This document shows positions 1 to 44,495 of a stretch of DNA of 44,495 nucleotides, one piece after another (the stretch's first letter is position 1; every line of letters starts with the position of its first letter). The notes under the pieces were generated by a model, which saw nothing but the letters and a program-made list of their open reading frames with translations, ran no database searches and was not told where the DNA came from. Source of the stretch: a virus; the IMG/VR virus record IMGVR_UViG_3300030233_000023, positions 1 through 44,495 of that record, one strand, 5' to 3'. Position numbers and translations under genes: made by a program.

Positions 1-141
1 AGAAGATAGTCGTCAAAAAGCCCGAGTAATGGAATATTGGCTCGCTTTCACAATTTTTTTGTCGTTGGTCATTATTGTTTTGTGGAAAAGCGATAACGAC
101 GATATGGCGATGTAGGATAATTCAAGCGATACCCGAACGAG
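1..141. repeat. Left copy of 141-bp terminal direct repeat
   Basis: Bases 1-141 are identical to 44355-44495. This is most simply the overlap left where a circular or circularly permuted genome was cut during assembly; a true short terminal repeat is the alternative. Bases 1-29 are the last codons and stop of the small terminase gene that begins at 43955, so that gene is broken only by the cut. Confidence 0.95.
29..115 (+). CDS. 28-aa single-pass membrane protein
   Basis: Tiny open frame starting in a TAATG overlap with the stop of the small terminase gene, which suggests translational coupling. Residues 5-19 form one hydrophobic helix (WLAFTIFFLSLVIIVLW), followed by a short acidic tail rich in Asp. 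The whole gene lies inside the terminal repeat and is therefore seen again at 44383-44469. Function unknown; a small membrane peptide of this type could be a lysis or host-membrane modulator, but nothing shows it. Confidence 0.5.
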   Translation: MEYWLAFTIFLSLVIIVLWKSDNDDMAM

Positions 142-186
142 GGATCGCAGATTGTTTAACCTGTTCGATGGTGTTAAGCAACGAGA

Positions 187-213
187 AAGGGTAGTCATTT
201 GGCTGCCCTTTTT
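187..213 (+). terminator. Intrinsic terminator after small terminase transcript
   Basis: Eight-base stem AAGGGTAG / CTGCCCTT (one G-U pair), 8-nt loop, followed by a T run. It ends the transcript that carries the small terminase and the 28-aa membrane protein. Confidence 0.75.
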
Positions 214-284
214 ACGTGAAGCATGAATCACGCAGGGCCCGCTCCCACGCTTTATCAAAAGCGTTGGAATAAATTGTCTTTTTC

Positions 285-315
285 TTTGGTAGTTACAATA
301 TATTTTGTATATTTG
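285..315 (+). promoter_or_regulatory. Bacteroidota-type promoter (TTTG-N19-TATATTTG)
   Basis: TTTG at 285-288, a 19-base spacer and TATATTTG at 308-315 match both boxes of the Bacteroidota housekeeping promoter. It sits 22 bases before the start codon at 338 and probably drives the accessory genes that follow. Confidence 0.7.
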
Positions 316-337
316 GTGTATAGAAACAAAGGAAATT

Positions 338-532
338 ATGACAAACTTAGCAAAAGTCAAAGACCACTTTAACCAAAAAGGAACTCAATCTATACAAAAT
401 GATGCGGCTGGTTATCAATTTGTAAAGCGAGAAGATGGTGTTATGATGCAGTTTTCAAACGGGAAGTACAAGTTTTATGATACAATTGATGGGCTGGCAA
501 AAGCCGCTTTATATAGAATTAAAAGAGGATGA
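338..532 (+). CDS. Hypothetical 64-aa protein
   Basis: First gene after the promoter at 285-315. The ATG at 338 is chosen over upstream TTG because the promoter's -7 box would otherwise lie inside the gene, and because an A-rich GGAAATT leader precedes it. The product (MTNLAKVKDHFNQKG...) is small, soluble and mixed-charge with no recognised domain. It overlaps the next gene by 4 bp (ATGA), so both are probably co-translated. Confidence 0.65.
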   Translation: MTNLAKVKDHFNQKGTQSIQNDAAGYQFVKREDGVMMQFSNGKYKFYDTIDGLAKAALYRIKRG

Positions 533-762
533 GAACAATTATCCACGTAAACCAACACAAAATAAAAGCAAACAAAGACGGGGCTAATCGCCCTGTGTTA
601 ACTTGCAAAACATACAAAAACAACACTTACGCCCACGAAGCTGTAATTTATGGTATAGACGGAAAGGAGGCGGCAAGAATTGTTTACAGACCTGGCAAGC
701 CGCTTTCTTGCGGTGCAAAAGTTTGGATTGAAACAGAATGCAAAGTTAAAATTATACAATAA
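529..762 (+). CDS. Small conserved-type phage protein, 77 aa
   Basis: Begins MRTIIHVNQHKIKANKDG and contains the segments VLTCKTYKNNTYAH and PLSCGAKVWIETE. This pattern resembles a family of small phage proteins of unknown function that I recall from many phages, but no function is established. ATGA overlap with the preceding gene indicates coupling. Basic, no membrane segment. Confidence 0.65.
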   Translation: MRTIIHVNQHKIKANKDGANRPVLTCKTYKNNTYAHEAVIYGIDGKEAARIVYRPGKPLSCGAKVWIETECKVKIIQ

Positions 763-768
763 ACATTT

Positions 769-960
769 ATGCCCTACTGGTTTTTAAACAAACAGACAAA
801 CGAAGCGCGAGTATTTGGCTCGCGCTCTCCTATTGTAGAATGTACTGACTTGACCGAAAACGAATTAAATCATGCGTTTTCTAGAAAAAAGCAATCTGAA
901 TACGAAAATGAGAAATACAGGATAGTTCGGGTTAATTTGGAGCGCGGGGGCAAACATTGA
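769..960 (+). CDS. Hypothetical 63-aa protein
   Basis: Six bases after the preceding stop, same strand, so part of the same operon. The product (MPYWFLNKQTNEARVFGSRS...) is charged and hydrophilic with no recognised motif. Small accessory gene of unknown role. Confidence 0.55.
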   Translation: MPYWFLNKQTNEARVFGSRSPIVECTDLTENELNHAFSRKKQSEYENEKYRIVRVNLERGGKH

Positions 961-1028
961 ATACAACATTTATTAACACTTTAGCAGAGGTAAATTGATT
1001 ACGTTTGGATTCACTAAAATAACAACCA

Positions 1029-1787
1029 ATGGGAAAGATTAGCAAAGAAAAAAAGTACAAGACCCGTGATGGGCGGGAAGTAAGAATTTACGCTACCGAT
1101 ACTAGGGATGGGGAATACCCGGTTCATGGAGCTGTACTGGAAAGGGATGGACGGTGGCATTCTGATGTCTGGACTGAAGATGGATTTTATCATTTTTACA
1201 AATTGCCAAGCGGCTTCAATCTCATCGAAGTAACCGAGCCTGAATTAGTAAAGGGTAAGTGGTACACTAACGACAACGAAATAGATATAACGACGTTTCG
1301 TTTCAATGGAGATTACGATGCCGCAGGCTACCCCAAAGGCTATGGGGTTGGTATTAGTGAGCGGTGGCTTAAAGACGGTCATACCGGCTGGAATTTAGGC
1401 GAAACCATTAGAGAGGCGACTGAAGAAGAAGTTGAGCAAGCCTTGACCAGAGCGGCCCTGAAAAGAGGGTTCGTTAAAGGAACGAGATTTAGGTCCGTGG
1501 CGACAGGGAGTGAGTTCTTCAGCACGGGGGAATTTTTATTTGAATATGGTATGCTATATCGGAAAATTGAAAGCCACGTTGCGGAAGGCGTTATCATGCA
1601 AGACGGCAAGTGGGCTGAAGTGCTTGAAAAGCCCGAGCAGAGGGAAGACCCTAAAGAATCACTTATGGACGCATTAGGGGGGCTGGCAGAAGCTGTGAAT
1701 AGATTGAGGAAGGATTTCAATAGTTATAGAAAGTGCCAATGCGGCAGCAAGGTTCTTCGACCCCATATATGTCATTGTCAAGAATAG
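1029..1787 (+). CDS. Hypothetical protein with C-terminal Cys-rich knuckle, 252 aa
   Basis: N-terminal part (residues 9-50: YKTRDGREVRIYATD, YPVHGAVLERDGRW) is of a kind common in small phage proteins of unknown function. A middle region is acidic, and the C-terminus carries CQCGS...HICHC, a possible metal-binding knuckle that follows a short helical stretch. After the stop lies a CCCAAC...GTATGG stretch (1807-1826) that looks like the start of the attC-like sites described below. No function can be assigned. Confidence 0.6.
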   Translation: MGKISKEKKYKTRDGREVRIYATDTRDGEYPVHGAVLERDGRWHSDVWTEDGFYHFYKLPSGFNLIEVTEPELVKGKWYTNDNEIDITTFRFNGDYDAAGYPKGYGVGISERWLKDGHTGWNLGETIREATEEEVEQALTRAALKRGFVKGTRFRSVATGSEFFSTGEFLFEYGMLYRKIESHVAEGVIMQDGKWAEVLEKPEQREDPKESLMDALGGLAEAVNRLRKDFNSYRKCQCGSKVLRPHICHCQE

Positions 1788-1852
1788 ACCGATATTAGCC
1801 TATTAAGCCCAACGGTTTGGGTATGGTTAGTTTTGGATTAAAAAATTACTTA

Positions 1853-2044
1853 ATGGAAGTAGGAAGCAAAGTAATAGTGAATAGGCAAATTGGTAAAGAT
1901 GGGATACCAACACAAACAGAGGGGACGATAAAGCGATTCTCATCTACAATATTAGTGAAGGGGAAGCCAACCGCAGTAATTGTGTTCGATGATGATAAAG
2001 AGAGCTATTGGTTTCCGATTGATGAGATTGATGTAGTACGCTAA
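1853..2044 (+). CDS. Small SH3/KOW-like hypothetical protein, 63 aa
   Basis: Begins MEVGSKVIVNRQIGKDG and ends ESYWFPIDEIDVV, the layout of small beta-barrel proteins with an initial 'GSKVIV' strand and a final 'F..D(E)I' strand. The ATG at 1853 is chosen; upstream in-frame TTG (1817) and ATG (1823) would add 12 or 10 residues, but a TAGTTTTG box lies at 1828-1835 within that extension. An attC-like site starts 3 bases after the stop. Confidence 0.55.
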   Translation: MEVGSKVIVNRQIGKDGIPTQTEGTIKRFSSTILVKGKPTAVIVFDDDKESYWFPIDEIDVVR

Positions 2045-2047
2045 TTC

Positions 2048-2183
2048 ACCACAACGGAGGAGTATAACCGCAGTAGCGGATTAGAAAGCACGAATGGTTG
2101 AGTTAAATTAAATATTAATAAAAAGCAATAGTGTTAAAACCAAGCACTACAACCGCTATTGCTGTTATACATTGTTGTAGTGC
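2048..2183. repeat. attC-like folded recombination site A
   Basis: Nested inverted repeat in the order expected of an integron attC. Outer ACCACAAC (2048-2055) opposes GTTGTAGT (2174-2181) with one mismatch. A long inner arm (2062-2079) opposes 2153-2170 with 16 of 18 bases complementary. Spacers are unequal, GGAGGA on the left and ATT on the right. Total length of 136 bases is within the range known for attC. The outer cores keep the AAC/GTT triplets but do not match the canonical RYYYAAC/GTTRRRY consensus fully. Confidence 0.6.
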
Positions 2184-2468
2184 GTTAATTATTATGGCAA
2201 ACTGGAAAAGATACAGACTAAAAACTTATGCGGTTGAAGATTACAGACCGCTTGTGTTTAATGAAAAACACCCTTGGTGGTGTAGTGGATATGGCGAAAA
2301 CTCAACTGGCGAATACGCTGTAATTATAGCTTATTTACCTGAAAGCGAAGATTTGCTTAAATATTGGGATGATGCTTTTGAAGTTGAGTTTACAAAAGAA
2401 GAAAGCATAAGTTTTTCTTCAAGATTCCCGAAACCTGAATACTTTGTAGAATCTTAATGCACTACAAC
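2174..2468 (+). mobile_element. Integron-cassette-like unit 1
   Basis: A single small gene (2194-2457) lies between GTTGTAGTGC (2174-2183) and its exact reverse complement GCACTACAAC (2459-2468, 2 bp after the stop). In integron gene cassettes the core at the start of the cassette is complementary to the inverse core at its own end, which is what is seen here. The attC-like site A immediately precedes. No integron integrase is present in the window. Confidence 0.55.
2194..2457 (+). CDS. Cassette-borne hypothetical protein, 87 aa
   Basis: Starts at ATG 2194 (MANWKRYRLKTYAVEDYRP...); a longer frame upstream would run through the attC-like repeat and is rejected. The product is acidic and rich in Trp and Tyr, with no recognised domain. 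It is the only gene between matched complementary ends (2174-2183 and 2459-2468), with short flanks and no promoter of its own, as in integron cassettes. Function unknown. Confidence 0.65.
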   Translation: MANWKRYRLKTYAVEDYRPLVFNEKHPWWCSGYGENSTGEYAVIIAYLPESEDLLKYWDDAFEVEFTKEESISFSSRFPKPEYFVES

Positions 2469-2488
2469 CCATTTATAGCACCAAAAAA

Positions 2489-3061
2489 ATGAAAAACCAA
2501 TACAAAACATTTGCACTCGTCGCTACCTCACTTGCTTTGCTCTTCGCAATCGCAATGAGCGTGATGAACCTTGCCGACTCATGGAGTCAGTATGACCTGT
2601 CCGACCACGAGTACCTTCTCGACCTTTGCTTTTGGTCGATAGCGTTCGCTTACATTTTCGCTCACCTAAGCCATAAGGACGGGGATTTAGAAGTCGGGCG
2701 GATAAGGAAGAAACCCATTAGATTGAAACAGCTGTTTTTAGGGAATGCGTTGCTATTCGGATTAACAGCCTGCTTTGGGGTAAACAGTCCCTATGAATGG
2801 GTGCAAGTGCTTCACTTTATCTTTACGATTGCTTCAATAGCGATGGGGTATGTAACACTTTGGGTTTACACCTTAACCCCTTTTTATCTTGACTTTAAGA
2901 AAATAGAGGTTTTCAAAGAGAGGGCTTGGGGTGTTTTTTTTACTATTATTGGAATAGGCGGCCTATGCTTGGGATTCTTCACCGATGTAATTTCAACCGC
3001 ATGGGGAGAGGTCATTGCAGCCGTTCCTTTGGCTTTATTTATGTACTTTACACTTGAATGA
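2489..3061 (+). CDS. Multi-pass membrane protein, 190 aa
   Basis: About five hydrophobic helices: residues ~8-27, 45-60, 82-98, 108-130 and 145-188 (the last region probably two). The loops carry charged stretches such as EVGRIRKKPIRLKQ. No family recognised. It could act in the host inner membrane, for instance in superinfection exclusion, but only its topology is supported. It begins 20 bases after the end of the cassette-like unit. Confidence 0.6.
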   Translation: MKNQYKTFALVATSLALLFAIAMSVMNLADSWSQYDLSDHEYLLDLCFWSIAFAYIFAHLSHKDGDLEVGRIRKKPIRLKQLFLGNALLFGLTACFGVNSPYEWVQVLHFIFTIASIAMGYVTLWVYTLTPFYLDFKKIEVFKERAWGVFFTIIGIGGLCLGFFTDVISTAWGEVIAAVPLALFMYFTLE

Positions 3062-3062
3062 A

Positions 3063-3368
3063 ATGACAGAACAAAAATTAACAGAGCTTTTAAGAAACGC
3101 CTACCGTTGGGGTAGAGATAACGGATCCAATAAAAGTGTAAATAATTTTAATGACTTCCTTCAAACCGAAGTCGTACAGGAAGGCATTAAGCGCAGCAAA
3201 GCATTAAGTAAGCCTGCGTTGCCTCACCCTGCTTTAAAATTAGCTGGGAAAATGGCAATACGAGCTTCTGATGTTATTTATGCTAGGGCGTTGGATTTAA
3301 GTGATAAACTTCAAAAGCTAGACGAATCCGTTAAAGAGTATAACGCTGAAATATTTTCAAGGCAATGA
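3063..3368 (+). CDS. Hypothetical helical protein, 101 aa
   Basis: ATG 3063 is used (MTEQKLTELLRNAYRWGRDNG...), one base after the preceding stop; the longer open frame upstream overlaps the membrane protein gene. Predominantly helical and basic with a charged C-terminus. Overlaps the next gene by 4 bp (ATGA). Early-type accessory protein of unknown role. Confidence 0.6.
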   Translation: MTEQKLTELLRNAYRWGRDNGSNKSVNNFNDFLQTEVVQEGIKRSKALSKPALPHPALKLAGKMAIRASDVIYARALDLSDKLQKLDESVKEYNAEIFSRQ

Positions 3369-3595
3369 CCACAAACGCAATAAACTATGACGCATTGTTG
3401 GCTACTGGGCGCGTGTATATTGTTAAAGTTAGCGGAGGCCGCTACGAAGATTGGTGGGAAGAAATAGTGGGTGTTTTTTCAACAAGAAAAAGGGCTAAAA
3501 ATTTTATAAGGAAAAGGACGCCAAAGGACTACGTTATAGGTAAAGAGCACACGATTGAAATATTGACCTATGAATTAGATAGGCCCTGCGGCTAA
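3365..3595 (+). CDS. Hypothetical 76-aa protein (VYIV...GVF type)
   Basis: Coupled to the upstream gene by ATGA. The core VYIVKVSGGRYEDWWEEIV followed by GVFSTRKRAKNFI resembles small domains in which a strand beginning 'VY.V' is followed by 'GVF...A...' (DUF7336-like, from memory). Function unknown. Confidence 0.55.
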   Translation: MTTNAINYDALLATGRVYIVKVSGGRYEDWWEEIVGVFSTRKRAKNFIRKRTPKDYVIGKEHTIEILTYELDRPCG

Positions 3596-3616
3596 CTTCT
3601 TCTTAACACCAACCCA

Positions 3617-3760
3617 ATGATCGAGAAAGTCAAAACTTCCTGCTGTAAAGCCGAATGGTACGTAAAAAGTCGGGCCAATTTCCGATGTAAGAAATGCGGC
3701 AAAGATGTGACTTTAGAAATCGTTCTTCTTGCTGAAGCATTGGATTTAGAACACCGTTAA
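3617..3760 (+). CDS. Small zinc-ribbon protein, 47 aa
   Basis: ATG at 3617, 21 bases after the previous stop. The product has CC at residues 8-9 and a CKKC pair about 16 residues later, a spacing suited to a four-cysteine zinc ribbon, then a helical acidic tail. Small zinc-binding proteins of this size are common in phage accessory regions. Partner unknown. Confidence 0.55.
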   Translation: MIEKVKTSCCKAEWYVKSRANFRCKKCGKDVTLEIVLLAEALDLEHR

Positions 3761-3790
3761 TTTTTATGACATGAACAAAACGGTAGGCCT

Positions 3791-4222
3791 ATGGGATATA
3801 TCAGTAAAAAGAAAAGGCAAGCAATAAAGGAAAAATTTGGTGGCCTTTGTGCTTACTCAGGAACTCCACTTGAAGATGATTGGCAGGTTGACCATGTAAA
3901 GCCACTTGTTCGTAATTGGTTTGATGGGACTTCAATGTTTCCTGATGCTCATTTTGATGAAAACCTTGTACCGTGCCAAAAAATAATAAACCATTACAAA
4001 GGTTCTTTGGACTTAGAAACGTTTAGAAATTGGTTTTTAGGCGGGCTACACGAAAGAATGGATAAGCCAAAAAATCCGAGAACTGAAAAATCAAAAAGGA
4101 AAAAAGAGTACCTGCAAAAAGTGGCCTCTTATTTTGGAATAACCCCAACAAAACCCTTTAGTGGAACTTTTTATTTTGAGGGCGTGGAAAATGAAGCCCG
4201 GCAAACAAGGTCCAATGATTGA
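3791..4222 (+). CDS. HNH endonuclease
   Basis: 143 aa. The HNH fold is visible as CAYSGTPL (zinc-binding or first strand), WQVDHVKPL (catalytic His of the DH pair, residues ~31-39) and ENLVPCQKIINHYKG, with Asn and His in the last part. A lysine-rich region follows. HNH nucleases encoded directly beside the large terminase are known to take part in packaging-linked DNA cleavage in cos-type phages; that role is inferred here from position. It overlaps the terminase start by up to 32 bp. Confidence 0.8.
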   Translation: MGYISKKKRQAIKEKFGGLCAYSGTPLEDDWQVDHVKPLVRNWFDGTSMFPDAHFDENLVPCQKIINHYKGSLDLETFRNWFLGGLHERMDKPKNPRTEKSKRKKEYLQKVASYFGITPTKPFSGTFYFEGVENEARQTRSND

Positions 4223-5573
4223 AATAGAATGGCACGATAACGTACATCTACCCGCCTATGAGGCCATCCGCAACTCCGGCGCTTCAATTAAACTTTATTG
4301 GGGTGGTAGGGACTCGGGGAAGTCCTATGAAATAGCCCTTACGCTAATTAAAAAATGCCTTACCGCAAAAAGATTTAAGTGCATCCTGATACGTAAAACA
4401 TTTGCCTCAATAAGGGATTCACAATGGGAGCTGATCAAATCCATTGTCTACAACCTGGGCCTGGAAGAAATGTTTGTATTTACCAGATCCCCGCTTGAAA
4501 TAAGATGTATAAACGGGAATACATTTATAGCCAGGGGGTGCGACAACCCTCACAATATAAAATCAGTAACCGAACCCACCGACGCATGGTATGAAGAGGC
4601 GGATAAGCTTGATATAAACGAGTATACAACAGTGTCAACGACACTTAGGTCAAATGATGCCAGTATTGTTGAATGGGTTTCTTTTAACCCCGAATCGGAT
4701 GGCGACTACGAAGAACATTGGCTTTATAAAATAGTAGGGGAAAATTATGGCGGAACCTATGAATGGGAAAAGCCCGTCTCGGTGGCAGATAAAGAAGTTT
4801 TAGTGAGGTATTGCAGCGCCCACACGACATTTGAGAATAACCCCTATTGCCCCGATGAAAGGAGGGCTAAATACATAGAAACCACGTCAGACGACGATTA
4901 TCTCTATTCTGTTTACATAAAGGGCGAATGGGGTAACAGGGAGGTAAATTCACCGTTTTGCGTGGCTTACGACGAATCTAAGCATGTCGGCGAGGTTGAG
5001 TTTAACCCGAACCGGAACACCTATGTTTTGATTGACTTTAACTACAACCCTTTTAGCTGCTCAATTTTTCAAACATGGGCGGATGAAGATGGCGCACACG
5101 TTTACCAAACGGGCGAAATTGCCATTGTAAACGGGACTATTCAATCAATGGCCGAAGCCATAAAAGCCGAATTGGGGCAAACCTTAGACTCAGCTTTTTT
5201 CGGGGGCGACTATAACGGGGCCGCAAACAAAATAGGCCGATTCGACAATAGATCCCTGTACAAAGAATTGCAGACGGCATTAAATGTATCATGGACTCAA
5301 TTTAAGCTAATAGGAAACCCTAAGCACAAAATGTCCAGAATTGATTGTAATTACTTTTTAAGACACTTTCCCGACTTTAAGGTTGGTGAACATTGCAGAA
5401 GCTCGCGAAGGGACTACAGGATGGTTCAAATAGACGCATACGGATCTATCATAAAGCGCAACCGTAAAGACGAGACTCAGCGAGCCGATTTTTTGGACAA
5501 CTTCAGGTATTTTATAAACACGTTTTGGAAGCAGCAAATTGAAAGACACAAGAGAACGGGTGCGTGGGTTTAA
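4191..5573 (+). CDS. terL: Terminase large subunit
   Basis: Motor and nuclease that packages phage DNA through the portal. Walker A is GGRDSGKS (residues ~38-45), followed by the adenine/arginine region LIRKTFASIRDSQW. Walker B is DAWYEEAD (~131-138), and a LIDFNYNPF segment (~278) is the first acidic strand of the RNase H-like nuclease domain. Length of ~460 aa is normal. The start is either ATG 4191 or ATG 4215 (MIEIEWHDN), both overlapping the HNH gene; 4191 has the more A-rich leader. It lies ~4.2 kb from the small subunit, across accessory genes. Confidence 0.9.
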   Translation: MKPGKQGPMIEIEWHDNVHLPAYEAIRNSGASIKLYWGGRDSGKSYEIALTLIKKCLTAKRFKCILIRKTFASIRDSQWELIKSIVYNLGLEEMFVFTRSPLEIRCINGNTFIARGCDNPHNIKSVTEPTDAWYEEADKLDINEYTTVSTTLRSNDASIVEWVSFNPESDGDYEEHWLYKIVGENYGGTYEWEKPVSVADKEVLVRYCSAHTTFENNPYCPDERRAKYIETTSDDDYLYSVYIKGEWGNREVNSPFCVAYDESKHVGEVEFNPNRNTYVLIDFNYNPFSCSIFQTWADEDGAHVYQTGEIAIVNGTIQSMAEAIKAELGQTLDSAFFGGDYNGAANKIGRFDNRSLYKELQTALNVSWTQFKLIGNPKHKMSRIDCNYFLRHFPDFKVGEHCRSSRRDYRMVQIDAYGSIIKRNRKDETQRADFLDNFRYFINTFWKQQIERHKRTGAWV

Positions 5574-5632
5574 AAAATATTGCTATATTGCAATCAGTAG
5601 TTTCATTCATAGTATTGGTTGGGTTTAGGAAG

Positions 5633-5658
5633 TCCCCGGTTTATTCCGGGGATTTTTT
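5633..5658 (+). terminator. Intrinsic terminator after terL
   Basis: Perfect 7-bp stem TCCCCGG / CCGGGGA with a 6-nt loop and a run of six T. Its last T is the first base of the -7 promoter box of the next operon. Confidence 0.85.
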
Positions 5659-5665
5659 ACTTTTG
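5658..5665 (+). promoter_or_regulatory. TAnnTTTG box 4 nt before ATG (leaderless start)
   Basis: TACTTTTG at 5658-5665 is followed by TGTC and then the ATG at 5670. The box-to-ATG gap equals that at 23176 and 43795, so transcription should start at or next to the A of the start codon. No TTTG is seen at the -33 distance because the terminator hairpin occupies it. Confidence 0.55.
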
Positions 5666-5669
5666 TGTC

Positions 5670-5873
5670 ATGCCTTGTGTTTATACTGATTTGGGTAATT
5701 ACGACGTTTGCGAAGATGTCGACTTGTCCGTCATTGCATCTTCTACGGTAACGCTAACGAGTCTTAAAACAGGCCGATCATGCGAATACGACAACGGGAA
5801 TTTCGGGTCTTTAAGTACCGGCACTTATGTTTTCAACTTTAGTGGCACGGACTATTTATTCAGGGTAATATGA
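5670..5873 (+). CDS. Hypothetical 67-aa protein, tail-region
   Basis: Starts at the ATG 4 nt after the TACTTTTG box. The product is MPCVYTDLGNYDVCEDVD..., with Cys near the N-terminus and alternating beta-type sequence ending in GTYVFNFSGTDYLFRVI. First gene of the tail operon and coupled by ATGA to the FISUMP protein gene. Small beta-rich virion component is a reasonable guess. Confidence 0.55.
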   Translation: MPCVYTDLGNYDVCEDVDLSVIASSTVTLTSLKTGRSCEYDNGNFGSLSTGTYVFNFSGTDYLFRVI

Positions 5874-6571
5874 AAAAATGCGGGAATAACCAAGGTAAGT
5901 GCGGCGGCAATAGACGAATGAGGGATTTATTGCTGTATGGATCAAATCAAGCCGGCCCTGAGTTAGGTTACGGATTGCTTTATAATTGGTTCGCCGCAAC
6001 GGATTCGAGAGGGGTTGCTCCAAGTGGATTTAGGGTTCCGGCTGAGTCCGATTACGACACTTTGCTTAACAATTTTAATGCGGAGGAACTAAAATCTGAA
6101 CGCACATCTTCAGATGGTGATCCATTTTATGAAGGCCCACCCACTGCTACTCCCGGCACAAATACATCAGGGTTTACAGCAGTTCCTTCTGGAATTAGAA
6201 CAGAATTCGGGGCTTATACAGGATTAAGGCGTAATTTCTACGGATGGGCCTCTGATGAATTAAGTGTTAATAACGGATCAAGAATTGAAATAAGCACTGG
6301 TGATGCAGCGGGGCCGGGGAATAAAAAGGGAGGAGTTTCGATTCGCTGTGTTTCAGATTCACAACCAGCTTCATCTACCGTTCAAGACAACGACGGAAAC
6401 AATTATACGTGGGTTCAAATAGGCTCACAGTACTGGTTGCAACAGTCACTTAAAACAACATCTTACAATAATGGAGATAGCATTCCAACAGGATTAGACA
6501 ACACCGCGTGGTCAAACACAACAAACGGAGCGTGGGCCTACCCCGACGGAGATTCAAGTTTACCAATATGA
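5870..6571 (+). CDS. FISUMP-domain protein, candidate receptor-binding protein
   Basis: 233 aa. The N-terminus is MKKCGNNQGKCGGN, a tag shared with the propeller protein at 26272. Residues ~33-66 (GYGLLYNWFAATDS, APSGFRVP) and GVSIRCV (~155) match the Fibrobacter succinogenes major paralogous (FISUMP) domain, a C-type-lectin-like fold. A second FISUMP-like start (DNDGNNYTWVQIGSQYWLQ) begins near residue 173. Lectin-like proteins in tail regions typically bind host surface structures. No reverse transcriptase or template repeat is visible, so no diversity-generating system is claimed. Confidence 0.7.
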   Translation: MKKCGNNQGKCGGNRRMRDLLLYGSNQAGPELGYGLLYNWFAATDSRGVAPSGFRVPAESDYDTLLNNFNAEELKSERTSSDGDPFYEGPPTATPGTNTSGFTAVPSGIRTEFGAYTGLRRNFYGWASDELSVNNGSRIEISTGDAAGPGNKKGGVSIRCVSDSQPASSTVQDNDGNNYTWVQIGSQYWLQQSLKTTSYNNGDSIPTGLDNTAWSNTTNGAWAYPDGDSSLPI

Positions 6572-6909
6572 CCTCATTTATACTTTGCGCTTTATTCGTT
6601 TACGGCATATCAAAAGTGATAGACGGCTATGCTGACTTCTTTGACATTGACCTTGATCGCTTCTACAATGAGTCAGGCGCGCTATTTAAAGATCAAGACA
6701 GCCCCGTGCAAATAACTAAAATAAGACCTAAGTGGCAGAAGTTTCTATTCAAACCGCTATTCTATTGCAATGTCTGTATGAGTTCAGTTTGGGGATCTGT
6801 TTTTTACCTTGTCGTATATTGGAACGAAATTGATTTTTTTACTTGGGCGTGCCATCTTATAATATCAGCAGCCATCATATCAATAATTAACAGCCTCACA
6901 CATGATTAA
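6568..6909 (+). CDS. Membrane protein with CxxC motif, 113 aa
   Basis: ATG 6568 overlaps the preceding stop (ATGA). Hydrophobic helices at residues ~1-16 (SFILCALFVYG), ~68-84 (YCNVCMSSVWGSVFYLVVY) and ~90-108. The C-x2-C-x3-W arrangement at a membrane helix recalls DUF1360-like proteins that recur in phages. Role unknown; unexpected in the middle of tail genes. Confidence 0.6.
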   Translation: MTSFILCALFVYGISKVIDGYADFFDIDLDRFYNESGALFKDQDSPVQITKIRPKWQKFLFKPLFYCNVCMSSVWGSVFYLVVYWNEIDFFTWACHLIISAAIISIINSLTHD

Positions 6910-7561
6910 ACCCTGGATTCGTAAACAAATAGCAGAATGGTGGATAAGCAACCGCCCCAAACAAATAAAAGCGAATGACCTTACATTTATAGGGGTTGAT
7001 GCAAACGGCAAACGCTATTATTCGTGGTCGGAATTTGATCAAATACCGAAATGCAGAATAAGCGAGCTTCAGTCTTTTGCGCTTTTTGACGACATGAAGC
7101 TAACCCACGAAACCCTGTCCCAAATTATATCGGCTTGCCACGAACTTCTTGAAAAGTCTTTGGTAGAAAAAGACGCGAAGAAAAAAACCAAAATGCACGC
7201 CCAACTATTTGCCCTTTTGGAAGAAATAACATGGCGGGCGCAACATGACACCCCTATTGATATTGTTACCAATATGGCGGCCATCTTAGCGGTAAGGGAA
7301 GACGAAAACCCCAACAAGTTCTCAGCCACTACCCACGATGAAAAAGTCGAACAATTTAAAACCGAAGAACGCAACGGCAATTTTTTTTTCACCATGCACA
7401 AAGCGTTCAATCAGTTAAAACCATCCTTGGCAATGTCCGCAGAAGAGTGGAAGCAGCATTACAGTCAGGAAATTTTTCGTCAAATACAAAACGACACACG
7501 TTTGAAGACTATATTTCCAGGGAAGTCGTCCGAAAGCGAAAAGAAGCAGACGACGAAATGA
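6902..7561 (+). CDS. Probable tail assembly chaperone
   Basis: 219-aa, largely helical, charged protein just upstream of the tape measure gene, the position of lambda G / G-T type chaperones that hold the tape measure during tail assembly. No sequence family is recognised, so the call rests on position. The -1 frame is open across its 3' end (from about 7447 to 7659), giving a possible -1 frameshift extension; a T5 run at 7473-7477 and an A4G at 7539-7543 are candidate slip sites. Confidence 0.5.
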   Translation: MIKPWIRKQIAEWWISNRPKQIKANDLTFIGVDANGKRYYSWSEFDQIPKCRISELQSFALFDDMKLTHETLSQIISACHELLEKSLVEKDAKKKTKMHAQLFALLEEITWRAQHDTPIDIVTNMAAILAVREDENPNKFSATTHDEKVEQFKTEERNGNFFFTMHKAFNQLKPSLAMSAEEWKQHYSQEIFRQIQNDTRLKTIFPGKSSESEKKQTTK

Positions 7562-7659
7562 CAATTATGGTTGCAGGGTCTTTAGATGTGAATTCGAAAC
7601 CAATTAAAGAATGGTTAAATTTGTTATCGGCATATTGCAAAAAGAATAAGATAGAATAA
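7558..7659 (+). CDS. Small ORF or frameshift extension of tail chaperone
   Basis: Either a separate 33-aa protein (MTIMVAGSLDVNSKPIKEWL...) started at the ATGA overlap with the upstream stop, or the C-terminal end of a -1 frameshift product of that gene, whose -1 frame is open back to about 7447 and reads protein-like (HTFEDYISREVVRKRKEADD). The frameshift model fits the known strategy for tail chaperones, but no canonical XXXYYYZ site is in register. Its stop overlaps the tape measure ATG (TAATG). Confidence 0.45.
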   Translation: MTIMVAGSLDVNSKPIKEWLNLLSAYCKKNKIE

Positions 7660-9626
7660 TGGCTGTTGATCCGATCATATTAGATTTCAGGGCTAATACT
7701 AAGCAGATAAACCAAGAATTAAACAGCCTCGACAAGAAGGTAACAAAGGTTGGAAAGGATTCTAAGAAGGCGGGCGATGACTTAACTGAGGGGTTCAAAA
7801 AGTCGGGGCGCGAAGCCAAAAAAGTAAATAAAGAAGTTAGCGGTCTTGATAAGGCCATGACAAGGTTAGCTAGTAGGGTTGCTGCGGCATTTGCTGTTGA
7901 TGCCATAGTAAGATTTACTCAAGAAGCCGTTGCCCTTGCAAGGACAGCAAAAGGTGTGGAAACAGCCTTTAACAACATCAGAGGGGCAAACATCAGGGCG
8001 CTAAGGGAGGCAACAAGGGGAACGGTCTCCGATCTTCAACTTATGCAGTCTGCCGTTCAGGCAAGTAATTTAGGTGTGCCTATCCAGGAGCTTGGCAACC
8101 TTTTCGCCTTTGCCACTCAGAGGGCCAGAGAAACAGGTGAATCGGTAGACTTTCTAGTAAACTCTATTGTTACTGGTCTTGGTAGAAAATCGACTTTAAT
8201 CCTAGACAACTTGGGGATTAGCGCCACCGCATTAAAAGAAGAGCTTGGCGGCGTTTCTGCTCAAAGCGCAACAACCGCCGAATTAACGGAGGCGCTGGGC
8301 AGAATTATAGAAAGGGATATGTCTGATGCAATGGATTCGGGTATTGATAAATCTCAAAGGTTAGACGCGTCTCTTGAAAACTTATCCGTTGCCATTGGGA
8401 ATGCCTTAATACCGGCAGCAGATGCGGGGTCTAATGCACTGGCTAATTTAGCTGATAATATGACCACCGTCGTTTCTTCCGACAACCTCAATGGTTTTGA
8501 GCGACTACTGATTGTATTAGCAGAAATTAACCCGGCATTAGGAGCAGGAGCAGAAGCCGCCCTGACCAAAGCAAGGGCAATGGACGACCTGCAAAGAGAA
8601 ATTGAAGACACCCAATCTGCTATTGTGGATTACCTTGAATCGCAAGGCATGATGAATGATGAGATAAAGGAAGCAACGCAAGGCGGCTTGATCGGGAACC
8701 TAAAAGACCAGATAAAAGCACTAAATGAAGAACTTGAATTAGCGGCAACACAAGGTCAGATCAATGACATCTTGAATGAAAGAGACAGACTTGAAGAAAG
8801 GCTTAACGAGATTTTAAACAATAGGAACAAATTAAAGCGCGCAGAGCTTGAGCTAACAAAATCAGTAGCGCAAGAAGAAAACAGCCTACTCGAAGGTCGA
8901 GCCGAAAGACAAACGGAACAACTAGAAAACAGGGAAGAGCAAGTAATTAGAATCAATGACGCCGAGCAAGAAGGAATAATTGCAACTAATGACATCTGGG
9001 CTGAGGGATTATCGGCAAGATTGGACTTAGCGCAAGGATTTTTTAGCGCCGTAAGTGAATTAGCAGCAACAAACGCGGGTCAATCAAAAGAATTGGCAAT
9101 ATTTTCGGCCACAATAAACGCAGCACTAGCGGCAACAAAAGTTTTTGCAGAAGTAGCGCCCCCGGCATCGTTTATTCTTGCCGCGACTATTGCAACGCAG
9201 CTTGCCGCTCAAATTTCACGCATCGAAAACCAACAAGTTCCATCCTTTTATGAGGGAACGCCATTCTTTTCGGACTCGCCATCCAAGGGAAGAAAGAAAG
9301 ACGATGGCTTTGCGAGGCTACACTACGGGGAGGCCGTTATTCCTGCGGAAGAAAACAGAAAATACAAGGGACTTACCGAGGCGATGGTTAAAGGCAAAAC
9401 AGACAAATGGATCTATGAACACCAAGTACTGCCGGCACTATTACACCAACGAAAAGAATTGGAAAAGCAGAAAACGAAAGATTTTGCATCAAATATGGCG
9501 GCATCCTTAGCCTATAATTTACCCGATGCACGGATAGTTAAAGAACTTAAAAGAACAAGGACAAGCCAGTCAGAATTGCTTAGGGCTATGATGAAAAGGC
9601 AGAACAAGAATCCTTATAGAGCGTGA
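7659..9626 (+). CDS. Tail tape measure protein
   Basis: 655 aa, sets tail length and is expelled during DNA entry. Long helical, Ala/Lys/Glu-rich sequence with coiled-coil stretches (~10-75 and ~300-440), a hydrophobic segment around residues 480-525 (SATINAALAATKVFAEV, SFILAATIATQLAAQ), and the GYAxGxPFF-like passage SFYEGTPFFSD followed by HYGEAVIPAEE near the C-terminus, which is typical of tape measures. By the usual ratio of about 0.15 nm per residue the tail would be roughly 100 nm, pointing to a siphovirus. Confidence 0.85.
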   Translation: MAVDPIILDFRANTKQINQELNSLDKKVTKVGKDSKKAGDDLTEGFKKSGREAKKVNKEVSGLDKAMTRLASRVAAAFAVDAIVRFTQEAVALARTAKGVETAFNNIRGANIRALREATRGTVSDLQLMQSAVQASNLGVPIQELGNLFAFATQRARETGESVDFLVNSIVTGLGRKSTLILDNLGISATALKEELGGVSAQSATTAELTEALGRIIERDMSDAMDSGIDKSQRLDASLENLSVAIGNALIPAADAGSNALANLADNMTTVVSSDNLNGFERLLIVLAEINPALGAGAEAALTKARAMDDLQREIEDTQSAIVDYLESQGMMNDEIKEATQGGLIGNLKDQIKALNEELELAATQGQINDILNERDRLEERLNEILNNRNKLKRAELELTKSVAQEENSLLEGRAERQTEQLENREEQVIRINDAEQEGIIATNDIWAEGLSARLDLAQGFFSAVSELAATNAGQSKELAIFSATINAALAATKVFAEVAPPASFILAATIATQLAAQISRIENQQVPSFYEGTPFFSDSPSKGRKKDDGFARLHYGEAVIPAEENRKYKGLTEAMVKGKTDKWIYEHQVLPALLHQRKELEKQKTKDFASNMAASLAYNLPDARIVKELKRTRTSQSELLRAMMKRQNKNPYRA

Positions 9627-11632
9627 GTTTCATTTTTCAAATAGACGGCAATACTGTTCAGCCCCCCGATAATTGGGAAGAGTTTGAAGAAGAATTGGTG
9701 CGCGATGACACCCAAAGACACGTTTATTACAACTACCCCTTAGAGCTGGAATTCATTGGCTTAGGCTACGATTTACTAAACAGGCAATATAAAGACAATT
9801 ACAACTCCCAAGTCAGCCTTAGAATAATTGAAGAAACAACCACAGGCCCGCAAATTTTAGTAGACACCCTCATCAAAATATCGAATTGCACCTTCGACCT
9901 TGTTAAAAAGTCTGTTTTGGTAGAAGTTGATGATGCGTCCTATCAGGCTTACATTTTTAATAATTATAAGGTCGAAGTTGGCCCGAATCCGGGAACCACA
10001 AAAAACGGAGAGGATATAGCGACAATATCCCACATAAATCTAAAAGTGTTTAACCCGTTTGATGGTTCAGAGTACCCCCTTATAAGAAAGTCATGGGATG
10101 TGAAAGATTTCATGGGCCAAATTATATCGTACATAACAGACAATACAGTTGGATTTGAGTCTTCTTGGTACGATGCCCTACCCACCGATCAAAAGCTTTG
10201 CGTATGCTTAGGGAACACTTTAAGAACGGCATCAAAAGACAGGGATTTGGTTCTTTCTTTGGCCGTTCTATTCGAAGAGCTTTGGAAGAAGTACAACCTT
10301 TATTTAATCATTGAAAACCCATTAGTAAGTCCTTTAGTGAGGCTTGAAGAAGAAAGCTATTTGTACAACAACTCTAATGAAATAAGGGTCATAGCCGCAT
10401 CGAATCTAAAGCGGTCGCTTGATTTTGATAAGTTGTACAACAACATAAAACTTGGAAGCGATAAAGCCATCAGGGAATACCAAAACGTGTTCTACCTGCC
10501 GTACTTTAATTTCTTCACATTTACGGAAGAACAGTATACGATCGGAGGCGTAATCGGCGTGGACAACACACTTGACCTGGTATCGAAGTTTGTTATTGAT
10601 ACAAATGTTTTCCAAGACGTTTTGCAAAACAACAACGATCAGTACGACGATGACATTTTCTTGATCCAATACGACACAACGACGGTCACAGCAACTAAAG
10701 GAACATATTACGATGGCGGATTCCCTAATAGGAGATACTACAACGAGCAACTGTTAAACAGTTTAGTGGCTTCAAGATTTAACTACTTAGGGTCGCTTAT
10801 TTTAGATTCGGGATTGCCGCAGTCGGGTTTCAGGGCTTCGACAAATAACAGTTTTTTCAACGGCGTTATCACGGGGGCAACCGCTTCTCCGGTTACGTTT
10901 TATTCTACAAATGCGTATGAATATAACGACGATTCAACGCCGCCTAACTTCGATATAGGAAACGACTACGATAACACCACATTTACCTTTACGGCTCCAT
11001 TTACGGGGGCTTATCGATTCGGGGCAAGCGTTCTGCTTACAGTCAATAATGTAATCAACAACGACCCAAGATACGGGCTTATCGGTAAATTCAGGAAAAA
11101 CGGAAACCCACAAGATCAGGATGAATATGTTGTGACAATAGACCCCAATACAGGAAGTGACCCGTGGACGGAAGAAATTTCAAGCGCCAACATGATTATT
11201 GCGCCCATAGTTTTATACACGCAATGGACGGGTGCAACAGTAGAGGTGTATTTTGAAAGAACGCTTTTATTAGACGTAAATGACACAGTAACGGTTGAGG
11301 TAGACGCGCAAGTAGGGGGCGGCCCGACCAACCCGTCGGCTAACGTAACAATCAGCGAAGGCGTGTTTTTAACTGAAGCCAACCCGTTCTCCGGGGGCGA
11401 ATACATTGCCCAAGATCCGAATAATTATTATTTGGGGCTACTGACATCGGAAAGTATTGCGGTGGAAAAGGAATCGTGGGAAACGGTAAGGCAGAATCCC
11501 AATGTTCTGGTTAAAATAGACGCAGGCGATGGTGAAGTAAGGCGAGCCTATCCCAAACAAATTTCCCGTAAATTTGCTACCGGTGAAACTGATTTTGAAT
11601 TGTTGTTTAACCGATTACAAGCCGTAATATGA
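9623..11632 (+). CDS. Distal tail / baseplate protein
   Basis: 669 aa, GTG start overlapping the tape measure stop (GTGA). The N-terminal ~300 residues begin with a strand-rich region (FIFQIDGNTVQPPDNWEEF) of the kind found in distal tail or tail-hub proteins placed after the tape measure. The C-terminal part has TFTFTAPFTGAYRFGASV, the signature of C1q/TNF-like jelly-roll trimers used in receptor-binding parts. Probable baseplate hub with carbohydrate- or receptor-contacting head domain. Family assignment is by position and fold-like motifs. Confidence 0.6.
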   Translation: MSFIFQIDGNTVQPPDNWEEFEEELVRDDTQRHVYYNYPLELEFIGLGYDLLNRQYKDNYNSQVSLRIIEETTTGPQILVDTLIKISNCTFDLVKKSVLVEVDDASYQAYIFNNYKVEVGPNPGTTKNGEDIATISHINLKVFNPFDGSEYPLIRKSWDVKDFMGQIISYITDNTVGFESSWYDALPTDQKLCVCLGNTLRTASKDRDLVLSLAVLFEELWKKYNLYLIIENPLVSPLVRLEEESYLYNNSNEIRVIAASNLKRSLDFDKLYNNIKLGSDKAIREYQNVFYLPYFNFFTFTEEQYTIGGVIGVDNTLDLVSKFVIDTNVFQDVLQNNNDQYDDDIFLIQYDTTTVTATKGTYYDGGFPNRRYYNEQLLNSLVASRFNYLGSLILDSGLPQSGFRASTNNSFFNGVITGATASPVTFYSTNAYEYNDDSTPPNFDIGNDYDNTTFTFTAPFTGAYRFGASVLLTVNNVINNDPRYGLIGKFRKNGNPQDQDEYVVTIDPNTGSDPWTEEISSANMIIAPIVLYTQWTGATVEVYFERTLLLDVNDTVTVEVDAQVGGGPTNPSANVTISEGVFLTEANPFSGGEYIAQDPNNYYLGLLTSESIAVEKESWETVRQNPNVLVKIDAGDGEVRRAYPKQISRKFATGETDFELLFNRLQAVI

Positions 11633-12843
11633 GGCCCGTTAGAAATCAGCCTATTAAGTTTTTCGACATTGATGCCGAACCACCCTTGTGCTGCAACGAG
11701 GACAGGTATATTGCAAAGATGTTTGATAACGACAGCATTCAATGGCAGTTTGAAGGCGACCCTTGTACGGGAGCCACAGAGCTTGTGACGGATTCAACAT
11801 TTCCAAGCGGCGCAAATTGGACGGAAGCAGGAGGGGCGACGATTGCATTCGGGACGGCCATACTACCCGTTGGGGGTAGCGTAGAACAAAGCGTATCACT
11901 TACGGCGGGGGATTGGTATAAGGTAGAAATAACAGTTATTCAAGAGGCCGCAGATACCAGTCAATCACAGGTACAAATATTCGGATTCGGCGGGTCAACC
12001 GAATTTTCAGCGGTAACAGGAACCACGACACTATACTTTCAGGCGCTCTTTGCAAGCACCCCTTTTAAGTTGCAACATTCAGCAACGAGCGGGGCGGGAT
12101 CAATAAGGATTACTTTGGCTAGTATTAAAGCCATTGAATGGCCGGTTGCAGACATTAGGAACCCCGACACCGGTGTTTTTATCGAAAACCCCACAGTCAC
12201 ATTTTATGATGGCAAATACATCACTTGGACATGGACACCCACATCCGCCGCCATTGCGGTCGGAACGGTTTATATTGAAGTTGTGAATACCTGCGCAACG
12301 GACATAGAATATCACAGTGAAAACATTTGCATTGTAGAAGAAAATGACTGCGATTTATTGATTGGCGCATGCGGATCTTACAACGATTGGGGGAACGGTT
12401 TTTTACCTGTTGCAAGATTAAGGGCAGAATTAATGCGGGGAACCGGCTATCAATACCCCGATAGATTTACTTATCAGGACTCAAACGGACTTTTTAAAAA
12501 CGGATATACAAGGCGGAATAAGCAATATATGCTAAAGATAGACCTATGCCCGGAACACGTCAGAGACTTTATTTATGGGCTTGCATTCGGCAACGAAATA
12601 GGTATAAGAGAGGGCACATCTGATCAGGGGTATTACTTCTTAGCTGAAGAACCCGACGATCCCGTTTTCGCAGATAGAGAAAAAGATTTAGCGACAATAA
12701 CGCTAACTTTGGTTAGGAAAGATGTAAACGAGCTATCGGTTTATGAAGAGGAATGTCAAGCGGCGTTGCCTCCGGTAGTTATAGGAACGGCAGAAATACA
12801 AGAAGCAATAGAAACGGACACTAATGAATTAATTCAGGGATAA
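11629..12843 (+). CDS. Minor tail protein, 404 aa
   Basis: Coupled by ATGA to the gene before and by TAATG to the gene after. Cys-containing N-terminus (EPPLCCNEDRY), then a beta-rich domain (~40-170) that resembles carbohydrate-binding jelly rolls (SGANWTEAGG...WYKVEITV), and a C-terminal domain with ATITLTLVRKDVNELSVYEEE. Probably part of the tail tip; exact role not identified. Confidence 0.5.
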   Translation: MRPVRNQPIKFFDIDAEPPLCCNEDRYIAKMFDNDSIQWQFEGDPCTGATELVTDSTFPSGANWTEAGGATIAFGTAILPVGGSVEQSVSLTAGDWYKVEITVIQEAADTSQSQVQIFGFGGSTEFSAVTGTTTLYFQALFASTPFKLQHSATSGAGSIRITLASIKAIEWPVADIRNPDTGVFIENPTVTFYDGKYITWTWTPTSAAIAVGTVYIEVVNTCATDIEYHSENICIVEENDCDLLIGACGSYNDWGNGFLPVARLRAELMRGTGYQYPDRFTYQDSNGLFKNGYTRRNKQYMLKIDLCPEHVRDFIYGLAFGNEIGIREGTSDQGYYFLAEEPDDPVFADREKDLATITLTLVRKDVNELSVYEEECQAALPPVVIGTAEIQEAIETDTNELIQG

Positions 12844-13640
12844 TGGCTTTTACAGTTAAAGATTATTGGGCGTATACCACATCGAATAACACCGACAAGG
12901 ATTTTTTAATGCTTCTTGCATTGCCGGATGGCGGCGGGGGTTACAATCTGCGCAACATAACCAAGGAGGATTTTTTGGTTATTCCCGACGATATGACCTT
13001 AACGTTTGAACAAATTGCAGGGTCATTGATAACCTTAGACACTACAAACAGCGTCACCCTGAATTATGTCGCCGCCGCGCAATTAGTTTACTTTGAGAAT
13101 CTTTTAAATTTAGGCCTTTCCCAATCCGGGAACAATAATGAGGTTGGCCTGATACTTCAAGGCGGTAAAGGGATCTTAAGCGCGGGTAGATCAACGGGTG
13201 TTATAGGGGTTTTAAGGCTTTATTCCACAGGGGGCGACCTGATGGACTTGGAAAGCGAAATGACTTCCGATGAGTCTGTGAGAATCAAAGACGGGCGAAA
13301 ATCTTCATTGCCTGAATATTCCCTCATGTTTAGGGAGGATAACGTATATGAGCGGTCAACGGCTACTAATGGAGGCACAACCGATATAGGAAACGGCGAA
13401 AGGACTTTGGTTGTAAGTCAGGCAGACGGCGGTTCTATTGCCTCACATACCTTTAATATGCCCGCCAACCCAAGCTCAGGGGATATTGTAAGGCTTCAAT
13501 GCCAAGGTACTTTTACCTCAATTACAATAAACACCCCGGGGGCCGAAACTGTGCAATCACCTCTATCTTCTGCCTCATCTTTTACGGTAAGGGAATGGGT
13601 TTATGATGCACTATTAACCGAATGGCTCAGAACAATATAA
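12843..13640 (+). CDS. Tail-associated protein, 265 aa
   Basis: Last gene of the tail-tip operon. N-terminal residues ~1-55 (VKDYWAYTTSNNTDKDFLMLL) resemble the beginnings of short fibre proteins, in the same manner as 25291. The remainder is beta-rich with repeated Gly, Ser and Thr (VGLILQGGKGILSAGRSTG), ending in a compact C-terminal domain (TFTVREWVYDALLTEWLRTI with insertions). Probable fibre or decoration protein. Confidence 0.5.
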   Translation: MAFTVKDYWAYTTSNNTDKDFLMLLALPDGGGGYNLRNITKEDFLVIPDDMTLTFEQIAGSLITLDTTNSVTLNYVAAAQLVYFENLLNLGLSQSGNNNEVGLILQGGKGILSAGRSTGVIGVLRLYSTGGDLMDLESEMTSDESVRIKDGRKSSLPEYSLMFREDNVYERSTATNGGTTDIGNGERTLVVSQADGGSIASHTFNMPANPSSGDIVRLQCQGTFTSITINTPGAETVQSPLSSASSFTVREWVYDALLTEWLRTI

Positions 13641-13645
13641 TTTTG
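13638..13645 (+). promoter_or_regulatory. Possible promoter box TAATTTTG for tail tube gene
   Basis: TAATTTTG overlaps the end of the preceding gene and would give a ~65-nt leader that contains the hairpin ATCCGA / TCGGAT (13677-13693). No good TTTG at the -33 distance was found. Confidence 0.3.
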
Positions 13646-13713
13646 TAATTTTACATCGTTCACCATTGTTGCGGGCATCCGACCCCTTCGGATAATATCA
13701 AATTCACTTTAAT

Positions 13714-14247
13714 ATGTCTTTATGCACAAACGCATTAGGTACATACGTGAATGCCGATTGCCAGGTTCAATATGCAGGAGGTATCCGCAACGCGATCATT
13801 TTTCAAGGGGAATTACCCGCTGATCCGTCAAGCGATACCGATGTTCAGGCGTTATTGGATAGCGGGGACGCTGTTCTGATTTCAGACATTAAGGTCGGGA
13901 TACCCGAGGCTTCGCCCATTGAGGCGGTTTCGATGGTTTCTTGTTCTCCCCCATCTATTGTCAATTACGACCGAACCTTGACTTGGATTGACGCTAACGC
14001 AGATCCTGACAACATTGCGTTTTATAATACCTTAAACGCAGCCACCGGATTTGAGGCGGCGGGCATACTGTTGCACCAGTGCGATGTAGATCGTTGTACT
14101 TTCATCGATGAGCCGATTAATTTCAGAGGCTCTTTTATTATTCCCGATGACAACACCGATCAACCACAGCATTGGAGTTTTACGGGTACATGGAAAGCAA
14201 AAGGTGATCCCGAAATAGTAGATTCACCCCCCGGTATTTTCACGTGA
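13714..14247 (+). CDS. Probable major tail tube protein
   Basis: 177 aa, free-standing gene with its own leader (73 nt) and its own terminator, as expected of an abundantly made virion protein. The sequence is beta-rich, with N-terminal Cys (MSLCTNALGTYVNADC) and a C-terminal hairpin-type stretch WSFTGTWKAKGDPEIV, which resembles the final strands of tail tube subunits. Size is in the tail tube range. The function is inferred from size, position and expression layout. Confidence 0.5.
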   Translation: MSLCTNALGTYVNADCQVQYAGGIRNAIIFQGELPADPSSDTDVQALLDSGDAVLISDIKVGIPEASPIEAVSMVSCSPPSIVNYDRTLTWIDANADPDNIAFYNTLNAATGFEAAGILLHQCDVDRCTFIDEPINFRGSFIIPDDNTDQPQHWSFTGTWKAKGDPEIVDSPPGIFT

Positions 14248-14251
14248 TAAA

Positions 14252-14281
14252 ACGGGGGCGCTTGCGCGTCCCCATTTTTTT
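14252..14281 (+). terminator. Intrinsic terminator after tail tube gene
   Basis: GC-rich hairpin (CGGGGGCGC TT GCGCGTCCCC with one bulge) followed by a run of seven T. Begins within a few bases of the stop at 14247. Confidence 0.8.
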
Positions 14282-14285
14282 ATTT

Positions 14286-14549
14286 ATGGATGTCCACACT
14301 CACATATGGGTCTTTAATTTAGCCAATGAGGAATTAGGCATAGGAGAAGACTTGATAAAAGCACCGTTTACCTTTTCAATGGAACAGCTCGCTTATTACC
14401 GCCCCGCTTTTAATGAAGACGGTGAAGTAATTAAGTCAGCGACTACGGTAGGGATAAACGGCGAAGAGCTTCAAATTGAAATGCCCTATAACACCTTTAA
14501 AGTAAAGCGCGATAAATGGCGAAAGATGCAACACGTGGGATTGTCTTAA
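14286..14549 (+). CDS. Hypothetical 87-aa protein
   Basis: The ATG at 14286 is used; the open frame reaches back to 14244 but that part lies in the terminator hairpin. Product MDVHTHIWVFNLANEELGIG... is acidic and soluble, with a basic C-terminus (FKVKRDKWRKMQHV). Overlaps the glycosyltransferase gene by 34 bp. No family recognised. Confidence 0.55.
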   Translation: MDVHTHIWVFNLANEELGIGEDLIKAPFTFSMEQLAYYRPAFNEDGEVIKSATTVGINGEELQIEMPYNTFKVKRDKWRKMQHVGLS

Positions 14550-15394
14550 TGGCCTTTGGCCGTCGGGAATATGTTTATATGGCCGCCCACATGGCCATGT
14601 CAATAAAGTACCACAACGAGGACATACCCATTCAACTTATCCATGACGAGGGCATTAATTATCTGCCCGGAAAATGGCATCAGTTTTTCGACGTTAAAAC
14701 CGCCATAAGCGACAAGGATCTAATTAGAAACGGCAAGATAGATCCGGGATGGGCGAAAATTAATGTCTACAAATACATTGTCTTTCATCAAAGCATTTAC
14801 TTAGACGTGGATGGATTCTGCTTTAAGGATATAGCGCCCGCGTTTGATTTATGCACTTCTTTTTACCATTGCGAAGTGATCGGAACCGGAAAGAAAAACG
14901 ACAAAATTGAATATCAAATATGGTCTGATAACGATACGATTTATGACCATTTTGAGCTAGATGACAACCAAGAATATAGGGCGGTGCAATCATCGTTTCA
15001 ATATTACAAGAAAAGCGAGAAAGCCAAGAAGCTACACGGATTAATGGCGGCAAACTTTAATACCTTCAGCCCCAAGAAACTAAAACATCATTGGGGCCAC
15101 AGCTTACCCGATGAATTAATTATAGGGGGGTGCTGCGCCAAAATAAAGCACGATCCCTCCATAAAAAGCAGGGTGACATATTTTGGAAATAAGCAAAACA
15201 GAAAGAAACTTCAAGAGGTACAAGAAAAATATTATGTATCTTCTTTGTACGGCAACGGCGGGGCATCTCCACTGGTTTCTCAAACATACATTGCCTGGTA
15301 TGACCGGTCAATTATCCAATATGGGAGAAAGTTTAAACTGCAACCCCTGCAAAAAGCCTTCCAGTTGCTAAGAAAAAAATACGTTACTCCATGA
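14516..15394 (+). CDS. Glycosyltransferase (nucleotide-sugar type, GT-A)
   Basis: 292 aa. The first strand GIVLMAFG followed by a helix (YVYMAAHMAMSIKY) and PIQLIHDEG is the Rossmann-like opening of a GT-A transferase. KINVYKYIVFHQSIYLDVDGF contains the DxD metal/nucleotide-sugar motif at residue ~95. The start at 14516 is preferred over ATG 14549 because the first beta strand would otherwise be cut. Together with the next gene it forms a two-gene sugar-transfer unit among virion genes, so the likely target is a virion protein or another phage product; the substrate is unknown. Confidence 0.65.
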   Translation: MAKDATRGIVLMAFGRREYVYMAAHMAMSIKYHNEDIPIQLIHDEGINYLPGKWHQFFDVKTAISDKDLIRNGKIDPGWAKINVYKYIVFHQSIYLDVDGFCFKDIAPAFDLCTSFYHCEVIGTGKKNDKIEYQIWSDNDTIYDHFELDDNQEYRAVQSSFQYYKKSEKAKKLHGLMAANFNTFSPKKLKHHWGHSLPDELIIGGCCAKIKHDPSIKSRVTYFGNKQNRKKLQEVQEKYYVSSLYGNGGASPLVSQTYIAWYDRSIIQYGRKFKLQPLQKAFQLLRKKYVTP

Positions 15395-16590
15395 TTTCAG
15401 TTAATATTGCAACGCATAAAAAAAGAGAACGGTTTTTAAAGAATACCCTGCAATCGTTATTGAATTGCAGAACCAAGGCCGACGAAATAAGGGTTTATTT
15501 AAACGATTACCGATGCCCCAAATGGTTGTCTAAGCTGAAGAAGGAACATAGCTCTATAATCACCTATACACACCCTAAAGGCGATCTGGGGGCGGCTGCT
15601 AAGTTTTACCAAAGCGAAAACCAAAACAAAGGCGTTTATATTACGATTGACGATGATTTAGTCGTTGACCCGGGGTATATCGGATACATGGCAGACCTTG
15701 CTTTAACTTATCCGGGGTCTTTAGTGGGATTGCACGGAACGAATTATAAGAAATTCCCGGTAGATTCTTTTTACAGGGGTGACAGAGAGATATTTTATTG
15801 TTACACAGGAAAGGCGGACACAAGCGTTGTAGATATGTTGGGTAGTGGTGTTTTAGCTTTTAGGGCTTCAATGTCGACCAAGCCAACGCTTGAAGATTTC
15901 CCGAAAAAAAGAATGACAGACCCATATCTCTTTAAGTGGGCTAAAAAAACACAAACCCCGATGATTTGCCCCGTTCGGGCCGACGGCTTTGTAAAAGAAC
16001 AGCCCGAATCACAAGAAGGCGCAATATGGAAAGACGTTGCTAAGTCAGACGCGGAGCAAACAAAGGTCATAAACTCATCTGATGGAGCGGGTTTTTTGGA
16101 AGGGCGGAAGATGCCTAAGCCCGCCAAAAGGAAAGGGTTGGGCGGCGCGTCCATTGAATGGGTGCATCTTCGTGAAATTATTGGCGAATGGAATAATGAG
16201 AGCGGCGATCTTTTAGTTGAATTCGGTTCGGGGCTGTCAACAAAAATACTATCAGGCATGGGCTACGTAACGTCTTTTGAGCATAATAAAAAGTACCACG
16301 TCGAGGGTTTGACTGAATTCAGGCCGATAAAATCGGGGTGGTATGGTCTGACGGTCGGCGATGCTAAGAAAATTAAAGAGGCTTCCGTAGTTGTAATTGA
16401 CGGCCCCACAGGATCATCGGGCGAAAGGTATAACATAGACATTGATTTATTGCCGAAGCAAGCAACTATCTTTGTTGACGATGTGCATAGGGAGTTAGAT
16501 CTTGCCCTGGCCCAACGGATAGCCCTACGTTTGAAAAAAGAATTAATTTTGTTGAAGGGTAGCGATAAATTAATGGCAAAATTGGTATAA
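15391..16590 (+). CDS. GT2 glycosyltransferase fused to methyltransferase-like domain
   Basis: 399 aa. Residues 1-~225: GT2-type transferase with ISVNIATHKKRERFLKNTL, the metal-binding ITIDDDLVVDPGYI (~84) and a late MTDPYLFKWAKK segment. A linker rich in Lys and Pro (~233-245) leads to residues ~255-399, a class I methyltransferase-like domain with LLVEFGSGLSTKIL (motif I, ~272) and VVVIDGPTG (motif IV-like). Methylation of a transferred sugar is the natural reading of the fusion. ATGA overlap with the upstream transferase. Confidence 0.65.
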   Translation: MISVNIATHKKRERFLKNTLQSLLNCRTKADEIRVYLNDYRCPKWLSKLKKEHSSIITYTHPKGDLGAAAKFYQSENQNKGVYITIDDDLVVDPGYIGYMADLALTYPGSLVGLHGTNYKKFPVDSFYRGDREIFYCYTGKADTSVVDMLGSGVLAFRASMSTKPTLEDFPKKRMTDPYLFKWAKKTQTPMICPVRADGFVKEQPESQEGAIWKDVAKSDAEQTKVINSSDGAGFLEGRKMPKPAKRKGLGGASIEWVHLREIIGEWNNESGDLLVEFGSGLSTKILSGMGYVTSFEHNKKYHVEGLTEFRPIKSGWYGLTVGDAKKIKEASVVVIDGPTGSSGERYNIDIDLLPKQATIFVDDVHRELDLALAQRIALRLKKELILLKGSDKLMAKLV

Positions 16591-16591
16591 T

Positions 16592-16681
16592 ATGGGTTGT
16601 TCAAGATGCGGTAAAAGATCGGGTTCGGGCAAAAAGTCAAAGCCAAAACCTAAAAATTACATTCCAAAAACAAAGAAATAG
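16592..16681 (+). CDS. 29-aa basic Cys-pair peptide
   Basis: Very small gene: MGCSRCGKRSGSGKKSKPK... ending in a Lys/Pro-rich tail. CxxC near the N-terminus could bind metal with a partner or form disulphides. Starts 1 base after the preceding stop and its TAG shares a base with the GTG of the portal gene. Spacing and strand fit a real gene, but size makes it uncertain. Confidence 0.5.
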   Translation: MGCSRCGKRSGSGKKSKPKPKNYIPKTKK

Positions 16682-18474
16682 TGGTCACTTTAGAGGACTT
16701 CCAATTTATTATTGAAAACAGGGTTGTTCCTGTTCTTAAGGCTATGCACTCAAATCAAAGGGGGCAAAGCAAAAAGAATGACGCGGAGTTCTACCCGGGG
16801 TATAAAGCCAATGTAAGGCAGTGGAAGGATAATTGCGTCCACGGCAATGCCAAATTCCCGGAAAAGCTATTTAAAAGCATTGCGCCCAATCAGAACGATC
16901 AGGAATATGAATACCTGAAAAACACGTATGAGCCTGTCACAGAGTCCGTTTTTTTGGAATTCAGCAACACGGTGAAACGAAGTTTGATAAATGGCAACGT
17001 AGAGTGGAGAAAAGTTGACAATACCGTAGTTGACGAGTTTAAGGAGTACATTACTTATGACCTCCCCGGGTATGTGAGCATCCACCAATTTATGTCTTCG
17101 CTAGTCGATGAAAAGCTAATGGATGCGAATGCGGTATTGGGCGTTCACTTTGAAGCTGAATATGACGAAGAAGACAGGGTACAAGGCAGATTAAAACCTA
17201 TCCCCGAAATATACCATTGTGACCGCGTTGTTTACTTTGACGACTATCTTTATATCGTTGAGCGATTTGAAAAGTCCTATGTAACATCAGGCGGGGACAT
17301 GGTTAAAGCCGGGTATAAGTATCTGGGATTTTCAAAAGAGAACTATTTCTACGCCGAGCAATACGGCGATCAAAAAGAATACCTGTTTAATTATACTGAG
17401 TTTGAGCATGAAATAGGGATGATCCCCGCCACGAGGCTAATGGGCTTACCGCGCATTGTGGAAAACAAACTACACTTTCGCAGTCCGTTTAACATATCCG
17501 TCCCGCCTTTAAATCTAGCCGCTTTGGATAATGCGAACCTGCTGATTATTAAAAGGAAGGTCGGCTTCCCTACACGGGTTATGGTTGCGCAGAAATGCCG
17601 AAACCAAAAGAACGGCGTAAGTTGCGACAATGGTTTAATCAGGTGGTCGGACGGGGATGAAAGGCATGAAGAAGTTTGTGGGGTTTGCCACGGATCGGGG
17701 CTAGTGGGTGTAATATCGCCGAATTCGGAATTGCTGATCGAAGTTAATGAAAACCCCGATCAGACGCAGCTTAAGGCATCAGAGGTTTTGCACTACGCAT
17801 CCCCCCCTGTTGAAACCCCCGAATTTTTAAGAAGGGAAATTGACAAATACATTACCGAAGCGGAGAAAGTTCTACACCTAAAAGCCGAACCAAGGCAATC
17901 GGGGGATATAACCGCCACGGAAAAGAACATTGATTTTAGCCACACAGAGGCATTTATAAAGCCAATAAGCGACCAAATATGGAAAATATACCAATACCTC
18001 ATCGAGGTAATGGGAACGCTTTATATGGGGCCTGAATTTGAAGAATATAAGCCCGATGTATTTGCCCCAGACGACTTTAATGTAATGACCGTCGACGATT
18101 ACATTGCGCAGCTTGCGGTGGCTAAAAATAACGGATTGCCGAACATCATCATACAACAGATTTTATATAACATGATGATGTCGATGAACTACACGGCTTC
18201 GCAAACGCACGACATTTTTGAACTTATACAAAGAGCCGACAGATTGTGGGCATCGTCTTCTGAAAATGTCGCCCTGCAACTATCAAGGAATACCGTACAA
18301 AGGTGGGAGGCCGTGTTGCACGAAAGCAGCCTTTCTTTAATATTGGAATTGATTAACGAAAACGAAAACTTCCTTGATCAGGAGGTTGAAGTTCAAGTTG
18401 AGCAATTACGGGAGAAAGCCAGGTCTGTTGTACCCGAAAGCACCGTGGAACTACCCCCGCCCGCTGAAATTTAA
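16681..18474 (+). CDS. Portal protein with zinc-knuckle insertion
   Basis: 597 aa, GTG start. Forms the ring at one capsid vertex through which DNA passes. Size, acidic helical C-terminus and the stem-like helical segment EFLRREIDKYITEAEKVLHL with 'ITATEKNIDFSHTEAF' are typical of portals. Unusual is an inserted cysteine cluster (~304-340): C-x8-C followed about 20 residues later by CGVCHGSG, the CxxCxGxG motif of DnaJ-type zinc domains. The downstream neighbour is a head morphogenesis protein, which supports the call. Confidence 0.75.
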   Translation: MVTLEDFQFIIENRVVPVLKAMHSNQRGQSKKNDAEFYPGYKANVRQWKDNCVHGNAKFPEKLFKSIAPNQNDQEYEYLKNTYEPVTESVFLEFSNTVKRSLINGNVEWRKVDNTVVDEFKEYITYDLPGYVSIHQFMSSLVDEKLMDANAVLGVHFEAEYDEEDRVQGRLKPIPEIYHCDRVVYFDDYLYIVERFEKSYVTSGGDMVKAGYKYLGFSKENYFYAEQYGDQKEYLFNYTEFEHEIGMIPATRLMGLPRIVENKLHFRSPFNISVPPLNLAALDNANLLIIKRKVGFPTRVMVAQKCRNQKNGVSCDNGLIRWSDGDERHEEVCGVCHGSGLVGVISPNSELLIEVNENPDQTQLKASEVLHYASPPVETPEFLRREIDKYITEAEKVLHLKAEPRQSGDITATEKNIDFSHTEAFIKPISDQIWKIYQYLIEVMGTLYMGPEFEEYKPDVFAPDDFNVMTVDDYIAQLAVAKNNGLPNIIIQQILYNMMMSMNYTASQTHDIFELIQRADRLWASSSENVALQLSRNTVQRWEAVLHESSLSLILELINENENFLDQEVEVQVEQLREKARSVVPESTVELPPPAEI

Positions 18475-19877
18475 AAAGGTGTTTCGTCGTTTAACCCGTC
18501 ACTATTCCAATCATCTTCATTTGGTCGACTAATTGACGGCGTAAAAGACAATGGGCTTATTTTATTTGTGGGGCCATCCCAAAGGTATTTTAGTGTCTTC
18601 CCGGAATCTCCCGACCGCATCTTAGCATTGACAAACCAAATTTGATCCCCGATATATTCACCATCCTCGCCATGCTCAATTTCGTAATACCCCGGCCTGT
18701 AAATAAAGTCAACTACGTCCGCGTCCTGTTCTATTTGACCCGATTCACGAAGATCCGAAAGTTGGGGTATGCGGTCGCCGCCCCTTGTTTCTACCGACCT
18801 TGAAAGTTGCGCAAGAGCCACGACGGGTATTTCCAATTTTTTCGCCATTTGCTTTAGGGCCATACTTACCGCCGTTACATTTTGATAACGGTCTTTAGAC
18901 CCTGAATTTATTAGCTGCAAGTAATCAACATAAACGACTTTGCATTTTGACGATGTAACCATTATCGAAGTGTGCCGCTCAATGTCGGACAACTTGTTAT
19001 CGGTAAATATTTTAAGGGGCATAGACCGAAGCCAATCCGCGGATTTTTTAAACAATTCAACGTCCATTTTTTCGCGCAATATCTCACCCACCGAAATGCT
19101 TAAGTGCAAAGCAATAAGTCGCGCGCAAACTTCTAGCCCGGTCATTTCAATGGAATGAATGACAACAGGAACACCTTCCTTAAGTTGGTGGTACACTTCG
19201 TTAATCATGCGTGCCGATTTCCCCATCCCCGGACGGGCGGCATAAATAATTAAAGCGCCGTTTTGATGGCCTCCAGACTTCTTATCGTACAAATTGAATC
19301 CCGTTGGTATACCGGGAACCAAGCCTTTATTGTTGGCCTCTATAATTTCGCCTAGTTGATCTAAATATTGTGGGGTTGTAAGGTCTTTGTTGGTTCCCAA
19401 CCCGGTAATCATTTTATGGAGGCTGATTTGCTCTTTGTCTATCGCATCAAAAACATCTTCATCGTCGTACAGGTTGTTAATGGTTTCGGTTGCGCACTGA
19501 ATGACTTCGCGGGCCATCCACTTCTCTTGAACAACCCTGCAATGGTATTCGATGTTAGATGTATTTGCAATTTTGTCGGTTAGCGTAGCAATGTAAGATA
19601 CGCCTCCCACCGCCTCAAGATTGTCTTCGTCTTTCAATTTTTGTGTCACCGATAGCAAATCAATCGGCGTGTTTGAATTGTGCAGATCCAGGCAACACTT
19701 AGCAATAACTTGGTTTTTTGACGAATAAAAGCATTCGGGGCTAAGGATTTTAAATATCGTGTAAGCTGCCTTGGTATCCAACATAATACCGCCTAAAACA
19801 GCTTCTTCTAAATCTATCGCGTTAGGGGGTATACGCCCGAATTCTTCCGGGGTGGCCCTGATTGAACCGTTTGACAT
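18471..19877 (-). CDS. dnaB: Replicative DNA helicase, DnaB family
   Basis: 468 aa with ATG 19877 (MSNGSIRATPEEFGRIPPNA); an in-frame extension to 19925 is rejected because it crosses the opposite gene's start. The N-terminal domain (AIDLEEAVLGGIMLD) is followed by a RecA-like ATPase with Walker A AARPGMGKSA (~213-222), Walker B VVYVDYLQLI (~315) and the DnaB segment QLSRSVETRGGDRIPQLSDLRESG. It unwinds the replication fork. It lies alone on the minus strand between portal and head morphogenesis genes, overlapping the portal end by 4 bp. Confidence 0.92.
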   Translation of the reverse strand: MSNGSIRATPEEFGRIPPNAIDLEEAVLGGIMLDTKAAYTIFKILSPECFYSSKNQVIAKCCLDLHNSNTPIDLLSVTQKLKDEDNLEAVGGVSYIATLTDKIANTSNIEYHCRVVQEKWMAREVIQCATETINNLYDDEDVFDAIDKEQISLHKMITGLGTNKDLTTPQYLDQLGEIIEANNKGLVPGIPTGFNLYDKKSGGHQNGALIIYAARPGMGKSARMINEVYHQLKEGVPVVIHSIEMTGLEVCARLIALHLSISVGEILREKMDVELFKKSADWLRSMPLKIFTDNKLSDIERHTSIMVTSSKCKVVYVDYLQLINSGSKDRYQNVTAVSMALKQMAKKLEIPVVALAQLSRSVETRGGDRIPQLSDLRESGQIEQDADVVDFIYRPGYYEIEHGEDGEYIGDQIWFVNAKMRSGDSGKTLKYLWDGPTNKISPLSFTPSISRPNEDDWNSDGLNDETPF

Positions 19878-19886
19878 AAGATTGTT

Positions 19887-19894
19887 TATTTTTG
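19887..19894 (+). promoter_or_regulatory. TATTTTTG promoter box for head genes
   Basis: TATTTTTG lies 21 bases before the ATG at 19916 in the divergent gap with the helicase gene, with an A/T-rich leader between. A matching minus-strand box TATATTTA is present but is only a 7 of 8 fit. Confidence 0.4.
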
Positions 19895-19915
19895 TTCCGT
19901 TGGTAAATATATAAA

Positions 19916-20818
19916 ATGGCATCAATCAACGAAATATTTGAGGAAAGAATTAACAGATTGGAGAATGTTCCGGATCGGTTCATCGGTAAGGTAGCGGCCA
20001 CACAAGCTCAGTTATTTAACGAATTGATGGTTATTTTAGAGGGGTTGGGCCTATCAAACGGTCAGCTTGAATTAAATGCAGCCAACTTGCAGCTTGTTGA
20101 TGATCTGCTAAACCAATACTACGCACGACTGCAACAAGGCCAATACGGTTCCTTAGTTTCGGGTTATTTGCAACAGATGGACGTGCAAAGGAATTTGAAC
20201 AACGAGTATTTTACCCTTGAATTTGATGCAAGCCCCGGGGCCGTTTCTAATGCCGTACATCAATCATCAAAAAGCAAAGCCACAAGGCAGCTGATCGGGG
20301 ACGACTTTAAAACCAACTTCATCAATGTTGTTCGCGACCAGGTGGTTCAGTCGGTAGAAGGCCGCGCATCTTTCAGTCAGTTGCGGGATGATCTTTTCGG
20401 GTTATTTACGGACACCACCGAAAGGCAAGGATTGGTTCATAATTGGGCAAGTCAAGTGTCAAGAGACTTGTTCAGTGTTTCGGACAGGGCTTACAATAAC
20501 GCCGTGGCGCAAGAATTGGAATTACAATTCATCCAATATGCGGGCGGATTAGTTCGGGACTCCCGTCCGTTTTGTGTAGCAAGAGCCGGCAAGTTTTATC
20601 ATGTGCGCGAAGTAGAATCTTGGGCCGCTGAAGATTGGGCCGGTAAGTTTAGAAACACTACCCCTACAAATATATTAGATTGGTTAGGGGGTTATAATTG
20701 TATGCACGTGGCGGCTTATAGATCGGTGCGTAATGTACCTGAAACCGTGGTCGAGCGCAATATAGCAAGCGGAAACTACCAACCCACCGAAACCGAAAGG
20801 CGACTTTTAGGACTATAA
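19916..20818 (+). CDS. Phage head morphogenesis protein (SPP1 gp7 / Mu F type)
   Basis: 300 aa. The C-terminal ~120 residues carry SRDLFSVSDRAYNNAVAQELELQF, RDSRPFCVARAGKFY and LGGYNCMHVAAY, the pattern of the minor head protein family in which 'R..C..R.gk.y' and a final 'C.H' pair recur. Such proteins bind portal or capsid during assembly and can enter the cell with DNA. It begins the head operon, 38 bp from the helicase start on the other strand. Confidence 0.75.
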   Translation: MASINEIFEERINRLENVPDRFIGKVAATQAQLFNELMVILEGLGLSNGQLELNAANLQLVDDLLNQYYARLQQGQYGSLVSGYLQQMDVQRNLNNEYFTLEFDASPGAVSNAVHQSSKSKATRQLIGDDFKTNFINVVRDQVVQSVEGRASFSQLRDDLFGLFTDTTERQGLVHNWASQVSRDLFSVSDRAYNNAVAQELELQFIQYAGGLVRDSRPFCVARAGKFYHVREVESWAAEDWAGKFRNTTPTNILDWLGGYNCMHVAAYRSVRNVPETVVERNIASGNYQPTETERRLLGL

Positions 20819-20843
20819 AAAAGGCCGCCAAAGAACGGCGGCC
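20817..20843 (-). terminator. Hairpin terminating on the minus strand
   Basis: Perfect 7-bp stem GGCCGCC / GGCGGCC with a 7-nt loop. A-run at 20817-20822 becomes a T-run on the minus strand, so it terminates transcription travelling leftwards toward the helicase gene. On the plus strand it lacks a T tail and may still pause transcription at the end of the head morphogenesis gene. Confidence 0.55.
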
Positions 20844-20909
20844 TCGCTATGGAACAAAAACCAGAAAAGAAGATGGTCAAATGTAAGGATTTTAGTTTGA
20901 AAAAATCAT

Positions 20910-20917
20910 TACTTTTG
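20910..20917 (+). promoter_or_regulatory. TACTTTTG promoter box before scaffold operon
   Basis: TACTTTTG identical to the box at 5658-5665, but 26 bases from the ATG at 20944, giving a leader of about 20 nt. No clear -33 TTTG at the right distance. Confidence 0.4.
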
Positions 20918-20943
20918 TAGGAAAGGTTTATAAAGCACCAATT

Positions 20944-21159
20944 ATGGCAAGGCAGTATATAAATGAAAAAACAGGAAGGGTAGTAAAGTCTAATCTCCGC
21001 CCTGATCAAGCCAGAAAATATGGCTACATCCTGCACGAAGAACCCGAAGTAAAGAAGCCAAAACCGCGAAAGACAAAACCAAAGGCGGTTAAAAAGCAAG
21101 AGCCTGAAGCAAACGAACTACCGAAAAAAGAAAAACCACAACCGCGCAAAATAGATTAA
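20944..21159 (+). CDS. Small basic Lys/Pro-rich protein, 71 aa
   Basis: MARQYINEKTGRVVKSNLRP followed by a tail of alternating Lys, Pro and Glu (residues 34-70), probably disordered. First gene of the scaffold-capsid operon, one base from the next. May bind DNA or another head protein; no family recognised. Confidence 0.55.
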   Translation: MARQYINEKTGRVVKSNLRPDQARKYGYILHEEPEVKKPKPRKTKPKAVKKQEPEANELPKKEKPQPRKID

Positions 21160-21160
21160 C

Positions 21161-21988
21161 ATGAAAGAATTGTTGGATTACATCGGGTACGAAGTAAAGG
21201 AAGGTGAAGAGCCTGAATTTAAACAGGTGAAAGAACTTTTTGACAGTAAGTTCGTTCCTAAATCAAGGATCAGCGAAGAATTGCCGGAGGTAAAAAGTTT
21301 GATTGACGAAAACTACGGCAAAGCCATGAAGCGAGCGGAGATTGCTTTTCAAACAGCCGTTAAAAAATCGGGGGTAGAAATACCTCATTCTGAATTTGAC
21401 CAATTCCAACGTGCCGAGGATAAGTTTGATTTTGGTCTTAAGAAGCTATCCGAAACAATAAAGGCTAGTAAGGGCGAGGCTAATGAAGCCATCGAGCAAC
21501 AAATTAAAGACCTGACTTCTGAGCGGGATCGTTATAAAAACGAATACGGGACAATCCGCGATGAATACGAAAACTTCAAAACGGAAATAGGCCAAAAAGA
21601 AAAGACCCGTGCCGTAAATGATTTTCAAAAGGAACTGTTTAACAAAGTCAAGTGGAGGCAGTCCGCGAGCGACTTGGAGAAAACAGGTTTCAAAGAAGTG
21701 TTTAAGAAGAATTACAGCTTTGTGCCTTCTGAGGAAGGTAAAATTGAGATACGAACTAAAAATGGTGAACGCATCGCTAACCCTGATCGGGCTGATCAAT
21801 ATTTAAGCCCGACAGATATAATCGAGCGAGCCGCAAAAGAATCGGGAGTTTGGGACATGGAGCCACACAAAGGCAAGAAAAAACCCGAACCCCGAAGACC
21901 TGACAAAGGTGTTGATGATCCCCCAAAAAGGAACATCAACCCGAATGCCGGGCTTAAGCGGAAGCCTCGATTTAACGCGATGGGATAA
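21161..21988 (+). CDS. Probable scaffolding protein
   Basis: 275 aa directly before the capsid candidate, the usual scaffold position. Highly charged, mainly helical, with a coiled coil at ~90-165 (EAIEQQIKDLTSERDRYKNE) and a basic, proline-rich C-terminus (PHKGKKKPEPRRPDKG). It would guide capsid subunit assembly in the procapsid and then leave or be degraded. No protease motif seen. Call based on position and composition. Confidence 0.6.
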   Translation: MKELLDYIGYEVKEGEEPEFKQVKELFDSKFVPKSRISEELPEVKSLIDENYGKAMKRAEIAFQTAVKKSGVEIPHSEFDQFQRAEDKFDFGLKKLSETIKASKGEANEAIEQQIKDLTSERDRYKNEYGTIRDEYENFKTEIGQKEKTRAVNDFQKELFNKVKWRQSASDLEKTGFKEVFKKNYSFVPSEEGKIEIRTKNGERIANPDRADQYLSPTDIIERAAKESGVWDMEPHKGKKKPEPRRPDKGVDDPPKRNINPNAGLKRKPRFNAMG

Positions 21989-22031
21989 TTGTAGCGGGCC
22001 GTCACGCCCTTAATGTGGCATTGTTGTGGGC

Positions 22032-22057
22032 CTCGAACCCTCTTTCGAGATTTTTTT
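22032..22057 (+). terminator. Intrinsic terminator before capsid gene
   Basis: Hairpin CTCGAA / TTCGAG with a 6-nt loop followed by A and seven T. Lies between scaffold and capsid genes, so it may reduce scaffold read-through and set different levels; a separate promoter for the capsid gene was not identified. Confidence 0.65.
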
Positions 22058-22069
22058 ACATTCAAAACA

Positions 22070-23125
22070 ATGTCATATAATGCCACACTCCTTACGCAAT
22101 GTGAGGATATGCAAAACCGATTGGAAGAGGCATGGGGCGTGAATTCACTTTTTCCACGTGATCCCATCCCTTTTCTTGAGTACATTTTATCTCCGGAGAA
22201 CGTAAACTTGGTCGATGCCACCGTAAATCCGGGTGAAGGGAAAACGATGAACGTCAACATGACGTATTTTCAACGTTACCTTGAATCCGAAGTTACAGAT
22301 GCAAGCGAACGAGGTTGCGATGTAGGGGATAAAAAAGGAAACTGCGTTAAGCAGTACACGATTGACACCACCGACTTAGTTCAGTCAGGCGAGCGGATCA
22401 GCGCCGCCGACTTAGAGCGGTTTTGTCAAAATAATGACAACTATTTTGCTGAGCGCATTGTTGCCCACTTCGACGCGATTGACCGTCGGGTTGCCACAAA
22501 AACAGCGGAAGAGGCGCATTTGCTTTTGGGTAAATGGTCGCAAGACGTACAGACCGCTTACACGGTAACTAACGACGCATTGGAGGTAGCAACTAAGGAC
22601 GCATCGACCGACGACTTTAAAATAGGCGCGATTGAGCAAATCAATCAGGCGGCTTTAATGTCTTCTTTCGGCGGGTTCTTGTCATTCGGAGGTCAAGCCT
22701 TGAATGAACACGCTCGACTCCATGAAACGGGCTGTTGCAGCAACTTAGGTCTTGAAGTGTTGGAGATTTACAACCAATACGGATTTGCCTTTGCTTACGA
22801 CCGCCGATTAGCTACTGCTTTGGGTTCTGTTGTAAACGGAAACCTGATCATGCAGCCGGGCGCGCTTCAGTTGTTGATGTACACACAGACACCTTGGAAG
22901 GAAAATATCTCGGTTGATTTTATGTCCGGATATGCAGCCTTTAGCGCGACTACACGAGCGGGTGTTGAGGTAGATGTTTACATCAAAGACAACTGCCCCG
23001 GAAATGTTGACATCAACGTGTTTGCCAACACTTCACTAGTCGGACTTCCTGATGATATGTTCCCCACGGGTGACAACTTCGAAGGGGTCAACTATGTTGC
23101 AGAGGTGACGGTTGACAATTCGTAA
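22070..23125 (+). CDS. Probable major capsid protein
   Basis: 351 aa from ATG 22070 (MSYNATLLTQCEDMQNRLEE); an upstream open frame covers the terminator and is rejected. Its position after the scaffold, isolated between two terminators, and its size fit the HK97-fold major capsid protein. Contains eight or so cysteines, including GCDVGDKKGNC and TGCCSNLG, unusual for a cytoplasm-assembled shell and possibly used for disulphide cross-links outside the cell. Family not recognised from sequence, so the call is mainly contextual. Confidence 0.65.
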   Translation: MSYNATLLTQCEDMQNRLEEAWGVNSLFPRDPIPFLEYILSPENVNLVDATVNPGEGKTMNVNMTYFQRYLESEVTDASERGCDVGDKKGNCVKQYTIDTTDLVQSGERISAADLERFCQNNDNYFAERIVAHFDAIDRRVATKTAEEAHLLLGKWSQDVQTAYTVTNDALEVATKDASTDDFKIGAIEQINQAALMSSFGGFLSFGGQALNEHARLHETGCCSNLGLEVLEIYNQYGFAFAYDRRLATALGSVVNGNLIMQPGALQLLMYTQTPWKENISVDFMSGYAAFSATTRAGVEVDVYIKDNCPGNVDINVFANTSLVGLPDDMFPTGDNFEGVNYVAEVTVDNS

Positions 23126-23142
23126 TTTTCTTTAACCATAGC

Positions 23143-23173
23143 GGGGGTGGCTTTTAACGCCACCCCCTTTTTT
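23143..23173 (+). terminator. Strong intrinsic terminator after capsid gene
   Basis: Nine-base perfect stem GGGGGTGGC / GCCACCCCC with a 7-nt loop and a run of six T. Two bases further begins the TATTTTTG box of the next operon. Confidence 0.9.
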
Positions 23174-23175
23174 AG

Positions 23176-23183
23176 TATTTTTG
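23176..23183 (+). promoter_or_regulatory. TATTTTTG box 4 nt before ATG (leaderless start)
   Basis: TATTTTTG is followed by ACTT and ATG 23188. A TTTT at 23152-23155, 20 bases upstream, is a 3 of 4 match to the -33 box and lies inside the terminator hairpin. Confidence 0.55.
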
Positions 23184-23187
23184 ACTT

Positions 23188-24177
23188 ATGGACTGCCTCA
23201 CTCAATTAGTTGGCTTAGATGGTTGCTCAGACGGTAGCGAACCGTATAAGCTAAATCAAATAGGATTGTCGCAAATTCAGCTTGAAGAATTAATCGACGA
23301 TAGCTATGACAATGTAACTGATTGGTTTGTGGCTATGAGGCTCTTTGCCGCCAAAAGGTTGGCCGCTGATGTAGTAAGGAAAGTTGCGTCTTACGTCCAC
23401 GCGGACACGCTTATTGAAAACGGAATTGCGGGTAGATTTTCTGATCGAAGAACAATAAAAACGGCTTCGGATCATTGCGGAATTTATGTCCACTTATGGA
23501 ATGAATCAACCTTTTTAAAGCTGAATGTCACCAAAATATCTTTTTACGGTAACCATACGGGTGACATTGATGTCAAGTTTATTGATGTGGGCACGGGGCA
23601 AACTTTAGCCACAGAAACCGTTTCGGCAGTTGCAAACATCGTGGTCAATAAGGTGGTCAATGTAGAAATAAACTCCGGGATGCGCGAATTGGACTTAGCC
23701 ATAGTTTATGACGCATCGGGGGGAATTGAAAGCTACGACACGACAATTTATAAGAATGGCTGCTCAGACTGCGGAAGAACTAACTCAGTATCCAGATACG
23801 CCAGCTTCCAAGGCGTGAACATTGAATCTCCATTTTTGAACGCTGACCGATCCGCAAGAAACGATACGGGGGGTCTTTCAATTGAATGGGCGTGGGTTTG
23901 TGATAACGAGTCCTGGGTTTGCACGTTCGCCAATAGGCTTGGGCTGCCACTACTTTATAAAACGGCCTACGAAATGCTGCACTACTCTATTAATTCATAC
24001 AGCCAATTCACTGATCAGCAAGTAACGAATTTTGAAAACAACCGCGAAAGAATGGAATCCTTTGAATTTAACTACGGCATGGAGTTGGACAAGGCTTTAA
24101 AGAATGCAAGGGTTCCCGATAATTTGTGTTTTTCATGTAATCCCAAGGTAGGGGTTATGACAAGATTACCAGGGTAA
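23188..24177 (+). CDS. Head-neck protein, cysteine-rich, 329 aa
   Basis: Follows the capsid gene and precedes two connector-type genes. N-terminal helical part (residues ~28-70) and a beta-rich middle, with eleven or so cysteines (MDC, DGC, NGCSDCGR, NLCFSC). Position suggests a head completion or capsid-decoration protein; no family recognised. Its last bases form a TAATG overlap with the next gene. Confidence 0.5.
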   Translation: MDCLTQLVGLDGCSDGSEPYKLNQIGLSQIQLEELIDDSYDNVTDWFVAMRLFAAKRLAADVVRKVASYVHADTLIENGIAGRFSDRRTIKTASDHCGIYVHLWNESTFLKLNVTKISFYGNHTGDIDVKFIDVGTGQTLATETVSAVANIVVNKVVNVEINSGMRELDLAIVYDASGGIESYDTTIYKNGCSDCGRTNSVSRYASFQGVNIESPFLNADRSARNDTGGLSIEWAWVCDNESWVCTFANRLGLPLLYKTAYEMLHYSINSYSQFTDQQVTNFENNRERMESFEFNYGMELDKALKNARVPDNLCFSCNPKVGVMTRLPG

Positions 24178-24677
24178 TGTATTGGAAGACGGCAGTAGAA
24201 AGAGCGCTAAGTAAAAAGTCCATAGAGGATGCTATGGAAACTGCCGCCCGCGATATTTTACCGGATGTATCAGATCGCATATTTACCCAAGGTAAAAGCA
24301 CGTCAGGCGATCCTATCGGGGAATATTCCGAAGATCCCATTTATATTTCCAAAAATAATTCACCCCGAGCCGCAGGGATACCAAAAGAGAAAACATACTT
24401 TTTCCCGGGCGGTTACAAAGAATTTAAGCGCGAAATCGGCCGAGGTGAAACGGTTAATTGGAAGGTATTCGGTAGGTTGCAACAAGACTACCTCACACCG
24501 AAGAAAGTTTCAACAACATCGGGCGTTCAGTACCGCTTAAAAGAAGAAAAGAACATTGATAAAAAAGACGGGCTGGAAGATAAGTATAAAATCCCCGTTT
24601 TTGACCTGAGCAAGACAGAACGCGATCGTGTTGCCCAAACAGTTAATTTTGAAATAGCGAGAAGAATAAACAGATGA
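24177..24677 (+). CDS. Head-tail connector protein (virion morphogenesis type)
   Basis: 166 aa. The segment DRIFTQGKSTSGDPIGEYSEDP followed later by TYFFPGGYKEFKRE resembles phage virion morphogenesis / neck proteins, in which an 'F..G.d..G..ig.Ys..' motif and a 'G.k.lr' motif recur. Acts at the head-tail joint. Coupled on both sides (TAATG, ATGA). Confidence 0.6.
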   Translation: MYWKTAVERALSKKSIEDAMETAARDILPDVSDRIFTQGKSTSGDPIGEYSEDPIYISKNNSPRAAGIPKEKTYFFPGGYKEFKREIGRGETVNWKVFGRLQQDYLTPKKVSTTSGVQYRLKEEKNIDKKDGLEDKYKIPVFDLSKTERDRVAQTVNFEIARRINR

Positions 24678-25291
24678 TCAGCGAGATTATAACGTACATA
24701 AATGATCAGCTTAGCGGGATGCCGTTTTTTGAAACTAACTACGGCTTATGCGAGCTTAAAAGTTTCACGAGGGGCAACGATTCTAAAACCGTGCCTGTTT
24801 ATTACTCAAGCGGCAAATGGAATAAAATAGACCTCACGGGATTGGGGAAAACCTACATCCGCAAAACTTCAGATGTCAGTATTTCAGAGGTGGAGAATTA
24901 TGCTTCTTGCGATATTGATTACGAAACAGTATACCCCTTAAGGCTTTTTGCTTTAACGAAAAGATCCGAATTAGAAAACAACGATGCTTATAGCGGGGAC
25001 AGGCTTGCGCAGACATTGATTAAGGCTATTTCTTTAAAGGGTACGGATTTAAAACGCGACATAAAGGCCCGCCACCTTACCATTACCGCTTCGCTTTATT
25101 CCGATGACAGCCAAGAGATATTGCAAGATGAATTTTCGGGCGCTTCAAAAAGTGACTTTAAGCATTGGGATTTAGTTGTAGCCGTCGACATTAACGTCAC
25201 TGTAATAAAAAGCACAATTTGCATTGATGATTTGTGCGATTATGTGCCTTCATTTTGCTTTGAATTAGAAACTAAAGTAGCTATACCGTAA
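24674..25291 (+). CDS. Probable tail terminator or completion protein
   Basis: 205 aa after the connector gene. Begins with a helix (MISEIITYINDQLSGMPFFE), then mixed alpha/beta with a final strand region (DLVVAVDINVTVIKSTICID), an arrangement common in tail terminators that cap the tail tube at the neck. Family not directly recognisable. Last of the head-neck operon before the fibre genes. Confidence 0.45.
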   Translation: MISEIITYINDQLSGMPFFETNYGLCELKSFTRGNDSKTVPVYYSSGKWNKIDLTGLGKTYIRKTSDVSISEVENYASCDIDYETVYPLRLFALTKRSELENNDAYSGDRLAQTLIKAISLKGTDLKRDIKARHLTITASLYSDDSQEILQDEFSGASKSDFKHWDLVVAVDINVTVIKSTICIDDLCDYVPSFCFELETKVAIP

Positions 25292-26268
25292 TGCCTACAA
25301 TTATAACAGCAGACAAGTCATACAAACTTTCCGAACTAGCAGAAGCGGTTGCTAATGCTGATGACGACTTAATATACATTGTAAAGCAAGTTGCCGGTGA
25401 AGATGTTTCTTATGCAATGACGAGGCAGCAATTTTTAGCGGGTGTAGGCGGCACGTTGTCAGTTGAAGACGGGGGGGCACCCGTTGGAACTGCATCAACC
25501 TTAAATTTTATCGAAGGGTCAAATGTCACGCTGACTATCACCGATCAGGGAGGCGGTCAGATTGATGTTGAAATAGCGTCTTCGGGATCGGCTGGCGGGG
25601 CTGCTTGGGGTAGTATTACGGGAACATTAGCCGATCAGACAGACTTGCAAAACGCACTAAACGGCAAGGTCAGCACGACGGGGAACGAAAGTATTGACGG
25701 GATTAAGACATTCACATCTTTTTCGATTACCCCGTCTTCCGCGCCCACAACCGACTATCAGGTTGCGAATAAGAAATATGTAGATGACGAAATAGCGGCC
25801 ATTGACTCGGTAACAGGCCCCGGGTCATCCACAGATAACGCCATAACCCGATGGGATGGAACAGGCGGAGACACTGTTCAGGATTCAGGCGTAACAATAG
25901 ACGACTCTGATAATGTAAGTGGGGCAAATGAAGTGGAGGCCGCATCTTACAGCAACGCGAATGTTGTAACGCTAACCGACACAAGTGGACTTGACTTTTC
26001 ATTAGCCGACAGCAACTTTTTTCAGTATACGCTAACCGCAAACGAAACACTTAATCTTCCGACAGATTTAAGGGTATGCAACTTTCAGATAAAATTTATC
26101 CAAGACGGAACAGGAAGCAGGACGCTTTCTTTTAATGCCGCTTATCTATTCCCCGGAGGGACTGCGCCGACATTGTCAACAGATCCGAATGCGGTTGATA
26201 TAATCACAGGATTCTGCGACGGCACTAATATTTACATTGTTTCACAATTAGACTTTCAGACAGCATAA
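25291..26268 (+). CDS. Fibre-like virion protein, 325 aa
   Basis: N-terminus ITADKSYKLSELAEAVANADD may be a virion-attachment region. The middle is fibre-like (GNESIDGIKTFTSF, then TDYQVANKKYVDDEIAA, both common in tail fibre shafts). The C-terminal ~105 residues (from EAASYSNANVVTL to IYIVSQLDFQTA) are paralogous to the C-terminus of the protein at 28232. Likely trimeric fibre or collar appendage. Confidence 0.65.
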   Translation: MPTIITADKSYKLSELAEAVANADDDLIYIVKQVAGEDVSYAMTRQQFLAGVGGTLSVEDGGAPVGTASTLNFIEGSNVTLTITDQGGGQIDVEIASSGSAGGAAWGSITGTLADQTDLQNALNGKVSTTGNESIDGIKTFTSFSITPSSAPTTDYQVANKKYVDDEIAAIDSVTGPGSSTDNAITRWDGTGGDTVQDSGVTIDDSDNVSGANEVEAASYSNANVVTLTDTSGLDFSLADSNFFQYTLTANETLNLPTDLRVCNFQIKFIQDGTGSRTLSFNAAYLFPGGTAPTLSTDPNAVDIITGFCDGTNIYIVSQLDFQTA

Positions 26269-26271
26269 GAA

Positions 26272-28227
26272 ATGAAAAAGTGCGGAAACGGAAGTAAGAA
26301 TTGTGGAGGTAACTGGATTCAAAGAAGAATTCTCGACGGCACTTTTAATCCAGGCAGTGGTGGCGATCCCGTTTTCCCAAACATAGACGCTAATGGCATT
26401 CTTTTAGTTCCTGCTATATCATCAAATTATTCCGAGGCAATAACAGATAGGATTGACGGAAACACGATAACAACGCCAAGCGGGTTTAACGCCCCTTCAT
26501 TTGTAAACAACCGGCTAATATTTGACGAAACGAACAACGAGGGGTTGATACTAGAAAGAAGTGGAAGCACCATAGAAAATGATACACAAGGCGAGGTTGT
26601 GGCCGTTATAAATAGAATTTACGCTTACGACGAAGCGATAGCGGCTGCATCAGGCGATGCCAATAGCACTATAAATTACGCCATTATAAGTACAGATGTT
26701 AGCGACTTTGCAACTACCGGGGCCGAGTACATAGAGCAAACAAATTTTGGTTCGGGTGCGCGGAGCGATTTTGCAACCGTCGGAGCAAACAGCAACGGTT
26801 CATCTTGGGCGTTATACCAAAACGAAAGTGCAATTTCGCCAACGAATACTACGGGTAGTAATGATGGGGAATGGGTGTTTTTTAATGAAAACATTGACAG
26901 GCTTGGAATATTTTGCGTCCCTAAAGACAACCCTTCTTATTACGGGGGTGAGTTAATGTTTTGGTATTACTGTTCTCGCCCTCTGACAACATCAGAAAGA
27001 ACTTCGGTGGTAAACTACGCCCACCAAGTTTGCTTTGGCGACAGCAGCCCCGTCAATTACAGTATTCAAACATTAACACCCACCCAAGTATATCAAAATT
27101 CAAAATACAACTATACGGGCGGATATGCCTTAAACCCCACCAACGATAAAATAGCTTCTGTTTGGGATAAGGGAGATACGCACTACAATGCGGGTGTTGG
27201 TGATTTTCACGGCATTTACGGTCAAATAAGTACAGACGGAGGAGAGACATTCGGGAGTGAATTTGAGGTCTGGGCGGGAAGTGACCCCGACAGCTTTACC
27301 AACGCATCACAAGGGTATGACTCAAACGGAAGACTTCACGTAGTTGCCACAAAGGTAGAGCCTGATAATATGGCTGGATACACCCCCATAGCTTTGGTTG
27401 CTAAGTATTCAGATGACGACGGGGACACATGGTCGAGTGAGGCAACGGTAAGTGGAATCACTTTGACGGGGCTTCTGAATACCAACGGGAATATTATAGA
27501 GAACCCCACAACAGGCGATTTATATTGCTCGGGCTACGAAGGAATATCGGGGGGAACGATAAGGGTTATCGTCTTGAGATCAACAGATAGCGGGGTAAGT
27601 TGGGCTAATTGGAAAACTGTTGATTCGTCAACATTTGCAAGTGGAGATTCTAATGAGCCGATAAACGAAACGTCCATCAGGTACATCGCAGATAATACTA
27701 TTCTGGCTGCGACAAGAGTAAACGGAAGAAACTTTATCAAGTATTATCTAAGCGAGAATGATGGGGATACATGGTCTGATTTAGGCCGCTTCATTCCATC
27801 AGATACGTGGCAAGATGATACAGCGGGGACAAGCTCAAGTTATGTTCATTTAATAAGGCTTGCAACATTCATTTACAACGAAACTACGTACGTTGCCGCC
27901 ATTACTTTAAACAGGGGCGGGGCAATAATTGACCAAACACCAACATATTTGCGGATGTATTTAGGAAAGGCGAGCAACATCATAAGCCAAGGGGTAGAAG
28001 GTTTCTTCCACGGAGCGGGTATTAAGTTTCACGTGGACAGTATTGACCTCACAAATCTTGACGGATACCCTGACATTTTGTTTCCTAGCAACGACAGAAC
28101 TTGTATCATACGCCAATTCAAAGACACTAATGGTAATCCATATCAAACGAACGGACAGCAAGGAAGTATCACGGATATAGATTACATGACATACACAATA
28201 CCGGAATCATATTTAAACAAAATATAA
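26272..28227 (+). CDS. Asp-box beta-propeller protein (sialidase-like), candidate tailspike
   Basis: 651 aa. Starts with MKKCGNGSKNCGGN, the same tag as the FISUMP protein. Residues ~60-260 form a LamG-like beta region. From ~260 the protein has four Asp-box motifs: STDGGETFG (~320), SDDDGDTWSS (~379), STDSGVSWA (~437) and SENDGDTWSD (~494), the mark of six-bladed sialidase/neuraminidase-type propellers. No full set of sialidase catalytic residues was confirmed, so binding or cleavage of host glycans is left open. Confidence 0.7.
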   Translation: MKKCGNGSKNCGGNWIQRRILDGTFNPGSGGDPVFPNIDANGILLVPAISSNYSEAITDRIDGNTITTPSGFNAPSFVNNRLIFDETNNEGLILERSGSTIENDTQGEVVAVINRIYAYDEAIAAASGDANSTINYAIISTDVSDFATTGAEYIEQTNFGSGARSDFATVGANSNGSSWALYQNESAISPTNTTGSNDGEWVFFNENIDRLGIFCVPKDNPSYYGGELMFWYYCSRPLTTSERTSVVNYAHQVCFGDSSPVNYSIQTLTPTQVYQNSKYNYTGGYALNPTNDKIASVWDKGDTHYNAGVGDFHGIYGQISTDGGETFGSEFEVWAGSDPDSFTNASQGYDSNGRLHVVATKVEPDNMAGYTPIALVAKYSDDDGDTWSSEATVSGITLTGLLNTNGNIIENPTTGDLYCSGYEGISGGTIRVIVLRSTDSGVSWANWKTVDSSTFASGDSNEPINETSIRYIADNTILAATRVNGRNFIKYYLSENDGDTWSDLGRFIPSDTWQDDTAGTSSSYVHLIRLATFIYNETTYVAAITLNRGGAIIDQTPTYLRMYLGKASNIISQGVEGFFHGAGIKFHVDSIDLTNLDGYPDILFPSNDRTCIIRQFKDTNGNPYQTNGQQGSITDIDYMTYTIPESYLNKI

Positions 28228-28231
28228 CACC

Positions 28232-28810
28232 ATGAGCGATCACAGCACGTTAACCAATTTAGACTGGGAAAATTCAGGCCACACGGGTCAATTGGGAAGA
28301 ATAGCTGCATTTGGCGTAGGCGGAGTAGCCTTATTGGCTGAAAGAACCGGCACTGACAATAAGATAGCCGTAGGAACAGCGGGCGGAGAAGATAGGGCTA
28401 CTGTTTGGGATGCTGACGGCAACTTAAGGAGCGCGCCCGTAAAAATCAAGCCTAACGGTGATATTGAAGACGCGACAAAGGTACAGGCGGAAAGCTATTC
28501 GAGTAAGTCGGTGATAACATTAGATGACACTAGCGGTCTTGATGTTGATTTAGCTTTAAGTAACTTTTTCACCTACACCTTAACATCAAATGATACGCTA
28601 AACTTTCCCACTAATCTTCGTGTTTGCAACTTCCAGATATTGGTAAAACAAGATGCTTCGGGAGGCCACGTATTAACTTTAGACACTCAGTATAAAACTG
28701 AAAACGGTAATAACTTAGCCTTAGCAACATCAGCTAACGCAGAAAATATTATCACTGGTTTTTGCGACGGGTGCAAAGTGTATTTAGTTAAGAATATAAA
28801 CTTTCAATAA
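28232..28810 (+). CDS. Short fibre protein sharing C-terminal domain
   Basis: 192 aa. N-terminal ~85 residues contain a short-fibre pattern (TGQLGRIAAFGVGG). The C-terminal ~105 residues align with those of 25291 (e.g. LDDTSGLDVDLALSNFFTYT versus a near copy, then LRVCNFQI, ENIITGFCDG). A shared trimerisation, receptor or attachment domain is likely. Begins 4 bases after the propeller gene. Confidence 0.6.
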   Translation: MSDHSTLTNLDWENSGHTGQLGRIAAFGVGGVALLAERTGTDNKIAVGTAGGEDRATVWDADGNLRSAPVKIKPNGDIEDATKVQAESYSSKSVITLDDTSGLDVDLALSNFFTYTLTSNDTLNFPTNLRVCNFQILVKQDASGGHVLTLDTQYKTENGNNLALATSANAENIITGFCDGCKVYLVKNINFQ

Positions 28811-28827
28811 AAAGATAATAAACAGAT

Positions 28828-29583
28828 ATGAGTTTTCCAATAGGCATAGGGTTTTGGGATGGTAGCGGGGGGTGGACTCCCAACACCATTTCATCAGATT
28901 GGTGGTTCGATTTCTCGAATCCTGCAAATTATACTATCGTTTCAACAAATGTTACTGAAGCGACAGATTTAACAGGTAACGGATACACTGCGACTCCCTT
29001 CGGGTCAGGCCCTACCATAGATAGCAACGACTTAAACGGGCTGGACACCGCGCACGTTTTTGCTCAAACTTTACGACTAGCCAATTTTGAGTCTGAAATT
29101 ACAGACACCAGCCAAAATTTCACGATTTTCGCGGTAATTAAGAATAATGACCAAAGCGGGCTTAGGTGTGTGTTTGGGATGGGTAGAACTGGTTCCACAA
29201 CCGAAATATTTAACCCGATGAGGTGGAATGGCAATAATTTGGATTCTTTTATCAGGAACTCAGCAAATGTCGGCGTATTCTTTAACCCATCTCCGTCCGT
29301 TTCAACCACTCAAGGGGATTATTACATTATTTCCACTTCCTTTGATGGAAGTGACTGGACTTTAAGAGTAAATGGGGTTGAAGAGGCTGTTGTGGCAGGA
29401 ACCCCATCGGGCGCAGTTACTTTTACAGATGCCTCAATAGGAGGAAGAAGAATTAATAGCACATTGACTGAACAGACAAATGTAAATATCGGGGAAATAT
29501 TTTTTAAGCTCGATACCCTTTCGCCGACAGATATTTCCGAAGCTGAAACCTATCTTTCTGATAAGTGGGGCATATCAATATAA
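28828..29583 (+). CDS. LamG/concanavalin-like adhesion protein
   Basis: 251 aa with a jelly-roll lectin pattern: DFSNPANYT, DLTGNGYTATPFGSGP, FTIFAVIKNNDQSG, GSDWTLRVNGVEE and a terminal helix TDISEAETYLSDKWGI. These are the strands of a laminin-G/ConA-like domain, generally sugar-binding. Likely part of the adsorption apparatus. No signal peptide. Confidence 0.65.
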   Translation: MSFPIGIGFWDGSGGWTPNTISSDWWFDFSNPANYTIVSTNVTEATDLTGNGYTATPFGSGPTIDSNDLNGLDTAHVFAQTLRLANFESEITDTSQNFTIFAVIKNNDQSGLRCVFGMGRTGSTTEIFNPMRWNGNNLDSFIRNSANVGVFFNPSPSVSTTQGDYYIISTSFDGSDWTLRVNGVEEAVVAGTPSGAVTFTDASIGGRRINSTLTEQTNVNIGEIFFKLDTLSPTDISEAETYLSDKWGISI

Positions 29584-29601
29584 AACCAAATAAAGAACAA
29601 A

Positions 29602-31452
29602 ATGAAAAAACTACTCCCCTTATTCCTTATTCTAATATCGAATATTTTGTTTGCACAAGAGCAATGCGTTCCCCTTTTTCCCGGCACGGAGAAAGAGCGA
29701 CAAGACATGGAACAGTTTATTTCCTTTGCTAAAAGCACAACGGACTTAGACAAAACCATTCGCATTCCGATAGTTCTACACGTTTATCATGTAACTAAAT
29801 ACCTTCAAGGTGGTTTTGAAGTCGAAGAAGGGCTTGTCTCTAAAGAGCAGCTATGGTCGGCAATGGATGACCTAAACCAAGCGTACAACGCCTATTTTGC
29901 CACAAAGCAAGAAGAAAGTTTTGACACGAACATTGAGTTCTATCTTGCCAATATGGACGAAGACGGCAATTATATTGACGGTATTTTCTATCATGATATT
30001 GATACCGTGCCTTGGTTGGACAGCTTAGAGCGCCAAAAGGCTTATGACGACGGGTTCTATGGCTCAGGGTTAAGCACGAGCATTTACATGACAGAAACTG
30101 CCCTTGATATTAATAAGTATCTTAATGTCCATGTGGTTTATGAGATCAGCGGGAACGGCGGTGGCGGAGGTATTCAGGGCTTTGCTTGGATTCCCGGTAC
30201 GACACTTCCTTCATTTTTCGGACAAACGAACCTCGACAACGTAATGGGTCTACCCGGCGATTTATTCCCGGGTTATTACGATTACAACGGCGACGGCGTA
30301 GCAGATTTAGATTGGGATTTGAAAAGCTACACCGACGAGAACGACACCTACCCCCACGAAGTAGGGCATAACTTAGGGCTTTATCATACGTTTACGGGTA
30401 ATTCCTGTTTACCGGAAGATGATTGCACTGCCGAAGGGGATTTCGTCTGCGATACGGAACCCACTACGCAAACAAGTTCTTGCGGAGGCTCATGCGCCGA
30501 ATGGAGTACGCCAAATTCCAACGTAAACTACATGAGTTATACAAACTGCCGCACAAGGTTTACAGAAGGGCAGAATGAACGCGCAAGGACGTTTTTGAGT
30601 ACGCTGTTACTTCCGTTAAAGACTAGTATTGATAGCGGCTACGCCTATAAGCCGCGAAGAACTACGGTAGAGGTAACCCCCATTGAAGTGTTGTCGGGGT
30701 GTCAAGACGACAAGTTTCTTAAGCTGAAGATTAAAAACACGGGGGATTCGCTTCTCACTAACCTTAAAATAGTTTACGGCAACACGGTCGCAAACGCGGA
30801 TACAATCGAGTGGGTGATGAACATAGGTCCGGGGCTTTATAAATACCACTACATTCCAGCGATTGAGGGACAGACGCGAAATCGCAAAATCAAAGTGTTA
30901 GAAGTAAATACCTTACCGCAACCACAGCCCATTCAATCAGTGCAAGTTCCCGTCGGCTCTCTTGACATTGTAATTGAAAGCATCCCTGACTGTATCGGAG
31001 CGCAAAACTACTGGCAGATTATTGACTTAGATGCGCAGGAAGTGGTGGCAGAACGTGACCCCTACCCGAACTTTGAAAACCCCAACGTCTTTACAGATCA
31101 GATTTGCCTTCCGTCAGGAAACTATCAATTCATTTTGCACGACGTAAACGGCAACGGGTGGTCTACATCTTGTTCGGGTTCTGCAATAGTTACCCCCTAC
31201 ATGAAAGTCTATTTGAACGGGAATCTATGTAACGAAATCACGGGAACAGAATTTATTGGTTCGGCTTGGACGTTTACAACTTGCGGGGTGACGAACCTAC
31301 AAGAGTCAAGTTTAATTGAATACTATGATATAATGTCGGGGGAGTACGTGGATCAGGATGAAATTGTTCCCGGAGTGCAATTCAGGTACATTATTATATC
31401 TACTAACAATAACGGTAAAAAAGAAAGGAATTGGTACGTTTTGACAGAATAA
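29602..31452 (+). CDS. Secreted M43 (pappalysin/cytophagalysin) metalloprotease
   Basis: 616 aa. A signal peptide (MKKLLPLFLILISNILFAQ, cleavage after ~19) precedes a catalytic domain with the zinc motif HEVGHNLGLYH (residues ~252-262) and the Met-turn NYMSYTNCRTRFTEGQ (~308), both diagnostic of the M43B family. The C-terminal half (~340-616) is beta-rich, with Cys pairs that could form disulphides. The family cleaves extracellular proteins. In a phage it may degrade surface proteins or biofilm matrix, or act on released proteins at lysis. Strongly unusual in a phage fibre cluster. Confidence 0.8.
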   Translation: MKKLLPLFLILISNILFAQEQCVPLFPGTEKERQDMEQFISFAKSTTDLDKTIRIPIVLHVYHVTKYLQGGFEVEEGLVSKEQLWSAMDDLNQAYNAYFATKQEESFDTNIEFYLANMDEDGNYIDGIFYHDIDTVPWLDSLERQKAYDDGFYGSGLSTSIYMTETALDINKYLNVHVVYEISGNGGGGGIQGFAWIPGTTLPSFFGQTNLDNVMGLPGDLFPGYYDYNGDGVADLDWDLKSYTDENDTYPHEVGHNLGLYHTFTGNSCLPEDDCTAEGDFVCDTEPTTQTSSCGGSCAEWSTPNSNVNYMSYTNCRTRFTEGQNERARTFLSTLLLPLKTSIDSGYAYKPRRTTVEVTPIEVLSGCQDDKFLKLKIKNTGDSLLTNLKIVYGNTVANADTIEWVMNIGPGLYKYHYIPAIEGQTRNRKIKVLEVNTLPQPQPIQSVQVPVGSLDIVIESIPDCIGAQNYWQIIDLDAQEVVAERDPYPNFENPNVFTDQICLPSGNYQFILHDVNGNGWSTSCSGSAIVTPYMKVYLNGNLCNEITGTEFIGSAWTFTTCGVTNLQESSLIEYYDIMSGEYVDQDEIVPGVQFRYIIISTNNNGKKERNWYVLTE

Positions 31453-31496
31453 CTAAAATGAGTTATAACCACAGCATAAAACCCAAATAAGTTATA

Positions 31497-32486
31497 ATGT
31501 ACATAAGGGTAACAGACATAGATGATTTACACGCATTAGAGAATGTTCGTTTCGGCGAGCCTGTTCTTGTTGAGTTCGAGCCAAAAGTTTACAATGATGT
31601 TCCTACCATTGAACTGCCGAGAACGGGAACCTTGGTTATTTTTAACGGGAACGGCGCTAGCATAAACTTCCAAAAGACCGCCGAAGGGTTTACCTCTATA
31701 CCCGAAACGCAAGGCCAAGCCCTAAATGAATGGAACACCACCCGTTTTTTGTTTAAGGATTTCACGTGCATACAAGGCGGTAAAAAAGGAATAAGCATTG
31801 GCAGCACCTACAATACTATCATTGAGAATATAGAGTTTGTGGGTCAAAGGGAATACGCCATAGAGCTTCGGTTTGCCTTAAAAAGCGTCATTAGAGATTG
31901 TCTCGTTACCGTTCCGTTTAAGGACGGTGTTTATGTGGGCGGGGGTAATTGGTCTGGCGCGAATCAAGCCAACAGCCAATCAAACAGCACAACGGTTCAG
32001 GGAGTTCGCGTTTTTGCGTGGAGAGAAAGTGGTAACTCATTTATCTTTGAAGACGTGAACGGCTGCTCCTTAAAAGATTGCATTAGCGAAGGGCATCAAA
32101 ATGAAAGGGCTGTTTTGATTGACAACGGCACAAACTCGGTGACTAAAAACTTTCACTTAGACAACTTCCATTTGGAGCATGAACCTAAAGAGTGCGCCAT
32201 AGAAATTACTTCGGGCGCATCGGTTTCAAATGTAATCCAGCGATTATATGTAAACCTACCCACAAACGTAAGTTCTCCGATTATAAAGAACAGGCTTAAT
32301 GCCCCGATGGACTTGCGCGACATCGGATGGTGGCACGATAACTATAAGATATTGTTCACGCATAACGCCCCGAGGCTTGAGACGGACAGGTGCCACTATA
32401 AGCTCGGCAAAAAGACATTACAAACAGAAGACCCAAGAGGGCTTTTCATGGGTTACGTCAACTTTAAAAACAAAATTGTAGCATGA
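31497..32486 (+). CDS. Right-handed beta-helix protein, tailspike-like
   Basis: 329 aa with repeated turn-strand units (TLVIFNGNGASINF, FLFKDFTCIQGGKKGISIGS, NTIIENIEFVGQREYAIELR, SVIRDCLVTVPFKDGVYVGG) typical of the pectate-lyase superfamily fold. Such spikes bind or cut capsular polysaccharide. Start ATG 31497 follows a 44-bp gap; the next gene overlaps by 4 bp (ATGA). Confidence 0.65.
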   Translation: MYIRVTDIDDLHALENVRFGEPVLVEFEPKVYNDVPTIELPRTGTLVIFNGNGASINFQKTAEGFTSIPETQGQALNEWNTTRFLFKDFTCIQGGKKGISIGSTYNTIIENIEFVGQREYAIELRFALKSVIRDCLVTVPFKDGVYVGGGNWSGANQANSQSNSTTVQGVRVFAWRESGNSFIFEDVNGCSLKDCISEGHQNERAVLIDNGTNSVTKNFHLDNFHLEHEPKECAIEITSGASVSNVIQRLYVNLPTNVSSPIIKNRLNAPMDLRDIGWWHDNYKILFTHNAPRLETDRCHYKLGKKTLQTEDPRGLFMGYVNFKNKIVA

Positions 32487-33583
32487 TACTAAACTCACGA
32501 CCATTCCAGACATTAGGTTCAGCGATAGGTGAAATACCCGTCGAAATAACACACTTTAGGGGCTACCACTTAGACTTCGGTGCGCCACGAATAGATAAAT
32601 ACGGCCTTTCTATTGACCCGTCCGTAAGGGAATCAAACCCCCAAAGGTGGCAGGATTGGCTTGACCTTGTAAAAGAGAAAGATGTAAAGGTAGTGTGGAC
32701 GGTTTCTACGCTTAAGTCTTTCGCCAATATAGCCGAAGAAATTGATGTCATCCAAGAAATTGATGAATACTGCGGCGCGGGGACAGTGGATAAACTTCAA
32801 ATCGGGGGTGAGTTTTGGCTACCTAAATACCGAACGGGAGACACAAGTAAAAAGGGGTGCTACGAGCAAGTAACCATCTCAGACTATAAAATTATGCTGC
32901 GCGATTACATCCCCGCTCTGCAAGAAGCATTCCCCGATAAGAAATGCTTTGCATCGTGCGCTTCTTTTAAGCCCGGGGCAACATCGCAATCGGAAGTATA
33001 CAGGCGCACTTTTACCGAAGAAGTCATTGAGTTCCTAAATAAAAACGACAAGCAGAACTTAGTCGGGCTTACCTTCCATTATTACGCGGGCGCAAAAGGA
33101 AACCAAGACGGGGAAGAAGTTGTATACACGGACATCGACTTTAGTTTTATTGATGAGGTAAGATTGATAGCCGACAGGCAAATTATCATCCCCGAAGCGG
33201 GGTGGTACAGGGGTGATGATTCGGATGAGCAGTTTAACAAGATGGGGCAGTTTTTAGACGAAATGAACGACGCCTTGGAGGCTGATGACTTACCCGGCCT
33301 TCATGTATTGCAGACACCTTATGGCGGCCCCCATGCTTGGTTTAACACAAGCGGGAGAACGATTGTCGGCAATTATTGGGCAGATGAATATTTTGCGGGG
33401 GCGCCGCCTATCGAGCCAACACTTAAAGCAATCCTACCGCCGACTAAGCGCTTTGTTATTTACGGCAAGCAACATTTAGAATTTACCGACGGATCAATTC
33501 ATAAATACGTGGTTTGGATCGGTAGGTTTAAATATGACAGGGACGACATAGGAAAGCCTAAATCATTTTTTGGTTTGACCTAG
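32483..33583 (+). CDS. TIM-barrel glycoside hydrolase-like protein
   Basis: 366 aa. The sequence reads as a (beta/alpha)8 barrel: VEITHFRGYHLDFG, VKVVWTVSTLKS, LQIGGEFWLP (candidate acid/base Glu, ~110), FASCASFKPG, VGLTFHYYAG, IIIPEAGWYRG (candidate nucleophile Glu, ~238). The two-Glu arrangement after strands 4 and 7 is that of clan GH-A retaining hydrolases. Coupled by ATGA to the beta-helix gene, so a polysaccharide depolymerase pair is plausible. Exact GH family not identified. Confidence 0.6.
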   Translation: MILNSRPFQTLGSAIGEIPVEITHFRGYHLDFGAPRIDKYGLSIDPSVRESNPQRWQDWLDLVKEKDVKVVWTVSTLKSFANIAEEIDVIQEIDEYCGAGTVDKLQIGGEFWLPKYRTGDTSKKGCYEQVTISDYKIMLRDYIPALQEAFPDKKCFASCASFKPGATSQSEVYRRTFTEEVIEFLNKNDKQNLVGLTFHYYAGAKGNQDGEEVVYTDIDFSFIDEVRLIADRQIIIPEAGWYRGDDSDEQFNKMGQFLDEMNDALEADDLPGLHVLQTPYGGPHAWFNTSGRTIVGNYWADEYFAGAPPIEPTLKAILPPTKRFVIYGKQHLEFTDGSIHKYVVWIGRFKYDRDDIGKPKSFFGLT

Positions 33584-33606
33584 TTTATAAATTATTGTTA
33601 CTTTGG
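33574..33606 (+). promoter_or_regulatory. Promoter of lysis operon
   Basis: TTTG (33574-33577), a 21-base spacer and TACTTTGG (33599-33606; 7 of 8 to TAnnTTTG) lead to GGGT and the ATG at 33611, only 4 bases from the box. Both promoter elements are thus present with a leaderless layout. Confidence 0.55.
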
Positions 33607-33610
33607 GGGT

Positions 33611-33964
33611 ATGGATTGGATAAACGGAATTTCGGGATTGGCGGGTGCTATAATTGGCGCATCCACCACTTTTTTAGTGGGCAAAAAAAAACGATCCGCT
33701 GATGCCGATAGTACGATAATAGATAACGCAAAGAAAATAGTTACTGAGTATGAAAAATTAAAGGAGGTTTATGAAAAGCGGGCGGATATGCTCACCTTGC
33801 GTATTGATGAAATGCGAAAGGCTCACGAAGTTGACATGGATAAAATGCGGACTAGGCTTTTAAAAGTCGAAAACGAATTAATCGAAGAGCGGAGACTAAG
33901 GGAGCGTGTCGAAAAAGAATTGGAAGAGGAAAAGCAAAAAAGAAGAAAATTAGAACAAAACTGA
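33611..33964 (+). CDS. Membrane-anchored coiled-coil protein (holin or spanin-like)
   Basis: 117 aa, first gene of the lysis cassette. A single N-terminal membrane helix (residues ~5-23, ISGLAGAIIGASTTFLVG) is followed by a positive KKKR and a long charged coiled coil (~38-115). This layout is seen in some holin-type and inner-membrane spanin-type lysis proteins. Since a complete unimolecular spanin is two genes on, a holin role is favoured, but it is not proven. Confidence 0.55.
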   Translation: MDWINGISGLAGAIIGASTTFLVGKKKRSADADSTIIDNAKKIVTEYEKLKEVYEKRADMLTLRIDEMRKAHEVDMDKMRTRLLKVENELIEERRLRERVEKELEEEKQKRRKLEQN

Positions 33965-33967
33965 AAG

Positions 33968-34366
33968 ATGGCTGACGAACAACTAACACCAAACTTCTGG
34001 CGGTCAGAATTTGATTCTAAAGACGGGAAGGAAATGCCCCCGGAAATATTAAGGGAGGTGAGAAAGACCGCTCAATACCTTCAAACACTACGCGACCACA
34101 TTGAGGTAACGCAAGGCGTAGAACGACCCATAACAGTAAATAGCGGTTACAGGTCAAAGGCACACAACAAAGCGGTGGGTGGATCTAAAAACAGTCAGCA
34201 TCTTTATGGTAAAGCGGCGGATATAGTGGTCGATGGTTTAACGCCGGCAAAGGTTAAGCAGATTGTTGAAGAATTAATAATGCGAGGTAAAATGAAAGAG
34301 GGCGGCATTGGACTTTATCCGAGCTTCCTTCACTACGACCATCGCGGAATAAAAGCAAGGTGGTGA
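33968..34366 (+). CDS. Endolysin, peptidase M15 family
   Basis: 132 aa. Cuts peptidoglycan cross-links as a zinc D,D- or L,D-type peptidase. Motifs VNSGYRSKAHNKAVGG, SQHLYGKAADIVV (zinc His and Asp, ~77-86) and LHYDHRG (~121, second His) correspond to Peptidase_M15_3. No signal peptide, so export through a holin is needed. Flanked by the membrane coiled-coil and spanin genes. Confidence 0.85.
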   Translation: MADEQLTPNFWRSEFDSKDGKEMPPEILREVRKTAQYLQTLRDHIEVTQGVERPITVNSGYRSKAHNKAVGGSKNSQHLYGKAADIVVDGLTPAKVKQIVEELIMRGKMKEGGIGLYPSFLHYDHRGIKARW

Positions 34367-34860
34367 TAAAGGCATTTAAAATATTAGCCGCAGTATTGCT
34401 GTTGTCTTCTTGCAAGTGTTTGACGTTTGTCGATGCCATCACATTAACAAAGGCTGAAAGACAAGAGAAAAAATGCAATTGCGCTTACTTGGAAATAGGT
34501 AAAAGCTGCCCTCATCTTTTAGAAGAAACGCCACGGGACTCCATCGAGGTCATCATTGACTCTTCACGGATAGACACGGTGTTTGTAAACAAGCCCGACA
34601 CCATCGAAATTATTAAGGATCGCATCAAAACGAAAACAATCATCACCAAAGACTCCGTTTTTATTGATGTTGAATGCCCCGCCGATACGATATACGTTCA
34701 ACCCGAACCGTGTCCACCAAGAATCGACCCGGATAAAATTACACCTGATACAATGTCGTGGTGGCATAAGGGATTGATTTGGGTCGGCGGCATCAGTTTG
34801 CTTTGGTTGATATTACTGATACTTTATAACCGAATACGAAGGAAAGCTAATAGCTGGTAG
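34360..34860 (+). CDS. Unimolecular spanin (lipoprotein with C-terminal TM)
   Basis: 166 aa with GTG start (34360, or 34363 in a GTGA overlap with the endolysin stop). The N-terminal signal VIKAFKILAAVLLLSSC ends in a lipobox, so the protein is anchored to the outer membrane; residues ~138-158 (GLIWVGGISLLWLILLILY) form a C-terminal inner-membrane helix. This is the T1 gp11-type u-spanin layout that fuses the two membranes in the last step of lysis. The middle region is beta-like with DTI/DSV repeats. Confidence 0.8.
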   Translation: MVIKAFKILAAVLLLSSCKCLTFVDAITLTKAERQEKKCNCAYLEIGKSCPHLLEETPRDSIEVIIDSSRIDTVFVNKPDTIEIIKDRIKTKTIITKDSVFIDVECPADTIYVQPEPCPPRIDPDKITPDTMSWWHKGLIWVGGISLLWLILLILYNRIRRKANSW

Positions 34861-35882
34861 TGGGATCACCAAGAACCATAAAGGGAAATGTGGCGGTAGA
34901 ATACCTAAGAAGGTTTCCCGAAACCCCTACACTTACATTAGCTAAAAAGATATATGCCGAGAACCCCGAGGTTTTTAAAACCGTGGATGATGTACGTAGT
35001 AAATTACGATACTACAAGCATCAGAACGGGGCAAGAGGCAGGAAGTATATTTCAACAGATGAGTTTAAACAAAAACCAGGAGAAATGGCGAATAAGCATG
35101 GAATTCCCAACCCTTACGGTTTACCTGAATCCGAAGAACCGGATTGGGAACCTTTTGTAGTGCCCCCCGGCAACAATAGCATTCTATTGCTGTCCGACAT
35201 TCACATCCCTTACCACAATATTGAATCAATTACGAAGTGCTTAGAGTATGGTAAGTCTGAAAAGGTAAATGCTGTTTATCTAAACGGGGACGTTATTGAC
35301 TGTTATCAATTATCCAGGTTCGTTAAAGATCCGAGAAAGCGATCTTTTGCCCAAGAGCTTGAAGATACAAGACGATTTTTGGGGGTGCTTCAAGATACTT
35401 TGCAGTGTCCCATTTATTTTAAGTTGGGTAACCACGAAAGGAGATACGAAGATTTTTTGAAATTGAAAGCGCCCGAGCTTTTAGACATATCCGAATTTAA
35501 GTTGGATGTGCTTCTAAGGTTCGGGCAGTACGGCGTGACCCTTGTTGAAGACAGGCAGATGGCTAAGATAGGTAAGTTGTCTGTTTTACACGGCCACGAA
35601 TTCGGCAGGTCTGTATTTAGCCCGGTAAATCCCGCGCGAGGATATTATAACAGGGCTAAAAAATCAATGATCGCAGGGCATAATCACCAAACATCCGAGC
35701 ATTCAGAAAAGTCCTTAGATGGAACCGTTGTGACCGTTTGGAGTACCGGTTGCTTATGTGAATTGAGGCCCGACTATTTACCTTTCAATAAATGGAATCA
35801 TGGCGCGGCACATATAAAAGTAGACAAAGAGGGGTCTTACGATGTGCATAATTTCAGGATCATCGGCGGGAAGATATACTAA
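34860..35882 (+). CDS. Calcineurin-like metallophosphoesterase
   Basis: 340 aa with GTG start sharing a base with the preceding stop. An N-terminal ~70 residues (AVEYLRRFPETPTLTLAKKI) look like a helical DNA-binding or helix-turn-helix region. The full set of metallophosphatase motifs follows: SDIHIPYH (~111), GDVID (~143), GNHERR (~190), HGHEF (~244) and GHNHQT (~273). Substrate unknown; phage members may act on nucleic acid ends or nucleotides. It overlaps the convergent minus-strand gene by 4 bp. Confidence 0.8.
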   Translation: MGSPRTIKGNVAVEYLRRFPETPTLTLAKKIYAENPEVFKTVDDVRSKLRYYKHQNGARGRKYISTDEFKQKPGEMANKHGIPNPYGLPESEEPDWEPFVVPPGNNSILLLSDIHIPYHNIESITKCLEYGKSEKVNAVYLNGDVIDCYQLSRFVKDPRKRSFAQELEDTRRFLGVLQDTLQCPIYFKLGNHERRYEDFLKLKAPELLDISEFKLDVLLRFGQYGVTLVEDRQMAKIGKLSVLHGHEFGRSVFSPVNPARGYYNRAKKSMIAGHNHQTSEHSEKSLDGTVVTVWSTGCLCELRPDYLPFNKWNHGAAHIKVDKEGSYDVHNFRIIGGKIY

Positions 35883-36310
35883 GGCAGGAAGTCATTTACT
35901 TTTGCGTCGTATGTAACTTTATAGCCCCCTGCATCGGCTTTTTCTTTTTCCTCATCGTAGGCATCTTTAAGAATGTTTACGTCGATGTCATCAAGCCAGG
36001 TATCAACGAGGTAAGTGTAAAGGCAGTGTTTAATATTGTCATGTACCCGGTAGAAGCTACGATGGGCTTTTTTTGCGTGAATGACCATCGTGTGGTCTTT
36101 GCGGAAAAAAGAACCGATTAAGGCGTAACTGTCTGACGGGAATAGATTGGCCGCCACATAAAAGAACGCGTACCTAAGCGCAACAAGTTCATCACCCCTA
36201 AAGTGATATTGCTCATGTGTTTTCCTGAAGACGGGATATTTTTGATATAGTATTCTATACAATTCCCCGGTGTAGCTTTGATGATTTAATCGATCTGTCT
36301 TTATTCTCAT
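35879..36310 (-). CDS. DnaA domain IV-like protein
   Basis: 143 aa from ATG 36310; a TTG at 36379 would extend it by 23 residues. The region YALIGSFFRKDHTMVIHAKKAHRSF (residues ~72-95) matches the DnaA C-terminal signature 'iG..f..rDHstVi.A..k', which recognises DnaA boxes. No ATPase domain is present, so it is a stand-alone DNA-binding module. It could bind the phage origin or host DnaA boxes. Last gene of the leftward operon. Confidence 0.65.
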   Translation of the reverse strand: MRIKTDRLNHQSYTGELYRILYQKYPVFRKTHEQYHFRGDELVALRYAFFYVAANLFPSDSYALIGSFFRKDHTMVIHAKKAHRSFYRVHDNIKHCLYTYLVDTWLDDIDVNILKDAYDEEKEKADAGGYKVTYDAKVNDFLP

Positions 36311-36418
36311 TTTTGTCCGTTTTTGAAATTCTTTTTTTTGAGTAAGGGTTAAACTATCCGGAAATCCAAGACAGTTCAATTATCATTTACTGCCGCTATA
36401 AAGGAGTTGTGTGCAACG

Positions 36419-37153
36419 CTAAAAAAGAACGCCCTGCGACACAATATTTTTGAATCGGATGTTTCCATTATCATAATATTCTCGGTCAATTTCAAATCCT
36501 ACAAAATCAAGACCCGCCTTATTCGCTGCTATCCTACTGCTTCCACTTCCTAAGTGGGTATCTAAAATCAGATTACCTTCACTCGCATATTTAGCAAAAA
36601 TCCAGCTGTATAAGTCTATCGGCTTTTGTGTTGGGTGTATTCTTTCTGCGCCCATGTGCCCATTATTTGCCACCATGCCTTGTTTCCCATCAAATATTCT
36701 ACCCCCAGAAACACCAAAGCCTTTTATCCCCCTACTCCCCCAGGCTAACTCACAATCGCTAAAAGCCCTGCCTCTGCAAGTAATACCCTTATCCCAAACG
36801 ATAAAATTTGGCGTTGGTAAAAATCTAAAATGGTTTGCCCCCCATATAATTTGATTTTTAGATATTCGCTCCAGCTCTAGAAAATAATTTTCTCCTGGCG
36901 GATTGCTGTCCCACCCGTATTCCTTATGGCTAAATTTAGTTCTTGTTTGCAAATTAGTCCCTTGCTCAGCATTTATCCCATAAGGCGGGTCAACTACTGC
37001 TAAATCAAAAAATTTGTCAGGGAACTGTTTCATTCCCTCCATACAGTCCATTAAATAAACGGTTGATAAAGCACTTCGCCCAACACTACCCATACTCAAT
37101 GCGGGGTTTTCGTTCTTTTCTATTGTTTCGTCTATGTAATTAAGTTCTCTCAT
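36419..37153 (-). CDS. DNA methyltransferase, N6-adenine or N4-cytosine type
   Basis: 244 aa. Motif IV DPPYGIN (~55) follows FPDKFFDLAVV; then ERIHPTQKPIDLYSWIFA (motif X-like) and GNLILDTHLGSGSSRIAA (motif I) close to the C-terminus, the order of beta-class enzymes. Target base not decided by DPPY alone. Likely protects phage DNA from host restriction; no partner nuclease is near. On the minus strand it is followed by GCACACAAC, resembling the inverse core of the cassette-like units. Confidence 0.85.
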   Translation of the reverse strand: MRELNYIDETIEKNENPALSMGSVGRSALSTVYLMDCMEGMKQFPDKFFDLAVVDPPYGINAEQGTNLQTRTKFSHKEYGWDSNPPGENYFLELERISKNQIIWGANHFRFLPTPNFIVWDKGITCRGRAFSDCELAWGSRGIKGFGVSGGRIFDGKQGMVANNGHMGAERIHPTQKPIDLYSWIFAKYASEGNLILDTHLGSGSSRIAANKAGLDFVGFEIDREYYDNGNIRFKNIVSQGVLF

Positions 37154-37210
37154 ATTGTGACTGTTTGCGGTTTATTACACTTTTTGTAGTTAATAGCCCT
37201 ACTAATTTAG

Positions 37211-37323
37211 TGATGGGGCAGGAGTCGAACCTGCAATGCCGTTTCCGGTCACCTTAATATGCACTCATAGAGCGTCCTCTATCGCATTTGTTCGGGCGTG
37301 TCTACCAGTTCCACCACCCCATC
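37211..37323 (-). tRNA. tRNA-Leu-like gene with abnormal anticodon arm
   Basis: Read on the minus strand. The 5' GATGGGG can pair with 3' CCCCATC; then TG, and the D arm GTGGAACTGGTAGACAC is nearly identical to bacterial tRNA-Leu. A short variable arm (CCG GAAA CGG) and a T arm GCAGG TTCGACT CCTGC are present, with no encoded CCA. The stretch between D arm and variable arm is ~45 nt against the usual 17-18, and folds as a long hairpin ending ATAGAG-GACG-CTCTAT without a normal 7-nt anticodon loop. One base is also short at the acceptor/T-stem junction. Remnant, decoy or unusual tRNA. Confidence 0.5.
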
Positions 37324-37335
37324 ATATTTATACCG

Positions 37336-37527
37336 CTACCCGTTTTTAGCCTTATTTAAAAGGTATTTTTGGATAATGTCGTATTGTGTGGGGGTTAGAT
37401 CCCTTTCACCCCTGAGCGCATTGTAAATCCCCGAGATAATAATTCCCGTCATCTCAGATAACGCAATTCGATCTTCTTTTGTGAGTGCTTCCTTCGCTGT
37501 TTTTTGTAGTGATTCGGATAGTTTCAT
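37336..37527 (-). CDS. Small HTH-like protein, 63 aa
   Basis: The product MKLSESLQKTAKEALTKEDR continues with IALSEMTGIIISGIYNALRG and DLTPTQYDIIQKYL, which reads like a helix-turn-helix of small phage regulators (recognition helix around 'SGIYNALRG'). ATG overlaps the exonuclease stop (ATGA). Possibly a regulator of the leftward operon. Confidence 0.55.
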   Translation of the reverse strand: MKLSESLQKTAKEALTKEDRIALSEMTGIIISGIYNALRGERDLTPTQYDIIQKYLLNKAKNG

Positions 37528-38276
37528 ATTGAAATCTTAGATAGATAGTCGCGCCATATCGGAGCGTTATTTTTTATGGTTTCCACAAACTCATCAGTCA
37601 GGTTTACCTCAAATCGCTTAAGACGATCGCTATGCGGTATCCGATCAAAGTTAGTGTTCAAGTGAAATTGCCTCATTGTCGCTTCATATTCGGCCACGCA
37701 TTCAGGTGAATCCGGATCTTTTTCTTCGGCCTCCCATTCCCGTTCCAGCCTTTTTTCCAAGTAATGTTCTACACGCTGGGCCAATGCTTCGGGAAGCGAC
37801 ACAAGGCACTTATCTATTTCGCCCTTGTCATACCCTAAGATCCACTGATAGCCCATAACTTGGGCCTCATTTGATTTCGTTAGCTCGGCCCTCATAAAAG
37901 TATCAAGATCGTAAGAGCATTTAATGTCGTGTACTTTGTCCCCAACAATAAGATCCGGCGTTCCTATTATGTAGTCGTTTTCAATCTTAATTTCATTTTT
38001 GATGTACGGGAATTTACCGTACAAATTTCTCGAAACAAGATCAATTCCCCGCTGCTCTGAGTAATTGCCTTTTTCCATTTGCTTTGAGCTGATTTCTTTC
38101 TCAAAGCCCCAAACCTCCTTCATCCAAATTTTTAGAAGGGCTGATTCCTGTGTTTTTTGGAGTTTGCCATCTTTAGCCCTCGGCCCCGGCAAAAGATCAC
38201 CAAGCTGCGAGCATCTGAACTTGTAAGTCTGCCAGTCTACTTGTCGGGGGTATCCCTTAGTGTCCTGATGATTCAT
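37524..38276 (-). CDS. PD-(D/E)XK recombination exonuclease
   Basis: 250 aa from ATG 38276; a start at 38309 would add 11 residues and overlap the upstream gene further. The nuclease core is visible as EKGNYSEQRGIDLVSR (Glu), IIGTPDLIVGDKVHDIKCSY (catalytic D...x.K) and NEAQVMGYQWIL (late Gln-Tyr of YqaJ/RecB-type exonucleases). It would produce single strands for the RecT annealing protein two genes upstream, a RecE/RecT-like pair. Confidence 0.75.
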   Translation of the reverse strand: MNHQDTKGYPRQVDWQTYKFRCSQLGDLLPGPRAKDGKLQKTQESALLKIWMKEVWGFEKEISSKQMEKGNYSEQRGIDLVSRNLYGKFPYIKNEIKIENDYIIGTPDLIVGDKVHDIKCSYDLDTFMRAELTKSNEAQVMGYQWILGYDKGEIDKCLVSLPEALAQRVEHYLEKRLEREWEAEEKDPDSPECVAEYEATMRQFHLNTNFDRIPHSDRLKRFEVNLTDEFVETIKNNAPIWRDYLSKISI

Positions 38277-38445
38277 GTGATTTAGTTTCGTTTGGTATTT
38301 CCTGTTCATTTACAAGCTCCCATCCGTAGTCGGTATAGCGGACAGGGATTTTACTTAGTTCCATGGTCTTATCAACCCACTTGTCAATTACTTCGGGGTC
38401 TTCTTCTTTCGGCAGCTCAATTCTTATTCTTAGTTCGATTTTCAT
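38257..38445 (-). CDS. Hypothetical 62-aa protein
   Basis: Lies between RecT and the exonuclease, overlapping both. ATG 38445 gives MKIELRIRIELPKEEDPEVIDKW..., a short alpha/beta acidic protein. The longer TTG-initiated frame is less likely. It may aid the recombination pair; no family recognised. Confidence 0.5.
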   Translation of the reverse strand: MKIELRIRIELPKEEDPEVIDKWVDKTMELSKIPVRYTDYGWELVNEQEIPNETKSHESSGH

Positions 38446-39337
38446 CTTTAGGTTTTGTAAGTTCAACCATTTTTTCTTCGACTAATTCAGCTAAGTCACT
38501 ACGGTTTTCCCCGTAGTAGTAGTCCCTCATCTGTTGCAATTCTTCAATATCTTCGGTCTCAGCGATTTTAGACTTAATGCGATCCGTCTGCTCCGCCTCT
38601 TGGTGCGCCTCAGAAGAAGGAACCTTAATTTCGTTAGGATTGTCAATATACTCAACATTTTCGCCGTCCCAATCCTTGACAATAGATTGATCCGTTATTT
38701 CGGCTCGTTGCATTTCAATAGACATAGGGCCGTATTTTGAAAGCAAAAGTTTAATGACCGTCTTAGTTGCCATTGCCTCAAAGTTATTCTTCCACGGGCC
38801 GCTTGAATAGGTTTTAGAGTATGTTTTCGCATGAGCCTGGATCTGCTTTGTGGTCATGTAAAGCGTCTTTGAAAATCCGTTCAAAAGCTCAAACTTAGCG
38901 GCGTAGCCAATAGGCTTGCCTGACCCCTCAACACTAAAGTCAAATTGAAACCCATCTAAAGGATCGTTTTTGACTAACTGCCCATCGTATACAGGGGCGG
39001 CATTAATTGTCTTATATAAGCCCGATCTTTGCGCCAATTGAACGAAGCCCTTCCACCCTAGTTGAAATTGACATTGGTTGCCGTATGGGACTAGATACGC
39101 ATAGCCCAGGTTCTCGTTGACCACCAAATCCAAGGATGCAGCGGCGGCAGCGGCAAACATAACGCTTGAAGGTTCGCATTTTTGCAGCCTTTGGTTGTTC
39201 TTAACGGCGCTGATAATCGCCGATGTAAAAGCAGCGGCTCTTTTTTCAGACCCTAAAATGTCTTGAAATCGCTTTATGACATTTTGTTGCCCTAAAAGCG
39301 ATGTGATGTTGGGTTGTGATTTTTGAATGTTTGACAT
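38417..39337 (-). CDS. recT: RecT-family single-strand annealing protein
   Basis: 306 aa. N-terminal SLLGQQNVIKRFQDILGSEKRAAAF, then FAAAAAASLDLVVNENLGYAYLVP and CQFQLGWKGFVQLAQRSGLY are characteristic of RecT/Bet-like annealing proteins. The Cys-free C-terminus is acidic. It coats and anneals single-stranded DNA in phage recombination, with the exonuclease downstream. Confidence 0.92.
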   Translation of the reverse strand: MSNIQKSQPNITSLLGQQNVIKRFQDILGSEKRAAAFTSAIISAVKNNQRLQKCEPSSVMFAAAAAASLDLVVNENLGYAYLVPYGNQCQFQLGWKGFVQLAQRSGLYKTINAAPVYDGQLVKNDPLDGFQFDFSVEGSGKPIGYAAKFELLNGFSKTLYMTTKQIQAHAKTYSKTYSSGPWKNNFEAMATKTVIKLLLSKYGPMSIEMQRAEITDQSIVKDWDGENVEYIDNPNEIKVPSSEAHQEAEQTDRIKSKIAETEDIEELQQMRDYYYGENRSDLAELVEEKMVELTKPKDENRTKNKN

Positions 39338-39338
39338 A

Positions 39339-39554
39339 TTAATCGTTTTTGAATTCGGGCAGTTCCGCCCAGTGAGTAAATTTGCCTGTTACTTTTTTCT
39401 GAACTTTAAACCGTAGACTTATATCGGTAATGGATGTGTATTTCCATTCCTTAATATGCCCAACGGTAATTTCCTGCAAGTCAGTGATAAATATAACTTG
39501 CCTATCAATGGCGGGAATTGCCATACTCAAGGGAATCCAACAGCCGCTATTCAT
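39339..39554 (-). CDS. Small DUF551-like protein, 71 aa
   Basis: MNSGCWIPLSMAIPAIDRQV at the start and FTHWAELPEF at the end follow the 'W.pl....P......vl........W..LP' pattern of DUF551, a small phage and prophage family of unknown function. Overlaps its upstream neighbour by 8 bp. Confidence 0.6.
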   Translation of the reverse strand: MNSGCWIPLSMAIPAIDRQVIFITDLQEITVGHIKEWKYTSITDISLRFKVQKKVTGKFTHWAELPEFKND

Positions 39555-39759
39555 TGTCGCCTGATTTTAAGAATACCTGCAATTCTGTGGGTAGCTCATC
39601 CCAATTCCGTTCGCATATTTCTTTTACGCGCTTTAGAAACCAAGCTTGCGTTTGCCCCACCGCCTTAAGTTTGGCGATGTGCCTTCTTAATTCTTGTTGA
39701 CCCATGTCGTTAATGGGTTCGTTTAGTTTGGCTTTATTAGCCCAAGGGAATAGATTCAT
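39547..39759 (-). CDS. Hypothetical helical 70-aa protein
   Basis: First gene of the leftward operon; ATG 39759 chosen because the frame beyond it reads through the divergent promoter region. MNLFPWANKAKLNEPINDMGQ followed by helices with many charged residues (LRRHIAKLKAVGQTQAWFL). Possibly a regulator or recombination accessory. Confidence 0.55.
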   Translation of the reverse strand: MNLFPWANKAKLNEPINDMGQQELRRHIAKLKAVGQTQAWFLKRVKEICERNWDELPTELQVFLKSGDNE

Positions 39760-39834
39760 CTTGTGATTGTTTTTGTTCACCGCTAAAGTCGTAAATTTAT
39801 ACACAATACAAACTCTTTTAACATATTTTAACAA
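39760..39834. promoter_or_regulatory. Divergent promoter region of early operons
   Basis: 75-bp A/T-rich gap between the leftward operon (starting 39759) and the rightward gene at 39835. On the minus strand it contains TTTG and TAAATTTA-like boxes, but spacing to a TTTG is not at the consensus distance. The switch point of transcription is certain from gene directions; the exact promoters are not. Confidence 0.45.
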
Positions 39835-40134
39835 ATGAGAAGGGCTGCAAAGGTAGACGACAATCAAAGAGAAATAGTCAAAAAGCTGAGGTCTATCGGG
39901 TGTTCGGTAAGATCGACCGCAGCAATAGGTAAGGGTTTCCCCGACTTAGTTGTCGGGTACAGGGGCATTAACTATTTGTTTGAAGTGAAAGATGGAAGTA
40001 AGCCGCCATCTGCTAGAAAATTAACCTCAATGCAAAAAGAATTTGCTTTAACGTGGGGAGGATCTGTTCATGTAGTCAACTCATTTGACGAGGCTCTCGC
40101 CGTGTTAAAAAATGTTAAAAAGGCCAAGCCGTAA
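39835..40134 (+). CDS. VRR-NUC-type nuclease, 99 aa
   Basis: Small PD-(D/E)XK protein: IGKGFPDLVVGYRGINYLFEVKDG contains the PDLVV...EVK catalytic core, followed by TSMQKEFALTWGG. This is the stand-alone VRR-NUC module of phages, probably a Holliday-junction or flap-type nuclease in recombination or replication. First rightward early gene. Confidence 0.75.
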   Translation: MRRAAKVDDNQREIVKKLRSIGCSVRSTAAIGKGFPDLVVGYRGINYLFEVKDGSKPPSARKLTSMQKEFALTWGGSVHVVNSFDEALAVLKNVKKAKP

Positions 40135-40174
40135 CCTCATTTTAGTAAGTTCGTATTGAACAAAAACTAAAAAA

Positions 40175-40471
40175 ATGGAAACAGTAATTAAAGTAAATTG
40201 GCGGCCACCTTCAGGATGGAGCGTAACAAAACTACCGGCTATTGAATACGACCGGGAAAGTCACCGCAAAAGAACAGACGGCCTTGGTGAGATTGATTAC
40301 TATTTTTCTGATCGTGTAGTTGCTAGAATAGCGGGCGAATTTTATTCAGGTGTGTTTTGCCAATTCGAGCATGACCAATCTTATTTCTTTCTTCTCGATC
40401 CCGACAACGAGAAATTCAGGCCCGAAACAATTAGCGCCTGGTTTTACGTCGATCAAATCTACAAGGCATGA
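40175..40471 (+). CDS. Hypothetical 98-aa protein
   Basis: METVIKVNWRPPSGWSVTKL..., beta-rich, mixed charge, ending in a tight overlap (ATGA) with the next gene. Likely early protein of unknown role. Confidence 0.55.
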   Translation: METVIKVNWRPPSGWSVTKLPAIEYDRESHRKRTDGLGEIDYYFSDRVVARIAGEFYSGVFCQFEHDQSYFFLLDPDNEKFRPETISAWFYVDQIYKA

Positions 40472-40791
40472 AAAAGCACATTGAAAGAAACTACGCGTTC
40501 TACTTAGCGGCTTTGATTTTGTCTTTAATGGCCTTTAAAAAATGTTCAGGCCAAAAGGTTAAGATGGCAATAAAAGGCGAATGGGTGCAGATAGCCCCGG
40601 CGAAATGTATTGATGATTCGCTGTGGCTATACCAAGAGGCCGAGTGCGTTATTTACGAAGGTAACTACGAACAGACCGGATTGGCTGATCTTAAAATGGG
40701 TGAGGAATACATTCTCGCCACCCCCTACAAAAGGGAAAGGTTTGTCGCTGATCGAAAAAGGCTTTTTTGGAGTGTTAGTGATAGTCGTTAA
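40468..40791 (+). CDS. Membrane-anchored hypothetical protein, 107 aa
   Basis: N-terminal hydrophobic segment (residues ~9-25, AFYLAALILSLMAFKK) followed by a beta-rich domain. The hydrophobic stretch ends near a Cys (KKCSG), so either a signal anchor or an atypical signal. Six bases after its stop begins the core of cassette-like unit 2. Confidence 0.5.
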   Translation: MKKHIERNYAFYLAALILSLMAFKKCSGQKVKMAIKGEWVQIAPAKCIDDSLWLYQEAECVIYEGNYEQTGLADLKMGEEYILATPYKRERFVADRKRLFWSVSDSR

Positions 40792-40796
40792 CCTGT

Positions 40797-41084
40797 GTTA
40801 GCTGACGAAGTGAACTGTAAAAATTACGATTATGAAAGTACAATATAGAATTGCAAATAGAAATGGAGACTACTACCCACAGGTTAGAACTAAGAAGTTT
40901 TTGTTTTGGGGTAGTTGGAAGAAAATAGCCAAACACCCAACAGGATATGGAATGTATGGGCTACCAAGCACAGATTACCCTAAAACAAAAACGGAGTGTG
41001 AAGAGATAATAACAGGCTTTGATAAATGGTTTAAGAATGAGAATACTGTAAACGAAAGTTATAGTAATTTTTATTGCAGCTAAC
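40797..41084 (+). mobile_element. Integron-cassette-like unit 2
   Basis: Gene 40832-41083 lies between GTTAGCTG (40797-40804) and the exact complement CAGCTAAC (41077-41084, overlapping the stop codon). The left end has no attC arm before it, as for a cassette inserted at a non-attC position. The right end continues into a complete attC-like site that is shared with unit 3. Confidence 0.55.
40832..41083 (+). CDS. Cassette-borne hypothetical protein, 83 aa
   Basis: MKVQYRIANRNGDYYPQVRT... is basic at the start, rich in aromatic residues. The TAA stop is part of the inverse core of its cassette end. No family recognised. Matched complementary ends and very short flanks suggest it arrived as a cassette, as with 2194 and 41190. 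Confidence 0.65.
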   Translation: MKVQYRIANRNGDYYPQVRTKKFLFWGSWKKIAKHPTGYGMYGLPSTDYPKTKTECEEIITGFDKWFKNENTVNESYSNFYCS

Positions 41085-41174
41085 GGCTCAGTATAAAAAA
41101 TCGGGCGCAAATCCCCAGCTACGAAAAAAGGCGTAAACGCTGCCTGCGTCTGTTTTTTATACATTGTTGGCAGC
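41077..41174. repeat. attC-like folded recombination site B
   Basis: Outer CAGCTAAC (41077-41084) opposes GTTGGCAG (41166-41173) imperfectly, as expected when the two halves come from different cassettes. Inner GTATAAAAAA (41091-41100) pairs perfectly with TTTTTTATAC (41153-41162). Spacers GGCTCA (left) and ATT (right) repeat the asymmetry of site A. Length 98 bases. Confidence 0.6.
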
Positions 41175-41431
41175 AGTAACGGATTTGAAATGGCAAACGA
41201 CAAAAAAACATTAGCGTATAGTGGATTGACTGACACTATATTTTACATTGACGGAAAAGGTAAGCAAGTGGACTTGCCAAAAGGAAATTTTATTCAGATG
41301 GTGCTTCTTTGGTTGAATGAGGGCGTACTTCCGAAAGTAGGTGAGAAGTTTCAAAGGACAATTGCGGTTAAAGGAAAGGTGCATTGGAAGATAACGATTG
41401 AACGAGTGGCAGAGTAGTTATTGCTGCCAAC
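41166..41431 (+). mobile_element. Integron-cassette-like unit 3
   Basis: Gene 41190-41417 lies between GTTGGCAGCA (41166-41175) and TGCTGCCAAC (41422-41431), 10 of 10 complementary; extending to 15 bases gives 14 of 15. This matched pairing of start and end within one unit, stronger than the local pairing in site B, is the expected signature of a cassette. Confidence 0.6.
41190..41417 (+). CDS. Cassette-borne hypothetical protein, 75 aa
   Basis: MANDKKTLAYSGLTDTIFYI continues with DGKGKQVDLPKGNFIQMVLLWLNEG, a compact alpha/beta protein with no recognised family. Sits 15 bases from the left core and 5 bases from the right core. Function unknown; small cassette genes of integrons often encode toxin-antitoxin or defence-type proteins, but nothing supports that here. 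Confidence 0.65.
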   Translation: MANDKKTLAYSGLTDTIFYIDGKGKQVDLPKGNFIQMVLLWLNEGVLPKVGEKFQRTIAVKGKVHWKITIERVAE

Positions 41432-41454
41432 GGACGAGTATAACCGTTCGGGCG
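41423..41454. repeat. Half attC-like site after unit 3
   Basis: GCTGCCAAC, spacer GGACGA and GTATAACCGTTCGGGCG repeat the left half of site A (CACAAC, GGAGGA, GTATAACCGC). No matching right half (GTTATAC-ATT-GTT) follows before the gene at 41491, so the site is truncated or decayed. Confidence 0.5.
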
Positions 41455-41490
41455 TGAATTAGTAATTAACTTTCAAAATATAAATGACTT

Positions 41491-41829
41491 ATGAGTACAC
41501 AAGAAAACTTCAAAAATGCAGAAACTAAGACTGACGGTTATACATTGTTATCTACTGGCTGGCATTCAGTAGAAGACCGTCCATTATTCACGAAAGATGA
41601 GCGTGGGCATTGGATATGTACCGAAGATGGTGACAAAGAATTTATTGCAGCCCTTCCTTATAATGACAAGCGAAGACCAAATGAGGAACTTTGGTGGATA
41701 AGGCATTGTGTGGTAGAAGATGAAATAGGGCTGTGTGTAGTAGGTGATGATGATAATGAACCTGCGGGTTGGGGTTTGGAAGACGTAACGCATTGGATGC
41801 CGATGCCGTCTCCGCCAGCTTGTAGATAA
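41491..41829 (+). CDS. DUF551-type protein, 112 aa
   Basis: Ends with VTHWMPMPSPP, the 'HWMPLP.PP' signature of DUF551, and begins the domain at GWHSVEDRPLFTKDERG (usual 'W.sv.drlP'). It is acidic and soluble. No matched cassette ends surround it. Paralogue of 39339 in type only. Function unknown. Confidence 0.65.
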   Translation: MSTQENFKNAETKTDGYTLLSTGWHSVEDRPLFTKDERGHWICTEDGDKEFIAALPYNDKRRPNEELWWIRHCVVEDEIGLCVVGDDDNEPAGWGLEDVTHWMPMPSPPACR

Positions 41830-41853
41830 CTACTTATAAAGACCACGACAAAA

Positions 41854-42087
41854 ATGCCTTATAATAAAACAGCCGACAATACTTACAAAGCTCAATTTGA
41901 GGTACGGTTGTTAGGTAAGATGCAAGACTTGATTTTACTTCGGAATAAGTCAAAAATGTCTCAACAAGATTGCGCTGATCTATTCGGCGTTTCACTTAAA
42001 ACAATACAACGCTTTGAAAACTACAAAAACACCTCTGCTTATCTTGTTTTTTGCTATTCTGAGCAATTCGGCAATCAGTCAAGATAA
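41854..42087 (+). CDS. XRE-type helix-turn-helix protein, 77 aa
   Basis: Contains LGKMQDLILLRNKSKMSQQDCADLFGVSLKTIQRFENYKNTSAYLVFCYSEQF in pieces: LILLRNKSKMSQQDCADLFG (helices 1-2), VSLKTIQRFE (recognition helix) and a final helix. Typical of small phage regulators. Its 3' part overlaps the next gene by 74 bp in another frame. Probably a transcription regulator of early genes. Confidence 0.65.
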   Translation: MPYNKTADNTYKAQFEVRLLGKMQDLILLRNKSKMSQQDCADLFGVSLKTIQRFENYKNTSAYLVFCYSEQFGNQSR

Positions 42088-42493
42088 ATGGTGGAAACTT
42101 GAAAAGAGAGATTTATTTGCTGCTTCTACGGCTTTTATGGCGGGATCTTTTGAGGGAACGGCTGAAAGCCTAAAGTGGCATTACGATCAATTTGAAAACA
42201 CGTTTCCAGAAGCCAATAACGAATACTGGAACCCTGAGCTATCCTGGCGCAACAAATACAAAAACGGCGATCCTGTTCAAGGCCCGGCTTATTTTGGATC
42301 GACTACCTTTTTAGCCTGGACAACCGACGGCTATCATTTAATGCGAACTAGTAGAAATGTCATGTTGGGCGCGACTTTGTTTTTAACGCCAAGGTGTGAG
42401 TTTGACTGGCGAAGGATGCTTTTAAGGGTCGTTGTATATTCACTTTCGTATCAGGCAGGATTCCACTTAACTTATACGTTAATTTTTAGGTAA
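42014..42493 (+). CDS. Exported or membrane protein with signal peptide, 159 aa
   Basis: No ATG precedes the signal sequence, so a TTG start at 42014 is used: KTTKTPLLILFFAILSNSAISQ is a good signal peptide. The mature part (DKWWKLEKRDLFAASTAFMAG...) ends in a hydrophobic segment. TTG starts are unusual here, and the start lies inside the helix-turn-helix gene. Proteins of this kind (SPase signal, Trp-rich, terminal hydrophobic stretch) recur in Bacteroidota phages; function unknown. Confidence 0.55.
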   Translation: MKTTKTPLLILFFAILSNSAISQDKWWKLEKRDLFAASTAFMAGSFEGTAESLKWHYDQFENTFPEANNEYWNPELSWRNKYKNGDPVQGPAYFGSTTFLAWTTDGYHLMRTSRNVMLGATLFLTPRCEFDWRRMLLRVVVYSLSYQAGFHLTYTLIFR

Positions 42494-42551
42494 GCGGATC
42501 TGCAATTGACGTCAAATTAGAAAACCCAAAAAACCCAGTGGGTTTTTCAAT

Positions 42552-42576
42552 AACCCAACTTTTCGTTGGGTTTTTT
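42552..42576 (+). terminator. Intrinsic terminator after early operon
   Basis: Perfect 8-bp stem AACCCAAC / GTTGGGTT with loop TTTTC and a T run. Ends the transcript of the exported protein gene. Confidence 0.85.
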
Positions 42577-42579
42577 CAT

Positions 42580-42629
42580 AACCAATAGGTTTGTCAATAA
42601 CCAGTTGGTTTTGCAATAACCACTAGGTT
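42580..42629. repeat. Three 19-bp-spaced AACC-N4-GGTT dyads (iterons)
   Basis: AACCAATAGGTT (42580-42591), AACCAGTTGGTT (42599-42610) and AACCACTAGGTT (42618-42629) are each 19 bases apart, with the linker TTGTCAAT or TTGCAAT repeated. Each is a dyad with four central bases. Protein-binding array. Confidence 0.65.
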
Positions 42630-42780
42630 TTCGTCTAGTTTTCACTCAAAAACTATTTTAGGTAATTATTAACACACCCCTCAAAGCCTTTGTTGACGCG
42701 GCTAAAAACCCAAAAAACCCAGTGGGTTATTAGGGAAACCGAAAAAACCCAATGGGATCATAGGGCGTTCCTGATAACCC

Positions 42781-42816
<36 letters not shown>

Positions 42817-42930
42817 TAAAAAAACCTGCAAAAAAAAGGGTTGGGTTATGCAGGCAAGCAAGCAAGATTTTTTTTATGTTTGCCGAGATCTTAATTCACT
42901 CCGGACGGTGGTCTTGCCTTAAACGGGTTT

Positions 42931-42970
42931 CGTGGTTGTTCCCCGGCCGTCATTTTTTAAAACAACCACG
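42931..42970. promoter_or_regulatory. Inverted repeat upstream of initiator-like gene
   Basis: CGTGGTTGTT (42931-42940) and AACAACCACG (42961-42970) are perfect complements separated by 20 bases, ending 19 bases before the ATG at 42990. May be an operator or RNA hairpin controlling the gene. A TATGTTTG box at 42875-42882 is a possible promoter for it. Confidence 0.5.
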
Positions 42971-42989
42971 CAAAGAACAACCAACGCCA

Positions 42990-43613
42990 ATGGCTGAAAA
43001 TAAAAACAGATTCACTCTCGACAGATCCTGGTCAACAACCCTAGGCAAGCTAACTGACGAACAAGCCGGAAAAGTTATCAAGTGGGTGTTTGCATTTATC
43101 AACGACGAAAGCCCGTCCGAAGAATTTGAAGACCCGGTAGTCGATATTTGCGTCTCAAAATTCAAGGCCGAGCTCAAACAGGATCTCAAAAAATGGCAAA
43201 GGATCGTTGATCGGAACCAAGAAAACGGAGCCAAAGGAGGCCGACCGCCAAAAAAACAAAAGCAAAAACCTCAACCATTACCCGAAAAACCAAGCGAAAC
43301 CAAGCTGAACAGCAACGAATTTAAGTCAATCATAAACGACGGAAGGGGTGATTCACACTGGAAAAACAGACCGTCTTGGGATGAATTTTTATCCGAAGCC
43401 AAGAAGCACCCGAAATACCACAAAACCTACGAACAGCCGCTAAAAGACAGGTTTACGGCTTGGGTTCAAAACGGGTGGACGATTAGCGAAAAGCCTATCC
43501 GCGATTGGAAAAAGCTAGTCACAAACCACATCATCCCGGATTTGGAAGATCAAAGAATCAAATCACGGCAAAAAAGGACGGTAAAAACGTCAAACATGAA
43601 ATTTGATAACTAA
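42990..43613 (+). CDS. Replication initiator-like protein (DUF6291 type)
   Basis: 207 aa with ATG 42990 (MAENKNRFTLDRSW); the open frame upstream is rejected as it runs through the inverted repeat. N-terminal ~85 residues (SWSTTLGKLTDEQAGKVIKW, then DPVVDICVSKFKAELKQDL and KWQRIVDRNQENGAKGGRP) match DUF6291-type domains of phage replication organisers. The C-terminal part is basic (WDEFLSEAKKHPKYHKTY). Probably binds the repeats just upstream and helps load helicase DnaB. Confidence 0.6.
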   Translation: MAENKNRFTLDRSWSTTLGKLTDEQAGKVIKWVFAFINDESPSEEFEDPVVDICVSKFKAELKQDLKKWQRIVDRNQENGAKGGRPPKKQKQKPQPLPEKPSETKLNSNEFKSIINDGRGDSHWKNRPSWDEFLSEAKKHPKYHKTYEQPLKDRFTAWVQNGWTISEKPIRDWKKLVTNHIIPDLEDQRIKSRQKRTVKTSNMKFDN

Positions 43614-43626
43614 CCACGACCCAAAC

Positions 43627-43707
43627 ATGGCTTATTTCGCACAGAAACCTATCAAAAATCAATTAACGGATAGAATTGGTACAACCATACCACAGAAGAA
43701 AAGATAA
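43627..43707 (+). CDS. Possible 26-aa peptide
   Basis: MAYFAQKPIKNQLTDRIGTT... follows the initiator gene by 13 bases in a 193-bp gap. The rest of the gap to 43806 holds a promoter near its end. Too short to be sure. Confidence 0.3.
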   Translation: MAYFAQKPIKNQLTDRIGTTIPQKKR

Positions 43708-43771
43708 TTGAAAAATGGGTGATTAAAATGGATTAGAAGAAAATGCTGAAAACACCCCAAAAGCAACCAAC

Positions 43772-43802
43772 TTTATCCTAACAAACATTTTTCCTAATTT
43801 TG
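43772..43802 (+). promoter_or_regulatory. Promoter of small terminase operon
   Basis: TTTA (43772-43775), 19-base spacer and TAATTTTG (43795-43802), seven of eight in total matching the Bacteroidota consensus. The ATG at 43807 follows after TACC, again a 4-base gap, so the mRNA should be leaderless. Confidence 0.6.
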
Positions 43803-43806
43803 TACC

Positions 43807-43962
43807 ATGCCGGATAAAAAAAACCATAGCCCCGTGTCAGCAACCCATAACCTCTTCGTCGATGATCGCGGTATGCTCGGCGAAAGATCCACGTTTACCT
43901 CAGCCCTGACAATCGAAGGAACGAAAATTGATGTTAAAGTAACTTTTGTAAGCAATGCCTAA
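43807..43962 (+). CDS. Hypothetical 51-aa protein
   Basis: MPDKKNHSPVSATHNLFVDD... is a short beta-type protein that starts 4 bases after a TAATTTTG box. Overlaps the small terminase start by 8 bp. No family recognised. Confidence 0.55.
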   Translation: MPDKKNHSPVSATHNLFVDDRGMLGERSTFTSALTIEGTKIDVKVTFVSNA

Positions 43963-44383
43963 CAAACATCCAAGAAATATAGGTAAACCCAGGCTTTTAC
44001 AAGAACCATCAGAACTTTGGGATCTCTTTGTAAAATACCGGGATTCTGTAAAAAAAGAAGCTGAAAAATGGGCGACCATCCAATTTGTAGGGAAAAACGG
44101 TAGAGCAGAAAAAGTAATTCCTAACCTCCCCATGACCATCGACGGATTTCATGTTTTTTGCTACGATAATATCGGAATTGTCGAACCCTATTGGTATAAT
44201 CGGGACAACAACTACGCAGAATATTTACCCATTGTTTCGCGCATAAAGAAAGAAATTCGTGACTGTCAGATCAAAGGCGCTTTAGTGGGTCAGTATAATC
44301 CAAACCTAACAGCCAGGTTAAACGGATTAGGCGACAAGCAGCAGATCGAAAAGCAGAAGATAGTCGTCAAAAAGCCCGAGTAA
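43955..44383 (+). CDS. terS: Terminase small subunit
   Basis: 142 aa. Begins MPNKHPRNIGKPRLLQEPSE, followed by helices (LWDLFVKYRDSVKKEAEKW) and, near the middle, NLPMTIDGFHVFCYDNIG; the C-terminus is basic (LGDKQQIEKQKIVVKKPE). This matches P22 gp3-like packaging proteins that recognise the packaging site and load the large subunit. Its last codons lie in the terminal repeat and are seen again at 1-29. Confidence 0.75.
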   Translation: MPNKHPRNIGKPRLLQEPSELWDLFVKYRDSVKKEAEKWATIQFVGKNGRAEKVIPNLPMTIDGFHVFCYDNIGIVEPYWYNRDNNYAEYLPIVSRIKKEIRDCQIKGALVGQYNPNLTARLNGLGDKQQIEKQKIVVKKPE

Positions 44384-44495
44384 TGGAATATTGGCTCGCT
44401 TTCACAATTTTTTTGTCGTTGGTCATTATTGTTTTGTGGAAAAGCGATAACGACGATATGGCGATGTAGGATAATTCAAGCGATACCCGAACGAG
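44355..44495. repeat. Right copy of 141-bp terminal direct repeat
   Basis: Identical to 1-141. Holds the end of the small terminase gene and the whole 28-aa membrane protein. Confidence 0.95.
44383..44469 (+). CDS. 28-aa membrane protein, second view
   Basis: Copy of 29-115 within the terminal overlap; one gene in the closed genome. The start overlaps the small terminase stop (TAATG). Confidence 0.5.
   Translation: MEYWLAFTIFLSLVIIVLWKSDNDDMAM

Follow-up and report, generated by a model that had tools for sequence, protein, structure and literature searches.

Integron-like cassettes without an integrase in a phage genome and related hairpin arrays in Bacteroidota

Can a phage that encodes no integrase carry integron cassettes, and if so, which enzyme would move them? 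The question is raised by a viral record of 44,495 nucleotides (IMG/VR IMGVR_UViG_3300030233_000023; here called the window, meaning the whole stretch of DNA that was analyzed), in which small genes alternate with hairpins resembling attC sites. In view of a 141-bp direct terminal repeat (1 to 141 and 44355 to 44495), the phage genome in this record is probably complete, having been assembled as a circle. Its terminase small and large subunits are recognizable, and it most likely infects a host within the Bacteroidota. A search for PF00589 tyrosine recombinases across all 44,495 bases returned none, in agreement with the initial annotation, which had described a two-gene, integron-cassette-like array in a phage without integrase.

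Cassette units at two loci of the phage

That annotation was correct in the coordinates and sequences of both genes, of the two core pairs, of the spacers GGCTCA and ATT, and of the inner stem, but the array proved to be larger. Three cassette units, with two attC-like hairpins, lie in the flagged region (Table 1), and with the hairpin and unit of a second locus the phage holds at least four cassettes. Where a single complete attC-like site had been reported, the second hairpin is complete as well, its 3′ arm, CGGTTATAC-ATT-GTT, being situated within gene 3, whose N-terminal ∼20 residues are encoded by the hairpin. This arm encodes the peptide DGYTLL. An attC loop of this kind, enclosing either a whole small ORF or the start codon and leader of the following gene, is also present on the minus strand of Polaribacter phage P12002L (L145, 39510 to 39700). 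The second-locus array stops directly after the AAC of its unit. With at least two attC sites within 4 kb (41082 and 41429) and no integrase, the window is a phage-borne CALIN.

Table 1. Coordinates of cassette units, genes and hairpins in the window
Feature	Coordinates	Strand	Sequence or remark
Cassette 1 unit	40797..41084	+	core GTTAGCTG (40797-40804), inverse core CAGCTAAC (41077-41084)
Gene 1	40832..41083	+	83 aa; stop codon overlaps AAC
attC-like hairpin 1	41082..41168	+	AAC-GGCTCA-GTATAAAAAA..TTTTTTATAC-ATT-GTT
Cassette 2 unit	41166..41431	+	GTTGGCAGCA (41166-41175) to TGCTGCCAAC (41422-41431)
Gene 2	41190..41417	+	75 aa
attC-like hairpin 2	41429..41549	+	AACGGACGAGTATAACCG..CGGTTATACATTGTT; loop holds start codon and leader of next ORF
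Cassette 3 unit	41547..41830	+	GTTATCTACTGGCTGG (41547) to CCAGCTTGTAGATAAC (ends 41830); ends 14/16 complementary
Gene 3	41491..41829	+	112 aa; C-terminal part similar to DUF551 (Pfam PF04448, E 2.2e-4)
attC-like hairpin, second locus	2053..2176	+	GTATAACCGCAGTAGCGG stem; found by script for AAC-stem-loop-stem-GTT
Cassette unit, second locus	2174..2468	+	GTTGTAGTGC (2174) to GCACTACAAC (ends 2468)
ORF of second-locus cassette	2131..2457	+	108 aa; start codon within hairpin 2053-2176
Possible decayed half-site	1809..1822	+	AACGGTTTGGGTAT; by sequence alone, unmatched by model R1

Each unit opens with a core and closes with a complementary inverse core, with GTT as the exchange point, an arrangement found both in the window and in the host arrays described below. 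The window cores (GTTAGCT, GTTGGCA, GTTATCT and GTTGTAG) are regular in GTTR alone and do not conform to the full GTTRRRY consensus, as had been noticed. The reported extension of one core pair to 14 of 15 complementary positions is accurate, and its single mismatch, at position 11, coincides with a G·T position that is fixed throughout the family.

Cassette 1 has no upstream hairpin of its own; its start resembles one in P12002L (GTTxxCTGACGAAGTGAAC). Relatives of gene 1 were sought in viral contigs and none were found. Gene 2 shares 93% amino acid identity with L160, and the substitutions, distributed 8/1/19 over the three codon positions, confirm that it is coding on the plus strand. PADLOC, used to look for defense genes, matched none of the window's cassette genes, and no nucleotide relatives were found among annotated phages. 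Elsewhere in the window, the noncoding segment before the terminase genes (42520 to 42760) holds a run of short AACCCAACTTTTCGTTGGGTT-type hairpins with varied arms, and a GATA microsatellite of roughly nine units lies at ∼42781 to 42817.

A covarying hairpin family in viral contigs and bacterial chromosomes

Pattern scans retrieved the same hairpins from further viral contigs and from Bacteroidota genomes, and in other taxa gave some matches attributable to chance. From 30 diverse sites we built a covariance model, R1. Its stem comprises 16 pairs, with 92.9% of cells paired; the covariation score was 0.602, compared with 0.146 ± 0.019 for shuffled alignments (0 of 500 shuffles), and covariation was lost when the arms were slid against each other. 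This is the imperfect inverted repeat typical of attC, conserved in structure and variable in sequence and loop. In the window, R1 matched 41422 to 41556 (E 1.5e-10), 41075 to 41175 (E 1.1e-9) and 2046 to 2183 (E 4.6e-8), the training set having included near-copies of the first two sites (L011 and L026) and excluded the window's own rows. These matches exclude a chance origin of the window sites. As a plain DNA fold of the minus strand, hairpin 1 alone is unremarkable (z −0.68); the case thus stands on covariation, cores and context rather than on fold energy, and on these grounds the attC-like character claimed for the cassettes is borne out.

R1 matched 65 of 80 genomes in one sample of Flavobacteriaceae, the family of a Zunongwangia genome (E up to 0.01). 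Among 395 Bacteroidota genomes there were matches in at least 61 (E up to 1e-4), a lower bound since few candidates were scored per genome, and in a specificity control scored in the same sparing way at least 1 of 299 Pseudomonadota genomes matched (E up to 1e-4). Two Saprospiraceae genomes (G015 and G016; L106 and L110) carry a second hairpin family, which shares the AAC-6-stem-2-GTT plan, has different stem sequences and occurs near IntI-like recombinases or their remnants. A candidate promoter motif, TANNTTTG, forms a small cluster near the attC-like hairpins, ∼80 to 100 bases before GTT on the folding strand.

In a small survey of eight complete genomes, the sites formed large one-directional arrays, with 72 sites in G084 (none on the other strand), 52 and 44 in G030, and 19 in G087. 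Such arrays, of dozens of cassettes, are present in many marine Flavobacteria and are barely recorded by standard integron surveys; IntegronFinder 2.0 reported a single complete integron in Bacteroidetes proper, in Salinibacter ruber (PMC9024848). The suggestion of a divergent, host-specific cassette class holds insofar as this is a Bacteroidota class, but the class is neither rare nor confined to phages, given the large Flavobacteriaceae chromosomal arrays with an integrase of their own.

In four host arrays the ends of units matched at 5.5 to 6.6 core positions within a unit, versus 2.3 to 3.1 within a site and 2.4 to 2.7 for random pairs. The pairing of ends within units and not across the shared site, which had been pointed out for the window as integron-like and recurs in all four host arrays, indicates that cassettes were inserted one by one. 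Near-identical cassettes have been reshuffled at exact AAC/GTT boundaries. Among duplicated near-identical units, all 86 pairs share the 5′ hairpin (in the sense of the folding strand), with an identity of 0.989, compared with 0.693 for the other hairpin and a background of 0.658; no pair is contrary, although many derive from a few cassette families, so that the pairs are not independent. Since the 5′ hairpin travels with the unit, the exchange point is the AAC of the 5′ arm, or GTT on the other strand. It is extremely improbable that the units are two-ended transposons of the ordinary kind, or MITEs, with short inverted repeats at their termini. An inverted repeat of 8 to 16 bp does bound each one, but it varies among units, whereas the intervening hairpin is shared; we saw no transposase within the units, and the long arrays run in one direction (72 sites versus 0 per strand).

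One of the phage cassettes shows the same behavior. Cassette 2 and hairpin 1 recur in viral contig L026 (IMG/VR 3300017989_000265) with 90.2% nucleotide identity from the AAC at 41082 to 41428, whereas the 60-base flanks are 57% and 60% identical, approximately the level of unrelated sequence aligned with gaps. High identity inside and unrelated flanks indicate that cassette 2 moves together with hairpin 1. The recurrence of gene 2 with exactly conserved cassette ends is the opposite of what would have spoken against cassettes, namely the same genes in related phages without conserved ends. A near-copy of hairpin 1 is present in L026, and hairpins of the same type as hairpin 2 were found in contigs L006, L011, L015, L020 and L029. 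Of 23 viral records with family sites, many of them fragments, 20 lack a tyrosine recombinase. None is present either in viral contig G114 (L058), which has the largest viral array encountered, with 28 attC-like sites at ∼69 to 92 kb of the 93-kb record.

Folding strand and gene polarity

The two strands of these hairpins are not equivalent. On the AACGG..GTT strand, stem mismatches were G·T rather than A·C in a ratio of 411:10 in four host arrays and 106:17 in viral sites. The G·T pairs occupy fixed places: inner-stem positions 7 and 12, and position 11 of the outer stem, 14 bp long, in which the two ends of a unit pair (position 11 in 127 of 147 bacterial units). Such wobbles could provide the strand choice that extrahelical bases give in integron attC sites. 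As a DNA fold, the AACGG..GTT strand was the more stable one in 140 of 147 host sites (linear form) and 33 of 40 viral sites; the window's own sites showed little or no difference between strands in the linear form and a clearer one when joined.

In classical attC sites, it is the bottom strand, with respect to the gene of the cassette, that folds. The host arrays conform to this, as genes lie opposite the folding strand in 156 of 172 units and precede their attC in the canonical manner; the longest ORFs reach ∼160 to 186 aa on the opposite strand versus 58 to 85 aa on the folding strand. In viral units the polarity is inverted, 42 of 45 having their gene on the folding strand, as do those of the window. 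The ORFs of viral cassettes are compact, starting inside the hairpin or just past GTT and ending at AAC. A "mirror-image integron," in which the host arrays would be the inverted ones, was ruled out by the ORF analysis, which places host genes on the strand opposite the hairpin strand; host polarity is thus canonical, and the viral cassettes alone are inverted. The phage had been proposed as a vehicle for integron genes, but because gene polarity relative to attC is reversed between virus and host, it is not simply a carrier of host cassettes. We hypothesize that the reversed polarity marks a partly separate pool of phage cassettes whose reading direction follows that of the phage operon.

The coincidence of folding and coding strands in viruses invites another reading, in which the hairpins are RNA elements of phage operons, such as 5′ UTR structures or terminators, and the units are swapped by homologous or illegitimate recombination at conserved junctions. 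The viral hairpins do precede ORFs and can hold start codons, and tolerance of G·T would suit RNA. In the hosts, however, the same wobble asymmetry is found on the strand opposite the genes and so is not a feature of mRNA. An RNA role would also leave the unit-specific complementary ends, the exact AAC breakpoints and the neighboring recombinase unexplained, and a search of Rfam gave no match, which speaks against an RNA family. We consider this reading unlikely.

The array-associated recombinase and the source of mobility

Inspection of array-bearing genomes revealed a tyrosine recombinase of 374 to 457 aa at the array end, its 3′ end facing the array. Twelve loci have this one relative orientation (G084, G030, G040, G056 twice, G061, G077, Formosa, Robiginitalea, Zunongwangia, L107 and L104, the last two being Bacteroidales/Paludibacteraceae contigs). 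No such recombinase was found near the large array of 19 sites in G087. The protein contains PF00589 and PF13495 domains, and its N-terminal ∼95 residues have no confident family match. Against TIGR02249, the integron integrase model, it gave a two-piece match below the cut-off. In a phylogenetic tree it grouped with IntI1 and other IntI proteins, separated (100/99) from the XerC and XerD proteins of its own hosts, long branches being flagged in this tree and the exact place of IntI weakly resolved. The distance between the GKGxKDR and HxLRH motifs is 58 to 59 residues where measured, versus 99 to 100 in IntI1 and a Shewanella IntI, so that the IntI-specific insertion of ∼41 residues is missing. 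In classical integrons this insertion is held to be essential. Between the integrase stop codon and the last cassette, 30 to 115 bp from the stop, most loci have a conserved, AACTRGTTATAT-like sequence that we regard as a putative attI; it differs in sequence at Robiginitalea and G056, and an Olleya contig is broken just beyond an attI-like sequence.

These observations make it very likely that the phage region is a cluster of integron cassettes lacking an integrase, the enzyme being supplied in trans by a host recombinase that is a sister of IntI. Of this, the analysis demonstrates the site grammar, the covariation, the strand asymmetry, the exchange of hairpin plus unit at AAC, a putative attI, the linkage of integrase and arrays, and the lack of a tyrosine recombinase in the window. 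Each cassette would be a circle-capable unit of one hairpin (attC) and one small gene. The hairpin strand of the phage DNA would become exposed as a single strand, for example during replication, and the AACGG..GTATA..TATAC..GTT strand would then fold, with strand exchange at the AAC/GTT core. The enzyme acting on the folded hairpins, inserting or removing cassettes at AAC/GTT, would most likely be the host array integrase; we infer that this recombinase cuts these sites and moves the phage cassettes. The broader proposal, that Bacteroidota phages keep their own pool of inverted-polarity cassettes, in which translation starts inside attC and which is exchanged between phages by a widespread, insertion-less IntI-sister integrase of the hosts, has in our estimation an even chance of being correct.

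Could the cassettes instead be classical ones, recently acquired from a Proteobacteria-type integron and moved by canonical IntI? One Bacteroidales MAG does encode a canonical integron integrase (L108, 8490 to 9464; TIGR02249, 381 bits), and the same MAG carries the array integrase of L107. In E. coli, moreover, IntI1 can recombine one attC of P12002L with attI1, showing a strong bias for one strand (PMC9892861). But sites of the family are almost lacking in Pseudomonadota (1 of 299), the recombinase adjoining the arrays is not canonical IntI, and a script found no family site near L108. This origin is therefore very unlikely. Canonical IntI was also rejected as the enzyme from the genome side, the TIGR02249 cut-off being exceeded in just 1 of 16 genomes.

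CALINs in phages were already known from Qi et al. 2023, who included P12002L, where HattCI reported sites (PMC9892861). Their attC clusters without integrase are like that of the window, and P12002L shares the hairpin family, with five R1 matches at E below 1e-5; from its position beside two methyltransferase genes, the attC that they tested is probably an R1 site. That study linked no Bacteroidota host platform and read the P12002L sites as divergent in direction, whereas the present analysis defines the site family, its folding strand and the reversal of gene polarity. The host arrays resemble sedentary chromosomal integrons such as the Vibrio superintegrons in their long runs of one-gene cassettes, the attC downstream of the host gene, the folded strand opposite the genes, the putative attI adjoining the integrase and the core G^TT. 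They differ in having GTTR-only cores, complementary ends of up to 14 bp with a fixed G·T, a wobble-marked folding strand, and an integrase that lacks the IntI insertion and has ∼95 additional N-terminal residues. Treponema integrons, from another phylum, likewise have an integrase transcribed toward attI in the same direction as the cassette genes (PMC3607928), and the catalytic and core-binding domains are common to the array integrase, XerA, XerC, XerD and IntI4 (PDB 5hxy, 4a8e, 1a0p and 2a3v). A literature search, whose scope did not extend to preprints and most subscription papers, found no description of the Flavobacteriaceae arrays, and an earlier one is possible; the widespread host platform, the insertion-less integrase, the folding-strand G·T wobbles and the opposed viral and host gene polarity are apparently new.

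If the arrays are integrons, most of one Flavobacteriaceae sample holds a large hidden reservoir of cassettes, and the same chemistry is exploited by phages. How single-strand hairpin recombination arose from Xer-like enzymes is a question on which an integrase lacking the IntI insertion bears directly, and the opposite polarity in phage and host makes cassette traffic between them directly testable. Within the G030 array (L130 to L132), near position 33478, one cassette gene itself encodes a protein resembling tyrosine recombinases; it has an additional domain at the C terminus, and its catalytic motifs seem to be altered.
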